Shown here: one piece after another, positions 1 through 64,000 of the stretch | How the letters are laid out: each line of letters begins with the position of its first letter | Position numbering within the stretch: position 1 is the stretch's first letter | Origin: Flavobacterium sp. 90 | GTDB lineage: Bacteria; Bacteroidota; Bacteroidia; Flavobacteriales; Flavobacteriaceae | Length of the DNA: 64,000 nucleotides | NCBI RefSeq assembly: GCF_004339525.1 | Contig: NZ_SMGE01000001.1 | Span: forward strand, 5,580,001 to 5,644,000 | Direction of reading: 5' to 3' | Program-made: the position numbers and the translations under genes | Notes under the pieces: generated by a model | What the model was told of the DNA's origin: nothing | Database searches by the model: none | Seen by the model: only the letters and a program-made list of their open reading frames with translations

Positions 1-87
1 GAGTAAAGTAGAAACCTGTTAACTGCAATTGTTTTAACACATAAAACATTGCCCCGAAGTGCAATTTCATTAAGTTAAGCTAAAAAA

Positions 88-205
88 AATCAGTATTTAT
101 CTGCGTTTTTACGAAGTAAATCTGTTTTATCCGCGTCAAAATTAGACACTGATTTTACTGATTCGCTAAAGCGAAAACGCTGACAAAAACTGATTTTTCT
201 ATTTA
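88..205. repeat. Degenerate copy of the 'ATCCGCG...GCGAATCAGTGTCATCCGCG' dispersed repeat
   Basis: Non-coding DNA at the left edge (1-287) holds a degenerate member of a repeat also found at about 14565-14715 and 54189-54240. The shared words are ACTGATTCGCTAAAGCGAAA and its relatives, 'ATCCGCGT' and 'CTGCGTTTT'. I see no open reading frame or RNA gene in 1-287. Function unknown. Confidence 0.5.
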
Positions 206-287
206 CTTTCTTGATAAAATCTATGTTTCTATGTGTTTAATTTTTTTTTTAGGCATTATATCCAACGGGCTAGAGTAGAAGTAATAG

Positions 288-1001
288 TTAATAAGTAGCA
301 TTTATTCTAATACTGGCTTTTATAAGTGCTAAGCCTTTTACAGCATCAATGTGGAAGTCTTTTGGCTGATGGTGTTTGTTCTCAGAAACGAGCTTTATAA
401 ATTCGTCACCTTTCTCAGATTTTTGAATCCATTTTACCATTACAAATTCTTCGCCTTCATCATTAACTAAGGAAATCAGGTACATTTCGCCCCAATAAAT
501 ATTCCCGATCGAAGTGGTGATTTTTTTATATATAATGATATCTCCTGATTTTAGCAACGGATACATACTATCGCTGCTTACATAAACTGCGCCATCACAT
601 TTTGGTAAATTTGGTACAGTAATCTGATCGATTAACTTCTCCGTACTTTCGTCATCAAATAATGTTGATGCGGATGCGTGAACGTCAAAAAGTGGTATAT
701 TTTGCTTTTGATATTTGTCTTCTTCTGATGGAGATTCGTTTACAAAATTATTATGCTCGTTATTTAAATTTTCAGTATAAATCTGATTTTTAATCATTTT
801 TTGCTTTCCTGTAAGCAACCAGACTGGATTTAAATCTAAACAATTGTCTATTATCTTATTGAAGACGTCTTCTCCTAAATTTCCATTTCTTTTTAATTGG
901 GTACCTAAATATCCATTGGACAAGCCATTCTCCTTCTCAAATCGAGTTGGCTTAATTCCTTTGTAATCAAGGTATTGATAGAGTCTTTCAATTGCTTTCA
1001 T
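288..1001 (-). CDS. CI/LexA-like transcriptional repressor, HTH plus S24 peptidase domain
   Basis: This is a 237-aa two-domain regulator. Residues 1-68 look like a phage CI-type helix-turn-helix ('KPTRFEKENGLSNGYLGTQL'). Residues ~103-237 are an S24 (LexA/UmuD) fold with the catalytic serine in SDSMYP (Ser145) and a candidate catalytic lysine at Lys190 (VMVKWIQ). The usual Ala-Gly self-cleavage site is not evident; the linker reads FDVHASAST, so RecA-stimulated autocleavage is uncertain. It faces the 64-aa gene at 1088 across an 86-bp gap holding a TGTTCC-N7-GGAACA palindrome, a likely operator. No phage structural genes lie nearby, so this may be a domesticated or stress-response repressor. 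The family call is secure; the target genes are inferred. Confidence 0.85.
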   Translation of the reverse strand: MKAIERLYQYLDYKGIKPTRFEKENGLSNGYLGTQLKRNGNLGEDVFNKIIDNCLDLNPVWLLTGKQKMIKNQIYTENLNNEHNNFVNESPSEEDKYQKQNIPLFDVHASASTLFDDESTEKLIDQITVPNLPKCDGAVYVSSDSMYPLLKSGDIIIYKKITTSIGNIYWGEMYLISLVNDEGEEFVMVKWIQKSEKGDEFIKLVSENKHHQPKDFHIDAVKGLALIKASIRINATY

Positions 1002-1053
1002 AAAATATAAGAAAATATTTACTAAACCTTGCTATTTTGTAGACTATTGTTTA

Positions 1054-1061
1054 TACATTTG
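1054..1061 (+). promoter_or_regulatory. -7 promoter element TACATTTG of the 64-aa gene
   Basis: TACATTTG matches the Bacteroidota -7 consensus TAnnTTTG, with a TTG 22 nt upstream (1029-1031) as a possible -33 element. It lies 26 nt before the ATG at 1088 and overlaps the left end of the operator palindrome at 1060-1078. Confidence 0.6.
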
Positions 1062-1078
1062 TTCCCGCAACAGGAACA
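1060..1078. promoter_or_regulatory. Palindromic operator TGTTCC-N7-GGAACA
   Basis: A perfect 6-bp inverted repeat with a 7-bp spacer overlaps the promoter of the rightward 64-aa gene. It sits between the repressor gene and that small gene. By analogy with CI/LexA-type regulators it is the expected binding site of the S24 repressor; this is inference from position and symmetry only. Confidence 0.5.
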
Positions 1079-1087
1079 GACAAGGCA

Positions 1088-1282
1088 ATGGACAAAGAAA
1101 CGAAAAAGAAAAACATTTACAACACAGAAATCCTTAATCGTATCAAAGAAAAATACGGTTTATCAAAAAGATTTATCACAATGAGCCTTTCCGGTGACCG
1201 AAAAAGTGAAATGACAGACACTGTAAGAAAGGATTACAAAAAGATGGAAATTGCAATTGCAGCGCTTCTTAAAACGCTTTAA
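1088..1282 (+). CDS. Small basic protein, possible Cro-like DNA-binding partner of the S24 repressor
   Basis: This is a 64-aa, Lys/Arg-rich protein divergent from the S24 repressor gene. The middle segment (EILNRIKEKYGLSKRFITMS, then LSGDRKSE) is compatible with a helix-turn-helix, and the tail is helical. I do not recognise a named family. A -7 box, a candidate operator and a downstream hairpin terminator (1387-1423) support it as a real gene. The arrangement resembles a CI/Cro pair, but DNA binding is inferred. It could instead be an antirepressor or an unrelated small protein. Confidence 0.6.
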   Translation: MDKETKKKNIYNTEILNRIKEKYGLSKRFITMSLSGDRKSEMTDTVRKDYKKMEIAIAALLKTL

Positions 1283-1386
1283 AAAAATAGAATAATTTCA
1301 ATATTACCACACATAATAAGCTAATAATATCAAAATAACTTAATTCTTTGATTTAGAGAATTTCAATCACTAATCTCTAAATCGAA

Positions 1387-1423
1387 AGCCTCCTTAACCT
1401 TGGATTTTGGAGGCTCTTTTTTT
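1387..1423 (+). terminator. Rho-independent terminator
   Basis: AGCCTCC (1387-1393) pairs with GGAGGCT (1409-1415) around a 15-nt loop, followed by CTTTTTTTATT. It lies about 105 nt downstream of the 64-aa gene and fits plus-strand termination. Confidence 0.7.
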
Positions 1424-1478
1424 ATTCTAATGTTTCAATTTTCTGTTTCGCTTATAGCAGAATATCTATTGCGTTAGT

Positions 1479-3065
1479 TTATAAGGTTATAAAGTCCTCA
1501 CTATTAATTTGTTCCAAGAAATGAGAATCGTGCGAAACTACAATTAGAGAACCTTGATATTCATTAATTGCTTTGGTCAGGATCTCAATATTCTGAATAT
1601 CCAAATTATTTGTGGGTTCATCTAAAACAATAATATCCGGAGATTCTTTGTTTATGGTAAGACAACAAAGCATTAATCGCATTTTTTCGCCTCCGCTTAG
1701 AGCAAAACAAGGCTTATCCCAATCTTCTCTGGAAAATAAGAAGCGATTAAGCCGCATTTTAATTTCATGTTCTTCTAATCCTGATGTGTTGAAATACTGA
1801 GCCTGATCGTAAACTTTAAGCTGATTTTGAATTAAAGAATAATCCTGATCGATGTAAATAGATTTGTTATCAGCTCTGAAAACCGTTCCAATTTGCGGAT
1901 TAAGTTCTCCTAATATAATTTTTATCAAAGTCGTTTTGCCGGAACCATTCGCACCTTTCAATGCAATTCTATTCCCGCTGATGATTTCGATATCTAAATT
2001 CTCTTTCCAAAGAAGTTGTTCTTTATATTTAAAATTAATTTCAGTAGCCTTAAAAAGCACTTTTCCTTTGTGTAACACAGAGTTATCAAAACCTATTTTC
2101 ATTTGATCAATATCTGGTATAGAAGAGTGCAATTCGCGTAATTCCTGCGAAATACCATCTATCTTTTCTGCATGAACTCCTTTTAGTTTCGAACTGCTAT
2201 TTTCAGCATTATTACGCAGCGTATTCATCATGATTCTTGCAACTCCGGATTTCTCTTGTTTCTTTTTGCCTCGAGCGTCTAGTTTTTGCTGTCTTTCTAA
2301 TGTTTCACGTTCTTTTTCGCGGGCTTTTCGCAGTGCTTTTTCTTTGGAATGCAAATCCTGATTTAAAGCATTAATTTCGATTTGCTTTTGCTCAGCATAA
2401 AAATCGTAATTTCCGCCATACACATTAACGTCGTGTTTACTTAATTCGTAAGTTGTATTGAGTTTGTTAAGCAAACTTCTGTCGTGACTCACAATTAATA
2501 AAGTACTTGACGTTGACTCAATAAAATCATACAATAATTCTCTGGCAGTTGTATCAAGATGATTGCTGGGTTCATCCATCAAAACCAGTTCCGGCTGATG
2601 AATTAGAATACCGGCAAGAAAGATTTTTGTCTTTTGTCCGCCACTTAAAGTATTCATTTTTGACATTAAATCTAAATCTTCAAGTTTCCAGTATTTTAAA
2701 GCATTATCGCAACGTTCTTCAATGGTCCAGTCATCGTTTAGAATGTTTAGATTTTCTTCGGTAACATTTCCTTCGATTATCTCTTTAAATGCTTTAAGTT
2801 TATCGGCAATACGCAATGCTTCGGCAATTGTAAGTTCGTTGTATTGCCCAAAAATCTGCGGAATATAATAGGGTTCAGAACCTAATCTCAACTCTCCGTT
2901 TAAAGGTTCTGATTCGCCGGCAATAATCTTAAGCAAAGTCGATTTTCCTGAACCGTTATTACCAATTAATGCAATTTTTTCGTGATTGTTTACAGTAAAA
3001 CTGATGTTGTCAAATAACAATTCCTTGTTATTGTGTTTATATGAAATGTTTTGTAGAATAAGCAT
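1479..3065 (-). CDS. ABC-F family ATPase (ribosome-associated, possible antibiotic-resistance type)
   Basis: This 528-aa soluble protein carries two ABC ATPase domains in tandem and no membrane segment, the ABC-F plan. Walker A motifs are GNNGSGKS (35-42) and GANGSGKT (371-378). Signature motifs are LSGGQKTK and LSGGEKMRL, and the Walker B/D-loops are DEPSNHLD and DEPTNNLD. A charged linker rich in Lys/Glu/Arg (about 225-285) joins the domains. ABC-F proteins bind the ribosomal E site and either tune translation or dislodge ribosome-targeting antibiotics. The two-domain layout without an Uup-type C-terminal coiled coil is like the Lsa/Vga/Msr group, but sequence alone does not prove resistance. 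It is monocistronic, with long gaps on both sides. Confidence 0.9.
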   Translation of the reverse strand: MLILQNISYKHNNKELLFDNISFTVNNHEKIALIGNNGSGKSTLLKIIAGESEPLNGELRLGSEPYYIPQIFGQYNELTIAEALRIADKLKAFKEIIEGNVTEENLNILNDDWTIEERCDNALKYWKLEDLDLMSKMNTLSGGQKTKIFLAGILIHQPELVLMDEPSNHLDTTARELLYDFIESTSSTLLIVSHDRSLLNKLNTTYELSKHDVNVYGGNYDFYAEQKQIEINALNQDLHSKEKALRKAREKERETLERQQKLDARGKKKQEKSGVARIMMNTLRNNAENSSSKLKGVHAEKIDGISQELRELHSSIPDIDQMKIGFDNSVLHKGKVLFKATEINFKYKEQLLWKENLDIEIISGNRIALKGANGSGKTTLIKIILGELNPQIGTVFRADNKSIYIDQDYSLIQNQLKVYDQAQYFNTSGLEEHEIKMRLNRFLFSREDWDKPCFALSGGEKMRLMLCCLTINKESPDIIVLDEPTNNLDIQNIEILTKAINEYQGSLIVVSHDSHFLEQINSEDFITL

Positions 3066-3231
3066 AATTTCTTTCTCTAAAGATGAATAAATTGAGCCAC
3101 CACAAATTGCGGTTTACTCTCTAAATTGCCTGAAAGAAATTATTTTTCACATAAAGAAATGCTTTAGTTATTAGCTTTGTAAAGATATAATTTTATACGA
3201 AAGCTTGCAAAAGGTGAAAAAAGTTTTTTTC

Positions 3232-3370
3232 GCCGCGAATTTCACGAATTTACTTGAATTTTTATTTTGATTGTGCAATTGAATAAATCTGTACGAATCT
3301 GTGCAATCTGTGGCAAACTTTTTAATCGGTTTCAAGGTAAAAATTCGCATAAATTCGTGAAATTTGTGGC
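3232..3370. repeat. Inverted-repeat element of the 'GCCACGAATTNCACAAATTT' family
   Basis: The left arm 3232-3251 (GCCGCGAATTTCACGAATTT) is matched by the reverse complement of 3351-3370 with a few mismatches, and related half-copies lie inside ('CTGTGCAATCTGTGGC'). The same family forms a hairpin at 17562-17620. The 82-codon frame crossing it is repeat-derived and not called as a gene. Confidence 0.7.
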
Positions 3371-3393
3371 AAACTCTTTTTATATATAAAACA

Positions 3394-3429
3394 AAAAACC
3401 ATATTGCTTTTGGGTACAATATGGTTTTT
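3394..3429 (-). terminator. Terminator after the small lipoprotein gene
   Basis: AAAAACCATATTG (3394-3406) is perfectly complementary to CAATATGGTTTTT (3417-3429) with a 10-nt loop. On the minus strand the stem ends in a U-run, 40 nt past the stop codon at 3470. Confidence 0.75.
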
Positions 3430-3469
3430 GGTTAAATATTTTGAGTTCATAAACAATGAACTTTGATGG

Positions 3470-3838
3470 TTATATTTTGCTAAGCGTGAGCTTCATTTCT
3501 TTACTATCCAGTACCAGTTTGTCTTCTGTTATAGTACTTTCGCAAGGATATGGAGTACCAGTTTCATCTTTAATTACTAAACTTTTTCCTCCTTTTGTCA
3601 AAGCATAAGTACCATTATTGATTTCGCTCTGCAAATATCCGGTTACATGCCCGTCTTTAGTGAAGGTTAATGTTCCCTGAGTTAGAATTACATTTTTAAT
3701 AGAATCAGTGATAGGCATTTTTGGCTCAACAGCGGTAACTTTCCAAGAGTTCACCAATTCATTTCTACTCTTATGACATGAAATCATTAATACTGCCACC
3801 ATTGCAATTCCGAAGATAAATAATTTAGATTTTTTCAT
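3470..3838 (-). CDS. Small lipoprotein, lipocalin-like fold
   Basis: This 122-aa protein has a lipoprotein signal peptide (MKKSKLFIFGIAMVAVLMISC, lipobox LMIS-C). The mature part has the pattern of small Bacteroidota lipocalin-like proteins: 'LVNSWKVTAVEP', then 'GTLTFTKDGHVTGYLQ' and 'NNGTYALTKGGKSLVI', ending in 'EDKLVLDSKEMKLTLSK'. It probably sits on the inner leaflet of the outer membrane or in the periplasm. The ligand is unknown. It is monocistronic and followed by its own terminator. Confidence 0.8.
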   Translation of the reverse strand: MKKSKLFIFGIAMVAVLMISCHKSRNELVNSWKVTAVEPKMPITDSIKNVILTQGTLTFTKDGHVTGYLQSEINNGTYALTKGGKSLVIKDETGTPYPCESTITEDKLVLDSKEMKLTLSKI

Positions 3839-4019
3839 GATTTTGTGATTAAAGTTAAACTACAGAAAATTACAAAAATTTTTCTAATTAAAAATCTAAA
3901 AATCAAATATTTATAAATAACCAGGATTTGAATATGGAATTTTAAATTAAAATGACGTTTTTAATAAGAAGATAAAAAGAAAACATTGACGCCAATATAT
4001 TTTACAAACATTGATTATC

Positions 4020-4153
4020 GTAGAGTCGCACAGCAATGCGTCTCCGCAAAGATTAGACACAATGATCAAGCACAGAGAATAGAACATAGAGAATAGAACA
4101 TAGAGAATAGAACATAGAGAATAGATATTAGACGCACTGCTGTGCGCCTCTAC
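4020..4153. repeat. 134-bp composite element: 24-bp inverted ends around a 14-bp minisatellite
   Basis: The left end 4020-4043 (GTAGAGTCGCACAGCAATGC...) and right end 4130-4153 are inverted copies differing at 2 of 24 positions. Between them AGAGAATAGAACAT is repeated from 4074 to 4129 (three exact 14-bp units and one diverged). A solo copy of the 24-bp end lies at 8773-8796. The terminal sequence is itself a hairpin (GCGCAC-AGCA-GTGCGT). It resembles a MITE-like or REP-like element. No transposase is present. Confidence 0.75.
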
Positions 4154-4177
4154 AGAAAACCTTTGAACCTTTGAACC

Positions 4178-5110
4178 TTAATTTAAAGTTAACGCTCCCA
4201 AAATCTCTTCGTACAAAAATGGTCCTCCGGGATATTTCGCTGTATAATCCAGATTCATCCAAACCTGACCGCGATCATCAACGTGGTAATGTATTTTTTT
4301 GCCGTAACTTTCTTTGACAAAAAGCACGTTTTTAATCAAATAGTTGACTTTCTCTAAATCGATTAAAGAACCAATTAATATTTCAGGATAAATATGTCCT
4401 TTTGTATGGATTAATCGTGGAGTTCCGCCAATAGAACGCACTGCTGCAGCCATTAGAATAGAATGATCGTCACAATCTCCGGAGAAATATTCTAACGATT
4501 CACTTGCTGTCGCAATATAATCACCTTCTTTTGGGTCGTTGACATAATTCCAACGGCTATTAATCTCTTTAAAGACTGCAAAACACTGAATAATGGTTCT
4601 GTAATCAGAATATCCTTTTATACCTTTAAAATGCTTTGTAGTTGCCATAATAGCAAAATTCCGGACTTTTGGATTCTGATATTCGATGGCATTTATGATT
4701 TTTGATTTATTTGGAAACGGAAGCAACTTTGCCACAATAATATCCTGCGGAAAAGGATTATCAGACATTGTATAAATCATTGAATTATAATCCTCGGAAA
4801 TCTCACTGAAGCCATAATTCCCGATAACAGTTCCGTAAACTAAAATCAATAAATAAACCGCGATACACAATATTATAATCGTTCGCAACAGCATTAAAAG
4901 AAAGAAAACTGCAGCAAAAACAAATATAAAAATGAATACACGATCTAAGTTAAAAGCCCAATTTAAATCAATTAAATTCTGGTGTAAAATGATAAAAATC
5001 GGGATTGTGATCAAAAGACTCAATATCATAATAATAACCCTATCCCAAGGTGATTTCACCTGTAACCTGGATTTTAATTGCGGAAAGTCAATTTTAGGGA
5101 ATTTTATCAT
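4178..5110 (-). CDS. Membrane-anchored transglutaminase-like protein
   Basis: I start this gene at the ATG at 5110 (310 aa); the longer frame begins with TTG at 5119. The N-terminal third has hydrophobic helices (VIIMILSLLITIPIFIIL; VFIFIFVFAAVFFLLMLL; IIILCIAVYLLILVYG), so it is a membrane protein. The C-terminal part contains a transglutaminase-like core: EYFSGDCDDHSILMAAAVRS with the candidate nucleophilic Cys, then GHIYPEILIG and 'YHVDDRGQVWMNLDYT' bringing the His and Asp of a Cys-His-Asp triad. The family includes proteases and uncharacterised enzymes; the substrate is unknown. Its ATG lies 20 nt after the stop of the upstream binding-protein gene, so the two may be cotranscribed. Confidence 0.75.
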   Translation of the reverse strand: MIKFPKIDFPQLKSRLQVKSPWDRVIIMILSLLITIPIFIILHQNLIDLNWAFNLDRVFIFIFVFAAVFFLLMLLRTIIILCIAVYLLILVYGTVIGNYGFSEISEDYNSMIYTMSDNPFPQDIIVAKLLPFPNKSKIINAIEYQNPKVRNFAIMATTKHFKGIKGYSDYRTIIQCFAVFKEINSRWNYVNDPKEGDYIATASESLEYFSGDCDDHSILMAAAVRSIGGTPRLIHTKGHIYPEILIGSLIDLEKVNYLIKNVLFVKESYGKKIHYHVDDRGQVWMNLDYTAKYPGGPFLYEEILGALTLN

Positions 5111-5130
5111 AAGAATCAAAAGCAGTTTTT

Positions 5131-5982
5131 TTACAGTGCTTTTACCGTTTCAACAAAAGTACTTTTTTTATCAATAATACCTAGGTCAAATAATTGATTT
5201 TGAATTTTAATAAATGCTTTTTCGCTCAAATGCTTTTGAGACCATTGTGTAAGCTTTAACCATTCCTGAATGTCTTCTAATTTTTGATTAAAAAGCTCCG
5301 ATAAAGTTTTATCAATATCAGGAATCTGAGTAAAATCGTGCGTTGTATTGTTTATAATTTCAAGGATTTTTTCGACAGTTTTTGGATTCTTTTTCAAGAA
5401 TTCGTCGCGAACGGTAATCACAAATGACGGCCATGGAGTAGGGCAGTCGCCAACACGTCTAAAAACGCCTTTATCAACAAGAGGTTTCGTCATAAAACGT
5501 TCCCACATAAAATAATCAGCAGTTCCGTTTGTCAGTGCTTCAACAGCTCCATCGATAGTATTTATAATTTCAAACTGTAAATTATCTGTTTCCCAGCCCT
5601 GTTCATGTGCATTTACATACGCCATTAACTGAGATCCTGACCCAATTCTTGAAATCGCAACTTTCTTATCTTTAAGATCATTTATAGTATGAAAATCTGA
5701 TTTTGCAGCAACATGAATTCCCCAAATTAAAGGCGATTGCACATAAATCTGAACAATTTTACTTGGATTTCCAGCAACAATATCCTTTACAATTCCTTCC
5801 GTTAAAATAACCGCTATATCAGCTTCTCCATCACGCAGCATCTGACACATTTTACCAGTACCTTCCGGAATATTTTTCCATTGTAAATCAATGTTTTCAG
5901 CTTCAAATTCGCCATTTTCAATGCATAGATGCCATGGCAAATTGAAGTGTTCAGGAACACCTACAATTTTTACAGTTTTCAT
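5131..5982 (-). CDS. Orphan periplasmic-binding-protein-like protein without signal peptide (Ca3427/NMT1-like)
   Basis: This 283-aa protein has a type-2 periplasmic binding fold of the nitrate/sulfonate/NMT1-THI5 kind ('GEADIAVILTEGIVKDIVAG', 'DLKDKKVAISRIGSGSQLMA', 'ALTNGTADYFMWERFMTKPL'). It starts directly with MKTVKIVGVPEHFNLPWHLC, with no signal peptide or lipobox, so it is predicted cytosolic. No permease or ATPase gene lies next to it. From memory this matches the Ca3427-like PBP2 subgroup shared by fungi and bacteria, whose members also lack export signals. The ligand is unknown. It probably shares a transcript with the transglutaminase-like gene. Confidence 0.75.
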   Translation of the reverse strand: MKTVKIVGVPEHFNLPWHLCIENGEFEAENIDLQWKNIPEGTGKMCQMLRDGEADIAVILTEGIVKDIVAGNPSKIVQIYVQSPLIWGIHVAAKSDFHTINDLKDKKVAISRIGSGSQLMAYVNAHEQGWETDNLQFEIINTIDGAVEALTNGTADYFMWERFMTKPLVDKGVFRRVGDCPTPWPSFVITVRDEFLKKNPKTVEKILEIINNTTHDFTQIPDIDKTLSELFNQKLEDIQEWLKLTQWSQKHLSEKAFIKIQNQLFDLGIIDKKSTFVETVKAL

Positions 5983-6046
5983 TATAGTTTAAGTTTAAGT
6001 TAAGTTTGGTATGCGTATTATAAGTTTGTTTGTGTTTTATTTAGGT

Positions 6047-6520
6047 TTAGTTTTTTAATAAATCTGCACGGTGTTTTTCAGAAAGACAAGGTTCTGCAAA
6101 TTCTATTACTGAATTTGATTCATACTCATCTAAAATGCTTTTTACGATCGAATAATCGACTTCTTTTGTAATTTCGGCAGCAAGAAATGTCTCGTTTAGA
6201 CTTTCTGAAATGCAATTAATTGATTTTAATTTTTCTCTGATTATTTCTTTATCAAAACCTTCGTCTAAAATTAAAATCTGAACAATTGAATTTCCGGAAC
6301 TTTCAATTGTTTCTCTATGAATAAAGCACTTTTCGGTTTCATCATATTCTGCACGAAAAATATCATCCGTAGCAATCAAAGGTCCAAAAAATGGAATATT
6401 ATCCAATTTATAATATCCTTTTTCTAAATCTATAATTTCAGCCCACATCGTTTCAGAAACTATTTCTTCGAGGTAAGTACTATAATATTTAAATAGGATT
6501 TTTTTATGCGTATCTGCCAT
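6047..6520 (-). CDS. DUF4265-like protein
   Basis: This 157-aa soluble protein has the pattern I associate with DUF4265: 'ETMWAEIIDLEKGYYKLDNI', then 'PFFGPLIATDDIFRAEYDE', followed by a C-terminal half with alternating beta and helix segments. No catalytic motif is visible and the function is unknown. It lies 76 nt upstream of the VOC gene's end and 64 nt after the binding-protein start, on the same strand, so it could belong to a loose transcription unit 7433-5131. Confidence 0.65.
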   Translation of the reverse strand: MADTHKKILFKYYSTYLEEIVSETMWAEIIDLEKGYYKLDNIPFFGPLIATDDIFRAEYDETEKCFIHRETIESSGNSIVQILILDEGFDKEIIREKLKSINCISESLNETFLAAEITKEVDYSIVKSILDEYESNSVIEFAEPCLSEKHRADLLKN

Positions 6521-6596
6521 TATTTCTTTTGTAATATTTTTTTTTTAAGCGCAATCTTTTTTTATTATCTAATTCTCAAATTAACTAATTATCTAA

Positions 6597-6989
6597 TTAG
6601 TTAATTTCATTTATTATTGCTTTCAACGGTGATACAACAATGCGATAACCATCAGGATCGAGAAACATTTTTCCGTTTTCATTCCAGAAAGGATTACTTG
6701 CAGTTATTATTGAAATGTTATTATGTAACAATTGGCTAATCAATACATCATAATCTATAATTGATTTTGGATAAAGTACAATTACATCGTCCTGATCAAA
6801 GGTATGATTGGCTTTTTCATGGGATTTTGTAAATTCAAAATGCCAGTCCAAACCGGATTTTCCAACAAAAACACCGTCATAATTATTATGATTCTGAAAG
6901 TCTCCTAATAGCTCAAAACCAAGAATATCAACATAAAAGTTTACAATTCTTTCTAAATCATCAGTATGTCGGGCAACTCTCAAAAACAT
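6597..6989 (-). CDS. VOC (glyoxalase/bleomycin-resistance) family protein
   Basis: This 130-aa protein has the vicinal-oxygen-chelate beta-alpha-beta-beta-beta layout: 'LRVARHTDDLERIVNFYVDI' then 'LGFELLGDF' at the N-terminus, 'GLDWHFEFTKSHE' in the middle and 'NPFWNENGKMFLDPDGYRIV' at the C-terminus. These motifs hold the usual metal-binding His/Glu positions. The substrate is unknown. It starts 3 nt after the DinB gene's stop codon, so the two are almost certainly cotranscribed and perhaps translationally coupled. Confidence 0.85.
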   Translation of the reverse strand: MFLRVARHTDDLERIVNFYVDILGFELLGDFQNHNNYDGVFVGKSGLDWHFEFTKSHEKANHTFDQDDVIVLYPKSIIDYDVLISQLLHNNISIITASNPFWNENGKMFLDPDGYRIVVSPLKAIINEIN

Positions 6990-6992
6990 AAT

Positions 6993-7433
6993 TTAAGCTT
7001 TTATCTGGTTTATATGATGTTCTAAATGTTCAACATAATCTGTCATCAGAAACTTTAAATCAATTACAGAACCGTCACTTAGCACAATTTCATAATCTAA
7101 AGCTTTCTCATCAACAGATTTCATAAGTCTGACAATCTGTTTATTAAGCACAAACCACAACTGCGTCAACTCGTCAATATCCATTGTTTGATATTGGTTT
7201 AAATTTACCAAATCTATTTGATTATATGGCCTGTGTTGATAAGGTTTTTCTACATAATTTATTTCTGTAAAACGAACCAGATTATGAATTGCAGAATCAA
7301 CCAAATGTCCTAAAACCTCTTTTTTAGACCATTTTCCAGGTTTTCTTTCTTCTAAAGTATTTTGATTTATTGTTGGAAAATAAGAACCATTTTCCAATAA
7401 TAATCTTTCAAATTTAAGAATAGCTTCTTGCAT
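6993..7433 (-). CDS. DinB-family putative metal-dependent hydrolase
   Basis: This 146-aa four-helix-bundle protein has the DinB-like pattern: 'WSKKEVLGHLVDSAIHNLVR' at the first metal-binding His, and 'MTDYVEHLEHHINQIKA' at the C-terminus with the other His residues. DinB/YfiT-like proteins bind Zn or Ni, and some are thiol transferases. Chemistry is not predictable here. The gene is immediately upstream of the VOC gene (3-nt spacing). A DinB-VOC pair suggests small-molecule detoxification, but that is inference. Confidence 0.85.
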   Translation of the reverse strand: MQEAILKFERLLLENGSYFPTINQNTLEERKPGKWSKKEVLGHLVDSAIHNLVRFTEINYVEKPYQHRPYNQIDLVNLNQYQTMDIDELTQLWFVLNKQIVRLMKSVDEKALDYEIVLSDGSVIDLKFLMTDYVEHLEHHINQIKA

Positions 7434-7460
7434 GAATAGTTATTTTTTATTGATTTCAGA

Positions 7461-7724
7461 TCAACCTTCTATTTTTTCAATCAAAATTATAAAACAGATA
7501 AAAAGCATAAATCCAGCAAATAAATTTTTCTGAGCAGTAGTAAATCCATTTTTGTCAATACTTTCATCATCATTATCCCAATAATAATCTAAACTTTTAG
7601 GATATTTTTCTTCGATTGATGCATTTAGAAGCTGAAAAAAACTCCATCTAAATAAACCTCCCATACCTAAAGTAAATTTTCTTAGCGGTTTAAAAATCAA
7701 ATGATCAAAGAAAAAAGTAAACAT
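7461..7724 (-). CDS. Small protein with one C-terminal membrane helix, unknown function
   Basis: This 87-aa protein has an aromatic N-terminal amphipathic part (MFTFFFDHLIFKPLRKFTLG) and a C-terminal hydrophobic helix (LFAGFMLFICFIILIEKIEG). The start codon overlaps the stop of the nucleoside phosphorylase gene by one base (TAATG), which implies translational coupling. I do not recognise the family. The tight overlap and intact frame argue that it is real. Confidence 0.65.
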   Translation of the reverse strand: MFTFFFDHLIFKPLRKFTLGMGGLFRWSFFQLLNASIEEKYPKSLDYYWDNDDESIDKNGFTTAQKNLFAGFMLFICFIILIEKIEG

Positions 7725-8593
7725 TAATTACCCGCCAGTTTATTCAATGTATAAGTAATCAATTCATCAACAGCTTTATAAGGATCTTCACTAAAAGTTC
7801 CTGATGCACGATTTGCAATAATAGCATTCAAAGACAAAGCATTATGTCCGAGAAGCGCCGAAAGCCCATAGATCGCAGCCGTTTCCATTTCTAAATTAGT
7901 GATTCTTTGGTTATCAAAATTAAAATTATCCATTTTATTGTTTAATTCCTCATCTTGAATATTCAAACGTAAAACACGTCCTTGTGGTCCATAAAATCCT
8001 CCGGCAGTTGCTGTAATTCCTTTAAAAATTTTATCAGATTCAATGATTTTTTCCAGTTTTTCAGAACACGCAATTGCATAAGGTTTTCCTTTTCTGATAT
8101 CCCAATTAGTATGCGCAACAAAAGCATCTTCGATAGCAGCATTCGAAACTTCGTCGATCAAATAGGAGCGAAGCATATTGTCTAATCCTAATCCGAATTT
8201 AGACATTACGAAACTATCCACAGGAATATCATTCTGCAAAGAACCCGAAGTTCCGATTCTGATAATATTAAGCGAAGTCAGGTTTTCTTTAGGCAAACGA
8301 GTTTCTAAATCGATGTTTACCAAAGCGTCTAATTCATTAATAACAATATCAATATTATCAGGACCAATTCCGGTTGACATTACAGAAATTCTTTTTCCTT
8401 TATAGATTCCGGTTTGCGTTTTAAACTCTCTTTTTTGAGTTGAATATTCGATAGAATCAAAAAACTGAGTGATTTTCTCGACTCTATTTTGATCTCCAAC
8501 AAAAATTATATCGTGAGCAATATGTTCAGGACGAAGGTTTAAGTGGTAAACGCTTCCGTCTGGATTTAGTATTAATTCTGAGTTTTGTATCAT
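7724..8593 (-). CDS. Nucleoside phosphorylase (uridine phosphorylase/PNP family)
   Basis: This 289-aa enzyme of the PNP/UDP phosphorylase superfamily cleaves nucleosides with phosphate to base plus ribose-1-phosphate. Typical segments are the 'VMSTGIGPDNIDIVINEL' phosphate/ribose region, 'IRIGTSGSLQNDIPVDSFVM', and 'NLEMETAAIYGLSALLGHNA', which holds the ribose-binding Met-Glu. Pyrimidine versus purine preference cannot be read from the sequence; the general look is uridine-phosphorylase-like. It acts in cytosolic nucleoside salvage. The downstream 87-aa gene overlaps it by one base. Confidence 0.85.
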   Translation of the reverse strand: MIQNSELILNPDGSVYHLNLRPEHIAHDIIFVGDQNRVEKITQFFDSIEYSTQKREFKTQTGIYKGKRISVMSTGIGPDNIDIVINELDALVNIDLETRLPKENLTSLNIIRIGTSGSLQNDIPVDSFVMSKFGLGLDNMLRSYLIDEVSNAAIEDAFVAHTNWDIRKGKPYAIACSEKLEKIIESDKIFKGITATAGGFYGPQGRVLRLNIQDEELNNKMDNFNFDNQRITNLEMETAAIYGLSALLGHNALSLNAIIANRASGTFSEDPYKAVDELITYTLNKLAGN

Positions 8594-8670
8594 TTTTTTT
8601 GAGGTTCTGAGGTTCTAAGTGACTAAGGTTCTGAGGTTTTCTTTCGAGACGTATAACTTTGTGTCTTATT

Positions 8671-8868
8671 TTGCCCGCAGATTTAACGGATTGAACGGAT
8701 TGTCACAGATTTTTATTTTTTTCTTTTAAGGTTTTGAGGTTTTTTATTGGGGTTTTATGATGTTTTTTTATTGTAGAGGCGCACAGCAGTGCGTCTTTTT
8801 TTTGCCCACGGATTTAACGAATTGAACTGATTGTCACAGATTTATTTTCTTTTAAGGTTCTGAGTTTC
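8671..8868. repeat. Direct repeat pair with an embedded hairpin repeat copy
   Basis: The gap 8594-9047 has no gene. 'TTGCCCGCAGATTTAACGG' at 8671 recurs with few changes at 8802, and both are followed by GATTGTCACAGATTT and a CTTTTAAGGTT(C/T)TGAG segment (offset 126-131 bp), so a roughly 65-bp unit is directly repeated. Between the two lies a solo 24-bp copy (8773-8796) of the end of the 4020-4153 element. Further right are a TTCCAATGATTGGAA palindrome near 8910 and 'CTTAGCGAGCTTTGCGG', a family seen again near 60001. Confidence 0.7.
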
Positions 8869-9047
8869 TAAGCAACTAAGGCGCTAAGTTTTTTTTCTGA
8901 AATTCCAAATTCCAATGATTGGAAATCTTTTTTTCAACACAAAGCTTTGCGATCTTAGCATTTTTATTGCCCAACGTTTCGGCATCAAATTATAATTCTT
9001 AGCGAGCTTTGCGGTTAAATTTTATAATCATCTGCAATCTAAAATCA

Positions 9048-9380
9048 TTATCCACCCACACGTTTCGTTTTAAATCCTTTTGCTTTTAGGATTTCCATGA
9101 TTTTGTCGCGATAATCGCCTTGAATAATGATTGAACTGTCTTTAAAAGTTCCGCCAACACTTAATTTGGTTTTGATTTCTTTGGCGAGAACTTTAAAATC
9201 TTCGTCAGATCCTTCATAACCTTCGATAATTGTGGTGGCTTTTCCTTTTCGTTTTTCAAATTTGCAAATCATAGGCTCTTTTTGAATATAAAGCACATGA
9301 TCCTGCTCCTGAATTTCCTCAGGCTCATTTGATTCGACGTGATCGGGAAATAAGTTTTTTAATTGATCTTGTAAGTCCAT
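9048..9380 (-). CDS. SUI1/eIF1-like translation factor (YciH family)
   Basis: This 110-aa protein has a SUI1 domain: 'RKGKATTIIEGYEGSDEDFK', 'LAKEIKTKLSVGGTFKD', 'SSIIIQGDYRDKIMEILKAK', then GFKTKRVGG. Bacterial SUI1/YciH proteins resemble eIF1 and can bind the small ribosomal subunit and influence start-site fidelity. The N-terminal ~35 residues are acidic and variable. The gene is apparently monocistronic. Confidence 0.9.
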   Translation of the reverse strand: MDLQDQLKNLFPDHVESNEPEEIQEQDHVLYIQKEPMICKFEKRKGKATTIIEGYEGSDEDFKVLAKEIKTKLSVGGTFKDSSIIIQGDYRDKIMEILKAKGFKTKRVGG

Positions 9381-9430
9381 AGAATTTTTATTCTAAAAAT
9401 AAGTTTCAATAAATATAGTTTGTAAAAATT

Positions 9431-9468
9431 AAATTCCAAATACCAATTTACATTGGAATTTGGAATTT
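9431..9468 (-). terminator. Hairpin after the 2OG-Fe oxygenase gene
   Basis: AAATTCCAAATACCAAT (9431-9447) pairs with ATTGGAATTTGGAATTT (9452-9468) with one mismatch and a 4-nt loop, 23 nt past the oxygenase stop codon. The same AAATTCCAAATTCCAA word recurs in the hairpin after the M1 peptidase gene (51590-51626), so it is also a dispersed repeat. Confidence 0.6.
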
Positions 9469-9490
9469 AAAGAATTGAGATTTAAAAAGT

Positions 9491-10441
9491 TTATTTTTTA
9501 ATTAACCCTAAATCTACTAAACGTTCGTATAAATAATCTCCCGCTGTAATATCTTCGAATCTCTTAGGATTTTCAGCATCAATACAGTTTTCAAGACAAT
9601 CCAGACGCATATCGCTTACCGGATGCATAAAAAACGGAACCGAAAAACGTGAAGTTCCCCATAATTCTCTAGGCGGATTTACAACCTGGTGAATCGTAGA
9701 TTTTAGTTTATTGTTTGTATGTCTTGACAACATATCTCCAACATTAATTACTAATTCATCGTCTGCAGCGATTGCATCAATCCATTCGCCATCATGATTT
9801 TGAACTTGTAATCCTTTTCCCTGTGCACCCATTAATAAGGTAATCAGATTAATATCTCCGTGAGCAGCTGCACGAATTGCGTTTTCCGGCTCAGAAGTAA
9901 TTGGTGGATAATGAATTGGTCTCAAAATAGAGTTTCCGTCTTTTGCATATTGGTCAAAATAAAATTCATCTAAACCTAAGTGCAAAGCCAAAGCTCTTAA
10001 TACATAAACACCTGTTTTTTCAAGCATTTGATACGCTTCTTTACCTACAACATTAAAACGAGGTAATTCAGTCACTTCAACATTGTCCGGATATTCCGAA
10101 GCATATTTTGAAGAAGCATCAACATATTGGCCAAAATGCCAAAATTCTTTCAAATCACCTTCTTTGCGACCTTTAGCATGTTCTTTTCCAAAAGATACAT
10201 AACCTCGTTGTCCGCCAATACCGGGAATTTCATAATTATGCTTAGTTTCCACTGGCAAAGCGAAAAATTTTCTAATTTCGCCATAAAGCTCGTCTACTAA
10301 CTGATCGTCTAAAAAGTGACCTTTTAGGGCTACGAAGCCAATGTTTTCAAATGCACTGCCGATTTCATTTACAAATTTTTGTTTACGTTTCGGGTCGTCC
10401 GAAAGGAAATCACGTAAGTCTACACTAGGAATGTTTTGCAT
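9491..10441 (-). CDS. 2-oxoglutarate/Fe(II)-dependent oxygenase, isopenicillin-N-synthase-like
   Basis: This 316-aa cytosolic enzyme has the non-haem iron dioxygenase fold. The N-terminal DIOX_N-like part includes PSVDLRDFLSDD and 'FENIGFVALKGH'. The iron ligands are visible as HGD (His194, Asp196) and His251 in STIHQVVN, and the oxoglutarate-binding arginine is Arg265 in SRFSVPFF. Length fits the IPNS-like family. The natural substrate is unknown. It has its own candidate promoter (10492-10499) and a hairpin in the 5' leader, and faces the E1 dehydrogenase gene divergently. Confidence 0.9.
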   Translation of the reverse strand: MQNIPSVDLRDFLSDDPKRKQKFVNEIGSAFENIGFVALKGHFLDDQLVDELYGEIRKFFALPVETKHNYEIPGIGGQRGYVSFGKEHAKGRKEGDLKEFWHFGQYVDASSKYASEYPDNVEVTELPRFNVVGKEAYQMLEKTGVYVLRALALHLGLDEFYFDQYAKDGNSILRPIHYPPITSEPENAIRAAAHGDINLITLLMGAQGKGLQVQNHDGEWIDAIAADDELVINVGDMLSRHTNNKLKSTIHQVVNPPRELWGTSRFSVPFFMHPVSDMRLDCLENCIDAENPKRFEDITAGDYLYERLVDLGLIKK

Positions 10442-10465
10442 ACTTTACATTTTTATTTAAAGATA

Positions 10466-10499
10466 AAAGGTCAATTAAGACCTTTCAATAACAAAGGTA
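10466..10499 (-). promoter_or_regulatory. Oxygenase promoter (-7 TACCTTTG) and 5'-leader hairpin
   Basis: On the minus strand TACCTTTG (10499 to 10492) matches TAnnTTTG about 50 nt before the start codon; no good -33 box is seen. The leader then contains AAAGGTC-AATTAA-GACCTTT (10466-10485), a perfect 7-bp hairpin about 25 nt before the ATG. Confidence 0.5.
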
Positions 10500-10582
10500 G
10501 AGAATATTTTATATTTGAATTTTAAAAGTTAGAATAAAATTAAAAATATCTAACAAAAAGAAATAAAATTGTTATAATTTTC

Positions 10583-10590
10583 TATATTTG
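10583..10590 (+). promoter_or_regulatory. -7 promoter element TATATTTG of the E1 dehydrogenase gene
   Basis: TATATTTG fits the TAnnTTTG consensus and lies 22 nt before the ATG at 10613. No clear -33 TTTG is found at the preferred distance. Confidence 0.5.
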
Positions 10591-10612
10591 AAATACTTAA
10601 ACAGCGGATCAA

Positions 10613-12589
10613 ATGATTTTCTATAAACAGAACCTTTCTGATACTCAATTATTAGACTTATATAAAAAAATTCTAAAACCTCGTTTGATCGAAGAAAAAA
10701 TGCTGATTCTGATTCGGCAGGGAAAAGTCTCAAAATGGTTCTCCGGAATCGGGCAGGAGGCAATCGCTGTGGGAGTTACTGCTGCATTAGAAGACAATGA
10801 ATACGTCTTGCCAATGCACAGAAACCTGGGCGTTTTTACGACCAGAAACATTCCGCTGTATCGATTATTTTCGCAATGGCAGGGAAAAGCAAATGGTTTT
10901 ACTAAAGGAAGAGATCGCAGTTTTCATTTTGGAACGCAGGAATACAATATTATCGGAATGATTTCGCATTTAGGTCCGCAATTAGGAATCGCAGACGGAA
11001 TCGCTCTTGCCGATAAACTTCAGAATAATAAAAAAGTCACAGCCGTTTTTACCGGTGAAGGCGCTACAAGTGAAGGAGATTTTCATGAAGCATTAAATAT
11101 TGCTGCTGTCTGGAAATTGCCTGTAATGTTTATCATCGAAAACAATGGTTACGGACTTTCGACTCCAACAAATGAACAATATTCCTGCGAAAACCTTGCT
11201 GATAAAGGTATTGGCTACGGAATCGAAAGTTATATTATTGATGGAAATAATATACTTGAAGTCTACAATAAAATTTTGCAGCTCAAAGAACACATGCAAC
11301 AAGATCCGCATCCGGTTTTATTGGAATTTAAAACCTTTAGAATGCGCGGACATGAAGAGGCGAGTGGCACAAAATATGTTCCCGATGAATTATTAAGAAA
11401 ATGGGCAACGCAAGATCCGGTCGATAATTACAGAATGTTTCTTTTAGAAGAGGGTATTTTGACTGAAGAACATGACGCAGCTTTCCATGAAGAAATTAAA
11501 CATGAAATCGAAGAAAATTGGGCTATTGCAAATGCAGAACCTGAAATTATTCCAACTTATAGTGAAGAATTAAAAGATGTGTATGAACCTTTTCAATATG
11601 AAGAAGTTAATACAGAATCAGAATCTAAGAATATTCGGTTTATAGACGCTATCAGAAACAGTTTAGACCAATCAATGCAACGCCACGAAAACCTGGTTAT
11701 TATGGGTCAGGATATTGCCGAATATGGTGGTGCATTTAAAATTACAGAAGGCTTTGTTGAAACGTTTGGGAAAGAGCGCGTACGTAATACTCCAATTTGC
11801 GAAAGCGCTGTAATATCTGCCGGAATGGGTTTATCAATCAACGGATATAAAGCAATTGTCGAAATGCAATTTGCCGATTTTGTTTCTACAGGATTTAATC
11901 CAATTGTAAATTTATTGGCAAAATCACATTATCGCTGGGGCGAAAAAGCCGATGTAGTCGTTAGAATGCCTTGCGGCGGCGGAACTCAGGCTGGACCATT
12001 TCATTCACAGACAAATGAAGCCTGGTTTACCAAAACTCCGGGTTTAAAAGTCGTATATCCTGCGTTTCCATATGATGCAAAAGGATTACTGAATACTTCG
12101 ATAAATGATCCAAATCCGGTTTTGTTTTTCGAACATAAACAATTGTACAGAAGCGTTTATCAAGACGTTCCAACAGATTATTATACAATTCCATTAGGAA
12201 AAGCGGCTTTATTAAAAGAAGGAAATGCTATAACCATTATCGCTTTTGGTGCTCCGGTTCATTGGGCATTAGAAACTTTGGCAAAATATCCTGAAATTGA
12301 CGCTGATTTAATCGATCTAAGAACTTTACAACCTTTAGATACTGAAACTATTTTTGCTTCAGTTAGAAAAACAGGAAAAGTAATTATTTATCAGGAAGAC
12401 ACGCTTTTTGGTGGAATTGCCAGCGATATTTCGGCTTTAATTATGGAAGAATGTTTCGAATATCTTGATGCTCCCGTAAAAAGAGTTGCGAGCTTAGATT
12501 CGCCAATTCCGTTTACTAAAGCGCTGGAAGATCAGTTCTTACCAAAAGATCGTTTTGAGAATGTTTTATTAGATTTATTAAAATATTAG
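10613..12589 (+). CDS. 2-oxoacid dehydrogenase E1, fused alpha and beta subunits
   Basis: This 658-aa protein joins E1-alpha (about 1-320) and E1-beta (about 340-658) in one chain. The thiamine-diphosphate motif runs from GEGATSEGD (148-156) to NN (177-178). The beta half starts around 'RFIDAIRNSLDQSMQRHENL' and includes 'MGQDIAEYGGAFKITEGF' and 'RVRNTPICESAVISAGMGLS'. It should decarboxylate a 2-oxoacid, probably branched-chain, and reductively acylate the lipoyl group of an E2 subunit. E2 and E3 are not in this window. The fusion is common in Bacteroidota. Branched-chain versus other oxoacid specificity is inferred. Confidence 0.9.
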   Translation: MIFYKQNLSDTQLLDLYKKILKPRLIEEKMLILIRQGKVSKWFSGIGQEAIAVGVTAALEDNEYVLPMHRNLGVFTTRNIPLYRLFSQWQGKANGFTKGRDRSFHFGTQEYNIIGMISHLGPQLGIADGIALADKLQNNKKVTAVFTGEGATSEGDFHEALNIAAVWKLPVMFIIENNGYGLSTPTNEQYSCENLADKGIGYGIESYIIDGNNILEVYNKILQLKEHMQQDPHPVLLEFKTFRMRGHEEASGTKYVPDELLRKWATQDPVDNYRMFLLEEGILTEEHDAAFHEEIKHEIEENWAIANAEPEIIPTYSEELKDVYEPFQYEEVNTESESKNIRFIDAIRNSLDQSMQRHENLVIMGQDIAEYGGAFKITEGFVETFGKERVRNTPICESAVISAGMGLSINGYKAIVEMQFADFVSTGFNPIVNLLAKSHYRWGEKADVVVRMPCGGGTQAGPFHSQTNEAWFTKTPGLKVVYPAFPYDAKGLLNTSINDPNPVLFFEHKQLYRSVYQDVPTDYYTIPLGKAALLKEGNAITIIAFGAPVHWALETLAKYPEIDADLIDLRTLQPLDTETIFASVRKTGKVIIYQEDTLFGGIASDISALIMEECFEYLDAPVKRVASLDSPIPFTKALEDQFLPKDRFENVLLDLLKY

Positions 12590-12607
12590 ACCCAAATAGT
12601 AAATAGT

Positions 12608-12637
12608 TTTGCATAAACAACATTTTTTTTATCTTTA
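12608..12637 (+). promoter_or_regulatory. Promoter TTTG-N18-TATCTTTA of the DUF885 gene
   Basis: TTTG at 12608-12611 and TATCTTTA at 12630-12637 (one mismatch to TAnnTTTG) are 18 nt apart, which is good Bacteroidota promoter geometry. The ATG at 12657 follows 19 nt later. Confidence 0.6.
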
Positions 12638-12656
12638 AACAATAAAAAAATAATTT

Positions 12657-14399
12657 ATGAAAAAACTATTCGTTTCTTTCTTTGCAATGACTTTACTTTT
12701 TTCTTGTAATAAAAGTACTAAGTCTAATGAGGATAAAGCTTTAGATCAAAAATTTGATACTTATAAAGATGGTTTTGTAACCGCTTTATGGAAAATTAGT
12801 CCAAATTGGGCTTCTAGTGTTGGCTATCATAAACTAGATAGTGTTTTGACTATACCAAATGATAATCAGAAAAAAATAACACTTGAGTTTGTCAATGCAC
12901 AATTAGATTCTTTGAAAAAATTCAATATTGACGAGTTATCGGACAATAACAAAACCGATTTTCATTTGATTAAAAATGAACTTGAAAGCGATATTTTCAG
13001 CATTACTGAATTAAAAGCAGGCGAGTGGGATCCTTCCAGTTATAATGTTTGTGGTGCTTTTGCCGAAATTTTAAATGGTACTTATGACACTCCAGAGATT
13101 CGTTTACGTGCTTTTAATGCAAAAATGAATAATATTCCAGCATATTATGAAGCTGCGAAAAACAATATCAAAAATCCAACAGTTGAACATACAGAACTTG
13201 CCATTGCTCAAAACCTTGGCGGATCGACTGTGTTTCAGGATGAACTAAAAACAGCATTAGATAAAAGTAAATTAACTGATGTTGAGAAAAAAGAAATGCT
13301 TGCCAAAGCACAAGTTTCTGTGAAAGCAATTGCTGATTACGCAAATTGGTTAAAAAATCTACCGAATAAAACACCTCGTTCTTTTAGACTTGGAGCAGCA
13401 TTATATGCTAAGAAATTTAATCATGACATTCAATCAGGTTATTCTGCCGATGAAATTTTTAAAATTGCAGTAGATCACAAAAAAGATTTACATGATAAAA
13501 TGTTTGTTCTGGCTGATAAACTTTGGACAAAATACAAGGGAACTGAAGCAAAACCTGCTGATAAATTGGAGTTAATTAAGCAAGTAATCGACAAAATCTC
13601 TTTGCAGCACACAACGCCTGAGAAATTTCAATCTGAAATAGAGAAGCAAATTCCGGAATTAACAGCTTATGTAAAAGCTAAAGATTTATTGTACATAGAT
13701 CCTTCAAAACCACTTGTAGTACGCAAAGAACCGGCTTATATGGCAGGAGTTGCCGGCGCGTCTATTTCGGCTCCGGGACCTTATGACAAAAATGCAAATA
13801 CGTATTACAATGTAGGAAGTATGTCTGGTTGGACTCCGGAAAATGCAGAAAGTTATTTGCGTGAATACAACAATTACATCCTTCAGATTCTTAATATTCA
13901 CGAAGCAATTCCCGGACATTATACACAGCTCGTTTATAGCAATCAATCTCCAAGTATCATCAAATCGATATTATCAAATGGCGCTATGGTTGAAGGTTGG
14001 GCGGTTTATGCAGAAAGAATGATGCTTGAAAGTGGTTATAAAAATTCTGACGAAATGTGGTTGATGTACTATAAATGGAATTTAAGAGCAACTTGCAATA
14101 CGATTCTAGACATTAGTGTTCACACCAAAAATATGTCTAAAGAAGATGCATTGAAATTATTGACCAAAGAAGCTTTTCAGCAACAAGCTGAAGCCGATGG
14201 AAAATGGAAACGCGTCACTTTATCCCAAGTGCAATTATGTTCTTACTTTACAGGATATACTGAAATTTATAACCTTAGAGAAGAACTTAAAAAACAAGAA
14301 GGAGACAAATTTAATCTGAAAAAATTTCATGAAAAATTCCTGAGTTTTGGAAGCGCTCCAGTAAAATACATAAAAGAATTAATGCTTTCTAAAGAATAA
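12657..14399 (+). CDS. DUF885 family lipoprotein, putative metallopeptidase
   Basis: This 580-aa protein has a lipoprotein signal peptide (MKKLFVSFFAMTLLFSC). It carries the DUF885 hallmark HEAIPGHYTQ (His at ~415), a HExxxGH zinc-type motif, followed by 'GAMVEGWAVYAERMMLESGY', where the Glu is likely a further ligand. DUF885 proteins are thought to be zinc-dependent carboxypeptidase- or aminopeptidase-like enzymes exported to the cell envelope. The substrate is unknown. It has its own promoter and a strong terminator at 14404-14445, so it is monocistronic. Confidence 0.9.
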   Translation: MKKLFVSFFAMTLLFSCNKSTKSNEDKALDQKFDTYKDGFVTALWKISPNWASSVGYHKLDSVLTIPNDNQKKITLEFVNAQLDSLKKFNIDELSDNNKTDFHLIKNELESDIFSITELKAGEWDPSSYNVCGAFAEILNGTYDTPEIRLRAFNAKMNNIPAYYEAAKNNIKNPTVEHTELAIAQNLGGSTVFQDELKTALDKSKLTDVEKKEMLAKAQVSVKAIADYANWLKNLPNKTPRSFRLGAALYAKKFNHDIQSGYSADEIFKIAVDHKKDLHDKMFVLADKLWTKYKGTEAKPADKLELIKQVIDKISLQHTTPEKFQSEIEKQIPELTAYVKAKDLLYIDPSKPLVVRKEPAYMAGVAGASISAPGPYDKNANTYYNVGSMSGWTPENAESYLREYNNYILQILNIHEAIPGHYTQLVYSNQSPSIIKSILSNGAMVEGWAVYAERMMLESGYKNSDEMWLMYYKWNLRATCNTILDISVHTKNMSKEDALKLLTKEAFQQQAEADGKWKRVTLSQVQLCSYFTGYTEIYNLREELKKQEGDKFNLKKFHEKFLSFGSAPVKYIKELMLSKE

Positions 14400-14403
14400 A
14401 TTC

Positions 14404-14445
14404 AAAAGCCTATCAAGTGATCAACTGATAGGCTTTTTTTTTGTT
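14404..14445 (+). terminator. Terminator of the DUF885 gene
   Basis: AAAAGCCTATCA (14404-14415) is perfectly complementary to TGATAGGCTTTT (14426-14437), followed by a T-run, 4 nt past the stop codon. Confidence 0.85.
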
Positions 14446-14451
14446 TTTTTT

Positions 14452-14550
14452 GTCATTTCGAGCGAAGGGAGAAATCACACAACAAACTCTACAATCTAAA
14501 TCGCAAATCTTTGCCGAATCCCGCGTATGATTTACTTCGCTCGAAATGAC
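14452..14550. repeat. Dispersed ~100-bp inverted-repeat element (GTCATTTCGA...GAGAAATCACAC family), copy 1
   Basis: The left end GTCATTTCGAGCGAAGGGAG continues to AAATCACAC (14480) and is inverted at the right end TATGATTTACTTCGCTCGAA...TGAC (to 14550). The core keeps the shared word 'CAAATCTTTGCCGAATCCCG'. Related copies are at 26043-26124, 29673-29770 and 49349-49449. It has no coding capacity; the arms could fold into a long hairpin. Confidence 0.8.
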
Positions 14551-14740
14551 AAAAATGCGAATAAAACCCGTGTGAATCCGCGTTTTCGCGATAGCGAATC
14601 AGTGTCATCCGCGTACCATATACGCGTGTGATTTACTTCGGTCGAAATGACAAAAAAGCAAATAAAACCCGTGTGAATCTGCGTTTTCGCGATAGCGAAT
14701 CAGTGTCATCCGCGTGCCATATATGCGTACGATTTACTTC
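14529..14740. repeat. 101-bp tandem repeat, about 2.1 copies
   Basis: GATTTACTTC starts at 14529, 14630 and 14731, an exact 101-bp period. Each full unit contains TCGAAATGACAAAAA, 'AATAAAACCCGTGTGAAT', 'GCGTTTTCGCGATAGCGAAT', 'CAGTGTCATCCGCGT' and 'CCATAT'. It merges the end of the element at 14452 with the 'ATCCGCG' repeat and duplicates the junction. The stretch 14400-14943 contains no gene. Confidence 0.8.
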
Positions 14741-14796
14741 ATCTGTTCGCTATCGCTCGGGTCTGCTCGCGTCGAAATAACAAATTCTAGAATTGA

Positions 14797-14907
14797 ACTT
14801 TTAAACAAACTAAGTTTGGACTTCTAAACAAAGTTGGCAATTCTTTTTATAATGAAATTTGCATTACTAATTCTTGATAAATTGACAAATTCTAATAATG
14901 ATAAATT
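14797..14907 (+). promoter_or_regulatory. Two pairs of direct repeats upstream of the epimerase-MBL-AraC operon
   Basis: ACTTYTAAACAAA occurs at 14797-14809 and 14820-14832 (23-bp period). TGATAAATT occurs at 14875-14883 and 14899-14907 (24-bp period). AraC-family regulators often bind direct repeats about two helical turns apart, and the operon downstream ends with an AraC gene, so autoregulation is plausible but inferred. Confidence 0.35.
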
Positions 14908-14943
14908 TCAATTTGGAGGAATAAAAATTTAATTTAAAAAAAT

Positions 14944-15588
14944 ATGAAAGTTATTATAACTGGTGCCACAGGAATGGTTGGTGAAGGTGTTTTGTTTGAA
15001 TGCCTTGAGAACGACACAGTAAAAAAGGTTTTAATGGTAAATAGAAAACCATCGCCTGTAAAACACCCAAAATTGACGGAGTTAATTGTTCCAAATTTTA
15101 TGGATTTAACAGCTTTTGAAGCTCAACTTACAGGTTATGACGCTTGTTTTTATTGTGCCGGAATAAGTTCTGTTGGTATGGATGAAGCAAAATTTACGCA
15201 AATAACGTATGACACGACAATAAGTTTTGCGAGTAAACTAGCTTCTTTAAATCCGAATATGGTTTTTACTTATGTTTCCGGAAGTCATACTGATACTTCA
15301 GAAAAAGGCAGAGTAATGTGGGCGAGAGTAAAAGGAAAAACTGAAAATGATTTATTGAAATTACCATTTAAAAAAGCGTACAACTTTAGACCGGGTTTCA
15401 TGAAACCATTCAAAGGGCAAAAAAATGTAAAAGCCTTTTTTAAACCGTTGATTTTCTTGTTTCCGATTTTACTTCCTACAAAGTCATTAACGTTAAAACA
15501 AGTAGGACAAGCAATGATAAACTGCGTAGTTCGTGGATATTCGAAAAATATACTCGAAATCGATGATATAAAAATCGCTGCAAAATAA
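14944..15588 (+). CDS. NAD(P)-binding epimerase-like protein
   Basis: This 214-aa single Rossmann domain protein has the N-terminal dinucleotide motif KVIITGATGMVGEGVLFECL (GxxGxxG) and 'YDACFYCAGISSVGMDE', 'YVSGSHTDTSEKGRVMWARV' and 'KGKTENDLLKLPFKKAYNFR', which look like atypical short-chain dehydrogenase/NmrA-like proteins. The canonical YxxxK is not clear; Lys in RVKGKTE may take that place. The reaction is unknown. The next gene starts 6 nt after its stop, making it the first gene of a three-gene operon. Confidence 0.85.
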   Translation: MKVIITGATGMVGEGVLFECLENDTVKKVLMVNRKPSPVKHPKLTELIVPNFMDLTAFEAQLTGYDACFYCAGISSVGMDEAKFTQITYDTTISFASKLASLNPNMVFTYVSGSHTDTSEKGRVMWARVKGKTENDLLKLPFKKAYNFRPGFMKPFKGQKNVKAFFKPLIFLFPILLPTKSLTLKQVGQAMINCVVRGYSKNILEIDDIKIAAK

Positions 15589-15594
15589 CTCTAA

Positions 15595-16725
15595 ATGAAG
15601 AAATCCATCCAAAGATTTAAGAAAATTATGATCACTTTTTTTATTATTATATTTCTGCTTGCAACTATTACATTTTTGTATTTGCAACTGCCACAATTTG
15701 GCAAAAATCCCTCAGGAAAACGACTTGTTGAAATTGAAAAATCGGCTCATTTTAAAAATGACAGATTCAATAATTTAGTCGAAAGACCAACATTATCAGA
15801 AGGATATACGATGTTGGGAGAAATGTACAATGTCGTTTTTAAAGAATATCCAAGAAGAGAACCCAAAGATTCATTGCCATCTGTAAAAACAGATTTAAAA
15901 AATATTCCCCCTGATTCAAATGCACTGGTTTGGTTTGGACATTCGTCGGTTTTTATGCAGCTCGAAGGTAAAAAAATCCTGATTGATCCTGTTTTTAGTG
16001 GCAAAGCATCGCCATTGCCCTGGGGAGTTCGTGCCTACAATGGAAGCGATATTTATAGCGTTGCCGATATGCCTGAAATTGATTATTTATTCATTTCTCA
16101 CGATCATTACGATCATTTAGATTATGAAACTATTATTGGATTAAAAGACAAAGTAAAACATGTTGTTTGCGGACTTGGAGTAGGAGCACATTTTGAACGT
16201 TGGGGCTATAAACCAGAGCAAATAATAGAGAAAGACTGGAATCAAAAAATCGAATTAGATCATAACTTTACTATTTTTACAGAATCATCTCATCATGAAT
16301 CGGGTAGGGGATTTGTGCGTGGTAAAACCTTATGGATGTCTTATTTGATTCAAACTCCAAGCTTAAAAATTTACATTAGCGGAGACGGAGGTTTTGATGA
16401 TCGATTTAAAAAAATAGGCGAGAAATTTGGACCAATTGACTGGGCGATTTTAGAATGTGGTCAATATGATAAAGCATGGCAATCTGTTCATAATTTACCA
16501 GAAGAAGTAGCGCAAGCAGCCGTTGATTTAGGTGCAAAAAACATGATTCCCGTTCATAATTCAAAATTCACTTTAGGAAAACACGCCTGGGATGAACCTT
16601 TGGAAAAAATTACACAATTGTCTCTAAATAAACCGTATCGATTAGTGACACCAATGATTGGTCAGGAAGTAGATTTAAACAATAATCAGCAGCAATTTAA
16701 GCGTTGGTGGGAAAATGTCAATTAA
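15595..16725 (+). CDS. Membrane-anchored MBL-fold hydrolase (NAPE-PLD/UlaG-like)
   Basis: This 376-aa protein has one N-terminal transmembrane segment (IMITFFIIIFLLATITFLYL) that would place the rest outside the inner membrane. The metallo-beta-lactamase motif is FISHDHYDHLDYETI (HxHxDH), preceded by VWFGHSSVFMQLEGKKILID and followed by 'YISGDGGFD' and 'NMIPVHNSKFTL'. This layout is that of the UlaG/NAPE-PLD-like subgroup, which includes phosphodiesterases acting on lipids. The substrate is unknown. It lies between an epimerase-like gene and an AraC regulator with gaps of 6 and 14 nt. Confidence 0.85.
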   Translation: MKKSIQRFKKIMITFFIIIFLLATITFLYLQLPQFGKNPSGKRLVEIEKSAHFKNDRFNNLVERPTLSEGYTMLGEMYNVVFKEYPRREPKDSLPSVKTDLKNIPPDSNALVWFGHSSVFMQLEGKKILIDPVFSGKASPLPWGVRAYNGSDIYSVADMPEIDYLFISHDHYDHLDYETIIGLKDKVKHVVCGLGVGAHFERWGYKPEQIIEKDWNQKIELDHNFTIFTESSHHESGRGFVRGKTLWMSYLIQTPSLKIYISGDGGFDDRFKKIGEKFGPIDWAILECGQYDKAWQSVHNLPEEVAQAAVDLGAKNMIPVHNSKFTLGKHAWDEPLEKITQLSLNKPYRLVTPMIGQEVDLNNNQQQFKRWWENVN

Positions 16726-16739
16726 TTTAATTGAGAATA

Positions 16740-17531
16740 ATGAAAATTACAGAAATAAAATCATGTTATATCGGACCCGAGATTTCGCCTGAACAATTCA
16801 TCGCTGAGCATTTCTTTTTGTATCTCGCAAAAGGCACTGTTCATGGTTATGATGGCAATAAAAATTATACGCTAAAATCAGGAGATTATTGCATTATATG
16901 CAAAAACTATCTCGCCAGATATAACAAAGAAAAAGAGAATGAAGAATTCGAAAAAGTAGTTGTAATTCTCGATGAACAATTTCTAAAAAAGATTAAAGAC
17001 AGACATCAAATACAAGTTTCAAATTCTAAACCTACAGAAGCTTTTATAACTTTAGAAAAGAATGATTTAATTCCAAATTTCATTCAGTCGTTGTCACCTT
17101 ATTACAATCAAACGGGCGATATAGACGATACATTTTCGGATATTAAGAGAGAAGAATTAGTCTTTATTCTACTAAAGCTAAAACCAGAACTGGCAACAAT
17201 TTTCTTTGATTTTACTATTCCTGAGAAGATTAATCTGGAGAAATTCATGCTTCACAATTACAAATTCAACGTGACTCTGGAACGTTTTGCGTATTTAACC
17301 GGCAGAAGTCTATCTTCTTTTAAAAGGGATTTTGTAAAAATATTCAATACAACACCAAGCCATTGGCTAACGCAAAAACGATTGGAAGAAGCTTATTTTC
17401 TAATTGAGAAAAAAGACAAAAAACCTTCTGATATTTACCTTGATTTAGGTTTTGAGGATTTGTCGCATTTTTCGTTTGCTTTTAAAAAGTTATTTGGTTT
17501 TGCACCAAAAAAACTAATGGAACAGAAGTAA
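16740..17531 (+). CDS. AraC-family transcriptional regulator
   Basis: I place the start at the ATG at 16740 (263 aa); a TTG at 16731 would add three residues. The N-terminal half is a cupin-like sensing domain ('KGTVHGYDGNKNYTLKSGDY', 'CIICKNYLARYNKEKE'). The C-terminal ~100 residues form the double helix-turn-helix, with 'TLERFAYLTGRSLSSFKRDF', then 'FNTTPSHWLTQKRLEEAYFL' and 'LGFEDLSHFSFAFKKLFGFA'. It is the last gene of the epimerase-MBL-AraC operon and probably controls it, perhaps through the direct repeats at 14797-14907. Confidence 0.85.
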   Translation: MKITEIKSCYIGPEISPEQFIAEHFFLYLAKGTVHGYDGNKNYTLKSGDYCIICKNYLARYNKEKENEEFEKVVVILDEQFLKKIKDRHQIQVSNSKPTEAFITLEKNDLIPNFIQSLSPYYNQTGDIDDTFSDIKREELVFILLKLKPELATIFFDFTIPEKINLEKFMLHNYKFNVTLERFAYLTGRSLSSFKRDFVKIFNTTPSHWLTQKRLEEAYFLIEKKDKKPSDIYLDLGFEDLSHFSFAFKKLFGFAPKKLMEQK

Positions 17532-17561
17532 TAAAATCAAATTTGAAATAGGTAAAAGTTC

Positions 17562-17620
17562 GCCACGAATTACACAAATTTTCCCGAATTTGATTTGTGC
17601 AAATTTGTGCAATTCGTGGC
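17562..17620. terminator. Long hairpin between convergent genes (dispersed repeat family)
   Basis: GCCACGAATTACACAAATTT (17562-17581) pairs with AAATTTGTGCAATTCGTGGC (17601-17620), 20-bp arms with one mismatch, followed by an A/T run. It is the same repeat family as 3232-3370. Its position between two converging genes suggests bidirectional termination. Confidence 0.65.
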
Positions 17621-17632
17621 AAAAAAAATAAC

Positions 17633-18604
17633 CTATATAATAACCACTAATCGTTGACCATCAAGGGCTTCTTTTGCCCACATTTCTTCTATATCAACTA
17701 TTTTAACTTCCTGAATATTAACTTTTAGTTTGTTTTGAGCTGCTAAAAGAAACATTTCCGGAAGAATTTCTGAGAATAATAATTTCACTTCGGTTTTAGA
17801 CCAACTTCCTAATCCGGAACCAGATAATTGCAAATCTACACTTCTCAAAATACCCGCTGACAATTGAATAGAATCTCCAGCCATTCCGCCAATATTTACA
17901 TATCTTACTTTGTTTGTAAAAGAGCCATTTCCTTTTAGTGCTGTAAGAATCAGTTCAGCGGGATGTCCCCACAAATAATCCAGAATTATGTCTATTGGAG
18001 TAGTGGAGTGAATTTGTTTAAGTTGTGTGATAATAGCTTCATCATTTTGCTTAAGCGAAATAATCTCGTCAGCGCCTAATTCTAAAAGACTTTGAAGTGT
18101 TTTTTCGTTTCTTCCGGTTACGATTATTTTCTTTGCTCCATAATGTCTGGCAAGCTGAATTGCCATTTGCCCGGTAAAACCTGTAGCGCCATTAATTAAA
18201 ACGGTTTCACCTTCTTTTATTCCGGCTCTAAATTTTAACGCCATTGCAGATCCTGCAACCGCATTGGGCAATGAAGCCGCAACGGCATCGCTAATTCCAT
18301 CAGGCAAAGGAACCAATATGTTTTTATCAATAATCGCTTTTTCGGCAATTGTACCGTTAATTCCGCGAGCATAAACTCTGGTTCCGTTTTCAAGTAAACC
18401 AACGCCATCACTGCCAATTACAAAACCATTCTGATTTTGATTTTCTGACGAATAATGTTTACCGCTGGCTTTTCCTTTATCCAGATTTGTAATCGCTACG
18501 GCTTTTACCGAAATTAAAACTTGATTTTCGTTTTGCGGAATAGGTTCTGCAAAATCTACATATTTTGGCATTTCGCCTTTTGTATAAACTACTGCTGCTT
18601 TCAT
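17633..18604 (-). CDS. Zinc-type alcohol dehydrogenase / quinone oxidoreductase-like protein
   Basis: This 323-aa medium-chain dehydrogenase/reductase has an N-terminal GroES-like domain ('ENQVLISVKAVAITNLDKGK', 'NGFVIGSDGVGLLENGTRVY') and a Rossmann domain with 'LINGATGFTGQMAIQLARHY' (GxxGxxG-like) and 'GAKKIIVTGRNEKTLQSLLE'. The zinc-ligand cysteines of true alcohol dehydrogenases are absent, so it is more like the NADPH:quinone reductase branch. The substrate is unknown. It lies upstream of nothing obvious. The Crp/Fnr gene is 153 bp further upstream on the same strand, separated by a 22-bp-arm palindrome. Confidence 0.85.
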   Translation of the reverse strand: MKAAVVYTKGEMPKYVDFAEPIPQNENQVLISVKAVAITNLDKGKASGKHYSSENQNQNGFVIGSDGVGLLENGTRVYARGINGTIAEKAIIDKNILVPLPDGISDAVAASLPNAVAGSAMALKFRAGIKEGETVLINGATGFTGQMAIQLARHYGAKKIIVTGRNEKTLQSLLELGADEIISLKQNDEAIITQLKQIHSTTPIDIILDYLWGHPAELILTALKGNGSFTNKVRYVNIGGMAGDSIQLSAGILRSVDLQLSGSGLGSWSKTEVKLLFSEILPEMFLLAAQNKLKVNIQEVKIVDIEEMWAKEALDGQRLVVII

Positions 18605-18680
18605 AATTATTAAATTTTATGATGCAAAGTTCGGTCGACAATTATGGACAGACGATAACATTTGTTATCAAATGGAATTT

Positions 18681-18749
18681 TAAACCATATAAGTTATATA
18701 AGAAATTATAAGCCAAACTTGAATGAACTTATATAACTTATATGGTTTA
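18681..18749. repeat. Perfect 22-bp inverted repeat (AACCATATAAGTTATATAAG family)
   Basis: The arms at 18681-18702 and 18728-18749 are perfect reverse complements with a 25-bp spacer. A degenerate copy with both arms lies at 21498-21563, and a half copy at 34901-34920. The hairpin lies between the Crp/Fnr gene's end and the dehydrogenase gene's start and may act as terminator or operator. Confidence 0.75.
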
Positions 18750-18757
18750 AAACCTTG

Positions 18758-19333
18758 CTATTTATTATGTAGTAATTTGCTTTTTATTCTGCTTAAATGA
18801 ACCGTAGTGATTCCTAAATAAGACGCAATATAGTGTTGTGGAACTCGCTGAATGATTTGAGGCCTTTCTTCAAGTAGATTAAGATAACGCTGAGTAGGGG
18901 AGTCTTTTATAAACGAAACAAAGTATTTCATATAGTCGAATGTACGCTGAAAAAGCATATCAATAAATCGATCTCTAAGCGTTGGAATTTCTTTTATTTC
19001 TTCCAGAATTTTATCCAGATCATTTTTAGAAATCCACCAAAGAACAGACGCTTCAATAGTTTCGACAACGACTGGACTTGGCAATTTTTTCATAAAACTT
19101 TCGATTGAAGCCACGCTTTGATTTTCGAAAAAAAACTGAGTTGTCAAATCTTTTCCGTTATTATTAAACCAAACTCTGATGCAGCCTTTTTCGATAATAA
19201 AAAGTCTTTTTGAAATTTCGCCTTCTTCTAAAAGAACTGATTTAGCAGGAACTTCAAGACGCTTGAAATAGTTCGTGTATTCTATCCATTTTTCATCGGT
19301 TAATGGAAATTTATTTCGGAATTGGCTGAACAT
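18758..19333 (-). CDS. Crp/Fnr-family transcriptional regulator
   Basis: This 191-aa protein has an N-terminal cyclic-nucleotide-binding-like beta barrel ('VPAKSVLLEEGEISKRLFII', 'EKGCIRVWFNNNGKDLTTQF', FFENQSVASIESFMKK) and a C-terminal winged helix ('RVPQHYIASYLGITTVHLSR', IKSKLL). No cysteine cluster for an iron-sulfur cluster is present, and the consensus cAMP-contacting residues are not evident, so the effector is unknown. This type is abundant in Flavobacteriaceae and often sits beside the stress or detoxification gene it controls; here that could be the dehydrogenase downstream. Confidence 0.85.
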   Translation of the reverse strand: MFSQFRNKFPLTDEKWIEYTNYFKRLEVPAKSVLLEEGEISKRLFIIEKGCIRVWFNNNGKDLTTQFFFENQSVASIESFMKKLPSPVVVETIEASVLWWISKNDLDKILEEIKEIPTLRDRFIDMLFQRTFDYMKYFVSFIKDSPTQRYLNLLEERPQIIQRVPQHYIASYLGITTVHLSRIKSKLLHNK

Positions 19334-19349
19334 TTTTTTTATAATTAAG

Positions 19350-20126
19350 TTATTCCATTGTTACTGTGCGCCATTCTTTAACCATTTCTCCATTTCCTCG
19401 CATATCAGATATTTCTAGAAATTTAAATTTATTCTTTGAAATTTTCTTGTACAATTTGTCAAAATCTTTGAAGACTTCATACTTTCCATTATTATAAAAG
19501 AATCCAAATTGTTCTATAAACTTCCATTTATTATCTTTTAAGGTCCAAATTCTAAAAGATTTAAAATTGCTTGTACACGAAGAATAATATTCTGCTATTT
19601 CATTCCCGCCATCTTCATCTATATCGCCAATACTAAATATACTTTCCGGATGACAGCAATAAGATTCCGTCTGTATTCGCGGAATGTTATTGTCGGTAAA
19701 ATAATAAGAATCACCCTCTTCACAGGAATTTAAATTTTGCAGCACAAAAACTGAATCCTCTTTTTTATCTCCATTCAGATCACCTAAGTTTTTAAATCCT
19801 TCATTATGAAACTCCAAAATAATCTTCTTGCTAAATCTAATTGGATAACATTTGTTTTTTTTATTGTCGTGCTGGTATTTAGAAATATCTAGTTTAAATT
19901 TTCCTCTTAAGATAGAATCATTAATGTATGAGATATCATTTGAAGTTATAGAATCTTCTGGAGTATTATTTTTTATACTTCTAACTTGTTCTTCAAATGA
20001 CATGCTTTCCCAAACATTTCTTTTTTGAGTCTTATGGTTTTGTTTTATTTCTATTCCGGTTTCTTTTGAATCTTTTTTACAAGACAAAAAACTTAAAATT
20101 ATGAGCAGAAGGACAAATTTCTTCAT
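19350..20126 (-). CDS. Lipoprotein of unknown function
   Basis: This 258-aa protein has a short lipoprotein signal (MKKFVLLLIILSFLSC). The mature part contains 'GFKNLGDLNGDKKEDSVFVL' and 'FSIGDIDEDGGNEIAEYYSS', Asp/Asn-rich segments reminiscent of calcium-binding FG-GAP or VCBS-type loops, and ends 'ISDMRGNGEMVKEWRTVTME'. A small repeat-type surface or periplasmic protein is plausible. The reading frame is followed 16 nt later by the Crp/Fnr gene on the same strand. I do not recognise a precise family. Confidence 0.65.
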   Translation of the reverse strand: MKKFVLLLIILSFLSCKKDSKETGIEIKQNHKTQKRNVWESMSFEEQVRSIKNNTPEDSITSNDISYINDSILRGKFKLDISKYQHDNKKNKCYPIRFSKKIILEFHNEGFKNLGDLNGDKKEDSVFVLQNLNSCEEGDSYYFTDNNIPRIQTESYCCHPESIFSIGDIDEDGGNEIAEYYSSCTSNFKSFRIWTLKDNKWKFIEQFGFFYNNGKYEVFKDFDKLYKKISKNKFKFLEISDMRGNGEMVKEWRTVTME

Positions 20127-20161
20127 TAATTACATTAAACTTAATAGTTTTATATTCTTTA

Positions 20162-20629
20162 TTACTCCGAATTATTTCCTGCTCTAATTGCCAAAATATG
20201 AAAGATTACCGGATTTAGAAACTCTAGATTTTCATCATTTATATTTAATGACATCTTCGGTTTAGAAACCCAAACTTTCTGCTTTAATTGAGCAATTTTA
20301 ACTTCTTTCAAATAATAAGAAAAATTTCCCTGAAGCGAAATAAAATAATCTTCTTTAGTATATAATCTTTTATCGCAACCAAAGATTATTCTTGTCTCTG
20401 TTATTTCAGATATATTCTCTATAAGTAATTCACTATGGAATAAAATCTTATAAGAATTATTTAAAAAACTTATTTTATACTTCACTTCTAAAAGTAAAGT
20501 ATCATTCTGATCATAAATTGATATAATTCTGTTATTCCAGTTGAATTTTACATTAGAATAAAATAAAAGCTCATCATTTTTATAAACATATAAACTTTGC
20601 TTTTTATCTTGAACAATTTCTATCTCCAT
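20162..20629 (-). CDS. Hypothetical protein
   Basis: This 155-aa soluble, beta-rich protein has no signal peptide, membrane segment or recognisable motif. It begins MEIEIVQDKKQSLYVYKNDE and contains alternating hydrophobic beta-strand-like segments such as 'LLLEVKYKISFLNNSYKILF'. It starts 10 nt after the stop of the 135-aa gene, so the two are cotranscribed. The conserved operon layout suggests that it is expressed; the function is unknown. Confidence 0.55.
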   Translation of the reverse strand: MEIEIVQDKKQSLYVYKNDELLFYSNVKFNWNNRIISIYDQNDTLLLEVKYKISFLNNSYKILFHSELLIENISEITETRIIFGCDKRLYTKEDYFISLQGNFSYYLKEVKIAQLKQKVWVSKPKMSLNINDENLEFLNPVIFHILAIRAGNNSE

Positions 20630-20639
20630 TAAACAAAAA

Positions 20640-21047
20640 CTAATTCGAATTCGATTCTAATTCAAACAATTGAACCTGACTTTTCAATCGTTCAATTAAT
20701 AAATTCATCATTCTTTTGTTTAAGCTTGAAGAGTTTAGAATATAATTTTCATATTCTTCAATTGTAAAAAGCGCCATGACAATTCCTTTAAGGGAATTTC
20801 TGAACTTAATGTCTTTTTGTATGGAATTTTCGATAACCTGAAGTTTCTTTTCTACAGTATAAGAATAGAAATCGGCCTTGTTTTTATTTACATAATTAAT
20901 AAAAACGGCAATAAACAAATCATTTTGAAGTTTTAAAATTGGTCTAATCGTCTGATTTTGAAACAACTCATCTGGTGAAGATTGAGCGCTTACAGTTCCT
21001 AAAGTTTCTCCTCTGAATTCTCTTAAAAAAGCATCTCTATCTTCCAT
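20640..21047 (-). CDS. Conserved all-helical hypothetical protein
   Basis: This 135-aa protein starts MEDRDAFLREFRGETLGTVS and continues with 'PDELFQNQTIRPILKLQNDL' and LNKRMMNLLIERLKSQVQLFELE. I recall close relatives across Bacteroidota, sometimes loosely labelled 'glyoxalase', but no glyoxalase motif is visible. It is predicted cytosolic and helical. It is the first gene of a pair with the 155-aa gene and is divergent from the thioesterase at 21107 with only 59 bp between the starts. Confidence 0.65.
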   Translation of the reverse strand: MEDRDAFLREFRGETLGTVSAQSSPDELFQNQTIRPILKLQNDLFIAVFINYVNKNKADFYSYTVEKKLQVIENSIQKDIKFRNSLKGIVMALFTIEEYENYILNSSSLNKRMMNLLIERLKSQVQLFELESNSN

Positions 21048-21106
21048 GTTTTTTCTTTAAATTTAGAAAAAATTCCAATACAAAAACTTTTATTTAAACT
21101 AAAATT

Positions 21107-21490
21107 ATGCGATTTCATACCAGAAAATGGGTTAAACCCGAAGATTTAAATCCAAACGGAACTTTATTTGGCGGAAAATTATTAGCGTGGATTGACGAAG
21201 AACTGGCACTGTACACGATTATTCAATTAGAAAACACCAGAATAGTTACCAAATACATGTCTGAAATTAATTTTAAGAGTTCTGCCAGACAAGGAGATAT
21301 TGTCGAAATTGGAATTGATGTTGTAAAATTCGGGAATACTTCTTTGGTTTTAACTTGTGCCGTTCGAAATATGATGACTCGCGAAATCATTATTACAATC
21401 GATCAAACGACAATGGTAAATCTTGACGAAAACGGAAAACCAAAAGCGCACGGAAAAACCCAAATCGAATTCGTAAAAGATCGTTTATAA
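21107..21490 (+). CDS. Acyl-CoA thioesterase, hotdog fold (YciA-like)
   Basis: This 127-aa protein has a single hotdog domain: 'VKPEDLNPNGTLFGGKLLAW' with the conserved Asn-Gly-Xaa-Leu-Phe-Gly-Gly and IDEE catalytic-region signature, then 'MSEINFKSSARQGDIVEIGI' and 'VLTCAVRNMMTREIIITIDQ'. Enzymes of this type hydrolyse acyl-CoA to free acid and CoA in the cytosol. Chain length preference is not predictable. It is apparently monocistronic. Confidence 0.9.
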   Translation: MRFHTRKWVKPEDLNPNGTLFGGKLLAWIDEELALYTIIQLENTRIVTKYMSEINFKSSARQGDIVEIGIDVVKFGNTSLVLTCAVRNMMTREIIITIDQTTMVNLDENGKPKAHGKTQIEFVKDRL

Positions 21491-21497
21491 TTTATTC

Positions 21498-21563
21498 ACC
21501 ATATAAGTCATTTAAGTTAATTTAAGCTAAACTTATAATTCCTTACATAACTTAAATGGTTAA
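21498..21563. repeat. Degenerate inverted repeat, AACCATATAAG family
   Basis: ACCATATAAGTCATTTAAG near 21498 and CTTAAATGGTTA near 21551 are imperfect inverted arms, related to the perfect element at 18681-18749. It fills most of the gap between the thioesterase and the next gene. Confidence 0.55.
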
Positions 21564-21578
21564 AAATCCTTCTCACAA

Positions 21579-22007
21579 ATGACTAAAAAAATCATACTGG
21601 TTTCTTTATCGATTATATTTCTGATTTCCTGCAATAATAAGGAAGATAAAAGTCAATATAATCAGGTTATGTATCGTGCTGTACATAATAAAGACACAGC
21701 CATTTTGAACCTAAACATAAACGACAAACGCTTTTACGGACGTTATGAAATTTCGTATTATAAAATTGGGAAAGATTCCGGCGATGTAAGGGGAGATATA
21801 AAAGGTGATACGTTACGAGGCGATTATCATTATATCTCGAATGGAGGAAGCTGGAAAAGGACTCCAATTGCGATTTTGAAAAAAGAAAACAAACTTTTTC
21901 TGGGAAAAGGAGTAATTGGAACTTATTTTAATCTTCCGCTTTTTATGCCGGACCAGCCTATAGAATATAATAAAGCTGAGTTTGTTTTTGAGGAAGTTAA
22001 AAAATAG
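21579..22007 (+). CDS. Small lipoprotein of unknown function
   Basis: This 142-aa protein has a lipoprotein signal (MTKKIILVSLSIIFLISC). The mature part is beta-rich ('FYGRYEISYYKIGKDSGDVR', GDIKGDTLRGDYHYIS) and looks like a small beta-barrel lipoprotein. I cannot name a family. The stop codon overlaps the start of a hairpin (22007-22046) that separates it from the converging MscS gene. Confidence 0.65.
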   Translation: MTKKIILVSLSIIFLISCNNKEDKSQYNQVMYRAVHNKDTAILNLNINDKRFYGRYEISYYKIGKDSGDVRGDIKGDTLRGDYHYISNGGSWKRTPIAILKKENKLFLGKGVIGTYFNLPLFMPDQPIEYNKAEFVFEEVKK

Positions 22008-22046
22008 TTTTCAGTCTCAGTTTTCATTTAAACCGAGACTGAAAAC
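22007..22046. terminator. Bidirectional hairpin between convergent genes
   Basis: GTTTTCAGTCTC (22007-22018) pairs perfectly with GAGACTGAAAAC (22035-22046). It lies exactly between the converging lipoprotein and MscS genes; further GAGAC/GTCTC words around it add alternative pairings. Confidence 0.6.
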
Positions 22047-22058
22047 TGAGACCGAAAA

Positions 22059-23315
22059 CTATTCAAAATGCCCAATTTTAGATGGTAATTCGAATATTTC
22101 AAGATCGAAATATTCTACAGAAGCCATTACGTGATCAAAAATATCGGCCATGATATATTCGTAGTTTGCCCAACGTTTATCGCTCGAAAAAGCATAGATC
22201 TCTAACGGAACTCCGTGCGCAGTCGATTGCAACTGACGACACATCATATGCATTTCTTTATTCAATCCCGGATGTGTGATTAAATATTGCATGATATATT
22301 TTCTAAACAATCCCAGATTAGTCATATTTCGGCCATTAAGCGCCAAAGTTTTGTCTACGCCACGAATATCATTGTATTTTATAATTTCGGATTGTCGTGT
22401 TTCGATGTAATTACTTAGAAGCTGCACTTTTTTCATCTGTTCGAGATCTTCATCCGTTAAGAAACGAATACTGCTGCTTTTGATCAAAACGTGTCTTTTA
22501 ATACGTCTTCCGGCAGATTTTTGCATTCCGCGCCAGTTCTGGAACGAATCTGAACTCAAAGCATAAGTTGGAATTGTAGTAATTGTGTTGTCAAAATTTC
22601 GAACTTTAACCGTTGTCAGGTTAATTTCGATTACGTCACCATCAGCGCCAAATTTATCCATCGTAATCCAGTCACCAATACGAACCATATCGTTGATCGC
22701 AACCTGAACGCTGGATACAAATCCTAAAATAGTATCTCTGAATATCAAGATAATAATTGCCGAAAGTGTTCCTAAAATCGTCAATAATTCGCCTTGTTTA
22801 ATTCCAAATAAAGTCGAAATAATCATGGCAACACCAAAAATCCAAAGCACGATCATAATAACCTGAACGAAACTATCAATAGGTTTATCGCTGTATTCCG
22901 GTTTTTGTTTTAGATAATCACGTAAGGCATTAAAAATCGTTCTAATAATCCATAAACTGATCAGAACGATATATATACCAACGATTTTTCCAAAAAGGGT
23001 TTCCCAATACTCATATTTGTCAAGAATAATTGGAACGGCTTTATAAATAAAGAAAAACGGAATTAAATACGCCGTGTATTTTGTGGTTTTATTATGAATT
23101 AAATAGTCGTCAAATTTTGTTTTGGTCTTTTGCGCAAAGACTGCTGTAAGCGTTACCAAAACAAATTTTGCCATATAATAAATGGCATACGCCAACACGA
23201 CCATAATGGCAATATTAAAGACAAGGCTGACATAAGACGCAAAATTGCGGCTCATTCCCCAGTCTCTAAAAAGAGGGTATAAAAAGTTGAATATTTTATT
23301 CAAAAGATTAGGCAT
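22059..23315 (-). CDS. Mechanosensitive ion channel, MscS family
   Basis: This 418-aa inner-membrane protein has about four to five hydrophobic segments in the first half ('YVSLVFNIAIMVVLAYAIYY', 'VLVTLTAVFAQKTKTK', 'YTAYLIPFFFIYKAVPIILD', 'VQVIMIVLWIFGVAMIISTL'). The MscS pore/beta domain follows: 'ILGTLSAIIILIFRDTILGF' with the pore helix, then 'VQVAINDMVRIGDWITMDKF' and 'VIEINLTTVKVRNFDNTITT'. It is longer than E. coli MscS (286 aa), like the YbdG/YnaI relatives. It opens on membrane tension in hypo-osmotic shock. It overlaps the upstream DUF3817 gene by 8 nt. Confidence 0.9.
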   Translation of the reverse strand: MPNLLNKIFNFLYPLFRDWGMSRNFASYVSLVFNIAIMVVLAYAIYYMAKFVLVTLTAVFAQKTKTKFDDYLIHNKTTKYTAYLIPFFFIYKAVPIILDKYEYWETLFGKIVGIYIVLISLWIIRTIFNALRDYLKQKPEYSDKPIDSFVQVIMIVLWIFGVAMIISTLFGIKQGELLTILGTLSAIIILIFRDTILGFVSSVQVAINDMVRIGDWITMDKFGADGDVIEINLTTVKVRNFDNTITTIPTYALSSDSFQNWRGMQKSAGRRIKRHVLIKSSSIRFLTDEDLEQMKKVQLLSNYIETRQSEIIKYNDIRGVDKTLALNGRNMTNLGLFRKYIMQYLITHPGLNKEMHMMCRQLQSTAHGVPLEIYAFSSDKRWANYEYIMADIFDHVMASVEYFDLEIFELPSKIGHFE

Positions 23316-23595
23316 TATTTTCTAAATATTTTTTCTCGATATAAAAAGTTCCAAAAGGAATAAGAGAAGCTATTTGAATAATTCCGAAAGTTTTTAAATC
23401 CCAGTTTTGTGGTTTTTTAAGTAAAAATGCCAAAACTACATATCCTATAAATAATACACCATGTGTCATTCCTAACGGACGTAATAAGGTATGATAAAGT
23501 TCAGGATTGTTGGTTTTAATGAAAAGCATATTGGTAAATAACACTAAATAAGAGATTCCCTCTAAAATTGCAGTAACTTTGAAAATCTTGAGCAT
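23308..23595 (-). CDS. DUF3817 membrane protein
   Basis: This 95-aa protein has three hydrophobic segments and the DUF3817 pattern: 'LKIFKVTAILEGISYLVLFT', 'LGMTHGVLFIGYVVLAFLLK' and 'GIIQIASLIPFGTFYIEKKY'. DUF3817 proteins are small integral membrane proteins of unknown function. Its end overlaps the start of the MscS gene by 8 nt, implying translational coupling. Confidence 0.85.
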   Translation of the reverse strand: MLKIFKVTAILEGISYLVLFTNMLFIKTNNPELYHTLLRPLGMTHGVLFIGYVVLAFLLKKPQNWDLKTFGIIQIASLIPFGTFYIEKKYLENNA

Positions 23596-23646
23596 GTATA
23601 TAATATTTTGAGTTTATTGAAGCAAAATTAAGTATTATGGTTGGTT

Positions 23647-23681
23647 TTTGCGACATGAATCAGGAAAGTAATTTATTTTTG
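23647..23681 (+). promoter_or_regulatory. Promoter TTTG-N23-TATTTTTG of the DUF6155 gene
   Basis: TTTG at 23647-23650 and TATTTTTG at 23674-23681 fit the Bacteroidota -33/-7 pattern with 23-nt spacing. The ATG at 23700 follows 18 nt later. Confidence 0.55.
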
Positions 23682-23699
23682 TATTCTTAAACTTTGATA

Positions 23700-24230
23700 A
23701 TGAGTAAACGCGATTTAAAAAAATATTTGACCGAATTGAGCAAAGAACAACTCGAAGAACAAATAATTGAGTTGTACGAAAAGTTTAGTCCTGTAAAAGT
23801 CTATTACGACTTTGTTTTCAATCCAAAAGAAGACAAATTGCTGCAGGAATGTAAAGTCAGAATATCACAGGAATACTTTCCTATTAAAAAGCCCACTTCA
23901 AAACGACGTCCAAAAGCAAAAATGCGTCGTTCTGTCGCGCAGAAATACATCAAACATTTTATTTTATTAGGCGTTGATCCTTTTGTAATTGCCGATATTA
24001 TGCTTTACAACATCGAAATTGCGCAAACTTTTTCGTCGCAAAATTTCGTAAAGCAGGAATTATTCTACAAAAGTATGTTTAACTCATTTGAACAAGCAGT
24101 AAATTTTTCAATTTCAAACGGAATTTTATCTGATTTTAGGGAAAGAATTATCGCAATCGAACAAGAGACAATTCAACAAAAATGGAAAAATAAGTACGAT
24201 TTTGAAGCAATTTTAGACAAAATCGACTAA
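23700..24230 (+). CDS. DUF6155-like protein
   Basis: I use the ATG at 23700 (176 aa) in place of a TTG six bases earlier. The sequence MSKRDLKKYLTELSKEQLEE, 'VKVYYDFVFNPKEDKLLQEC', then 'AKMRRSVAQKYIKHFILLGV' and 'DPFVIADIMLYNIEIAQTFS' matches my memory of DUF6155, a helical family of Bacteroidota with unknown function. It is basic in the middle (SKRRPKAKMRR), so nucleic-acid binding is possible. It precedes a helicase gene by 111 bp, which has its own promoter. Confidence 0.7.
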   Translation: MSKRDLKKYLTELSKEQLEEQIIELYEKFSPVKVYYDFVFNPKEDKLLQECKVRISQEYFPIKKPTSKRRPKAKMRRSVAQKYIKHFILLGVDPFVIADIMLYNIEIAQTFSSQNFVKQELFYKSMFNSFEQAVNFSISNGILSDFRERIIAIEQETIQQKWKNKYDFEAILDKID

Positions 24231-24313
24231 AAAAAGCACTTCTCATAAAAAATCTTATTTAAAAAAAACATTTATTTTAAGTTAAAATAAGATGAATAAC
24301 TGTTTTTTCGGTG

Positions 24314-24321
24314 TATTTTTG
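24314..24321 (+). promoter_or_regulatory. -7 promoter element TATTTTTG of the helicase gene
   Basis: TATTTTTG fits TAnnTTTG and lies 20 nt before the ATG at 24342. No clear -33 box is found. Confidence 0.45.
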
Positions 24322-24341
24322 CAAAAATCCAAAAATAAACA

Positions 24342-25883
24342 ATGTCTCAAAACACTTTAGAAATAGAAAGAGAAGAGAAAAAAGAACTTTATGCATACCA
24401 AAAAGGCGATATCGATGCCATTTTTGAACGTTTAGATAATGCTCCTTCGAAACATCACTTATTGTACCAATTGCCTACAGGTGGCGGAAAAACAGTAATT
24501 TTTTCCGAAATCGTGCGCCGTTATTTGGCTAATAATGATAAAAAAGTGGTTGTTCTAACGCACCGTATCGAACTTTGTAAACAAACCTCAAAAATGTTAA
24601 AAGGGTTTGGCGTTTCTAATAAAATTATCAATAGTAAAGTAAAAGAATTACCGGATCAGAACGATTTCTCTTGTTTTGTGGCGATGGTAGAAACTTTGAA
24701 AAACCGTATCAATGACGAGAAATTACATCTTGACAACATTGGTTTAGTTATTATTGATGAGGCACATTACAATTCATTCAGAAAATTATTAAACTCATTC
24801 AAAAACGCTTTTATTCTTGGAGTAACAGCAACACCATTGAGTTCGAATATAAAATTACCAATGCACCAGAGTTACGATGAACTTATTGTGGGAGACACTA
24901 TTAGTTCATTGATCGACAAAGGTTTCCTTGCACGTGCTACAACTTATAGTTATGATGTGGGATTGACATCACTAAAAGTAGGTATCAACGGAGATTATAC
25001 CGTAAAATCATCAGATGATTTGTATACCAATACGATCATGCAGGAAAAACTTTTGCATGCCTATACAGAACGTTCGTTAGGTAAGAAAACATTGATTTTC
25101 AACAACGGTATTCATACTTCATTATATGTATATGAAACGTTTAGAGAAGCCGGTTACGACATCAGACACCTTGACAATACAAGTAGTTCTGAAGAACGTA
25201 AAGACATTTTGCAATGGTTCAAAAAGACTCCGGATGCAATTTTGACATCTGTAGGAATCTTAACAACTGGTTTTGACGAACCTACAGTTGAAACAATTAT
25301 CCTGAACAGAGCAACAAAATCATTAACTTTATACTACCAAATGATTGGTCGTGGATCTCGTAAATTACCTGGTAAAGACGAGTTTACAGTAATCGATTTA
25401 GGAAATAATGCAGCACGTTTTGGTCTTTGGAGCGAGCCTGTAAACTGGCAGCACATTTTTAAATCACCAGAGTTTTATTTGGAGAACTTACGTGATGATA
25501 CCGAAATTGAGTTGTATTTCAAATACAGCATGCCACCTGAATTAAGAGCAAAATTCGCTAAAACTGCCGATGTGACTTTTGATGTTGATGAAGAACACAA
25601 ACTAATCATCAAGCAAAATTTACGTTCTAAAGTTGTATTAGACAAATCATTAGAGCAACACGCAGCAATGTGTGTCGACAATACAGAAACATTACAAGAA
25701 GCAAAATCACTAGGAAAAGAGCTTGACGACGATATCGAATGCCGTATCAAACGTTATGCAAAATGTTTGAGCCAATGTAGTAAAAACTACCGCGAATGGC
25801 TGGTTGACGATTACAAACTAAAACTAGTTTTGTTAATTGGTAAAAAGTATCGTGAAAAAATCATGAACGAACCGGACGAATAG
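24342..25883 (+). CDS. Superfamily 2 DEAD/DEAH-box helicase
   Basis: This 513-aa protein has a complete SF2 helicase core: motif I PTGGGKT (45-51), Ia LTHRIEL, II DEAH (139-142), III TATP, then a helicase-C domain with 'TSVGILTTGFDEPTVETIIL' and motif VI 'QMIGRGSRKLPG'. It resembles the SSL2/RecG-like COG1061 group of DNA helicases. Residues ~400-513 form a separate helical tail with four Cys, including 'CRIKRYAKCLSQCSKNYREW'; this could hold a metal or bind a partner. A nuclease domain is not visible. The DNA or RNA target is unknown. Confidence 0.85.
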   Translation: MSQNTLEIEREEKKELYAYQKGDIDAIFERLDNAPSKHHLLYQLPTGGGKTVIFSEIVRRYLANNDKKVVVLTHRIELCKQTSKMLKGFGVSNKIINSKVKELPDQNDFSCFVAMVETLKNRINDEKLHLDNIGLVIIDEAHYNSFRKLLNSFKNAFILGVTATPLSSNIKLPMHQSYDELIVGDTISSLIDKGFLARATTYSYDVGLTSLKVGINGDYTVKSSDDLYTNTIMQEKLLHAYTERSLGKKTLIFNNGIHTSLYVYETFREAGYDIRHLDNTSSSEERKDILQWFKKTPDAILTSVGILTTGFDEPTVETIILNRATKSLTLYYQMIGRGSRKLPGKDEFTVIDLGNNAARFGLWSEPVNWQHIFKSPEFYLENLRDDTEIELYFKYSMPPELRAKFAKTADVTFDVDEEHKLIIKQNLRSKVVLDKSLEQHAAMCVDNTETLQEAKSLGKELDDDIECRIKRYAKCLSQCSKNYREWLVDDYKLKLVLLIGKKYREKIMNEPDE

Positions 25884-25923
25884 GAAAGATTTGTTTCAAG
25901 TTTTGTTGTTTCAGGTTTCAAGT

Positions 25924-25946
25924 TGTCACGCTGAGCGAAGTCGAAG
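25924..25946. repeat. Short dispersed repeat GTCACGCTGAGCGAAGTCGA
   Basis: This 23-bp sequence recurs with two changes at 54274-54296. The whole gap 25884-26238 between the two helicase genes is a mosaic of four repeat families and contains no gene. Confidence 0.6.
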
Positions 25947-25969
25947 CGTTTCAATTAAAAGATTACATA

Positions 25970-26002
25970 ATCTTTGTCAAAGTTTAAAACTTTGACAAAG
26001 AT
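25970..26002. repeat. 33-bp perfect palindrome, copy 1
   Basis: ATCTTTGTCAAAGTTT is followed by one A and by its exact reverse complement, giving 16-bp arms with a 1-nt centre. Copies at 49303-49335 (identical) and 51531-51563 (one change) show this is a repeat family and not chance. Confidence 0.85.
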
Positions 26003-26042
26003 ATTTCAGTTGGAATTAAGAAATAATATTTATAAAGTTATA

Positions 26043-26124
26043 TCATTTCAAAGAAGGAGAAATCACACTAGTATTACACAAAGTTTGTCAAATATTGGTT
26101 GTGATTTCTCCTTCTTTGAAATGA
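26043..26124. repeat. Inverted-repeat element of the GTCATTTC...GAGAAATCACAC family, copy 2
   Basis: The 25-bp arms 26043-26067 and 26100-26124 (TCATTTCAAAGAAGGAGAAA...) are perfect inverted repeats around a 32-bp core. This is a shorter version of the elements at 14452, 29673 and 49349, with compensating changes in both arms. Confidence 0.8.
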
Positions 26125-26206
26125 CAAAAAAATAAAAGAACCAAAGGTTCTAAAAAAAATCATTTTAATCTGAGTAATCTGTGGCAGAAATCAGATCTCT
26201 AAATCA

Positions 26207-26224
26207 TCCCGATAGCTATCGGGA
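26207..26224. repeat. Palindrome TCCCGATAGCTATCGGGA
   Basis: This 18-bp perfect palindrome lies 15 nt before the DEAD-box helicase ATG. The same core lies within a 32-bp palindrome between ilvB and ilvN (41380-41411). Confidence 0.75.
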
Positions 26225-26238
26225 CTAAAATACAAAGT

Positions 26239-27573
26239 ATGTCTAAACAATTCTCATCATTAGGAATTTCAGCACCAATTTTAAAAGCTTTAAGCGAATT
26301 GAATATTGTTGAACCAACAGAAATTCAGCAAAAAACAATTCCGTTACTTTTATCTGAAAGTCATGATGTTGTAGGTTTAGCAAAAACCGGAACCGGTAAA
26401 ACAGCCGCTTTCGGATTGCCTTTATTGCAATTAATCAATACAGAATCTTCTGTTGTTCAAGCCGTTATTTTGGTTCCAACCAGAGAACTTGGACAACAAA
26501 TATTCAGAAATTTAGAGGATTTTGGAAAACACATTCCAAATATCTCTATAGCTTCAACTTGTGGTGGAATCCCCATTAAGCCACAAATTGAACGTCTTGC
26601 ACAACCAACACATATTGTTGTAGCAACACCTGGACGTTTAATCGATTTGATTCAGCGTAAAGCAATTGACTTAAAACAAGCTGAATATTTAGTTTTGGAC
26701 GAGGCCGATGAAATGGTTTCAATTCTAAAAGAAAGCTTAGACGAAATCGTAGCTGAACTTCCTAAAAAACACCGCACTTTATTGTTCTCTGCAACTTTAC
26801 CGGGAACAATCAAACAATTGATTCAGAATTACTTAAACAAAAATGTAGTTCAGGTTAGCGCTAACATGGAAACTATTGGTAACCAAGGAATTGATCACGA
26901 ATATATTGTTGTAGATCCAATCGAGAAATTGGATGTTTTAATGCATTTTCTAAATTCAAAAGATGGCGAACGCGGAATCATTTTCTGTAAAACTAAAGCT
27001 GCAGTAAATAAATTAGCTAAAAATCTGGCTATAAATCGCTTTTCTTCCGGAGCGCTTCACGGAAGTTTATCACAAGGAATCAGAGACCGAATCATGGAAC
27101 AATTTCGTGAAGGACATATTAATATTCTGGTTGCTACAGATTTAGCCGCGAGAGGAATCGACGTAAAAGAGATTTCATATGTGGTAAATTATCATTTGCC
27201 TGATACTTATGAAAACTACGTTCACAGAAGTGGAAGAACTGCAAGAGCAGGAGCAAAGGGACTTTCTTTAACTGTTTTGCAAGAGGAAGAAGTTGTTGAA
27301 ATTCCGGAATTCGAAAAAGAATTAGGAATTAAATTTACTAAATTCCAGAAACCTTCTGTTGCAAGTTTAGAAGAAAATAATACGCTTTTATGGGCGAAAC
27401 AAATCTTCAAAACAAAACCAAATCACGATATTTCAACAGATTTAAAAACAAAGGTAAAAACTGTTTTTCACCATCTTACTAAAGATGAATTAATTGAAAA
27501 ATTGATGGCAAATTATGTTTTACAAAACAAAGTTGAAGTAGCCGAAAAACCTGTTAAAAAATTCAAAAAGTAA
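26239..27573 (+). CDS. DEAD-box RNA helicase
   Basis: This 444-aa ATP-dependent RNA helicase has the canonical motifs: Q motif region 'VEPTEIQQKTIP', I AKTGTGKT (48-55), Ia PTRELGQQ, GG, Ib TPGRLID, II DEAD (154-157), III SAT, IV IIFCKTK, V ATDLAARGID and VI HRSGRTARAG. After the helicase core comes a C-terminal extension of about 80 residues with a Lys-rich end (EKPVKKFKK), typical of RNA-binding tails. It probably acts in ribosome assembly or mRNA turnover, often cold-induced. Which specific member (RhlE, DbpA or CsdA type) is not clear. Confidence 0.95.
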   Translation: MSKQFSSLGISAPILKALSELNIVEPTEIQQKTIPLLLSESHDVVGLAKTGTGKTAAFGLPLLQLINTESSVVQAVILVPTRELGQQIFRNLEDFGKHIPNISIASTCGGIPIKPQIERLAQPTHIVVATPGRLIDLIQRKAIDLKQAEYLVLDEADEMVSILKESLDEIVAELPKKHRTLLFSATLPGTIKQLIQNYLNKNVVQVSANMETIGNQGIDHEYIVVDPIEKLDVLMHFLNSKDGERGIIFCKTKAAVNKLAKNLAINRFSSGALHGSLSQGIRDRIMEQFREGHINILVATDLAARGIDVKEISYVVNYHLPDTYENYVHRSGRTARAGAKGLSLTVLQEEEVVEIPEFEKELGIKFTKFQKPSVASLEENNTLLWAKQIFKTKPNHDISTDLKTKVKTVFHHLTKDELIEKLMANYVLQNKVEVAEKPVKKFKK

Positions 27574-27656
27574 CATTCTGAATTATTAATTTTCGTAGTT
27601 TCTGTTGTATTTTTATAGGGTATTCTAAACCTTAAAAAAACAACAGAAAGTTACCT

Positions 27657-28181
27657 ATGGAAACTATTGAAATAAAAAGAATAACAATACAGGAAATTGA
27701 TCAATTGAAAGAAATTGGCCGAAAAACTTTTCAGGAAACATTTTCAGAATCAAATGATGATGAAAATATGACAAAGTATCTTGACGAAAAATTCTCCAAC
27801 GACAAATTAACCGAAGAACTTAACAATAAAGATTCTGAATTTTATTTTGCTACGCTTGAGAATAATGTTATTGGTTATTTAAAAGTAAATTTTGGCGAAT
27901 CTCAAACCGAGTTACAAGATGATAAGGCATTGGAAATAGAGAGAATCTACGTTTCGAAAGATTTCCATGGTAAAAAAGTCGGACAATTGCTTTACGAAAA
28001 AGCGATTCAAATAGCCCAAAACAAAAATGTTGACTACGTTTGGTTAGGTGTCTGGGAAGAAAATCATCGAGCTTTAAGTTTTTATAAAAAGAATGGTTTT
28101 GTTGAATTTGACAAACACATTTTTAGACTTGGAAATGATGAACAGACCGATATTATGATGAAAATCAAACTAATAAATTAA
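27657..28181 (+). CDS. GNAT-family N-acetyltransferase
   Basis: This 174-aa protein contains the GNAT fold: N-terminal 'QEIDQLKEIGRKTFQETFSE', core 'ALEIERIYVSKDFHGKKVGQ', which carries the acetyl-CoA-binding (Q/R)xxGx(G/A)-like turn as HGKKVGQ, and C-terminal 'YVWLGVWEENHRALSFYKKN' followed by GFVEFDKH. It transfers an acetyl group from acetyl-CoA to an amine; the substrate is unknown. The SpeG/PaiA-like layout makes polyamines or protein N-termini possible. It is apparently monocistronic. Confidence 0.85.
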   Translation: METIEIKRITIQEIDQLKEIGRKTFQETFSESNDDENMTKYLDEKFSNDKLTEELNNKDSEFYFATLENNVIGYLKVNFGESQTELQDDKALEIERIYVSKDFHGKKVGQLLYEKAIQIAQNKNVDYVWLGVWEENHRALSFYKKNGFVEFDKHIFRLGNDEQTDIMMKIKLIN

Positions 28182-28303
28182 TTTTTCTAAGTATCAAAAG
28201 AAAATCTTAAATGGATTTTTTATTTGAAATTATAATGTTAAATTTATAGAACTGCAAAGTAAAAATAGTTTTACTCATAAATCCTACTTAATAAACAACA
28301 TAT

Positions 28304-29575
28304 ATGAAAATAGTCATCATAGGAGGTGGTTTTGCAGGAATCAATCTCGCAAAAGAGCTTGTAAACCATCCTCAAATACAAGTAACGCTTGTAGACAAAA
28401 ACAATTACAATTTTTTCCCACCATTAATATATCAGGTTGCAACCGCATTTTTAGAACCCTCAAGCATTAGTTATCCCTTTAGAAAATTCTTTGCCGGCAA
28501 AAAAAATCTACAATTTCGTTTAGGCGAATTACTTTCTGTAGTTCCTGCTGAGAATAAAATAATCCTCAGCAATGGAGAATTAACCTACGATTACTTGGTT
28601 TTTGCTACGGGAGCCGAAACAAGCTATTTTGGTATGGAAAACGTAATGAAAAACGCCATTCCGATGAAAACCTTAAATGATGCCATTGAAATGCGTAATG
28701 CATTGCTAAAAAACCTTGAAAAAGCTGCTATTACAAAAGATATGCGCAAACGCCGTAAACTATTGACGATCGTAGTTGCCGGAGGTGGACCAACAGGAGT
28801 AGAAGTTTCAGGAATGTTTGCCGAAATGCGAAAAAACATTCTATTGAAAGAATATCCAGAATTAGAAACTTCAGCCAGTAATGTTTATTTGGTCGATGGG
28901 GGAGACGCACTACTCTCTCCTATGAGTGAAGCTTCTCAAAAAGATACTCTGGAAGCATTAACAAAATTGGGAGTTGTAGTTAAGCTACATACCAGGGTAA
29001 CTGATTATGTTGATGATACAGTATTTTTTGCAAACGGAGAAACGATCAAAACTAAAAATTTAATTTGGGCAGCTGGAGTTTCTGCCAAACTTTTTGACGG
29101 AATTCCACAAGAAAGTTATGGTCGCGGACGACGCATGGCAACAGATCAATATAATAAAGTAAATGGTTTTGAAAACATTTATGCAATTGGCGATACCGCA
29201 ATTTTAGCCGGAGATAAAAATTTCCCGGACGGACATCCGCAAGTTGCTCAGGTCGCAATTCAACAAGGATTAAATTTAGCCAAAAACTTTAAAGCTTTAG
29301 CTCAAAACAAACCTCTTAAACCATTTGCATACAATGACAAAGGATCTATGGCAATTATTGGAAAAAATAAAGCCGTAGTTGATTTACCAAGTCCAAAATG
29401 GCATTTTAAAGGTTTCTTTGCGTGGGTTATTTGGTTATTCATTCACTTAATTTCTTTAATAACATACAGAAACAGATTAAATACTTTCTGGAATTGGATG
29501 GTTGCTTATTTTGCAAGAGATCAATCTCTGAGAATGATTATCAGACCAGAGAAAAGATCTTTAGAAGATAAATAA
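28304..29575 (+). CDS. Type II NADH dehydrogenase (NDH-2)
   Basis: This 423-aa flavoprotein has two dinucleotide-binding motifs, GGGFAGINLAKEL at the N-terminus (FAD) and VVAGGGPTGVEVSG in the middle (NADH), plus 'NIYAIGDTAILAGD' near the FAD. The C-terminal hydrophobic helix 'FFAWVIWLFIHLISLITYRN' anchors it to the inner membrane, as in classic NDH-2. It passes electrons from NADH to menaquinone without pumping protons. A terminator (29628-29660) follows. Confidence 0.9.
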   Translation: MKIVIIGGGFAGINLAKELVNHPQIQVTLVDKNNYNFFPPLIYQVATAFLEPSSISYPFRKFFAGKKNLQFRLGELLSVVPAENKIILSNGELTYDYLVFATGAETSYFGMENVMKNAIPMKTLNDAIEMRNALLKNLEKAAITKDMRKRRKLLTIVVAGGGPTGVEVSGMFAEMRKNILLKEYPELETSASNVYLVDGGDALLSPMSEASQKDTLEALTKLGVVVKLHTRVTDYVDDTVFFANGETIKTKNLIWAAGVSAKLFDGIPQESYGRGRRMATDQYNKVNGFENIYAIGDTAILAGDKNFPDGHPQVAQVAIQQGLNLAKNFKALAQNKPLKPFAYNDKGSMAIIGKNKAVVDLPSPKWHFKGFFAWVIWLFIHLISLITYRNRLNTFWNWMVAYFARDQSLRMIIRPEKRSLEDK

Positions 29576-29627
29576 AATTTAAATCTTTGTAAATACCAGA
29601 TTCCAATTGTATTGTGAATTTTATAAA

Positions 29628-29660
29628 AAAGCCAAAATCTAGTAAGATTTTGGCTTTTTT
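29628..29660. terminator. Terminator of the NDH-2 gene
   Basis: AAAGCCAAAATCT (29628-29640) pairs with AGATTTTGGCTTT (29645-29657) around AGTA, followed by T's; an A-run precedes it, so it could also work for the converging exporter gene. Confidence 0.85.
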
Positions 29661-29672
29661 TATATCCAGTTT

Positions 29673-29770
29673 GTCATTTCGACGAAGGAGAAATCACACT
29701 AGAAATTCCATCTCTAAAGTCGCCAATCTTTGTCGAATTCCGCGTGTGATTTCTCCTCCGTCGAAATGAC
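29673..29770. repeat. Inverted-repeat element GTCATTTCGA...GAGAAATCACAC family, copy 3
   Basis: The 27-bp arms 29673-29699 and 29744-29770 differ at one position, with a 44-bp core containing 'GCCAATCTTTGTCGAATTCC'. The core word is shared with copies 1 and 4. It fills the gap between the convergent NDH-2 and exporter genes. Confidence 0.85.
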
Positions 29771-29802
29771 AAGATTGTGTGAAAATTTTTAATTTACTTT
29801 TT

Positions 29803-31032
29803 CTAATGCCCAACTACAACATCGTCAGTTTCAGAAATTTCTACTTTTTCTTTAATAAAACGTTTACCAATATTCAAAACTATAAAAGCTATAACTGTAG
29901 TAACTGTCATGATTAAAATCATCGGCACTACAGAATCTTTTACAAAAATCCCCACTGCAAACGAAGCCAATGCTCCTAAACCTAGTTGAATAGCTCCCAT
30001 CAAAGCTGAAGCACTTCCTGCATTTTTAGCAAATGGAGCCATCGTAAGTCCGGCTGTATTTGGGTTTGAAATTCCCAAACAACCCAGGAATAAAAACAAC
30101 ATTGCGATAGTTTGATACAATCCCAACAAATTATTAAATGCTAATATTAAGAACACAATTGTAATAAAAGATTGTAAAATTAATGCGGCGAAAATCATTT
30201 GTTCACTTGAAAATTTCTTTAGTAAAATTGAATTTAACTGACTTGAACCTATAAAACTTACAGACATAAAGGCAAAAATCCATCCGTAAGTTTTAGCATC
30301 AACATGATAAATATCCATAAAAATGATCGGAGAGGCCGCTACGTATGTAAATAAGCCCGAAAAAGCAATTGAACCTGTAAATGCGTAAGTATAAAATTGC
30401 GGTTCTTTAAGTACTTTTAAAAAGTTAAGAATAATAGGTTTTGGTTTTAAAGAAATAGATGTATCCGGTTTATAACTATTTGGCAAACCAATTTGAGATG
30501 CGATTAAAATTGCGATTCCCATAAACATTAAGATCAAAAATACCGTATGCCAGCCATAATCTTCAGTTACATATCCACCAATTGTTGGTGCTAACATTGG
30601 CGAAAGCCCCAAAACAAGCATTAAAAGCGAAAATACTTTTGGAATATCCTTTACCGGAAATAAATCCCGAACCATTGCTACAGAAGCGACTGTTGCAGCA
30701 CAACTACCAATTGCCTGAATGAAACGTAAAAAGATAAAACTATCAATATCTGCAATATAAACACAACCTAATGAGGCTAATATATAAACCATTAATCCAA
30801 TAAAAAGAGGTTTTTTGCGTCCAAAACGATCTAATAAAGGTCCATAAAGCAATTGTCCAGCCGAAATTCCGATAAAATAACTGGATAAACTCATAGAAAC
30901 TTTGGCAACAGTAGTATGTAAATCTTTGGCAATACCAGAGAATCCGGGTAAATACATATCAATTGAAAAAGGACCAAGTGCGGTTAAAGAACCTAAAATA
31001 AGGATTAGCTGAATGTATTTTTTTGTTGTCAT
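29803..31032 (-). CDS. Bcr/CflA-type multidrug exporter (MFS)
   Basis: I start this at the ATG at 31032 (409 aa); the longer frame adds 27 residues unlike the family's N-terminus. Twelve hydrophobic segments are visible, beginning 'KYIQLILILGSLTALGPFSI' then DMYLPGF, the Bcr/CflA drug:H+ antiporter signature. Motif A appears as 'GPLLDRFGRKKPLFIGLMVY'. It is predicted to export small drugs across the inner membrane by proton antiport. The substrate is unknown. It is apparently monocistronic and converges on NDH-2. Confidence 0.9.
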   Translation of the reverse strand: MTTKKYIQLILILGSLTALGPFSIDMYLPGFSGIAKDLHTTVAKVSMSLSSYFIGISAGQLLYGPLLDRFGRKKPLFIGLMVYILASLGCVYIADIDSFIFLRFIQAIGSCAATVASVAMVRDLFPVKDIPKVFSLLMLVLGLSPMLAPTIGGYVTEDYGWHTVFLILMFMGIAILIASQIGLPNSYKPDTSISLKPKPIILNFLKVLKEPQFYTYAFTGSIAFSGLFTYVAASPIIFMDIYHVDAKTYGWIFAFMSVSFIGSSQLNSILLKKFSSEQMIFAALILQSFITIVFLILAFNNLLGLYQTIAMLFLFLGCLGISNPNTAGLTMAPFAKNAGSASALMGAIQLGLGALASFAVGIFVKDSVVPMILIMTVTTVIAFIVLNIGKRFIKEKVEISETDDVVVGH

Positions 31033-31183
31033 TTTCTTAAAAAAGTGCTTATAATTTTTTACAAAGGTAAAGATTTCATACCTTGTAGTATAATCAAAAA
31101 CTTTTTTAGTCAAAGTTTGATTTTATTACGCATTAGTTAGATTACTAAAAATCATTTAAACACTAATCTTAAATCTAAAAATT

Positions 31184-31603
31184 ATGAAAAATTACATTTT
31201 ACTATTCACACTTATTTTTACAACAATTTCATTCGCACAAACAATCGTATCTAAAAAAGAAGATGCAAATCCGGAGCAGTATGCGTTATTGCAAAAAGTT
31301 AATCAATATTATCCCGACATTACATTAAACAAAACGGTTACAAACTTTTATGCTGATGGTAATATTATTGATACACATCAGGAATTTGATTTAGCAACTT
31401 CAAAATTTTCAACTTACAAAATTGGACTTGAGCCGGATAATAAAAAATTATTATTCGAATATTCGTCTGATGAAACCGGAAAAGTTTACGGAGACGTTAC
31501 AATTTTTAAAGGAAATGCTTTGAGAACAACTTTTTCAGAAAAAAACAATGAAATAAACGTTTCTTTAAATGGAAAATCAGTTTATACAAAAAAACTAAAA
31601 TAA
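31184..31603 (+). CDS. Secreted protein of unknown function
   Basis: This 139-aa protein has a Sec signal peptide (MKNYILLFTLIFTTISFAQ, cleavage near FAQ-T). The mature part is beta-rich ('TNFYADGNIIDTHQEFDLAT', 'GKVYGDVTIFKGNALRTTFS') and may form a small beta sandwich. I do not recognise a family. It has its own terminator at 31627-31661. Confidence 0.65.
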   Translation: MKNYILLFTLIFTTISFAQTIVSKKEDANPEQYALLQKVNQYYPDITLNKTVTNFYADGNIIDTHQEFDLATSKFSTYKIGLEPDNKKLLFEYSSDETGKVYGDVTIFKGNALRTTFSEKNNEINVSLNGKSVYTKKLK

Positions 31604-31626
31604 AACAATAAAAGTTACAGTTATAG

Positions 31627-31661
31627 AAAAAGCATACGCCACAACAGCGTGTGCTTTTTTT
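31627..31661 (+). terminator. Terminator
   Basis: AAAAAGCATACGC (31627-31639) pairs with GCGTGTGCTTTTT (31647-31659) with one mismatch, followed by a T-run, 24 nt after the secreted-protein stop. Confidence 0.8.
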
Positions 31662-31700
31662 AATTTATATTTGACGCATATTTATTAGAAAATTTATTTA

Positions 31701-32081
31701 ATGAAAAAGTTTATTCTATTATTGACATTGATTTCATTTACAGCGTATTCTCAAAATCGTTTTACAGGAACCTGGAGCACTGAAAATTGCAAGGATTGCA
31801 GCAAAAAATATATTTTAAAAATAAATATAGCACAATCTGTGAGTCAAATATATGGAACCGCCGAAATTGTAAGCGACGACAAAGAGCTAAATTCGGGAAT
31901 TATGGAAATTACCGGATATGTTTATGTTTTAGGCGACAGAGCTCAGATTAGGATTAAAAGCAAAGATGGTTTATCAGCAAGTGCAGTTCTTGTTGCAAAT
32001 GATGGCGCAATGCAATTCAATAAAAGAGGCGGATCTGATTTAATCCCAAAAGAAACGATTCTGACTAAGTTATACGATTAA
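31701..32081 (+). CDS. Secreted protein of unknown function
   Basis: This 126-aa protein has a signal peptide (MKKFILLLTLISFTAYSQ). The mature part starts 'NRFTGTWSTENCKDCSKKYI' with a CxxC pair, then 'LKINIAQSVSQIYGTAEIVS' and 'ITGYVYVLGDRAQIRIKSKD', a beta-barrel-like pattern reminiscent of small periplasmic proteins of the DUF2147 or lipocalin kind. No firm family. Translation starts 40 nt after the preceding terminator, so it is transcribed separately. Confidence 0.6.
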   Translation: MKKFILLLTLISFTAYSQNRFTGTWSTENCKDCSKKYILKINIAQSVSQIYGTAEIVSDDKELNSGIMEITGYVYVLGDRAQIRIKSKDGLSASAVLVANDGAMQFNKRGGSDLIPKETILTKLYD

Positions 32082-32375
32082 TAAGCGCTTTTAAAAGCGT
32101 ATACATTTTGAACTATAATTTATATTATGTAAAATAGAATGTTTTAGAATTTGCCCTTGTTCAGTTTCCTTGCTGTATTCCTTAAACAAATTTTATTTCT
32201 TCCAAATATCTGCTCTTTTTAAGGCTTTCAAAATATTTAAATGAATTTTAAGCCTTAGAATTAAATATTTTTTTGTAATTTTTTAAAATATTTAGATTCT
32301 CACAAAGATGCTTTCGTTGTAAGAGTTTATTTTATTATTTTTACATTCGATACTTTAAAAAAATTATCAAAATAT

Positions 32376-34292
32376 ATGAATACAATAGCTGAGCATATTG
32401 CAGATTTTTTAAAAGAATACCCGCCATTTGATAATTTAACTTTTCAGGAATTATCTGATATTGCAACCAATATTCGTGTTATAAATTTAGAAAAACATGC
32501 GGTATTATTTCAAAACAATGATTTACTTCACGACAGTTTTTATGTTGTAGCTTCTGGTATCATAAATTTAACAACAATTGCCGACGCCGAAGAAACGATT
32601 ATTAACAAATGTCATGAAGGTGATATTTTTGGATTACGTCCGTTTTTTGCTAAGAATAACTACATGATGACCGCGAAAGCTCGTGAAGAAAGTATTATTT
32701 ACGCAATTCCTATCGCTGTTTTCAGGCCTTTTGTTGCTAATAATTCAGATGTTTTGAACTTTTTATTAGAAAGTTTCGCTACAAATTCAAGACATACAAA
32801 AGATAGCGTTAGTTCTAATGGAAAAATGATTTCTGATACCTCATTTTATGTAGATCAGCAATCAGAAATGCAATATATTCAGTCTCTTAACTATAATAAT
32901 TCACCTTTAACAACTGACGCAAGCCATATTGTTAAAGATGTTGCTATATTAATGACCGATGCAATGATGGATAATGTCATTGTATGCGAAAAAAATCGCC
33001 CAATTGGTATTGTTACAGCTACAGATCTAGCGTCTAAGATAGCGACAGGACGTTACCCGATTACAGAAACAATTGACAAAATAATGTCGTCGCCTGTAGT
33101 TACCGTAATTGAAAATGTTTCTCTTGCCGAAGCACAATTACTAATGCTAAAACATAATGTAACGCACTTGTGTGTTACAAAAGACGGTACAAGTAAATCT
33201 GCTGTAAAAGGAATAATTTCTGAACACGATCTAATTGTGGCTCAAGCAAGTAACCCTGGTGTTTTAATCAAAGAGATTAAACGTTCGCAACTTCCAAAAG
33301 ACTTAAAACAAATACGTGATCGTTTATCTGATTTGATTCAGAATTCGATTCAAAAGAATATTCCGATTTCGCATATTAGTAATATTGTAAGCGAAATTAA
33401 TTTAGCGATAATCAAACGTGCTGTTGAGTTGTCTATATTAGATTTAGGCTCCCCTCCTGCTCGTTTTGCATGGTTAAGCATTGGTAGTCAAGGGCGTAAG
33501 GAACAACTTTTATTAACAGATCAGGATAGTATTTTGATTTTTGAAGATGTTGCTCCGGAAAAATACAGAGAAGTAAAAGATTATTTCCTTAGATTAGCAA
33601 AAAGAGCTACATCAATACTGGAAAAAGTTGGTTATGAATTTTGTCCAAATGGGCATATGGGAAGCAATATGCTTTGGTGTAAGTCATTGACTGACTGGAC
33701 AAAACAATACAACAGTTGGATGAATACTCCAGGTGAAAACAGTAATGATTTAAGCAGTATTTTCTTTGATTATGAGATCGTTTTTGGAGAACCTAAAATT
33801 GAAGAAGTTATTGAAAATGTCATTTTTAAAAATGCCGTTAACAATACTTTATTCTTTGACTTTTTAGGAAATGATGCTTTGAAAAAGAATTCTCCTTTGA
33901 GTTTTTTCAAAAAATTCATTGTTGAGGAAGAAGGTCCGGAAAAAGGAAAATTTGATATCAAAACACGTGCATTAATGCCTTTGATTGATGGCGCGCGTTT
34001 ATTAATTTTAAATTCGAATATTAAAGGAATCAAGAATACCTATTTAAGATTCAAACAATTAGCAATAACAGATTCTAAAAATGCTGAGATATACCTGAGC
34101 TGTGCCGAAGCTTTTTTAACTTTGTCAAAATTTAGAACTGTGGAAGGATTAAAAAATGACGATTCTGGTCAATATATAAATTTGAGAGAAATGTCTAAAA
34201 CAGACAAAGAGAAGTTAAAAAATGCTTTGACTCCAATGAAAGATCTTGAGGAATTAATTAAAAGTAAATTTCAATTGACCCAATTCTCATAA
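32376..34292 (+). CDS. cNMP-binding / CBS-pair / DUF294 nucleotidyltransferase-like regulator
   Basis: This 638-aa multidomain protein has, in order, a cyclic-nucleotide-binding-like barrel (about 15-140, 'HAVLFQNNDLLHDSFYVVAS'), two CBS motifs (about 180-295, 'IVKDVAILMTDAMMDNVIVC' and 'DKIMSSPVVTVIENVSLAEA'), a DUF294 nucleotidyltransferase-like domain (about 310-450, 'FAWLSIGSQGRKEQLLLTDQ' then DSILIFED), and a DUF294 C-terminal helical domain. DUF294 proteins resemble GlnD/GlnE-type protein uridylyltransferases. The next gene is a DnaQ-like exonuclease 3 nt downstream. This pair is known to accompany acetate-uptake genes in many bacteria; acs lies 2.6 kb away on the other strand. Confidence 0.85.
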   Translation: MNTIAEHIADFLKEYPPFDNLTFQELSDIATNIRVINLEKHAVLFQNNDLLHDSFYVVASGIINLTTIADAEETIINKCHEGDIFGLRPFFAKNNYMMTAKAREESIIYAIPIAVFRPFVANNSDVLNFLLESFATNSRHTKDSVSSNGKMISDTSFYVDQQSEMQYIQSLNYNNSPLTTDASHIVKDVAILMTDAMMDNVIVCEKNRPIGIVTATDLASKIATGRYPITETIDKIMSSPVVTVIENVSLAEAQLLMLKHNVTHLCVTKDGTSKSAVKGIISEHDLIVAQASNPGVLIKEIKRSQLPKDLKQIRDRLSDLIQNSIQKNIPISHISNIVSEINLAIIKRAVELSILDLGSPPARFAWLSIGSQGRKEQLLLTDQDSILIFEDVAPEKYREVKDYFLRLAKRATSILEKVGYEFCPNGHMGSNMLWCKSLTDWTKQYNSWMNTPGENSNDLSSIFFDYEIVFGEPKIEEVIENVIFKNAVNNTLFFDFLGNDALKKNSPLSFFKKFIVEEEGPEKGKFDIKTRALMPLIDGARLLILNSNIKGIKNTYLRFKQLAITDSKNAEIYLSCAEAFLTLSKFRTVEGLKNDDSGQYINLREMSKTDKEKLKNALTPMKDLEELIKSKFQLTQFS

Positions 34293-34295
34293 AAT

Positions 34296-34892
34296 ATGCT
34301 AGACTGGATTAAAAATATCAATAAGGAGTATCCGGATTTCTGGAAAGATTACCTGACTAAATTCGAAACAAAACCTAATAGATTTGTGGTCTTATCGACT
34401 GAAACTTCGGGACTAAACCCAAATAAAGATGTTATTTTGTCTTTGGGTGCTTTTTCTGTAGTGGATGATAGTATTATAATAAAGGATAATTTTGAAGCTG
34501 TTTTGTTACAGTACAAATTTTTGCAGGATAATGGTCTTTCGAATGAGTTTATCATAGAAAGTAAAATGCTCAAAATGCCTGAACCTGATGCTATTGAATC
34601 TTTGGTGAATTTTATCGGTAATTCAATTCTGGTTGGTCATCATATTAATTTTGACATCGAAATGCTAAATGCTGCATTAGAGCGTCTTGATTGCGGAAGA
34701 TTAAAAAACGAAGCCTTAGATGTTGATATGATGTACAGAAAATTAACTGATATCAATGACAAACAGTTTTCGCTTGACGATTTAACCGAAATATTTAAAA
34801 TTCCGAAAAGTGATCGAAATTCATCTGCTGAAGATGCATATAAAATTGCTTTATTGTTTTTGAAACTTAAATCCAGATTAGGAATTAAATAG
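34296..34892 (+). CDS. DnaQ-like 3'-5' exonuclease
   Basis: This 198-aa protein has the DEDD exonuclease pattern: Exo I 'NRFVVLSTETSGLNPNKDVI' (Ser replaces the usual Asp in 'DxE', reading STET), Exo II 'NSILVGHHINFDIEMLNAAL' (HxxNFD) and Exo III 'SDRNSSAEDAYKIALLFLKL' (xAxxDA). The altered Exo I motif (STETSG for DxETTG) could lower activity. It starts 3 nt after the DUF294 gene and is surely cotranscribed. It may not serve in DNA polymerase III; a signalling or RNA role linked to the DUF294 protein is possible. Confidence 0.8.
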   Translation: MLDWIKNINKEYPDFWKDYLTKFETKPNRFVVLSTETSGLNPNKDVILSLGAFSVVDDSIIIKDNFEAVLLQYKFLQDNGLSNEFIIESKMLKMPEPDAIESLVNFIGNSILVGHHINFDIEMLNAALERLDCGRLKNEALDVDMMYRKLTDINDKQFSLDDLTEIFKIPKSDRNSSAEDAYKIALLFLKLKSRLGIK

Positions 34893-34900
34893 TTTTTTTT

Positions 34901-34920
34901 AACCATATAAGCGATATAAG
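34901..34920. repeat. Half copy of the AACCATATAAG repeat family
   Basis: AACCATATAAGCGATATAAG resembles one arm of the palindrome at 18681-18749. Only one arm is present. Confidence 0.45.
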
Positions 34921-34943
34921 AAAATATAATTTTTAACACAAAG

Positions 34944-34978
34944 AAAAGCCTCTTAAAGATATTAAGAGGCTTTTTTAT
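34944..34978. terminator. Bidirectional terminator between convergent genes
   Basis: AGCCTCTTAA (34947-34956) pairs with TTAAGAGGCT (34962-34971); A's precede and T's follow, so it can serve both the exonuclease gene and the converging GlxA-type regulator gene. Confidence 0.8.
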
Positions 34979-34984
34979 TTTTCT

Positions 34985-35980
34985 TTAATAGTTTTCGGAA
35001 ACCAACGCAACAGCCATTTTATTGTATTTATTGCGATATTCAATTGGAGTAAGACCGGTTATTTTTTTAAAAATTGTCCTAAATGCTTTTGTATCTGTAT
35101 AACCTACATCGTACATCACTTCATTTATATTTTTTCGACTTGTTTCGAAACTACGTTTGGCAAATTCTACTTTAACCCGGTTTATATACACTAATACCGA
35201 ATTATTAGTAGCAACTTTAAAACGTCTTTCAAAACTTCTTCTTCCCAACGACACTAAATCAGACAACTCTTCAATTGTTATTTTTTCCTGAACATTGTTT
35301 TCAATAAAATCTTGTGTCTTTTTTATAATATCATCATTATGATTTTTTTGACCCTGAAACATTGCAAATGCCAACTGGCTTTCTCGATCGATATCAATTG
35401 CAAAATATTTTGAAGCTAAAATTGCAGTTTCCCTATCTGTATATTTTTCTACCAAATGCAGTAATAAATTCCAATATGATTTTGCACCGCCACTTGAATA
35501 AATTCTATTTTCTTCGGTTATAATACTTCCGTCTACTACTTCAACATCTGGAAACATTTCGCGAAATTCATTTTGGAAACCCCAATGTGTTGAACATTTT
35601 TTACCATTAAGCAAACCTGTAGAAGCTAATAAAAATGCTCCAACACATAGTGAAGCAATTTCTGCACCTTTATTATATTGTTCATTTATCCAAGGTAATA
35701 ATTCCTGATTTTGATCGATCGCACTTTTCATATCACCAAATAAAGCGGGTACTACAACCAAATCCGTTTTTTCAATGTCTTTTAAAAGTTGAGAAGTATT
35801 TACAGAATACAAACCATCATTGAGTTTTATCTCTTTTTTTAATCCTACTAATTGCACATCAAACAATGCTTTTCTACCTGATGCAACCATAAATTGATTA
35901 ACTGCCGAAAATAAATACTGAGGATCAGCAATTGCTTGCAAAACAGAACTTTCTGGAACTAGAATACTTACTTTTTTCAT
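34985..35980 (-). CDS. GlxA-type transcriptional regulator (DJ-1/PfpI plus AraC HTH)
   Basis: I start at the ATG at 35980 (331 aa), three codons inside a GTG-initiated frame. Residues ~1-195 form a DJ-1/PfpI-like domain with the Cys of the nucleophile elbow in 'GAEIASLCVGAFLLASTGLL'. Residues ~215-331 are the AraC double HTH ('EKITIEELSDLVSLGRRSFE', 'RVKVEFAKRSFETSRKNINE', 'VGYTDTKAFRTIFKKITGLT'). GlxA-like regulators respond to small metabolites. The VOC/DUF4287 genes on the other strand are a possible target. Confidence 0.85.
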   Translation of the reverse strand: MKKVSILVPESSVLQAIADPQYLFSAVNQFMVASGRKALFDVQLVGLKKEIKLNDGLYSVNTSQLLKDIEKTDLVVVPALFGDMKSAIDQNQELLPWINEQYNKGAEIASLCVGAFLLASTGLLNGKKCSTHWGFQNEFREMFPDVEVVDGSIITEENRIYSSGGAKSYWNLLLHLVEKYTDRETAILASKYFAIDIDRESQLAFAMFQGQKNHNDDIIKKTQDFIENNVQEKITIEELSDLVSLGRRSFERRFKVATNNSVLVYINRVKVEFAKRSFETSRKNINEVMYDVGYTDTKAFRTIFKKITGLTPIEYRNKYNKMAVALVSENY

Positions 35981-36129
35981 CTTTAGCACTTTTAATTTTC
36001 AATAAAGATATAAAAAATGACGCAAACACCCTCTTAGTTGTCATTTACGTACAGTGTTTTTTCTTACAACTAATCGCAACTTTGTCTTGTTGGTTTAATT
36101 AAGAACCAACATAAAAAAAATAAGGCAAA

Positions 36130-36552
36130 ATGACAACAATAAATTCTTATTTGACTTTCAACGGCAATTGTCGTGAAGCAATGACATTCTATAAAGAATG
36201 TTTAGGAGGTGAACTTGTTATACAAACAGTTGATGAATCGCCAGTATCAGAACAACTGCCTTCGCAAATGAAAAAATGCATTTTACATTCAATGCTTAAA
36301 AGTGACAATCTTATAATTATGGGTTCAGATATGTCACCTCAAAATTTAATTAAAGGAAATGCGGTTTCGTTAATGCTTAATTTTTCAAGCGAAGAAGAAA
36401 CACGAAAAACTTATGCAAGTTTATCCAGATATGGCAACGCTTCGCAACCATTGGAGATAATGTTTTGGGGAGCTTTATTCGGACACTTAACAGACAAATT
36501 TGGAAATCAATGGATGTTTAATTACGATCCTAACCAAAATCAAAACAACTAA
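36130..36552 (+). CDS. PhnB-like VOC-family protein
   Basis: This 140-aa protein matches PhnB/YjdN-like VOC domains: 'TINSYLTFNGNCREAMTFYK' then ECLGGEL at the N-terminus, 'SDNLIIMGSDMSPQNLIKGN' in the middle, and 'FWGALFGHLTDKFGNQWMFN' at the C-terminus. PhnB-like proteins are often annotated as 3-demethylubiquinone methyltransferase-like, but enzymatic activity is usually unproven. It lies divergent from the GlxA-type regulator (149 bp between starts) and 40 nt before the DUF4287 gene. Confidence 0.85.
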   Translation: MTTINSYLTFNGNCREAMTFYKECLGGELVIQTVDESPVSEQLPSQMKKCILHSMLKSDNLIIMGSDMSPQNLIKGNAVSLMLNFSSEEETRKTYASLSRYGNASQPLEIMFWGALFGHLTDKFGNQWMFNYDPNQNQNN

Positions 36553-36592
36553 TTATCAAAATATTTAATTAAACAATTAAATCTATAACATT

Positions 36593-36811
36593 ATGTCATT
36601 TCAAGCATACTTAACAAATATTAAAGCAAAAACAGGAATGGAATCTGATGATTTTAAAAAACTTTCAGATGAAAAAGGATTTTCAGTCAATGGAGAATTA
36701 AAACCAGAAATAAAAGCAGGTGAAATTGTTACTTGGTTAAAATCTCATTTTGATTTAGGTCACGGACACGCAATGGCAATATACGCACTTCTAAAAGGGA
36801 TTAGAAAGTAA
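36593..36811 (+). CDS. DUF4287 protein
   Basis: This 72-aa protein has the DUF4287 pattern: 'FQAYLTNIKAKTGMESDDFK', then 'EIKAGEIVTWLKSHFDLGHG' followed by HAMAIYALLKG. The 'LGHGHAMA' motif is typical. It is a small cytosolic helical protein of unknown function, often found beside DUF5655 or VOC-type genes. It follows the PhnB-like gene by 40 nt and precedes a terminator hairpin. Confidence 0.85.
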   Translation: MSFQAYLTNIKAKTGMESDDFKKLSDEKGFSVNGELKPEIKAGEIVTWLKSHFDLGHGHAMAIYALLKGIRK

Positions 36812-36845
36812 ACCTATTAAAAATAAAAACACAAACTCTCACTAA

Positions 36846-36879
36846 ACAAAAAAGCTGCCTCGATTGGAGACAGCTTTTT
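36846..36879. terminator. Bidirectional terminator between DUF4287 and acs
   Basis: AAAAAGCTGCCTC and GAGACAGCTTTTT form a hairpin with one mismatch around GATTG. It separates the converging DUF4287 and acs genes, 19 nt from the acs stop. Confidence 0.8.
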
Positions 36880-36897
36880 ATTTTTATTAAAAAAGTA

Positions 36898-38805
36898 TTA
36901 GATTTTATCTTTCATAATCTCTTCTACAATTTCAGGATTCAATAATGTTGAAGTATCTCCAAAATTAGAAAAATCTCCTTCTGCTATTTTACGCAAAATT
37001 CTACGCATGATTTTTCCTGAGCGTGTTTTTGGTAAACCAGACACAAACTGAATTTTATCTAATTTTGCGATTGGTCCAATATGGTCAGAAATATATTGAT
37101 TGATCTCTTTTGTTAAGTTAGTTCTATCTCTAACTTCCCCAGTTTCTTTCAGGATTACAAAACCGTATAATGCATTTCCTTTAATATCGTGTGGAAATCC
37201 AACAATTGCAGATTCTGCAACTGCTGGATGCTCGTTGATCGCATCTTCAATTGGAGCTGTTCCTAAATTATGTCCTGAAACAATTACAACATCATCTACT
37301 CTACCGGTGATTCTGTAATATCCAACTTCATCTCTCAATGCACCGTCTCCTGTGAAATATTTTCCAGGGAAAGCAGAGAAATAAGTGTCTTTGTAACGTT
37401 GGTGATCTCCCCAGATAGTTCTGGCGATTCCAGGCCACGGAAATTTAATACATAAACTTCCAACAACTTGGTTTCCTTCGATTTCATTGCGTTTTTCATC
37501 CATTAAAACAGGCTGAATTCCCGGTAATGGCAAAGTTGCGTATGTTGGTTTTGTTGGCGTTACAAAAGCAATTGGAGAAATCATGATTCCGCCAGTTTCT
37601 GTTTGCCACCAAGTATCAACCACCGGACATCTTTTATCTCCAACGTGGTCATTGAACCAGTGCCAAGCTTCTTCGTTGATTGGTTCTCCAACAGATCCAA
37701 TAACTTTTAATGATTTAAGTGGGTATTTTTGAATGTAATCTAAACTTTCTTTTGCTAACGAACGAATTGCCGTTGGCGCTGTATAGAATTGTGTGATTTT
37801 ATGTTTTTCGATAATATCCCAAAAACGGCTAAAATCAGGATAAGACGGAACTCCTTCGAAAATTACGGTTGTTCCTCCATTCAATAATGGTCCGTATAAT
37901 ATATAAGAGTGACCTGTAATCCAACCAATATCTGCTGTACACCAGAAAATATCATTTTCTTCGTGGCTGAAAACATTTTTAAAAGTATATGCTGTATAAA
38001 CCATATATCCAGCTGTAGTATGCACCATTCCTTTTGGTTTTCCTGTAGAACCAGAAGTATACAAGATAAACAAAGGATCTTCGGCATCCATAATTTCAGC
38101 TACACTATTGTCTAAAGCTGTATCCAATAGAGGTTGTAACCATTGGTCACGTCCTTCTTTCATTTTTATATCAGTATTGGTTCTTTTTACAACCAAAACC
38201 TGAGAAACAGATGGGCAAGTTTCTAATGCTTCATCAACGATTCCTTTTAGATCAATTGTTTTGTTTCCTCTGTAACCTCCATCAGATGTAATAACCATTT
38301 TAGATTCACAGTCATTAATTCTGGCAGAAACTGCTGAAGCTGAGAAACCAGCAAAAACAACAGAGTGAATTGCTCCAATTCTCGCACATGCCAAAACTGA
38401 AACCGCCAATTCCGGAATCATTGGTAAATAAATACAAACTCTGTCTCCTTTACGAACACCTTGCTCACGCAAAACATTTGCCATTTTTGAAACGCGCTCG
38501 TATAATTCATTATATGTTATATGTAAAGCTTCTTCAGAAGGATCATTCGGTTCAAAAATAATTGCCGTTTTTTCGCCTCTTTTGCTTAAATGTCTATCGA
38601 TACAGTTTTTAGTAATATTAACTTTAGCTTCAGTAAACCATTTTACTTCGGCATCAGCCATATTAAAATCAACTACTTTATCCCATTGTTGATACCAAGT
38701 GAAATTTTCCTCAGCTATTTTTCCCCAAAATTTCCTTGGTTCTCTTATTGACTTATTGTAATGTTTAAAATATTGTTCTAAATTTTCAATTTTATAATAA
38801 CTCAT
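36898..38805 (-). CDS. acs: Acetyl-CoA synthetase
   Basis: This 635-aa enzyme makes acetyl-CoA from acetate, ATP and CoA through acetyl-AMP. The AMP-forming signature is 'LFILYTSGSTGKPKGMVHTT', with 'VVDTWWQTETGGIMISPIAF' (A5 motif) and the hinge region 'KYFTGDGALRDEVGYYRITG' then RVDDVVIVSGH. The C-terminal acetylation-site motif 'GLPKTRSGKIMRRILRKIAE' contains the catalytic lysine. Length is canonical (E. coli Acs 652 aa). It acts in the cytosol for acetate assimilation. It is likely monocistronic, downstream of the ilv operon terminator. Confidence 0.95.
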   Translation of the reverse strand: MSYYKIENLEQYFKHYNKSIREPRKFWGKIAEENFTWYQQWDKVVDFNMADAEVKWFTEAKVNITKNCIDRHLSKRGEKTAIIFEPNDPSEEALHITYNELYERVSKMANVLREQGVRKGDRVCIYLPMIPELAVSVLACARIGAIHSVVFAGFSASAVSARINDCESKMVITSDGGYRGNKTIDLKGIVDEALETCPSVSQVLVVKRTNTDIKMKEGRDQWLQPLLDTALDNSVAEIMDAEDPLFILYTSGSTGKPKGMVHTTAGYMVYTAYTFKNVFSHEENDIFWCTADIGWITGHSYILYGPLLNGGTTVIFEGVPSYPDFSRFWDIIEKHKITQFYTAPTAIRSLAKESLDYIQKYPLKSLKVIGSVGEPINEEAWHWFNDHVGDKRCPVVDTWWQTETGGIMISPIAFVTPTKPTYATLPLPGIQPVLMDEKRNEIEGNQVVGSLCIKFPWPGIARTIWGDHQRYKDTYFSAFPGKYFTGDGALRDEVGYYRITGRVDDVVIVSGHNLGTAPIEDAINEHPAVAESAIVGFPHDIKGNALYGFVILKETGEVRDRTNLTKEINQYISDHIGPIAKLDKIQFVSGLPKTRSGKIMRRILRKIAEGDFSNFGDTSTLLNPEIVEEIMKDKI

Positions 38806-38967
38806 ATGTTTTTGGAATTTTTTTTATAAATGTATTAAATATCAACGTATTCTTAAAATTATTTAATTCATAAATTTCAGCAAAAAAAAACACATATTAA
38901 AAAAAATATCCTTTTTTTCTACCTATAATATAATTTTTCCGTTTTTGAAGTAAAATTACATATTGCA

Positions 38968-39001
38968 AAAAAGGCGCAATAAATAAATACTACGCCTTTT
39001 T
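38968..39001 (-). terminator. Terminator of the ilv operon
   Basis: AAAAAGGCG (38968-38976) pairs with CGCCTTTTT (38993-39001). On the minus strand the stem is followed by U's, about 305 nt past the ilvC stop. Confidence 0.6.
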
Positions 39002-39306
39002 AATTTTAACAATTTCAATAACAATTAATTTTGTAATTCTGCATTACAATGCTTTACACTATTTTGAAAATAGCAGCAGCTTTATTAATTAAAAATGAAA
39101 CTTCAGCAAGTATATTTTTCTCAAAACATACTCCCTTATTTAGGGATTAGCTTCACTTAACTTACTTACTCACAGAAGTTAAGTGAATGCAGAATGCATC
39201 TATATCCAATTTTTCTTAATAAGTGCTTACTAATTCAAAATATTATATAAAAAGAGATACAGTGCAAAATCCCATCACACCCGAATGTGTGGTAATTCCT
39301 AATTTA
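39002..39306 (-). other. Long 3' untranslated region of ilvC with hairpins
   Basis: No gene is visible between ilvC and the terminator. The stretch holds a perfect 12-bp hairpin (TTCACTTAACTT 39152-39163 with AAGTTAAGTGAA 39176-39187), a small stem CACAC-N6-GTGTG (39276-39291) right after ilvC, and CCCTTATTTAGGG (39133-39145). It could be a processed 3'-UTR RNA. Confidence 0.4.
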
Positions 39307-40776
39307 TTATCCAATTTTTTTCATTGCAGTCATAGATTCTCTCAACCATGCTCCTACTTCTTCGATAGGATGTTGACGAATTTCTTTGTTTACTGCTATT
39401 AAAACAGCATTATCTACACCGTTTGAAGTCGAAAATGGTTTTCCTATAATATTAGTTTCAACTGTTTTCATAAACTCAGTCAATAATGGTTTACAAGCAT
39501 GGTCAAATAAATAACAACCATATTCTGCAGTATCCGAAATAACACGGTTCATTTCAAATAATTTCTTTCTTGCAATTGTGTTAGCAATCAAAGGCAATTC
39601 GTGTAATGATTCATAATAAGCTGATTCTTCGATAATTCCAGCTTCTGTCATAGTTTCAAAAGCCAGTTCTACACCCGCTTTAACCATAGCAATCATTAAA
39701 ACTCCATTGTCAAAATATTCCTGCTCAGAAATTGGAGCTTCTTGTGGTGCTGTTTTCTCGAAATTCGTTTCTCCTGTTGCAGCTCTCCATTTTAATAAAT
39801 TTACATCGTCATTAGCCCAGTCGATCATCATTGTTCTTGAGAATTCTCCAGAAATAATATCATCTTGGTGTTTTTGAAATAACGGACGCATAATGTCTTT
39901 TAATTCTTCTGCAATTTCATAAGCTTCGATTTTTGCAGGATTAGAAAGACGATCTAACATATTGGTGATTCCACCATGTTTCAAAGCTTCTGTGATAGTT
40001 TCCCATCCGTATTGAATTAATTTTGAAGCATATGCAGGATCGATTCCTTTTTCTACCATTTTATCAAAACATAAAATAGAACCCGTTTGCAATAATCCGC
40101 AAAGGATAGTTTGCTCACCCATTAAATCTGATTTTACTTCAGCAACAAATGATGATTTTAAAACTCCTGCTTTATGTCCTCCAGTTGCTACAGCATAAGC
40201 TTTTGCCTGATCTAAACCAAAAGCGTTTGGATCATTTTCAGGGTGAACTGCAATTAAAGTTGGTACACCAAATCCTCTTTTGTATTCTTCACGAACCTCA
40301 GAACCAGGGCATTTAGGAGCACACATAATAACTGTGATATCTTTACGAATCTGCATTCCTTCTTCAACAATATTAAAACCGTGAGAATATGATAATGTCG
40401 ATCCTTGTTTCATTAATGGCATAATGGCAGTAACTACAGCAGTGTGTTGTTTATCCGGAGTTAAGTTACAAACTACGTCAGCAGTTGGAATTAATTCTTC
40501 ATAAGTACCTACTTTAAAACCGTTTTCAGTAGCATTTTTATAAGAAGCTCTTTTTTCAGCGATTGCATCTGCACGCAATGCATACGAAATATCCAAACCA
40601 GAATCTCTCATGTTCAAACCTTGATTTAAACCTTGTGCACCACAACCTACGATGACAACTTTTTTTCCTGCAAGTGCAGCAATTCCGTCTGAAAATTCAG
40701 ATTGCTCCATAAATTCGCAAACTCCTAATTGTTCTAATTGTAATCTAAGTGGTAATGTGTTGAAATAATTTGCCAT
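39307..40776 (-). CDS. ilvC: Ketol-acid reductoisomerase
   Basis: This 489-aa enzyme converts acetolactate or acetohydroxybutyrate to the dihydroxy acids with NADPH and Mg2+. It has the NADPH-binding segment '[20 protein letters not shown]' and the class-defining long C-terminal part, so it is a class II KARI like E. coli IlvC (491 aa). The conserved '[20 protein letters not shown]' motif belongs to the metal-binding knotted domain. It is the last gene of ilvD-ilvB-ilvN-ilvC, 60 nt after ilvN. Confidence 0.97.
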
Positions 40777-40836
40777 TCTTTTTTAATATTTAATGATGTT
40801 GTAATTTAATAATTGATTAATATGTATAAAATGATA

Positions 40837-41358
40837 CTATTTGAATGTTTCTAATAAAGTCGAAATTTCCATTTTTTCTTTAGAAACTGATATTCTTCCT
40901 GAACGTACAAATTGCATAATCCCGTAAGGTTTAAACTTTTCATATAATTCTTCTATTTCAGAACGTCTTCCTGATTTTGAAATCACAAAGAAATCACGAG
41001 AAACAGTTACAATTGTTGATTGGCTGTCTTTGATGATATTCTGAATTTGTTTCTCATCGAATAACAAACTTGAAGCAATTTTGAACAATGCATTTTCCAA
41101 ATAAATCGTCTCTTCATCTGTGTGATAAAAAGCTTTAATCACTTCGATTTGTTTTTCAATTTGTCCTACGATATTCTGAACCCATTTCTCTGTTGTATTT
41201 ACTACAATGATAAATCTTGAAACATTCTCAATTTCTGATTCTGAAACGTTTAAACTTAATATATTAATGTGACGCTTTAAGAATATTCCTGATATTCTAT
41301 TCAATAAGCCCACGTTATTTTCTGAATATACCGATATGGTAAATGTTTTATCTTCCAT
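40837..41358 (-). CDS. ilvN: Acetolactate synthase small (regulatory) subunit
   Basis: This 173-aa protein starts with an ACT domain ('FTISVYSENNVGLLNRISGI', 'FLKRHINILSLNVSESEIEN') that binds valine for feedback control of the large subunit, followed by a C-terminal ALS_ss domain ('TVSRDFFVISKSGRRSEIEE', KFKPYGIMQFVRSGRIS). Length is typical of IlvH-like subunits. It is the third gene of the ilv operon. A 32-bp perfect palindrome separates it from ilvB. Confidence 0.95.
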   Translation of the reverse strand: MEDKTFTISVYSENNVGLLNRISGIFLKRHINILSLNVSESEIENVSRFIIVVNTTEKWVQNIVGQIEKQIEVIKAFYHTDEETIYLENALFKIASSLLFDEKQIQNIIKDSQSTIVTVSRDFFVISKSGRRSEIEELYEKFKPYGIMQFVRSGRISVSKEKMEISTLLETFK

Positions 41359-41379
41359 TTTTGTTTTTTAGTTTTATTT

Positions 41380-41411
41380 GTTTCAATCCCGATAGCTATC
41401 GGGATTGAAAC
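41380..41411. repeat. 32-bp perfect palindrome between ilvB and ilvN
   Basis: GTTTCAATCCCGATAG and its exact reverse complement abut to form a perfect 32-bp palindrome in the 67-nt spacer. The core TCCCGATAGCTATCGGGA also occurs at 26207-26224, so this is a repeat family placed inside an operon. Confidence 0.85.
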
Positions 41412-41425
41412 ATGAAACTTTTTCT

Positions 41426-43114
41426 TTAGCTTAATCTAATTTCAGAAACACAAGCTCCTGTTGGAATCATTGGAAAAACGTTGTTTTCCTTTTCTACCAT
41501 AACTTCTAAGAAATAAGAATCTTTTGAAGCCATCATTTCTGCGACAGCTGCATCAAGATCTTCTCTTTGTGTTACTTTTTTAGATTTAATATGATATCCT
41601 TCGGCAATAGCGACAAAATTTGGATTAATCATTTTTGTTGAAGCATATCTGTTATCAAAAAATAATTCTTGCCATTGACGCACCATTCCTAAAAACTCAT
41701 TGTTTAGCACAACAATTTTTACCGGAACTTGCGTTTGGAAAATAGTCCCTAATTCCTGAATTGTCATCTGGAAACCTCCATCACCAATAATCGCAACAAC
41801 TTCGCGCTCTGGTTTTCCCATTTTGGCTCCAATTGCAGCTGGTAAAGCAAATCCCATTGTTCCTAAACCTCCTGAAGTAATATTACTTTTGGTTGAATTA
41901 AATTTAGCATAACGACAAGCAAACATTTGGTGTTGACCAACATCTGAAACAATTATTGCATCACCTTTTGAGTGTTTATTAATCATTTCAAGTGTTTCTC
42001 CCATCGAAATTCCTTTACCATTCGTTGGGTTTAATTCTTCATTAATAACCGTTTCAACTTCGATTTTGTATAATTCTTTAAATTCATTATGCCACAAATC
42101 ATGTGATTTTGCATCAATTAATGGCAATATTGCGTTCAAAGCTTCCTTTACATCCCCTAAAACGGCAACTTCTGTTTTTACGTTTTTATCAACTTCGGCA
42201 GGATCAATTTCAAAGTGAATTACTTTTGCCTGTTTGGCATATGTACTTAATTTACCTGTAACGCGGTCGTCAAAACGCATTCCCAACGCAATTAAAACAT
42301 CACATTCATTGGTTAATAAATTTGGACCGTAATTCCCATGCATTCCAAGCATACCAACGTTTAACGGATGATCTGTTGGCAAAGCCGAAAGTCCTAAAAT
42401 AGTCCAACCCGCAGGTACTCCTGATTTTTCGATAAAAGCTTTTAATTGTTCTTCGGCCTGACCGAGAATAATTCCCTGACCAAAAACAATAAAAGGTTTT
42501 TTAGCACTGTTAATTAAAGCAGCAGCTTCGGCCACTTTATCTAAATTTAGCTTTGGAACCGGAACATAACTTCTAATTCCTGTACATTTTTCATAGCTAA
42601 AATCAAACTCATCAAATTGAGCATTTTTTGTAATATCAATCAAAACCGGACCCGGACGTCCAGAACGCGCAATATAGAAGGCTTTTGCAATAATTTCCGG
42701 AATTTGAGAAGCTTCAGTAATCTGAAAATTCCATTTGGTTACCGGAGTCGAAATTCCGATAATATCCGTTTCCTGAAAAGCATCAGAACCTAATAAATGT
42801 CTGCCTACTTGTCCTGTAATACAAACTAGCGGGGTTGAATCTATCTGAGCATCAGCGATTCCTGTAACTAAATTTGTTGCTCCCGGTCCAGAAGTTGCAA
42901 TCGCAACTCCTACTTTTCCTGTAGCTCTTGCATAACCTTGAGCTGCATGTGTTGCACCTTGTTCGTGACGTACTAAAACGTGGTGTAACTGATCTTGAAA
43001 TTTATATAATTCGTCGTAAACCGGCATGATTGCTCCACCTGGATAACCATAAACCAAGTCTACTCCTTCTTCTAACAAACATCTTATAACGGCTTCTGCC
43101 CCTGATATTCTCAT
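41426..43114 (-). CDS. ilvB: Acetolactate synthase large (catalytic) subunit
   Basis: This 562-aa thiamine-diphosphate enzyme condenses two pyruvates, or pyruvate with 2-oxobutyrate. The catalytic Glu lies in 'VLVRHEQGATHAAQGYARAT'. The ThDP motif is 'VVAIIGDGGFQMTIQELGTI' (GDG) followed by NNEFLGMVRQW. The FAD/phospho-binding central domain has 'LLTNECDVLIALGMRFDDRV'. Length is normal for anabolic AHAS (E. coli IlvB 562 aa). It lies between ilvD and ilvN in the operon. Confidence 0.97.
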   Translation of the reverse strand: MRISGAEAVIRCLLEEGVDLVYGYPGGAIMPVYDELYKFQDQLHHVLVRHEQGATHAAQGYARATGKVGVAIATSGPGATNLVTGIADAQIDSTPLVCITGQVGRHLLGSDAFQETDIIGISTPVTKWNFQITEASQIPEIIAKAFYIARSGRPGPVLIDITKNAQFDEFDFSYEKCTGIRSYVPVPKLNLDKVAEAAALINSAKKPFIVFGQGIILGQAEEQLKAFIEKSGVPAGWTILGLSALPTDHPLNVGMLGMHGNYGPNLLTNECDVLIALGMRFDDRVTGKLSTYAKQAKVIHFEIDPAEVDKNVKTEVAVLGDVKEALNAILPLIDAKSHDLWHNEFKELYKIEVETVINEELNPTNGKGISMGETLEMINKHSKGDAIIVSDVGQHQMFACRYAKFNSTKSNITSGGLGTMGFALPAAIGAKMGKPEREVVAIIGDGGFQMTIQELGTIFQTQVPVKIVVLNNEFLGMVRQWQELFFDNRYASTKMINPNFVAIAEGYHIKSKKVTQREDLDAAVAEMMASKDSYFLEVMVEKENNVFPMIPTGACVSEIRLS

Positions 43115-43128
43115 AGTATATTTTTTTT

Positions 43129-43162
43129 ATCAATTGCAAATTCAATTAAAATTGCAATTGAT
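43129..43162. repeat. Hairpin in the ilvD-ilvB spacer
   Basis: ATCAATTGCAA (43129-43139) and TTGCAATTGAT (43152-43162) are perfect 11-bp arms with a 12-nt loop, located within the 67-nt spacer. It may modulate stability or relative expression within the operon. No U-tract makes it a classic terminator. Confidence 0.55.
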
Positions 43163-43181
43163 TTTTGATATGTTTTGTAAA

Positions 43182-44855
43182 TTAATTATCGGTAACGCAA
43201 CCTGTAGAAGCGCTTGAAACCGATCTCGCATATTTAAGTAAAACTCCTTTTGTAACTTTTAACGGTGGCTGAACCCAAGCCGCTTTTCTTGCTGCAAATT
43301 CTTCGTCAGATATTTTCAGGTTGATTGTATTATTTACAGCATCGATTGCGATTAAATCTCCATCTTTTACTAAAGCAATACCACCACCATCATAAGCCTC
43401 TGGTGTGATGTGTCCTACGACAAAGCCATGTGAACCTCCAGAGAATCTACCGTCTGTGATAAGAGCACAAGTGCTACCTAATCCGGCTCCGATAATTGCA
43501 GATGTAGGCTTCAACATTTCAGGCATCCCCGGACCACCTTTTGGTCCACAATACCTGATGACGACTACATTACCTGGTTTTATTTTTCCGGCCTCAAGAC
43601 CTGGAATTACTTCAAATTCTCCTTCAAAAACTACAGCAGGTCCTTCAAAATATTCTCCTTCTTTTCCGCTGATTTTTGCTACTGCTCCTTCCGAAGCAAG
43701 GTTTCCGTATAAAACCTGAATATTTCCTGTTGGTTTCAACGCTTTTTGAATTTCATGAATTACTTCTTGTCCGTCTTGTAAATCCGGAGTCGAAGCTAGA
43801 TTTTCAGCAACTGTTTTTCCTGTTACAGTCAAACAATCTCCGTGAATCAATCCTACTTTTAGTAAATATTTCATTACTGAAGGAATTCCTCCTACTTCAT
43901 GAATATCTTCCATCATATATTTACCACTTGGTTTCATGTCGGCAAGAACCGGAGTTCTGTCATTAATAGCCTGAAAATCATCCAGCGTAATTGTAATACC
44001 AACAGAATGTGCCATTGCAATTAAGTGCATAACTGCATTTGTAGAACCTCCTAAAACTGCTACAATTGTAATAGCATTTTCAAAAGCTTTACGAGTCATG
44101 ATATCTTTTGGCTTAATATCTTTTTCTAATAAAATTTTAATTGCAGCTCCTGCAGCAAGACATTCGTCTCTTTTTGCCTGGCTTAAAGCAGGGTTTGAAG
44201 AACTGTATGGCAAACTCATTCCTAATGCTTCAATTGCCGAAGACATTGTATTTGCAGTATACATTCCTCCACAAGCACCAGCTCCGGGACATGCATTTTG
44301 GATAACTCCTTTAAAATCTTCCGGAGTAATTTCTCCTTTTACTTTTTTTCCTAAAGCTTCAAAAGCAGAAACAATATTTAGCGTTTCTCCTTTCCATTTT
44401 CCAGAGTGAATTGAACCTCCGTAAACCATAAGAGACGGGCGATTTAATCTTCCCATAGCGATTAAAGCTCCGGGCATATTTTTATCACAACCAGGAATCG
44501 CAATAATACTATCATACCATTGTGCTCCTGCAACTGTCTCGATAGAATCTGCAATTACATCACGAGAAACTAATGAATAACGCATTCCTTCAGTTCCGTT
44601 TGAAATTCCGTCACTGACACCAATGGTATTAAAAATAAGTCCGACCAGATTTACATCCCAAACACCTTTTTTAACATCTTTTGCTAAATCGTTTAAGTGC
44701 ATATTACAAGTGTTACCATCGTAACCCATGCTCACAATACCAACTTGTGCTTTTTTTAAATCTTCTTCAGTTAAACCAATACCATACAACATCGCTTGCG
44801 CCGCAGGTTGTGTTTGATCTTGAGTGATGGTTTTGCTGTACTTATTTAATTCCAT
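43182..44855 (-). CDS. ilvD: Dihydroxy-acid dehydratase
   Basis: This 557-aa iron-sulfur enzyme dehydrates dihydroxy-isovalerate and dihydroxy-methylvalerate to the 2-keto acids of Val and Ile synthesis. Cluster-binding and active-site motifs are visible: '[20 protein letters not shown]', '[20 protein letters not shown]' and '[20 protein letters not shown]'. It is the first structural gene of the ilv operon and is preceded by the leader peptide and attenuator at 44885-45013. Confidence 0.97.
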
Positions 44856-44884
44856 TATTGTGTTATTTATTTTAATTTTTATTC

Positions 44885-44915
44885 AAAAAAAAACCTTCCA
44901 ATATTTGGAAGGTTT
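44885..44915 (-). terminator. Attenuator terminator of the ilv operon
   Basis: AAACCTTCCAA (44891-44901) and TTGGAAGGTTT (44905-44915) form a perfect 11-bp stem with a 3-nt loop. On the minus strand it is followed by 9 U's (44893-44885). It sits 23 nt after the leader peptide stop and about 30 nt before ilvD, the position of an attenuator. Confidence 0.9.
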
Positions 44916-44938
44916 GTAATATAGTTTTTCAATTATAT

Positions 44939-45013
44939 TTATACCATTCCCGATGCAGATGTGCTAAACACATTGACAACAACGACAGAAGTAATAATAA
45001 TTGAGATTTGCAT
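44939..45013 (-). CDS. ilv operon leader peptide (Ile/Val-rich)
   Basis: This 24-codon reading frame starts MQISIIITSVVVVNVFSTSA and ends SGMV. It holds 4 Ile codons and 6 Val codons, clustered as III and VVVV, but no Leu. It lies directly upstream of the ilvD attenuator, with a TAnnTTTG promoter 20 nt before the ATG. Ribosome stalling at Ile/Val codons under starvation would prevent terminator formation. The frame and codons are seen in sequence; the mechanism is inferred from the classic attenuation scheme. It is too short for usual gene finders. Confidence 0.85.
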   Translation of the reverse strand: MQISIIITSVVVVNVFSTSASGMV

Positions 45014-45032
45014 CTTTATTTTTTTAGTGTCA

Positions 45033-45040
45033 CAAAAGTA
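45033..45040 (-). promoter_or_regulatory. -7 promoter element TACTTTTG of the ilv operon
   Basis: On the minus strand TACTTTTG (45040 to 45033) matches TAnnTTTG. Transcription would start roughly 10-15 nt before the leader ATG at 45013. No perfect -33 TTTG is found at the best distance. Confidence 0.65.
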
Positions 45041-45122
45041 TGAAAACTTATAGGACTAAAAAAATAAAATCTCAACATTTTACATACTTCTTGTTATTTA
45101 ATTCATTATTTTAATAAAAAAC

Positions 45123-46241
45123 CTAAACTATTGTAGATTGACCTATGCTTACATTGTCATTATTGAAATAAAGTAGATCATCTTTGCTAAAAATGAAATT
45201 AGAAACAAACTCCCCTACTTCATTTGTACCAAATTTTGAATCCGGTTTTAAATCAACCGTAACAACTTTATATTCAATTGCTTTTTCAACAGCTTTATAA
45301 ATTATGTTTGCTTCTGTAAACAATCCAAAATGCTCTAACAACATTGCTGCTGATAAAATTGAAGCAATTGGATTAGCAATATTTTTTCCTTTTGCTTGTG
45401 GATAAGAACCGTGAATTGGCTCAAACAAAGCATTTTTTTCTCCCAAAGAAGCTGAAGCTAATAATCCGATAGAACCTGTAATTACACTTGCTTCATCTGA
45501 TAAAATATCTCCAAATAAATTCTCTGTCAAAATCACATCAAATTGTTTTGGGTTTAAGATAATCTGCATTGCTGCATTATCTACAAACAAAAAGTCTAAA
45601 GCAACATCCGGATAACCTTCGCTTACTTTTTGAACAACTTTTCTCCACAATCTTGAAGTTTCCAAAACATTTGCTTTGTCAACCATTGTTAATTTTTTGC
45701 GTCGATTTTGTGCTGATTTAAAAGCTAAATGTGCAATTCTTGTAATTTCTTCTTCTGAATATTCACATAAATCTGAAGCGTGAGTTCCTTCTTCATTTAG
45801 AGTTTTTGCTCCAAAATAAGCTCCGCCTGTTAATTCTCTGAAAATAGTAAAATCAGCGCCTTCGATAATTTCTCTTTTTAAAGGAGAAGCATCAAGCAAT
45901 GATTTATAAGGTTTTATAGGACGAATATTAGCAAACAAGCCCAATTCTTTACGAAGCTTCAATAATCCTTGCTCCGGACGAACTTTTGCATTTGGATTAT
46001 TATCATATTTAGGATCTCCAATTGCGCCAAACAAAACTGCATCTGTATTCAAACACAAATTCAAAGTTTGCTCCGGCAACGGACTTCCTGTTTTATCGAT
46101 AGCGATCGCTCCCATAAGCGCCTCTTCAAAAACAAATTCATGATTATACACTTCGCCTATGGCGTATAAAGCTTTCTTGGCTTGTAAAATTACCTCAGGT
46201 CCAATTCCGTCTCCAGGTAAAACTGCTATTTTCAAATTCAT
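45123..46241 (-). CDS. leuB: 3-isopropylmalate dehydrogenase
   Basis: This 372-aa enzyme oxidatively decarboxylates 3-isopropylmalate with NAD+ in leucine synthesis. Family motifs are 'IAVLPGDGIGPEVILQAKKA' at the N-terminus and 'FDVILTENLFGDILSDEASV' then ITGSIGLLASASLG, the isocitrate/isopropylmalate dehydrogenase signature. Length matches LeuB. leuA lies upstream with a 134-nt low-complexity spacer. leuC and leuD are not in the window. Confidence 0.95.
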   Translation of the reverse strand: MNLKIAVLPGDGIGPEVILQAKKALYAIGEVYNHEFVFEEALMGAIAIDKTGSPLPEQTLNLCLNTDAVLFGAIGDPKYDNNPNAKVRPEQGLLKLRKELGLFANIRPIKPYKSLLDASPLKREIIEGADFTIFRELTGGAYFGAKTLNEEGTHASDLCEYSEEEITRIAHLAFKSAQNRRKKLTMVDKANVLETSRLWRKVVQKVSEGYPDVALDFLFVDNAAMQIILNPKQFDVILTENLFGDILSDEASVITGSIGLLASASLGEKNALFEPIHGSYPQAKGKNIANPIASILSAAMLLEHFGLFTEANIIYKAVEKAIEYKVVTVDLKPDSKFGTNEVGEFVSNFIFSKDDLLYFNNDNVSIGQSTIV

Positions 46242-46274
46242 AACGTCTCGTTCTTTATGTATTTAAATCCTAAT

Positions 46275-46372
46275 ATTATCTATTATCTATTATCTATTTT
46301 CTTTACTCTTTATTCTTTACTCTTTACTCTTCCTTCTATTCTCTATCCTCTTTATTCTATCTTCTCTCCTCA
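46275..46372. repeat. Low-complexity pyrimidine-rich spacer between leuA and leuB
   Basis: The spacer consists of variations on TCTATTATCTATT and CTTTACTCTTTATTCTTTAC. Read in the direction of transcription it is purine-rich (AAAGAGTAAAGAATAAAG). Similar tracts occupy his-operon spacers (55740-55860, 61140-61205). Confidence 0.65.
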
Positions 46373-46375
46373 AAA

Positions 46376-47557
46376 CTAGCTTCTAATCAACTCATCCTGA
46401 ATTTTAGCAGCCTCGATAATCTGATGAATATCAGCATCAACAACTTCTTTTTTAATATCAGCAAACTTCAAGAACTCAATATATACAATGTCTAATTGTA
46501 CTTTTGTCAACTCGTAACCTACTTTTTTAGCACGGTAAGCTAATGCTGCTCTACCACTTCTTGCTGTTAGAATAATCGAGGATTCATTTACTCCAACATC
46601 CAGCGGATCAATTATTTCGTAAGTCGCTCTGTTTTTAATTATACCGTCCTGGTGAATTCCAGAACTATGTGCAAAAGCATTTGCTCCAACAATAGCTTTA
46701 TTAGGCTGAACGAACATTCCCATACTTTCAGAAACTAATCGGCTCATTTCATTCAATTCTCTTGTATTAATGTTAGTATCAAGATTTAAGTAAGGATGTT
46801 GTTTAAAAACCATTACCACTTCTTCAAGTGCCGTATTTCCAGCTCTTTCACCAATACCATTAATAGTACATTCTATTTGTCTTGCTCCATTTATCGCACC
46901 TGCAATAGAGTTTGCAGTTGCCATTCCTAAATCATTATGACAGTGACAAGAAAGAATTACGTTTTCAATACCTTTTACATTTTCTCTTAAATATTTCATT
47001 TTTGCTCCGTATTCTTCCGGTAGACAATATCCTGTTGTATCAGGAATATTCAATACAGTAGCTCCGGATTTAATAACTTCTTCGCAAACTTTTGCAAGGA
47101 AAGCATTATCAGTTCTACCACCATCTTCTGCATAAAACTCAACGTCTTCTACATAAGATTTTGCGTGAGAAACAGCAAATTTTGCTCTTGCAATAATATC
47201 TTCTCTTGTGGTCTTTAATTTGTGGAGTATATGAGACTCAGATGTTCCGATTCCTGTGTGGATTCTAGGTCTTTTAGCATGTTTTAAAGCAGCTGCAGCA
47301 ACATCAATGTCGTTTTTGACAGCTCTTGTTAGTCCGCAGACCGTCGCATTCTCTACAATTTTACAAATCTCAGAGACCGATAAAAAATCGCCTGGACTTG
47401 ACACAGGAAAACCTGCTTCGATAACGTCAACTCCCATTTTATCAAGTCGTTCTGCTATAACTAATTTTTGTTTAGTATCTAACTTACATCCTGGAACTTG
47501 TTCGCCATCGCGCAAAGTGGTGTCAAAAATTTGAACTTTCTCTCTATTCATATTCAT
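46376..47557 (-). CDS. leuA: 2-isopropylmalate synthase, short form without regulatory domain
   Basis: This 393-aa enzyme carries the alpha-isopropylmalate/homocitrate synthase catalytic barrel: '[20 protein letters not shown]' (signature 1) and '[20 protein letters not shown]' (signature 2, metal-binding HxH), with '[20 protein letters not shown]'. It condenses acetyl-CoA and 2-oxoisovalerate. Canonical LeuA is about 510-520 aa with a C-terminal leucine-binding domain; here that domain is absent. Short members can also be homocitrate or citramalate synthases, but the leuB neighbour favours LeuA. A 22-codon frame ends on its start codon. Confidence 0.88.
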
Positions 47558-47706
47558 TTATTTAATGTAATTTCACATCTTGATAACAAATATATATTGT
47601 ACTTCTTCAGTACGAAATTCATTTTAATGAAATTATACTGTTCATAACACAATTTATAACGATTTAATCAACTTAAAATCAATAATTTACATTATTATAT
47701 TTTACA

Positions 47707-49251
47707 ATGGCTAACCATCAAAAAGATTTCTTATTTGTATTAATAAAATCACTTTCTAAATCCGAAAAAAGACAGTTTAAAATTTTTGCAAGCCGATTAG
47801 AAACCAGTTCTAATACGAAATTCATCGAATTGTTTAATATTCTGGACAAGTCTGAAAACTATGATGAAAAGCTCATTTTAAAGAGCGGAATCATCAAAAA
47901 AGTTCAGCTATCTAATTTAAAATCATACTTATACAAGCAAATCCTGGTTAGTATTCGATTGAATATTCCTAGTCAAAACATTCGTTATCAATTACGGGAA
48001 CAAATAGATTTTGCCGTTATTTTATATAATAAAGGACTATACAAACAGAGTTTAAAAATTCTGGACAAAACCAAAATCATCGCGCTTGAAAATGATGAAA
48101 AATATATGGCGTATGAAATTGTAGAATTCGAAAAACTTATAGAATCGCAATATATTACCCGAAGTATTCAAGGTCGCGCCGATGAATTGGTTATTCAGGC
48201 CAAAGAATTGAATTATAGAAATACGATTTCAAGTAAGTTATCGAATTTATCGCTTCAGCTATACGGAATAATGCTAAAAACCGGTTACGTAAAAAGCGAT
48301 GAAGAATATAAATATATTGATGATTATTTCAACAAACACATTTCTAAATTAGACGAAAGCAAGTTTGGTTTCCGTGAGAAATACTGGTTTTACAATGCAA
48401 ATCTATGGCGAAGCTTCCTTGTTCAGGACTTTCTTGCCAGTTATAAATATGCTTATAAATGGGTTCGTTTGTTTTATGATAATCCAAATATGATCATTCA
48501 GAATCCTGTATTTTTCTTAAAAGGAAATCATTACTTTTTGGAGTCCTTATATATGTTAAAGTATAAATCGAATTTCAAGAAGTATTTGACGCTTTTAGAA
48601 GAAACTATTGAAGATCCTAAATTTCCGGTAAACGATAACATTGCATCGCTATCATTTCTATACGTTTACAATAATAAGCTGAATTTACATATTCTCGAAG
48701 GTACTTTTGCCGAAAGCGAATATCTGATTCCTGAAATTCTCGAAAAGATAAAATTACACAGCGAACATCTTGACGAACATCACGAAATGTTATTCTACTA
48801 TAAGATTGCTTCTATTTACTTTGGAAATGAGAAGTATAATGAATGTATTGCATACTTAGATAAAATCATAAACAACAAAAACCTAAGCATGCGCGAAGAT
48901 TTAATGTGCTTTGCCAGACTTTTGTCATTGATTGCACATTATGAGTTAGGGAAAGATTATTATTTAGAAAATCACCTTAAAAATACCTATAAGTTTCTAA
49001 TCAAAATGAACGACTTACACGAAGTTCAAAAGGAAATTATCAAGTTCTTAAGAAACCTAAACAATTTATATCCTGCAGATATTAAGAAAGAATTCATTAA
49101 AATGCGCGCTCGTTTTGTAGAACTTGAAAAAAACACTTACGAAAAAAGAGCTTTCTTATATCTAGACATTATTTCGTGGCTCGAAAGCAAAATCGAAAAC
49201 CGCAAAATTGCTGATATTATAAGAGAAAAAGCGAAGCTTAATAGTCGTTAA
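47707..49251 (+). CDS. Conserved helical-repeat (TPR-like) protein of unknown function
   Basis: This 514-aa cytosolic protein is almost entirely alpha-helical with TPR-like alternation, for example 'AVILYNKGLYKQSLKILDKT' and 'IASIYFGNEKYNECIAYLDK'. It starts MANHQKDFLFVLIKSLSKSE with a basic patch and ends with charged helices. I recall homologs beside leuA in Flavobacteria, but no function. It has no signal peptide. It is divergent from leuA (149 bp between starts), so the two may share regulatory DNA. Confidence 0.7.
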   Translation: MANHQKDFLFVLIKSLSKSEKRQFKIFASRLETSSNTKFIELFNILDKSENYDEKLILKSGIIKKVQLSNLKSYLYKQILVSIRLNIPSQNIRYQLREQIDFAVILYNKGLYKQSLKILDKTKIIALENDEKYMAYEIVEFEKLIESQYITRSIQGRADELVIQAKELNYRNTISSKLSNLSLQLYGIMLKTGYVKSDEEYKYIDDYFNKHISKLDESKFGFREKYWFYNANLWRSFLVQDFLASYKYAYKWVRLFYDNPNMIIQNPVFFLKGNHYFLESLYMLKYKSNFKKYLTLLEETIEDPKFPVNDNIASLSFLYVYNNKLNLHILEGTFAESEYLIPEILEKIKLHSEHLDEHHEMLFYYKIASIYFGNEKYNECIAYLDKIINNKNLSMREDLMCFARLLSLIAHYELGKDYYLENHLKNTYKFLIKMNDLHEVQKEIIKFLRNLNNLYPADIKKEFIKMRARFVELEKNTYEKRAFLYLDIISWLESKIENRKIADIIREKAKLNSR

Positions 49252-49302
49252 ATTTAAAATTCCAATAAAAAAAATCCAAATTCCAATAGTTTTCGCGTAG
49301 AG

Positions 49303-49335
49303 ATCTTTGTCAAAGTTTAAAACTTTGACAAAGAT
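49303..49335. repeat. 33-bp perfect palindrome, copy 2
   Basis: This copy is identical to 25970-26002 (ATCTTTGTCAAAGTTT, A, reverse complement). It lies in the 351-bp gap 49252-49602, which contains no gene apart from repeats. Confidence 0.85.
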
Positions 49336-49348
49336 TACGCATCGATTT

Positions 49349-49449
49349 GTTATTTCGACGTAAGGAGAAATCACACTAGAAGCTTCGGCTTTATAATCGT
49401 CAATCTTTGTCGAGTTTCTTGTGTGATTTCTGCCTTTGGTCGAAATGAC
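49349..49449. repeat. Inverted-repeat element GTCATTTCGA...GAGAAATCACAC family, copy 4
   Basis: The arms 'TTATTTCGACGTAAGGAGAA' ... and '...TGTGATTTCTGCCTTTGGTC' then GAAATGAC are imperfect inverted repeats around a core with 'CAATCTTTGTCGAGTTTC'. Together with the palindrome at 49303 it makes up most of this gap. A 101-codon minus-strand frame across it is not called. Confidence 0.8.
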
Positions 49450-49602
49450 AAGATTGCCTACAAACAATAAAACCGATAGGTTTGTTATTCTCGAAAAACC
49501 ACTAATTTTTCACATAAACATAAAAATAAATTATTTCTTAAAATCAAAAATAAAACTATCTTCACTATAAATTAAAATTCCAACTTAACAAAAGAAATCT
49601 TA

Positions 49603-50997
49603 ATGAATACAGTGCTTTGGTCAGAAATTTTAAGATTTGATTTAGATAATCCAAATGAGGAATATGGATTTTCAACAAGATTAGCATTTGAAAATAGTTG
49701 GACCATTCATTTTACAAAAACAGCCATTCTTGAGTACAAAAAATTCATGTATTTGGCAGCTACTTCTTTTGAAATGGTTTCGCCTTCCGAAATTGTAGAT
49801 ATCGTTTGGCATCAACACTTAATATTTACCAATTCTTATTCTGATTTATGTACGCTTTTAAAGAAAAGAATCGAACATATTCCGTCGACACATAACAGAT
49901 CTGAGGCAGAAAAATTTCAAAAAGCAAAAGAAAGAACAAAAGAATTTTACGAGCAAAAATTCGGGAATCAGCCGAAAGAAATTTGGGAACATTACAATTA
50001 TAGTAATGCATTAAATTTAAATAAAAATGATCTCGATATCACAAGGTTTAAAAACAGATATTTAGTATTGTTTATAGTGTCGCTATTTCCAATATATTAT
50101 TTGCTGAAACCAATTCTGATTCAAATTAAAAACCCTGATTTTTTAATCTATTATATTTTATTGTTCGGCGTTGCAATTTATATGTTAATGCAATATATAA
50201 CAAAGGCTTTTACTTCATTTTATGATAATTTAAAAACAAATTTAATTTTTTCGAATCTAAGTCCTTTTGAATTAATTTTTCTTAAAACAAATAAATTAGA
50301 TTATGTTATTCATGGTGTTGTAAACAATTTAGTCAGGAGTAAAAAGATTAAAATTATAAGCAATAACAGATTGGATTTAATTGATGAAGAGCTAACTGAT
50401 AATCGATATGAAAATTGTGTTATTGAAATTTTGAAAGAGTTTGATCCGCTTCAATATCACCAATTGAATAAAATAGTACAACAAAAACCAATATTTAAGC
50501 AACTGGAAAAAAGCGTTATTAGAATTAGAAAAACTATTAGTGATTCTAAAGAATATATAGCCATAGTAAGAATCGCAATGTTGGTTTTGGGTTTTCTGTT
50601 AAGTATTGGTATTACGAGATTTATCTTAGGGATAAACAGACACAAACCTGTCGTATACCTATTTTTTGTAATGATTATTTTGATTCCTGTTGCTAGTTTT
50701 TATCTCAGGAAGATTTTAAATTACTTATTTATCGATGCAATTCCATCATTAGTTAAAGACGAAAAACGTAATGAAGAAAGTGAAAAAGATTGGCAATGGA
50801 ATTATTTTTTCTATGGTGAAGTAGTATTATTGGGCGCTTTTATTCCACTGACATCACATTCAAAAGGATATACCTTTATTTCTTCTGACAGCGGCGGATC
50901 AGGCTGTACGAGTTCTTCTGATAGCAGCGGATCGAGCTGTTCAAGTTCTTGTGGCAGCTCATGCGGAAGTTCTTGTGGTGGCTGCGGAGGAGATTAA
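49603..50997 (+). CDS. TIGR04222-like membrane protein with Ser/Gly/Cys-rich tail
   Basis: This 464-aa protein begins with a soluble domain containing 'SPSEIVDIVWHQHLIFTNSY', which resembles the GRDP-like/TIGR04222 N-terminal motif (WHxHL). Hydrophobic segments follow (about 152-172, 178-200, 325-345 and 350-370), and a short one near 408-418. The last ~40 residues are almost only Ser, Gly and Cys ('SSCSSSCGSSCGSSCGGCGG', then D). I count about ten Cys there. The function of the family is unknown; related tails are often Gly-Cys rich. Such tails could bind metal or be surface-exposed. It is monocistronic and converges on the small Cys-rich peptide gene. Confidence 0.75.
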   Translation: MNTVLWSEILRFDLDNPNEEYGFSTRLAFENSWTIHFTKTAILEYKKFMYLAATSFEMVSPSEIVDIVWHQHLIFTNSYSDLCTLLKKRIEHIPSTHNRSEAEKFQKAKERTKEFYEQKFGNQPKEIWEHYNYSNALNLNKNDLDITRFKNRYLVLFIVSLFPIYYLLKPILIQIKNPDFLIYYILLFGVAIYMLMQYITKAFTSFYDNLKTNLIFSNLSPFELIFLKTNKLDYVIHGVVNNLVRSKKIKIISNNRLDLIDEELTDNRYENCVIEILKEFDPLQYHQLNKIVQQKPIFKQLEKSVIRIRKTISDSKEYIAIVRIAMLVLGFLLSIGITRFILGINRHKPVVYLFFVMIILIPVASFYLRKILNYLFIDAIPSLVKDEKRNEESEKDWQWNYFFYGEVVLLGAFIPLTSHSKGYTFISSDSGGSGCTSSSDSSGSSCSSSCGSSCGSSCGGCGGD

Positions 50998-51050
50998 TTT
51001 ATATAGGGAATTTTATACCAATGAAACTTAAAAGATTAAAGGTAAATCTT

Positions 51051-51095
51051 AAACCCGACAGGTTTTAATCCCGAGGCTTCGGAACTGTCGGGTTT
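51051..51095. terminator. Bidirectional hairpin terminator
   Basis: AAACCCGACAG (51051-51061) pairs with CTGTCGGGTTT (51085-51095), with a 23-nt loop. It lies between the converging TIGR04222-like gene and the Cys-rich peptide gene. Confidence 0.7.
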
Positions 51096-51143
51096 ACTTT
51101 TAGCAACGAAATTGTGAGTTTGATTTTCGTTTCTTAGAATATT

Positions 51144-51350
51144 TTATCTGCAATAACAACAAGTCGAAGTTCCCTCAAGACAAACATCTCCTCTTCCCGG
51201 AGTATTTGAAAGAATTCCTCCAGCCGGACCACATAATCTATCACACAAGCCAATTGTTGGGTTTACGTACGGAAGCACACCTCCAAAAATATTCTTTTGT
51301 TCGTTTTTACTTAGGATTTCAACATTTTTTAGGTTTTTTAAATTTTTCAT
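51144..51350 (-). CDS. Cys-rich peptide with double-glycine leader (bacteriocin-like/RiPP precursor candidate)
   Basis: I start at the ATG at 51350 (68 aa), because MKNLKNLKNVEILSKNEQKN followed by IFGG is a standard Gly-Gly leader of Bacteroidota bacteriocin-type peptides (TIGR01847-like, LSxxE...GG). An alternative ATG at 51416 adds 22 basic residues unlike such leaders. The core after GG is 44 aa with six Cys (LCDRLC, DVC and TCCYC) and begins VLPYVNPTIG. Peptides of this kind are exported by a peptidase-containing ABC transporter that cleaves after GG. No such transporter or modification enzyme is in the window. It could instead be a quorum or defence peptide. Function is not proven. Confidence 0.65.
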   Translation of the reverse strand: MKNLKNLKNVEILSKNEQKNIFGGVLPYVNPTIGLCDRLCGPAGGILSNTPGRGDVCLEGTSTCCYCR

Positions 51351-51530
51351 AAATAGTTTGATTTTTGATTTGTTTCCTACTCTATTAGCTTTTCGGATTA
51401 CGCTTTGTTTGTTCATTTTCAAATTAATAGAATCTAAAATAGAAAAATAAAACGTTAATATTCGTACAAAATATGTAATTAACATTCAGAAGAAATTTCA
51501 ATGAAAAAAATCCAAATGACTTATATCCTA

Positions 51531-51563
51531 ATCTTTGTCAAAGTTCAAAACTTTGACAAAGAT
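51531..51563. repeat. 33-bp palindrome, copy 3
   Basis: ATCTTTGTCAAAGTTC-A-AAACTTTGACAAAGAT differs from the other copies at one base, so one arm position no longer pairs. Confidence 0.8.
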
Positions 51564-51589
51564 CTTTAGACTAAGCTATCGAAATAAAA

Positions 51590-51626
51590 AAATCCCAAAT
51601 TCCAAAGAAATTGGAATTTGGGATTT
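51590..51626 (-). terminator. Terminator of the M1 peptidase gene
   Basis: AAATCCCAAATTCCAA (51590-51605) and TTGGAATTTGGGATTT (51611-51626) are perfect 16-bp arms with a 5-nt loop, followed by U's on the minus strand. It starts 26 nt after the stop codon at 51652. Confidence 0.85.
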
Positions 51627-51651
51627 AAAAAAATTGAAATTTTAAAAAACG

Positions 51652-53307
51652 TTATTCTACAATATTAGAAGTCGTTACATAAAAATCTTTATCAACCTCT
51701 AGCTTTCTATCTTCATTTGTAGTTTTCTCAGATTGCCATTCAGTTGTTGGCTTTAACCAAGTTTCAACACCGTTAATTTTTACTCTAACCGGCATATCAA
51801 ATTTAGCAACACAATTTGTCCAGTGATAACCGAAAGTGCCATTTTTAAACATATATTCAAAAACCGGAATTTGAGTTGTAGCTAAATATTGTGCATAAAC
51901 TCTATTAAAGTTAATTCCTGATTTTTCATTTATATAATCCTGAATTTGTTTACCTGTAACCGTTTGATGGTAAAAAGTACTGTTTAAACCTCTTAGGATC
52001 GATTTCCATTTTGCATCATCATTAATAACCTGACGAATCATGTGCAGCATAGTCGCTCCTTTTGGATACATATCGCCTGATCCTTCGTTATTTACATCAT
52101 AATGCCCAATAATAGGTTTATCGTTGCTAATTCCTTTTCTACAACCAATTACATATTCAGCTCCGGCATCTTTTCCATAATAATATTCCAAAAATAGACT
52201 TTCAGAATAATTGGTAAAACTCTCGTGAACCCACATATCTGCAATATCTTTATACGTAATATTATTAGCAAACCACTCGTGTCCAGACTCGTGAATAATG
52301 ATAAAATCAAATTTTAATCCCCAGCCTGTTCCGCTTAAATCATGTCCTAAATAACCATTTTTAAAGTCGTTTCCGTACGTCACACTACTTTGGTGCTCCA
52401 TTCCTAAATAAGGCGCTTCGACCAATTTGTAACTATCTTCATAAAAAGGATAAGGTCCAAACCAGTTTTCAAAAGCTTTCAACATTCTTGGAACGTCCTT
52501 AAATTGTTCTTTGGCTACAGCCAAATTATCTCTCAAAACATAATAATTACAATCTAAATCCCCTTTTTCTCCTTTGTATTTCTCAGAGAAATTAACGTAA
52601 TCACCAATATTAATATTTACGCCATAATTATTAATAGGATTCGAAACAAACCAATTAAAGGTCTTTGTACCGTCTTTTTCTTTTTTAACGCTTTTCAATC
52701 TTCCGTTTGAAACATCTGTCAAATCACCCGGAACATTCACGCTGATTAACATATTCTCAACTTCGTCATACATATGATCTTTACAAGGCCACCAAACACT
52801 TGCGCCTAAACCTTGGCAAGATGAAGCAATAAAATCTTTTCCGTTTTTATCTTTTTTCCATGTAATTCCGCCATCCCAAGGTGGTTTGATAGCTTCTTTA
52901 GGTACTCCTCCAAAAGAGATGATTATTTCTTTTGTTTCACCAACTTTTTGAGCAGCCGTTAATTCAATAAAGAAAGCATTTCCGTCTCTTTCAAACTTCA
53001 ATTCTTTTCTGTCTTGTGTTACTTTATAGATATTCATTGGCTGCTGCAAATCAATTTGCATTTTGTTATTCTGCGTCAAAACAGTATAACGAACAGTATT
53101 TGAACCTGTAATAGTCTTTTCTTGTGGATTTACTTTTACATCTAAATGATAGTATTTCAAATCCCACCAGGCTCTTTCTTTTGTGATGCTTCCGCGTAAA
53201 GTATCCTGATGTGTAAAAACCGTTTCAGACTTATTAAGAAGTCCTTGTGCATTGGCTGTAAAACCAACTAAAAAGGCGATAAAAGCGCCACAGAAGTATT
53301 TTTTCAT
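51652..53307 (-). CDS. Secreted M1-family metallopeptidase
   Basis: This 551-aa aminopeptidase-like protein has a signal peptide (MKKYFCGAFIAFLVGFTANA). The zinc motif is HESGH (339-343) with the distal Glu at 362 (VHESFTNYSE). The substrate motif is GMEHQ (302-306), where GAMEN occurs in canonical M1 enzymes. It lacks the C-terminal helical domain of full-length PepN (870 aa) and belongs to the short M1 type common in Flavobacteria. It should trim peptides in the periplasm or outside. It is monocistronic, with its own -7 box and terminator. Confidence 0.93.
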   Translation of the reverse strand: MKKYFCGAFIAFLVGFTANAQGLLNKSETVFTHQDTLRGSITKERAWWDLKYYHLDVKVNPQEKTITGSNTVRYTVLTQNNKMQIDLQQPMNIYKVTQDRKELKFERDGNAFFIELTAAQKVGETKEIIISFGGVPKEAIKPPWDGGITWKKDKNGKDFIASSCQGLGASVWWPCKDHMYDEVENMLISVNVPGDLTDVSNGRLKSVKKEKDGTKTFNWFVSNPINNYGVNINIGDYVNFSEKYKGEKGDLDCNYYVLRDNLAVAKEQFKDVPRMLKAFENWFGPYPFYEDSYKLVEAPYLGMEHQSSVTYGNDFKNGYLGHDLSGTGWGLKFDFIIIHESGHEWFANNITYKDIADMWVHESFTNYSESLFLEYYYGKDAGAEYVIGCRKGISNDKPIIGHYDVNNEGSGDMYPKGATMLHMIRQVINDDAKWKSILRGLNSTFYHQTVTGKQIQDYINEKSGINFNRVYAQYLATTQIPVFEYMFKNGTFGYHWTNCVAKFDMPVRVKINGVETWLKPTTEWQSEKTTNEDRKLEVDKDFYVTTSNIVE

Positions 53308-53357
53308 TATTTATAAATTTGTAATAAATAAGGTAATTAAACCAGCTTAATCTTCAA

Positions 53358-53365
53358 CAAATGTA
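53358..53365 (-). promoter_or_regulatory. -7 promoter element TACATTTG of the M1 peptidase gene
   Basis: On the minus strand TACATTTG (53365 to 53358) matches TAnnTTTG about 50 nt before the start codon at 53307. No clear -33 box is seen. Confidence 0.5.
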
Positions 53366-53475
53366 AACAATCCTATGAAATTTTGAATGATTTTATAATT
53401 TCTATTCCGAAAATTTAATGTTAAAATTCACTTATTCTTTTTTACTTTAGCGAATCAAAATAATTTCTGTTCTAT

Positions 53476-54174
53476 ATGAAAATTACTAAAATTGCCGCTG
53501 TTGTAAGCTTTGTGTGCTCGATAACAACTTATTCACAGAATATTCATGTTTACAAAAGAAGCGAAAAAATAATCATTGATGGAGATTTATCCGATTGGAA
53601 AAAACCTTTTTTAGGTCCATTTGTAGTTCATAATTCAGGCAAAAAAGCAACACAAAATACAATGGTTTCACTTTCGTGGAATGACGAAAATTTATATATT
53701 GCTTATCGTTCAACAGATTCTAAAATAGTTGGAACAAACCAGAAAAAAGATTCTCAAATTTTTAATACTGATGATTTAGTCGAAATTTTTATCGATCCTG
53801 ATGGCGACGGTCAAAATTATATTGAAATTGGAGTAAATGCTTTTTCATCCAATTACGATATGCTACTTAAATGTATTTCGCCTGTTTGTGGTGGCTGGAA
53901 TACTTCTATGGCATTTAATATTACTGGAATGGAAACGCAAAGCAAAATAACCCGAGAAGGTTTTACTACAGAAATTAAGATTCCGTTTTCGAGTTTAAAA
54001 ACTATTCCAAATGGCAATTTCAATAAACCAAAAATAGGTACTAAATGGAGAGGAAACACTTTTAGAATTGATTACGGTAACACAACTGAATATCTTACAT
54101 TACAACCTTATAAGAGCGGAAAATTTGGTTTTCATCAGCCTCAAGAATTTGCTGTTTTTGAGTTTGTGGAATAG
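53476..54174 (+). CDS. Secreted CBM9-like carbohydrate-binding protein
   Basis: This 232-aa protein has a signal peptide (MKITKIAAVVSFVCSITTYS) and a single CBM9/DOMON-like domain: 'YKRSEKIIIDGDLSDWKKPF', 'TMVSLSWNDENLYIAYRSTD', 'VEIFIDPDGDGQNYIEIGVN' and 'LTLQPYKSGKFGFHQPQEFA'. Related modules bind sugars, often xylan ends, and many Bacteroidota have single-domain secreted versions of uncertain role. No enzyme domain is attached and no glycan-utilisation genes are adjacent. It is divergent from the M1 peptidase. Confidence 0.85.
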   Translation: MKITKIAAVVSFVCSITTYSQNIHVYKRSEKIIIDGDLSDWKKPFLGPFVVHNSGKKATQNTMVSLSWNDENLYIAYRSTDSKIVGTNQKKDSQIFNTDDLVEIFIDPDGDGQNYIEIGVNAFSSNYDMLLKCISPVCGGWNTSMAFNITGMETQSKITREGFTTEIKIPFSSLKTIPNGNFNKPKIGTKWRGNTFRIDYGNTTEYLTLQPYKSGKFGFHQPQEFAVFEFVE

Positions 54175-54188
54175 TATTGCGAAATGGC

Positions 54189-54296
54189 ACGCGGATGACA
54201 CGGATTCGCCTTGCGAAAACGCGGATTTATACTGATTTTTTTATATTGTTTTTTCTATATAACTGCATTTTTTGTCAGGCTGAGCGTAGTCGAAGC
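54189..54296. repeat. Two dispersed repeats downstream of the CBM9-like gene
   Basis: 54189-54240 (GCACGCGGATGACACGGATT...) is a copy of the 'ATCCGCG/GCGAATCAG' repeat seen at 88 and 14565. 54274-54296 (GTCAGGCTGAGCGTAGTCGA...) matches 25924-25946 with two changes. The stretch 54175-54352 contains no gene. Confidence 0.6.
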
Positions 54297-54352
54297 CCCG
54301 TAAAGTAACTATGCAAACCAGGCTTTGTTTTTTAGAGCAGTTTTTTTAATAT

Positions 54353-54958
54353 TTAATTGATAAACTGTGGTGTCAAATTAAATTTAACTTCAGAATAAGG
54401 CACATCATTTCCAACTAAAAATTTAAAAACCTTATTATGTTCTTTCATCTTGTAGATTTCAAATATAGACTTATTGGATTGGATATGAATATTTTGCAAA
54501 AACCGATCATTTAAATCTCCATAAACTTTATAAGTTTGCAAAAACATTGTAATTCCTTCTTTTAAAACTTTAGGATTAGTAAACTCTTCTGGAAGAAATA
54601 TATTTATAAAAGAATCATTATCTATATATATTTCTCCAGTGCTACCATTAATTGTGGTAAAATTACCGTAAGGTGATTTTTCTAGAAACAAAATTAATCT
54701 CTGACCTGTTTTTAGTTCTTTAATTCTTGGATCACAAATCCATTCCTTCCAGATTGAAACCTTAATTTTTGAAGGTGATTTTCCTTTTACAAATTCGTTA
54801 ATTGTAAATTCATATTCATTTTTTGAAACTTTAGAAATTATTCCGTCAACAATTAAATCTGCTTTTGCAATAACAATTGAATACGGTAATTCATATTTCT
54901 TAAAAGCATAATTGCACCACGTATTAAACAACATCAACAAACAGATATACAATTTCAT
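54353..54958 (-). CDS. Secreted protein of unknown function
   Basis: This 201-aa protein has a short signal peptide (MKLYICLLMLFNTWCNYAF). The mature part contains 'IVIAKADLIVDGIISKVSKN' and 'EFVKGKSPSKIKVSIWKEWI', then 'LILFLEKSPYGNFTTINGST' followed by GEIYIDND. This OB-like beta pattern is reminiscent of small tissue-inhibitor/NTR-like or other exported proteins in Bacteroidota. No firm family. It is downstream of the his operon terminator and so transcribed separately. Confidence 0.6.
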   Translation of the reverse strand: MKLYICLLMLFNTWCNYAFKKYELPYSIVIAKADLIVDGIISKVSKNEYEFTINEFVKGKSPSKIKVSIWKEWICDPRIKELKTGQRLILFLEKSPYGNFTTINGSTGEIYIDNDSFINIFLPEEFTNPKVLKEGITMFLQTYKVYGDLNDRFLQNIHIQSNKSIFEIYKMKEHNKVFKFLVGNDVPYSEVKFNLTPQFIN

Positions 54959-55011
54959 AAAAGAATATTTAGAGGTATTAAAAATACTTTTTTTTTAAAT
55001 ATTATATACAA

Positions 55012-55064
55012 AAATTGCATTGTGATTTAAAACTATAATAATTATAAATCGCAATGCAATTTTA
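55012..55064. terminator. Terminator of the his operon
   Basis: AAAATTGCATTGTGATTTA (55012-55030) pairs with TAAATCGCAATGCAATTTT (55046-55064), 19-bp arms with one mismatch. It lies 23 nt past the hisIE stop and is followed by U's on the minus strand. Confidence 0.85.
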
Positions 55065-55086
55065 TTTTTTTCCTTTGAAAGTTATA

Positions 55087-55683
55087 CTACTTCTGACGTT
55101 TCTTCAAAACATCAACAACATCATTCAATTGAAAACCTTTTGCCTGAAGCAATATTAAGTAATGAAATAATAAATCAGCGCTTTCGCTTAAGAACAAATC
55201 ATCATTATCGTCTTTGGCTTCAATAACTACTTCTACTGCTTCTTCACCAACTTTTTGAGCAATTTTATTGATTCCTTTTTCGAATAAAGAAGCTACATAA
55301 CTTTTCTCTGAATCGGCATTTTCTCTGCGCGTTTTGATTGTATTTTCCAATTGAGAAATAAAACCATAATTTTCTTTGTTTTCTTCCTGCCAGCAAGTAT
55401 CGGCACCAGTATGACACGTTGGGCCAACAGGTTTTGCCTGAATTAAGAGTGTATCGCCATCGCAATCATTTTTAATACTAACCAGATTCAAAAAGTTACC
55501 ACTCTCCTCGCCTTTTGTCCAAAGTCTTTGTTTAGATCGGCTAAAGAAAGTTACTTTTTGAGTTTCAATTGTTTTTTGCAGTGATTCTTCGTTCATATAC
55601 CCAAGCATCAAAACATTTTTTGTTTCAGAATCCTGAATAATTGCCGGAATCAATCCGTGTGCGCTTTTTATATCTATATCCAT
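55087..55683 (-). CDS. hisIE: Bifunctional phosphoribosyl-AMP cyclohydrolase / phosphoribosyl-ATP pyrophosphatase
   Basis: This 198-aa protein fuses HisI (about 1-110) and HisE (about 115-198). The HisI part shows 'VLMLGYMNEESLQKTIETQK', 'VTFFSRSKQRLWTKGEESGN' and the zinc-ligand stretch 'DCDGDTLLIQAKPVGPTCHT' then GADTCW. The HisE part shows 'GINKIAQKVGEEAVEVVIEA' with the Glu-rich pyrophosphatase motif. It performs steps 2 and 3 of histidine synthesis and is the last gene of the his operon. Confidence 0.96.
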   Translation of the reverse strand: MDIDIKSAHGLIPAIIQDSETKNVLMLGYMNEESLQKTIETQKVTFFSRSKQRLWTKGEESGNFLNLVSIKNDCDGDTLLIQAKPVGPTCHTGADTCWQEENKENYGFISQLENTIKTRRENADSEKSYVASLFEKGINKIAQKVGEEAVEVVIEAKDDNDDLFLSESADLLFHYLILLQAKGFQLNDVVDVLKKRQK

Positions 55684-55739
55684 AATTATTGTAGATTTTA
55701 GAGTTCAGATTTTAGATTGCTGAATTCTATATTTTTATT

Positions 55740-55861
55740 TCATCTTAAATCTTGTTTCTTTCTTCTTGCTTTTATTCCCTAAAGTCCAGATTCTATACTC
55801 TATTTTCTATATTCTATTTTCTAAAGTCTAGCTTCTTTCTTCTTGCTTCTATTCTCCATTT
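55740..55861. repeat. Low-complexity pyrimidine-rich spacer between hisF and hisIE
   Basis: The 179-nt spacer is built of TTTCTTTCTTCTTGCTT, CTATACTCTATTTTCTATAT and 'CTAAAGTC(T/C)AG' words, each present twice. Read along the transcript it is purine-rich (AAGAAGAAAG, GACTTTAG). Similar words occur in other his and leu spacers. Confidence 0.6.
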
Positions 55862-55862
55862 C

Positions 55863-56618
55863 TCAAAGCCTAACTTCAATACCATTATCCCTAAGTTCTT
55901 CCTTCAAAGTCTTAATCTCAATCTCTTTAAAGTGAAAAACACTCGCAGCCAAAGCAGCGTCTGCTTTTCCTACCTTAAATGAATCTACAAAATGCTGAAT
56001 ATTTCCCGCACCGCCAGAAGCAATAATCGGGATATTTATTAAAGTCGATAATTTGGCCAAAGCTTCGTTTGCAAAACCATTTTTGGTTCCGTCATTATCC
56101 ATCGAAGTAAATAGAATTTCTCCTGCGCCGCGTTCAGCAACTTCTATTGCCCAATCGAATAAATTAAGTTCTGTAGGCACTTTTCCACCAACTAAATGTA
56201 CAATCCATTGCCCGTTAATTTGCTTAGCATCAATTGCAACAACAACACATTGGCTTCCGAATTTCTGAGCCAAATCATTAATCAATTGCGGATTTTTTAC
56301 TGCCGATGAATTGATCGAAACCTTATCAGCGCCATTATTTAATAGAATTTCAACATCTTCAACAGACGAAATTCCACCGCCAACTGTAAACGGAATATTG
56401 ATTTTCTCTGCAACGCTTCGCACCATATTGACCAACGTTTTACGACGTTCTTCGGTAGCCGAAATATCCAAAAACACCAATTCATCCGCACCTTCAGCCG
56501 AATATATTTCAGCCAGTTCCACCGGATCACCAGCATCACGCAAGTCAACGAAGTTAACACCTTTTACGGTTCTTCCGTTTTTTATATCCAAACAAGGAAT
56601 GATTCTTTTTGCTAACAT
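55863..56618 (-). CDS. hisF: Imidazole glycerol phosphate synthase, cyclase subunit
   Basis: This 251-aa TIM-barrel enzyme forms imidazole glycerol phosphate and AICAR from PRFAR and the ammonia made by HisH. The sequence begins [20 protein letters not shown], with the catalytic Asp in CLDI. '[20 protein letters not shown]' and '[20 protein letters not shown]' are the phosphate-binding loops. Length is typical (E. coli 258 aa). It follows hisA by 79 nt. Confidence 0.97.
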
Positions 56619-56697
56619 TTTTCTTTTGTTAATTGTTGGATGTAAGATGTGAAATGTTATTTGTAAAACGTAAAACTGCCATTTTACAATTCACTTT

Positions 56698-57426
56698 TTA
56701 CATTTTACCAATAATATAATTTTCAAGTTGTTTCAAACTAATTCTTCCTTCATAAATTGCTTTTCCAATAATGGTTCCTTCGCAACCTAATTCGGCTAAT
56801 TTAGGAAGTTCGTCGAATGTCGAAATTCCACCCGAGGCAATCAGTTTTACGTCATTTGCTTCAGCTAAAATTTTCTTGTACAAATCAAAACTTGGGCCTT
56901 GTAACATTCCGTCTTTTGCGATATCCGTACAAATAACGTACTGAATTCCTTTAATTTGATAATCCTGAATAAACGGAATCAAATCTTCGTCTGAATCTTC
57001 TAACCAACCAGAAACGGCAATTTTTTCATCTTTAGCATCAGCACCAAGAATAATTTTTTCCGAACCATATTCCGAAATCCATTTTTCAAAAATTGCTCTG
57101 TTTTTTACAGCAATACTTCCACCCGTAATTTGACTTGCGCCACTTTCGAAAGCGATTCTCAAATCATCATCAGATTTTAAACCTCCGCCAAAATCAATTT
57201 GCAGACTAGTTTGCGACGCAATTTGCTCTAATATTTTGTAATTGACAATTTTACTCGATTTTGCGCCATCTAAATCTACTAAATGTAAATATTCGATTCC
57301 GTGTGCTTCGAATGATTTTGCTACTTCAAGAGGATTTTCATTGTAAATTATTTTAGTGTCATAATCTCCTTTTGACAAACGAACGCATTTTCCGTCGATG
57401 ATGTCTATAGCTGGTATTATTCTCAT
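56698..57426 (-). CDS. hisA: ProFAR isomerase
   Basis: This 242-aa TIM-barrel enzyme isomerises ProFAR to PRFAR. It starts [20 protein letters not shown], with the catalytic Asp8 in AIDI. The second acid lies in '[20 protein letters not shown]', and '[20 protein letters not shown]' is a phosphate loop. It is paralogous to HisF next door, which supports the classic gene-duplication relation. Spacing to hisH is 80 nt, with AT-rich repeats. Confidence 0.97.
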
Positions 57427-57506
57427 ATTTTGATATTTTAGATTTTAGATTCTAAAAATTGAAATTGTTTTTTTGATATTGATTTTAAAAATTGGAATTT
57501 AGAATT

Positions 57507-58088
57507 TTACATTTTTAAGAAATTATCTAAAATCTTCTCCCCAACTGCTCCACTTTTCTCTGGGTGAAATTGAGTTCCGTAAAAATTATCTTTTTGCAAA
57601 GCCGATGCGTATTCAAGTTCGTAATCCGTGATAGCAATGGCTTCATCGCAATTTGGGGCGTAAAAACTATGCACCAAATACATAAATTCATTCTCAGAAA
57701 TTCCTTTAAACAAATCCGATTTTAAATCATAAATCTGATTCCAGCCCATTTGTGGCACTTTTACTTTTGAAGTAAATTTAATCACATCAACATCAAAAAT
57801 TCCAAGTCCCTTAGTATTTCTTTCTTCAGATGATTTACACATTAATTGCATTCCAAGACAAATTCCCAAAACTGGTTGCTTCAAATTCGGAATCAAACTA
57901 TCCAAACCGCTTTCCTTCAGTTTTTTCATCGCCGAACTTGCTTCTCCAACTCCGGGAAAAATCACTTTATCTGCCGCCAGAATTTCATCGGGATTATTAC
58001 TCAAAACAGCCTTAAAACCAAGCCTTTCAATAGCAAACATAATGCTCTGAATATTTCCCGCTCCGTAATTTATAATTACTATTTTCAT
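57507..58088 (-). CDS. hisH: Imidazole glycerol phosphate synthase, glutaminase subunit
   Basis: This 193-aa class-I glutamine amidotransferase supplies ammonia to HisF. The nucleophile elbow is 'LKQPVLGICLGMQLMCKSSE' (GICLG, Cys), the oxyanion-strand region is 'VIFPGVGEASSAMKKLKESG' and the catalytic His-Glu pair sits in 'KDNFYGTQFHPEKSGAVGEK'. Length is typical. The gene is followed by hisA and preceded by hisB with a 101-nt spacer of TCTAAAGTCTAAAGTCTTAAAG repeats. Confidence 0.97.
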   Translation of the reverse strand: MKIVIINYGAGNIQSIMFAIERLGFKAVLSNNPDEILAADKVIFPGVGEASSAMKKLKESGLDSLIPNLKQPVLGICLGMQLMCKSSEERNTKGLGIFDVDVIKFTSKVKVPQMGWNQIYDLKSDLFKGISENEFMYLVHSFYAPNCDEAIAITDYELEYASALQKDNFYGTQFHPEKSGAVGEKILDNFLKM

Positions 58089-58097
58089 TTATTTAGT

Positions 58098-58130
58098 CTT
58101 AAAGTCTAAAGTCTAAAGTCTTAAAGTCGC
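58098..58130. repeat. Short tandem AAAGTCT repeats in the hisB-hisH spacer
   Basis: TTAAAGTCTAAAGTCTAAAG is followed by TCTTAAAGTCG, four near-copies of a 7-8 bp AAAGTCT(T) unit, inside the operon. The 'CTAAAGTC' word is shared with the hisF-hisIE spacer. Confidence 0.65.
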
Positions 58131-58189
58131 TTCTTGATATCCATAATACAGAAATCTTTCGACTTTATGACTTTCAACTTTTGACTAAA

Positions 58190-59326
58190 TTAAAGCATTC
58201 CCTTTGTCGAAGGCAAAATCATTTTCTCTGTATCTCTTTTCACTGCTACTTTTATGGCTTTCGCGAAAGCTTTAAAAATCGCCTCAATTTTGTGGTGTTC
58301 GTTTGTTCCTTCGGCTTTTATGTTGATATTAGCTTTTGCGCCATCAGAGAATGATTTAAAGAAATGAAAAAACATTTCTGTTGGCATTTTTCCAACCATT
58401 TCGCGTTTAAATTCCGTTTCCCAAACTAACCAGTTTCTTCCGCCAAAATCAATTGCAACTTGCGCTAAACAATCGTCCATTGGCAAACAGAAACCGTAGC
58501 GTTCGATTCCTAATTTATTTCCTAAAGCTTTAGCAAAAACTTCACCCAAAGCAATTGCAGTATCTTCAATCGTGTGGTGTTCATCAACTTCAAGATCTCC
58601 TTTTACAAGAATTTCCAAATCCATTTGACCGTGACGTGCGATTTGATCCAACATATGATCAAAAAAAGCAATTCCGGTTTCGATTTTACTTTTTCCTGTT
58701 CCGTCAAGATTTAAATTAATAAAAATGTCAGTTTCATTGGTTTTACGCATAATCGAAGCCGAACGTGCTTCTAACTTCAAAAACTCATAAATTTCCTTCC
58801 AACTCATTGTTTGAAGAATAATCGTTTCGTCAAGTTCTTCACGCTTTGATGAAATTTCATTGCTTCCAATTCCATCATTATCATTGATAAAAATTGCTTT
58901 TGCACCAAGATTTTTCGCCAATTCAACATCAGTCAAACGATCTCCTAAAACAAACGAATTTGCCAAATCATATTCTGGATTATCAATATATTTCGTCAAC
59001 ATTCCCGTTCTTGGCTTGCGTGTTGGCGCATTATCTTCCGGAAAAGATCTGTCTATAAATATATCATCAAACAAAACTCCTTCATTTTCAAAGGCTTTTA
59101 AAATAAAATTTTGCGTTGGCCAAAACGTATCTTCCGGAAAACTATCCGTTCCTAATCCGTCCTGATTGGTCACCATCGCCAATTCGTAATCTAATTCATT
59201 GGCAATTTTAGCCAAATATTGAAAAGCTTTCGGGTAAAATTCTACTTTCTCCAAAGCATCTAATTGATAATTTTCTGGTTCTAACACAATCGTTCCATCA
59301 CGATCGATAAAAAGTACTTTTTTCAT
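58190..59326 (-). CDS. hisB: Bifunctional histidinol-phosphatase / imidazoleglycerol-phosphate dehydratase
   Basis: This 378-aa fusion has an N-terminal HAD phosphatase (about 1-165) with '[20 protein letters not shown]' (DxDGT) and '[20 protein letters not shown]', and a C-terminal IGPD domain (about 187-378) with '[20 protein letters not shown]' and '[20 protein letters not shown]' manganese-binding His clusters. It carries out steps 6 and 8 of histidine synthesis, as in enterobacteria. A structured-RNA-like element lies between it and the upstream membrane gene. Confidence 0.96.
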
Positions 59327-59342
59327 AGTTTATTTATATTTT

Positions 59343-59451
59343 GGGCGTGTCCCTCCGGGTCGGGCTTTCGGCTATATTCCTGATTAACAAAAACTACGGC
59401 TAAAAAGCCTTATTTTTCTAAATCGGGAGATACCGCCTCTATCCCTCACGC
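59343..59451 (-). ncRNA. Structured-RNA-like dispersed element inside the his operon (possibly Flavo-1-like)
   Basis: Read on the minus strand it begins GCGTGAGGGATAGAGGCGGT and ends AAGCCCGACC...GGAGGGACACGCC, with complementary ends (GCGTG/CACGC) and an inner stem near TTTTTAGCC/GGCTAAAAA. From memory this GCGTGAGGGAT...GGGACACGCC pattern is a recurrent Flavobacterium repeat and may be the Flavo-1 RNA motif. It sits in the 157-nt gap between the membrane gene and hisB. Assignment is unverified. Confidence 0.45.
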
Positions 59452-59483
59452 AAAAACGGTTTTCGAGATCTTTATAATTACTT

Positions 59484-59963
59484 TTATGCTATATGATATT
59501 TACTTTCAATATCGGTTCCTTTGAATTGTACACTTAACAGCCAATTACCGTACTTTGTGTATTCAATATCGATAACATCATTTAACTTTAATTTTAAAAA
59601 AACTTTTTCACTGACATTACAGCTTCTTATTACATTCGAATCAAAAATAATTTTAAATGTTGAAGGATTTTTTCTTCTAAAACCTTCTTCTTTGTCAATG
59701 ATCTTAAATTCATTAATAATCTTAATTCCTTCCTTCAAATCTTTTCTGGCTCCAAAAATTTGTGTCGAGTAATAATAAATTAGTACAGACAAAATAATAA
59801 GACCAGCAAAAACAATAAAAAAAGATCCCGAAAAATAATAACAAGTAATTGTAAAACCAATAATAAATACTGAAAGAAAAGCAATCAAAATACTAACTTG
59901 TCTAATCTTGTTTTTTAAGATTTTCATTTCATCATCATTCATTCGTGTTTCAACAGGGATCAT
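59484..59963 (-). CDS. Small membrane protein of unknown function inside the his operon
   Basis: This 159-aa protein has two adjacent hydrophobic segments near residues 20-62 ('VSILIAFLSVFIIGFTITCY', 'FFIVFAGLIILSVLIYYYST') and a soluble beta-rich C-terminus ('STFKIIFDSNVIRSCNVSEK', VFLKLKLNDVIDIEYT). It has no resemblance to a histidine enzyme and lies between hisC (74 nt) and hisB (157 nt) on the same strand. The start may be the ATG at 59963 or the internal Met8. It appears to be a late insertion in an otherwise conserved operon. The function is unknown. Confidence 0.65.
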   Translation of the reverse strand: MIPVETRMNDDEMKILKNKIRQVSILIAFLSVFIIGFTITCYYFSGSFFIVFAGLIILSVLIYYYSTQIFGARKDLKEGIKIINEFKIIDKEEGFRRKNPSTFKIIFDSNVIRSCNVSEKVFLKLKLNDVIDIEYTKYGNWLLSVQFKGTDIESKYHIA

Positions 59964-60037
59964 AAATCATAATTTTTATTCTAGCAAAAACTTTGTGCAC
60001 TTAGCGTAATTCTTTGCGAACTTTGCGGTTAAACTTG

Positions 60038-61084
60038 TTACTTCAACAACTTCAGTTCTTTAATCAAAACTGCATTTTCCTCTGGAATTCCAATCGTAAA
60101 ACGAAGACAATTTTCGCATAAAGGCTGAGTTGTTCTGTTTCTGATTACAATTCCTTTTGCGATTAATTGATCGTATCTTTTATTAGCATCATCAACTTTT
60201 ACTAATACAAAATTAGCTTCTGTAGGATATACTTTTTCGACAAAACTCACTTCAAGTAAAACTTTAAGCAATTCTTCTCTTTGCTCAATAATAGAAGTTA
60301 TTTCTTGTTTTATTTTATTCGAATCGTTCAAACGTGTGATAGCTCTTTGCTGCGTTAATTCGTTTACATTATAAGGGGGTTTTATTTTATTTAAAACTGA
60401 AATTACAGCTTCAGAACCATAACAAATTCCTAAACGAATTCCTGCCAAACCGTATGCTTTTGAAAGCGTTTGTGTAATCACCAAATTTGGATATTCATCG
60501 ATTTCTGTCAACCAGCTTTCTTTGTCCGAAAAATCAATATACGCTTCATCAATTACAACCAAACCTTTAAAATTTTGAAGTAATTTCACCACACTTTCGT
60601 CCGAAAAAGAATTCCCGGTTGGGTTATTTGGTGAGCATAAAAAGATGATATTAGTATTCTCATCTACAGCGTCTAAAATTTTCTCTACTTGTGGCTGAAA
60701 ATCGGTTGAAAGTAAAACTTCTCTGTTTTCTACAGCGTTAATATTTGCCAAAACACTGTACATTCCATAAGTTGGTGGCAACGAAATAATATTATCCATT
60801 TTTGGCTCACAAAAAGCTCTGAAAAGTAAATCTAACACTTCATCACTTCCGTTTCCTAGTAGAATCTGACTTGATTTTACGTTATTATTCTTCGCTAAAA
60901 TCGCTTTAACCGAACTCTGTTGCGGATCCGGATAACGATTCACCCCATTCTGAAACGGATTTTCATTAGCATCCAGAAAAATCATTTCAGCTGTATCAAA
61001 ATCCTCGAACTCATCTCTGGCAGATGAATAAGGTTTTAATGTTTTTACGTTTTCACGCGTTATTGTATTTATATCGAATTTCAT
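60038..61084 (-). CDS. hisC: Histidinol-phosphate aminotransferase
   Basis: I use the ATG at 61084 (348 aa); the longer frame adds 11 residues absent from the family. This PLP enzyme converts imidazole-acetol phosphate to histidinol phosphate with glutamate. The PLP lysine lies in 'NLVITQTLSKAYGLAGIRLG' (Lys in SKAYG). 'NIIFLCSPNNPTGNSFSDES' and 'VVIDEAYIDFSDKESWLTEI' are fold-type I motifs. It follows hisD by 121 nt. Confidence 0.96.
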   Translation of the reverse strand: MKFDINTITRENVKTLKPYSSARDEFEDFDTAEMIFLDANENPFQNGVNRYPDPQQSSVKAILAKNNNVKSSQILLGNGSDEVLDLLFRAFCEPKMDNIISLPPTYGMYSVLANINAVENREVLLSTDFQPQVEKILDAVDENTNIIFLCSPNNPTGNSFSDESVVKLLQNFKGLVVIDEAYIDFSDKESWLTEIDEYPNLVITQTLSKAYGLAGIRLGICYGSEAVISVLNKIKPPYNVNELTQQRAITRLNDSNKIKQEITSIIEQREELLKVLLEVSFVEKVYPTEANFVLVKVDDANKRYDQLIAKGIVIRNRTTQPLCENCLRFTIGIPEENAVLIKELKLLK

Positions 61085-61139
61085 TTTTTTTATTTTTTGA
61101 GGAGAGGAAAGAGGCAAGATTGAAGAACCAAGACTAAAA

Positions 61140-61205
61140 TCTAAATCTTTACACTATAAATCTTTCATCTTGCTTCTTGCTTCTTGCTTCTTCATTCTAT
61201 TTTCT
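61140..61205. repeat. CTTGCTT-type tandem repeats in the hisD-hisC spacer
   Basis: CATCTTGCTTCTTGCTTCTT then GCTTCTTCATTC contains a TTGCTTC unit in three tandem copies; on the transcript this reads GAAGCAAGAAGCAAGAAG. It is part of the low-complexity style of his-operon spacers. Confidence 0.65.
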
Positions 61206-62489
61206 TTACTCTAAACTCTTTAAGCGAAGCGTCACAGCATTTTTATGCGCTTGCAAACCTTCGGCTTCAGCCATAACTTCGATTGCGCGACCAATGTTTT
61301 GAATTCCTACTTTGGAAATTTTCTGAAAAGTCATTGATTTCATGAAACTATCCAGATTTACACCGCTGTAATTCTTAGCGTATCCGTTTGTTGGCAAAGT
61401 ATGATTGGTTCCTGAAGCATAATCTCCGGCACTTTCAGGAGTATAATTTCCAATAAAAACAGAGCCAGCATTTACGATTCCGTTGCAATAGAAATCATCA
61501 AATTCTGAACATATAATAAAATGTTCCGGTCCGTATTCATTGATTAATTCTAATGCAATCTGGTCATTTTCAACGTAGATTAATTTTGAATTTTCGATTG
61601 CTTTTTGAGCGATTTGCTTTCGCGGAAGCGCTTCAATTTGAGTCTGAATCTCGTTCTCGACAGCATCAATTAATCTTCTTGAAGTCGAAACTAAAATCAC
61701 TTGACTGTCTGTTCCGTGTTCTGCCTGAGATAACAAATCTGACGCTACAAAAGCCGGAACTGCAGTATCATCAGCAACAACCAACAATTCTGATGGTCCT
61801 GCCGGCATATCAATTGCAACTCCAAATTGTGTTGCCAATTGTTTTGCAACCGTTACAAACTGATTTCCAGGCCCAAAGATTTTATAAACTTTTGGAATTG
61901 ATTTTGTCCCAAATGTCATTCCTGCGATCGCTTGAATTCCCCCAACTTTTAAGATTTTTGTTACGCCGCATAAATTGGCAGCATATAAAATTGCCGGATT
62001 TATTTTCCCTGTTTTATCTGGTGGCGAACATAATACAATTTCTTTGCAGCCTGCGATTTCCGCAGGAACTGCCAACATTAAAACGGTTGAAAACAAAGGC
62101 GCTGTTCCTCCCGGAATATAAAGTCCAATTTTTTGAATTGGTCTTTTTTCCTGCCAACAATTAACACCTTCTGTAGTTTCAATCGAAATTCTCTCTGTTT
62201 TTTGAGCGGTGTGAAATTTTAAAATATTTGCTTTTGCTAATTGAATAGCGTCTTTCAATTCTTCCGAAATCAAACCAATTGCTTCCTGAATTTCTTCAGT
62301 TGTAACTTCGTAATTTTCTAAAGCGATTCCGTCAAAAATCGAAGTATATTTTGCAACAGCTTCATCTCCTTTTTTCTGTACTTCTTTAAAAATTTCTTTT
62401 ACCGTCACTTCGATATCATCGATCGTTTTGGTTGGTCTTTTTAATATTTCTGACCAGGTTTCTGGTTTTGGATTGTCTATTTTATTCAT
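61206..62489 (-). CDS. hisD: Histidinol dehydrogenase
   Basis: This 427-aa zinc enzyme oxidises histidinol to histidine in two NAD+-dependent steps. The conserved signature 'DMPAGPSELLVVADDTAVPA' is followed by 'SDLLSQAEHGTDSQVILVST', which holds the zinc-binding Gln-His. 'YGPEHFIICSEFDDFYCNGI' carries the catalytic Glu-His. 'SAGDYASGTNHTLPTNGYAK' is the substrate region. Length is standard (E. coli 434 aa). It lies 106 nt after hisG. Confidence 0.97.
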   Translation of the reverse strand: MNKIDNPKPETWSEILKRPTKTIDDIEVTVKEIFKEVQKKGDEAVAKYTSIFDGIALENYEVTTEEIQEAIGLISEELKDAIQLAKANILKFHTAQKTERISIETTEGVNCWQEKRPIQKIGLYIPGGTAPLFSTVLMLAVPAEIAGCKEIVLCSPPDKTGKINPAILYAANLCGVTKILKVGGIQAIAGMTFGTKSIPKVYKIFGPGNQFVTVAKQLATQFGVAIDMPAGPSELLVVADDTAVPAFVASDLLSQAEHGTDSQVILVSTSRRLIDAVENEIQTQIEALPRKQIAQKAIENSKLIYVENDQIALELINEYGPEHFIICSEFDDFYCNGIVNAGSVFIGNYTPESAGDYASGTNHTLPTNGYAKNYSGVNLDSFMKSMTFQKISKVGIQNIGRAIEVMAEAEGLQAHKNAVTLRLKSLE

Positions 62490-62595
62490 TTTTATTTTTT
62501 GCTTTAAGCTTTAAGCTGTAGGCTCTAGGCTAATTAACTTTGTGTTTTTTTTGGCGTAAAGCTTAAAGCTTATTGCCTAAAGCGCGCAAAGCGCA

Positions 62596-63453
62596 TTAAA
62601 GAACCATTTTCTCAATTGGGCAAACTAAAATTCCTTCGGCTCCAGCCTCTTTTAGTTTATCTATTACATCCCAAAAAGTGTCTTTATCTATTACCGAGTG
62701 AACACTGCTCCAGCCTTCTTGCGCTAATGGTAAAACGGTTAAACTTCTTAAAACCGGTAATATTTTACCAATTTCATCAATTTTATCATTTGGTACATTC
62801 ATCAAAATATACTTTGAATTTCTTGCTCTTAAAACAGATTGAATTCTGAATTTTAAAGTATCGATGTGTTTCTGAATTTCTGGAGAAACTTTTGGAGAAA
62901 CCGCTAAAACTGCTTCACTTTTCAGGATTACTTCTACTTCTCTTAAGTTGTTTTTGAATAATGTGCTTCCGCTCGAAACAATATCTACAATGGCATCTGC
63001 AAGACCAATATTTGGTGCAATTTCTACAGAACCAGAGATTTGGTGAATATCAACTTTTAATCCAAAAGAATCGAAATATTCATTTACAGTATTCGGGTAA
63101 GAAGTTGCAATACGTAAACCTGCCAAATCCTGAATTGAGTTGTAATTGAAGGCTTTAGGAACTGCAACAGAAACCTTGCATTTTGAAAATCCTAATTTTT
63201 GAATTACTTCAATGTGTTTTCCTTTTTCTACCAACAAATTATCTCCTACAATAGCAAGATCTACAACTCCATCAATTAAATATTGTGGAATATCTGAATT
63301 TCTCAGGTACAAAACTTCTAATGGAAAATTTGAAGCTTCAGCTTTTAATTGGTCGTTTCCGTTGTTGATCGAAATACCACAATCTTTTAAGATTTGAATG
63401 CTGTCTTCGTTTAAACGACCAGATTTTTGAATTGCAATTTTTAATGTACTCAT
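62596..63453 (-). CDS. hisG: ATP phosphoribosyltransferase, long form
   Basis: This 285-aa enzyme commits PRPP and ATP to histidine synthesis. It is the long (HisG-L) type with a C-terminal regulatory domain of about 75 residues ('KYILMNVPNDKIDEIGKILP', 'VIDKLKEAGAEGILVCPIEK') that binds histidine for feedback inhibition, so no HisZ is needed. The PRPP-binding segment is 'NIGLADAIVDIVSSGSTLFK'. It is the first structural gene after the his leader and attenuator. Confidence 0.96.
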   Translation of the reverse strand: MSTLKIAIQKSGRLNEDSIQILKDCGISINNGNDQLKAEASNFPLEVLYLRNSDIPQYLIDGVVDLAIVGDNLLVEKGKHIEVIQKLGFSKCKVSVAVPKAFNYNSIQDLAGLRIATSYPNTVNEYFDSFGLKVDIHQISGSVEIAPNIGLADAIVDIVSSGSTLFKNNLREVEVILKSEAVLAVSPKVSPEIQKHIDTLKFRIQSVLRARNSKYILMNVPNDKIDEIGKILPVLRSLTVLPLAQEGWSSVHSVIDKDTFWDVIDKLKEAGAEGILVCPIEKMVL

Positions 63454-63503
63454 TTTTTTTAGTTTTTGCTTGATTAATAGTTTGAGTACAAAGAATTGGT
63501 ATA

Positions 63504-63535
63504 AAAAAACCCGTTTGATGTACTCAAACGGGTTT
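63504..63535 (-). terminator. Attenuator terminator of the his operon
   Basis: AAACCCGTTTGA (63507-63518) and TCAAACGGGTTT (63524-63535) form a perfect 12-bp stem with a 5-nt loop, followed on the minus strand by U's (63509-63504). It lies 28 nt after the leader stop and 50 nt before hisG. Confidence 0.92.
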
Positions 63536-63563
63536 TAAAATATGATGATTTACATGCATACCA

Positions 63564-63623
63564 TTAACACATCGCTTGAGAGCAATAATGAAAATGATGA
63601 TGATGTAATTGAATAGAAATCAT
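63564..63623 (-). CDS. his operon leader peptide (HHHHFH)
   Basis: This 19-codon frame reads MISIQLHHHHFHYCSQAMC, with five His codons (all CAT) in six positions. A promoter -7 box lies 36 nt upstream, and the perfect attenuator stem follows. Ribosome stalling at the His run when charged tRNA-His is scarce would favour an antiterminator and permit hisG transcription. The sequence is directly visible; the mechanism is inferred from classic his attenuation. The peptide is unlike the enterobacterial HisL in sequence but equivalent in design. Confidence 0.92.
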   Translation of the reverse strand: MISIQLHHHHFHYCSQAMC

Positions 63624-63658
63624 GACTTGGTTTGTTTTTTAATTCTTTGATTCGGTTG

Positions 63659-63684
63659 CAAATATAATAGTTAATTTAATAAAA
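63659..63684 (-). promoter_or_regulatory. -7 promoter element TATATTTG of the his operon
   Basis: On the minus strand TATATTTG (63666 to 63659) matches TAnnTTTG, with a TTG about 21 nt upstream (near 63688) as a possible -33 element. It precedes the leader ATG at 63623 by 36 nt. Confidence 0.7.
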
Positions 63685-63763
63685 AAGCAATTTTTAATTT
63701 AACTTAACGACAGTTTATTGTTAAAAAACGTAATCTATGCTGTTTTTATTACATTTTTTTATT

Positions 63764-64000
63764 TTACGATAACGTTTTCTGATTCTCGTTAAAACTCAAA
63801 AAAACTGTTGTTCCAACTCCTATTTCACTCTCGATTTTAAATTTAATATGTAGTAATTCTGTAATTCTTTTTACAATAGACAATCCTAATCCGGTTCCTT
63901 TAATTTCAGGATGATCCGTTGAATTTGATCTAAAGAAAGGATTGAAAATTGCTTCAAGATCTTCTTTGGCAATTCCGATTCCGTTATCAGAAATTTTACA
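63764..64000 (-). CDS. Sensor histidine kinase, C-terminal fragment (runs off the window)
   Basis: Only the last 78 codons are inside the window. They encode the ATP-binding domain's G boxes: 'DNGIGIAKEDLEAIFNPFFR' (N/G1 region) and 'GTGLGLSIVKRITELLHIKF' (G2), ending NQKTLS. This is the HATPase_c domain of a two-component sensor kinase. The sensor and dimerisation domains lie beyond 64000, so the signal is unknown. It converges away from nothing; it reads toward the his operon, with the his promoter about 100 nt downstream of its stop. Confidence 0.9.
   Translation of the reverse strand, partial: CKISDNGIGIAKEDLEAIFNPFFRSNSTDHPEIKGTGLGLSIVKRITELLHIKFKIESEIGVGTTVFLSFNENQKTLS

Follow-up and report, generated by a model that had tools for sequence, protein, structure and literature searches.

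Attenuation by leader peptides is a textbook mechanism. In the his leader of Escherichia coli and Salmonella, for which Rfam has a family, a His-rich leader peptide precedes hisG, and an antiterminator and a terminator share an arm. A comparative study by Vitreschak et al. in 2004 reportedly predicted attenuators in several phyla, including the Bacteroidetes/Chlorobi, on the same principle and possibly for the same operon.

In Flavobacterium psychrophilum, a conserved structured 5' element that is found in other genera and has no Rfam hit lies before hisG, and strong clues for leader-peptide attenuation have been reported ahead of amino acid operons (PMC9723704). Genus and gene are those of the locus described here; the accessible part of that paper's text describes neither the sequence of a leader peptide nor an antiterminator or a third partner for the hisG element, and its Table S7 may hold the anatomy. 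The Bacteroid-trp RNA (RF01692; PMC2864571) resembles the module described below in having a leader rich in codons for one amino acid, in its case Trp, followed by a terminator. The genome analyzed here has such an RNA (C1:3681722-3681847; L222); its leader frame contains WWW, and it includes a terminator. A literature search by title and start of abstract, whose coverage mostly left out subscription journals, returned no paper on the anatomy of a Bacteroidota his leader or on a downstream partner.

We analyzed a window of 64,000 nucleotides (nts) from the 6.65-Mb, single-contig genome of Flavobacterium sp. 90. Upstream of its hisG lies an element that, judged from sequence comparisons, very likely controls the his operon by ribosome-mediated transcription attenuation and carries an additional pairing. 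Like the enterobacterial his leader, it has a leader with His codons before hisG and alternative hairpins with a common arm. It differs in that the leader ATG has no evident Shine-Dalgarno sequence, the predicted antiterminator strand lies inside the leader frame, and there is an extra partner downstream. The Rfam his leader family gave no match in the window at its gathering score. The sole Rfam match in the window at gathering score was the DUF805b RNA motif (RF02914) at 51374-51406 on the minus strand.

RESULTS

The locus and the samples

Table 1 lists the features of the locus. On the minus strand, the order is promoter-like site, leader frame, 27-nt spacer, perfect hairpin with seven Ts, 49 nts, and the hisG start codon. 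The hisC-, hisH-, hisA-, and hisF-like frames are presumably the remaining genes of the his operon downstream of hisG. Between the hisC-like gene and hisB there is a 159-amino-acid frame (59484-59963, minus strand) that looks membrane-like by eye and to which the NCBIfam models gave no match. Directly upstream of the locus and on the same strand is what appears by eye to be the C-terminal part of a histidine-kinase-like frame (63764-64000).

TABLE 1 Features of the his leader region and operon in the window
Feature	Sequence or content	Position	Strand	Basis
Promoter-like site	TTG 63690-63688, N21, TATATTTG 63666-63659	63659..63690	-	Read from sequence
Leader peptide gene	MISIQLHHHHFHYCSQAMC plus stop codon, 19 codons, ATG start	63564..63623	-	Read from sequence
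Control codons	His x4, Phe, His	63588..63605	-	Read from sequence
Predicted segment 1:2 hairpin	His codons and stop-codon region	63550..63608	-	MFE of read-through RNA
Segment 2, antiterminator 5' strand	CTCAAGCG, within codons Ser-Gln-Ala	63573..63580	-	Folding and swap tests
Spacer after stop codon	27 nts, inner stem of antiterminator hairpin	63537..63563	-	Alignment; nascent-RNA fold
Segment 3, terminator 5' arm and loop	AAAACCCGTTTGA 63536-63524, loop 63523-63519	63519..63536	-	Read from sequence; pairing analyses
Segment 4, terminator 3' arm	TCAAACGGGTTTT	63506..63518	-	Read from sequence
Terminator T-run	Seven T	63503..63509	-	Read from sequence
Segment 5	TGTACTCAAAC, between terminator and hisG	63480..63490	-	Pairing tests
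hisG	First gene of the his operon	62596..63453	-	NCBIfam TIGR00070
Further his genes	Same strand as hisG	55863..62489	-	Gene list
hisD		61206-62489	-	NCBIfam
hisB		58190-59326	-	NCBIfam

The initial annotation, made from the sequence alone, had proposed a TAnnTTTG promoter. A promoter-like site, TTG-N21-TATATTTG, is indeed present and matches TTG-N-TAnnTTTG, which we take to be the promoter consensus. The columns of TATATTTG show no variation across 80 aligned sequences, and we infer that transcription starts a few nts downstream of it.

The near set consists of the best 80 of 344 hisG matches. These were 77 Flavobacterium, 2 "Flavobacteriaceae bacterium," and 1 [Flexibacter] sp., so the early description of the genome as Bacteroidota-like was correct. 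One near locus (L045) has only 40 nts of upstream sequence and was dropped. For the wider sample, 140 genomes each contributed up to 500 nts of sequence ahead of hisG; 88 were Flavobacteriaceae of other genera (family), 3 belonged to the same genus, 19 were other Flavobacteriales (order), and 30 came from the rest of the class (class). Genomes with hisG that were left out numbered 1 of 86 for the family (the genome of the window), 10 of 35 for the order (including that genome and two close genus mates), and 15 of 45 for the class (four were already in the sample).

A His-rich leader and a predicted terminator precede hisG

The frame does carry five His codons in six positions, as annotated and as read directly from the sequence. 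Of the 80 near loci, 79 have upstream of hisG a leader containing three or more His, the exception being the dropped locus. For the 140 fetched loci, we counted a leader as His-rich if a short frame upstream of hisG had at least three His within eight residues. Such leaders were found in 86/88 family, 3/3 genus, 18/19 order, and 28/30 class loci. The loci below the threshold were L103, L105, L189, L206, and L208; the genome of L189 is 0.6 Mb in size and presumably belongs to a reduced endosymbiont. Dinucleotide shuffles yielded His-rich leaders in 2.2 family, 0.1 genus, 0.4 order, and 1.1 class loci (2 to 4% in the family, order, and class sets), and the opposite strand had His-rich frames in 2, 0, 2, and 3 loci, respectively. 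A His-rich leader upstream of hisG occurs far beyond chance across the class. The short frame rich in His codons that is expected of an attenuator thus stands ahead of the his biosynthesis operon. When the window is added to the 79 near loci, 79 of these 80 sequences keep the peptide tail SQAM, which has no His, and one has PQAM; in many other genera the tail is QAR or QAS.

The frame had been described as directly followed by a 12-bp perfect stem and a U-tract ahead of hisG. The U-tract is present, and the stem is perfect and comes after the frame, but it has 13 pairs once the whole A:T run is counted (63536-63506, loop GTACA), and "directly" is loose, since 27 nts separate the stop codon from the stem. 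The predicted energy of this hairpin in the window is -17.9 kcal/mol. A terminator-like hairpin follows the leader in 83/83 genus loci (79 near loci, the window, and 3 more) and, among loci with a leader, in 86/86 family, 18/18 order, and 26/28 class loci; the two class loci with a leader and no terminator were left out of later counts. The hairpin finder is permissive: of 830 shuffled genus sequences, 681 yielded a call. A score as high as that of the real hairpin, however, was reached by 0/830 genus, 0/860 family, 0/180 order, and 11/260 class shuffles. By its sequence, the intrinsic terminator required of an attenuator lies between the leader and hisG in the window, although a consensus terminator scan found none at this leader. 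The scan may have missed it because the hairpin stem takes in four of the seven Ts. The recurrence of leader and terminator before hisG across the class supports the annotated reading of his attenuation, although that reading was incomplete.

Among class loci outside the Flavobacteriales (e.g., L195, L196, and L214), the spacer from the terminator to the hisG start is only 12 to 27 nts in 13 of the 26 with a terminator, and there the terminator may itself extend to where hisG starts.

A predicted antiterminator shares the terminator arm

The locus had also been called a complete attenuation module. The leader and terminator, the promoter-like site, and the arrangement of the genes were borne out, but a downstream third partner had been missed, and the module could not be called complete because no antiterminator had been named. 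One is now predicted. Segment 2, CTCAAGCG, in the Ser-Gln-Ala codons, pairs with CGTTTGAG of the terminator 5' arm, and this pairing of the tail codons explains why the non-His tail of the peptide is conserved.

We folded nascent RNA with a ribosome set on the second His codon and the RNA ending at the terminator loop. In the window, the antiterminator fold had an energy of -16.6 kcal/mol, which rivals that of the terminator hairpin. The spacer that forms its inner stem is nearly invariant in the near set. In the nascent RNA, the arm was paired upstream by at least 5 bp in 80/80 near-set sequences, 89/89 further family and genus loci, 18/18 order loci, and 25/26 class loci; at least five of these pairs were inside the leader frame in 80, 89, 16, and 17 loci, respectively. 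Leaders fit their own arms better than swapped ones (family, -13.7 versus -12.3 kcal/mol; order, -13.2 versus -9.4; class, -12.4 versus -9.8), and swapped arms reached the fit of the own arms in 0 of 5,000 permutations in each of the three sets. The bare 2:3 duplex was modestly better than mononucleotide shuffles, with median z-scores of -1.9 (genus), -3.0 (family), -2.1 (order), and -1.8 (class). For the antiterminator aligned with MAFFT, RNAalifold returned no structure, which we attribute to gaps in the inner stem. Even with a stalled ribosome in place, equilibrium folding of the complete RNA favored the terminator; therefore, the choice must be kinetic, made during transcription.

Ribosomes were placed by counting nts, with a footprint taken to reach about 12 nts ahead for a stalled ribosome as for one at the stop codon. 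A ribosome reaches 12 nts past the stop codon (PMC4833913). With its A site on any one of His codons 1 to 4, the ribosome stops short of segment 2, and at the leader stop codon it covers segment 2. The predicted antiterminator, as expected of an attenuator, shares the terminator arm, would lie free under a stall, and would be hidden by a ribosome at the stop codon. The minimum free energy fold of the read-through RNA also predicts a segment 1:2 hairpin, which would mask segment 2 in untranslated RNA.

From this anatomy, with its mutually exclusive complementarities and their covariation, we infer ribosome stalling, termination, a response to His, and the action of segment 5 described below. 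Attenuation very probably works through the alternative of 2:3 and 3:4 pairing. If charged tRNA-His were ample, the ribosome would pass the His codons, reach the leader stop codon, and cover segment 2; segments 3 and 4 would then pair, and RNA polymerase would terminate ahead of hisG. If charged tRNA-His were low, the ribosome would stall at the first four His codons and leave segment 2 free to form the 2:3 antiterminator hairpin, and the polymerase would continue into hisG.

Segment 3 has a probable third partner near hisG

Segment 5, TGTACTCAAAC, is the perfect complement of GTTTGAGTACA (63529-63519), the upper terminator arm plus the loop. With G-U pairs counted, 79 of the 80 sequences (the window and 79 near loci) retain all 11 pairs and the other one retains 10; for the window alone, 11/11 was reached by 8 of 20,000 shuffled spacers. 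The spacer between terminator and hisG start codon ranges from 12 to 115 nts (string lengths of 8 to 111 plus 4 nts trimmed). After exclusion of 14 loci with spacers of less than 24 nts, 94 of 108 loci (the window, other genus loci, and the family and order loci) were used. At least 10 of 11 pairs were found in 64 of the 94, versus 3.4 expected from mononucleotide-shuffled spacers, and the other 30 fell below that number. The 3:5 z-score was below -3 in 82/83 genus, 40/86 family, 11/18 order, and 1/26 class loci. Own 3:5 pairs beat swapped pairs in both the family and the order (0/5,000 permutations each), but there was no preference for the own partner in the rest of the class (2,475/5,000). 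By this swap test, segment 5 appears to be absent outside the Flavobacteriales.

We also placed segment 5 with a leave-one-out motif that is blind to segment 3, the starting consensus of which was chosen by eye, and kept the 78 of 94 loci with a motif score of at least 4. These loci had 9.63 pairs versus 8.71 when permuted. The four loop positions, which are unpaired in the terminator, gave 3.14 versus 2.36 (permuted maximum, 2.67), and the arm positions gave 6.49 versus 6.36; thus, the loop positions carry most of the signal. When the loci were collapsed to 59 distinct combinations, the overall signal was still reached in 0/5,000 permutations, as was that of the 45 distinct loop combinations; the arm positions alone were reached by 13/5,000. 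These permutation tests allow for kinship only insofar as most of the family sample has a single genome for each genus and duplicates were collapsed. Loop types with a matching partner include GTAAA, GTACA, GACAA, GCAA, GCAG, GCAT, GCTA, and GTAGC. We believe the 3:5 pairing to be real with good, if not complete, confidence.

What segment 5 may do

In the window, the 3:5 duplex (-13.4 kcal/mol) is weaker than the 3:4 hairpin. Segment 5 is transcribed only past the terminator; therefore, it would act on the read-through RNA, or with released leader RNA in trans, and it cannot prevent termination. In the Flavobacteriales, segment 3 could pair with segment 5 near hisG, perhaps loop first, and segment 5 would most likely link hisG translation to the same segment 3.

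The distance from segment 5 to the hisG start is 13 to 18 nts in 44 of 59 well-paired loci and 20 to 28 nts in the near set. In Flavobacterium johnsoniae, the -20 to +20 region of mRNAs is unusually unpaired (PMC6847099), and a gap of 13 to 18 nts puts segment 5 at the edge of that region. The larger gap makes simple blocking of the hisG start less convincing in the near set. In the window, part of segment 5, TGTACTCA, also pairs over 8 bp with TGAGTACA at the hisG start, and this hairpin appeared in all predicted window folds but one that was forced into 3:5. Nevertheless, a conserved anti-start role was rejected: where the loop is GACAA, GCAA, or GCAG, the partner tracks segment 3 and not hisG. 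We also rejected a second terminator, as five Ts in seven within 12 nts downstream were found in only 5 of 59 well-paired loci, and considered a DNA site for a protein unlikely, given the variable spacer length. The distances from segment 5 to hisG and to the terminator have a similar spread (interquartile ranges, 15 to 18.5 and 15.5 to 22.5 nts), and both correlate with spacer length (0.73 and 0.79), so that spacing favors neither as the anchor. Action on hisG translation in cis is the role that we consider most likely, although our confidence in it falls somewhat short of even.

The locus could instead be a plain ribosome-mediated attenuator in which segment 5 is a functionless by-product, for example, of words such as GAGTA that occur alike in the loop, in the spacer, and at the start of hisG. 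We consider this unlikely, but it has points in its favor: hisG starts with ATGAGT in 54 of 93 loci (the window aside), segment 5 of the window matches the hisG start as described above, and two other leaders in this genome lack a partner of this kind (for the trp attenuator, the best downstream duplex is 5 bp, and the ilvD leader, described below, has no stable one). However, segment 5 tracks segment 3 also where hisG starts differently or the loop is GACAA, GCAG, GCAT, or GTAGC, and the motif-placed, loop, and collapsed permutation tests all favor own partners.

Less likely still is that the terminated leader RNA acts in trans, its loop pairing in His-rich cells with segment 5 of the hisG mRNA and lowering translation or stability. 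The 3:5 pairing takes in the exposed terminator loop, as a toehold would, and the Sinorhizobium trp leader RNA is said to act in trans; the trp leader peptide of Sinorhizobium also does so (PMC7298713). Yet both partners are in one molecule, and pairing in cis is simpler. Finally, that the frame is fortuitous or encodes a small functional peptide, with the terminator closing an upstream transcript, is very improbable despite the histidine-kinase-like frame upstream on the same strand and the conserved tail SQAM, since 28 of 30 class loci have a His-rich leader before hisG (outside the Flavobacteriaceae, the tails of many are unrelated), the tail codons pair with the terminator arm, and a promoter-like site lies between the upstream frame and the leader.

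Other leaders in the genome

The window has a second attenuator-like leader, MQISIIITSVVVVNVFSTSASGMV (start at 45013), in 44885-45013 on the minus strand, with a hairpin and T-run from 44915. It adjoins ilvD (43182-44855) on the upstream side and would be a leader for branched-chain amino acids. No leaders were seen before the pheA and homoserine dehydrogenase genes, but several gene positions were wrong, so that absence is not implied.

DISCUSSION

Ribosome-mediated attenuation is already known, and this attenuator may be among those predicted in the 2004 comparative study; the literature searched showed no earlier report of segment 5, which sets this example apart. We tentatively propose that segment 3 arbitrates among three exclusive pairings: with the leader frame to read on, within the terminator to stop, and with the segment 5 site by hisG. 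In such a five-segment attenuator, which would be specific to the Flavobacteriales, a single ribosome on the leader would determine not only termination but also how well the hisG mRNA is translated or how long it lasts, in cis or via released leader RNA. In the window, segment 3 copies the hisG start (TGAGTACA), and segment 5 could choose between this decoy and the true start codon.

For a hisG 5' element of a type singled out as probably original and deserving study (PMC9723704), there is now an anatomy and a proposed mechanism. In the phylum Bacteroidota, mRNAs are without Shine-Dalgarno sequences (PMC6847099). A working attenuator requires transcription and translation to run close together, and this element would offer a direct test of their coupling in that phylum. 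If segment 5 works, a classic attenuator would also govern events after the polymerase has escaped.
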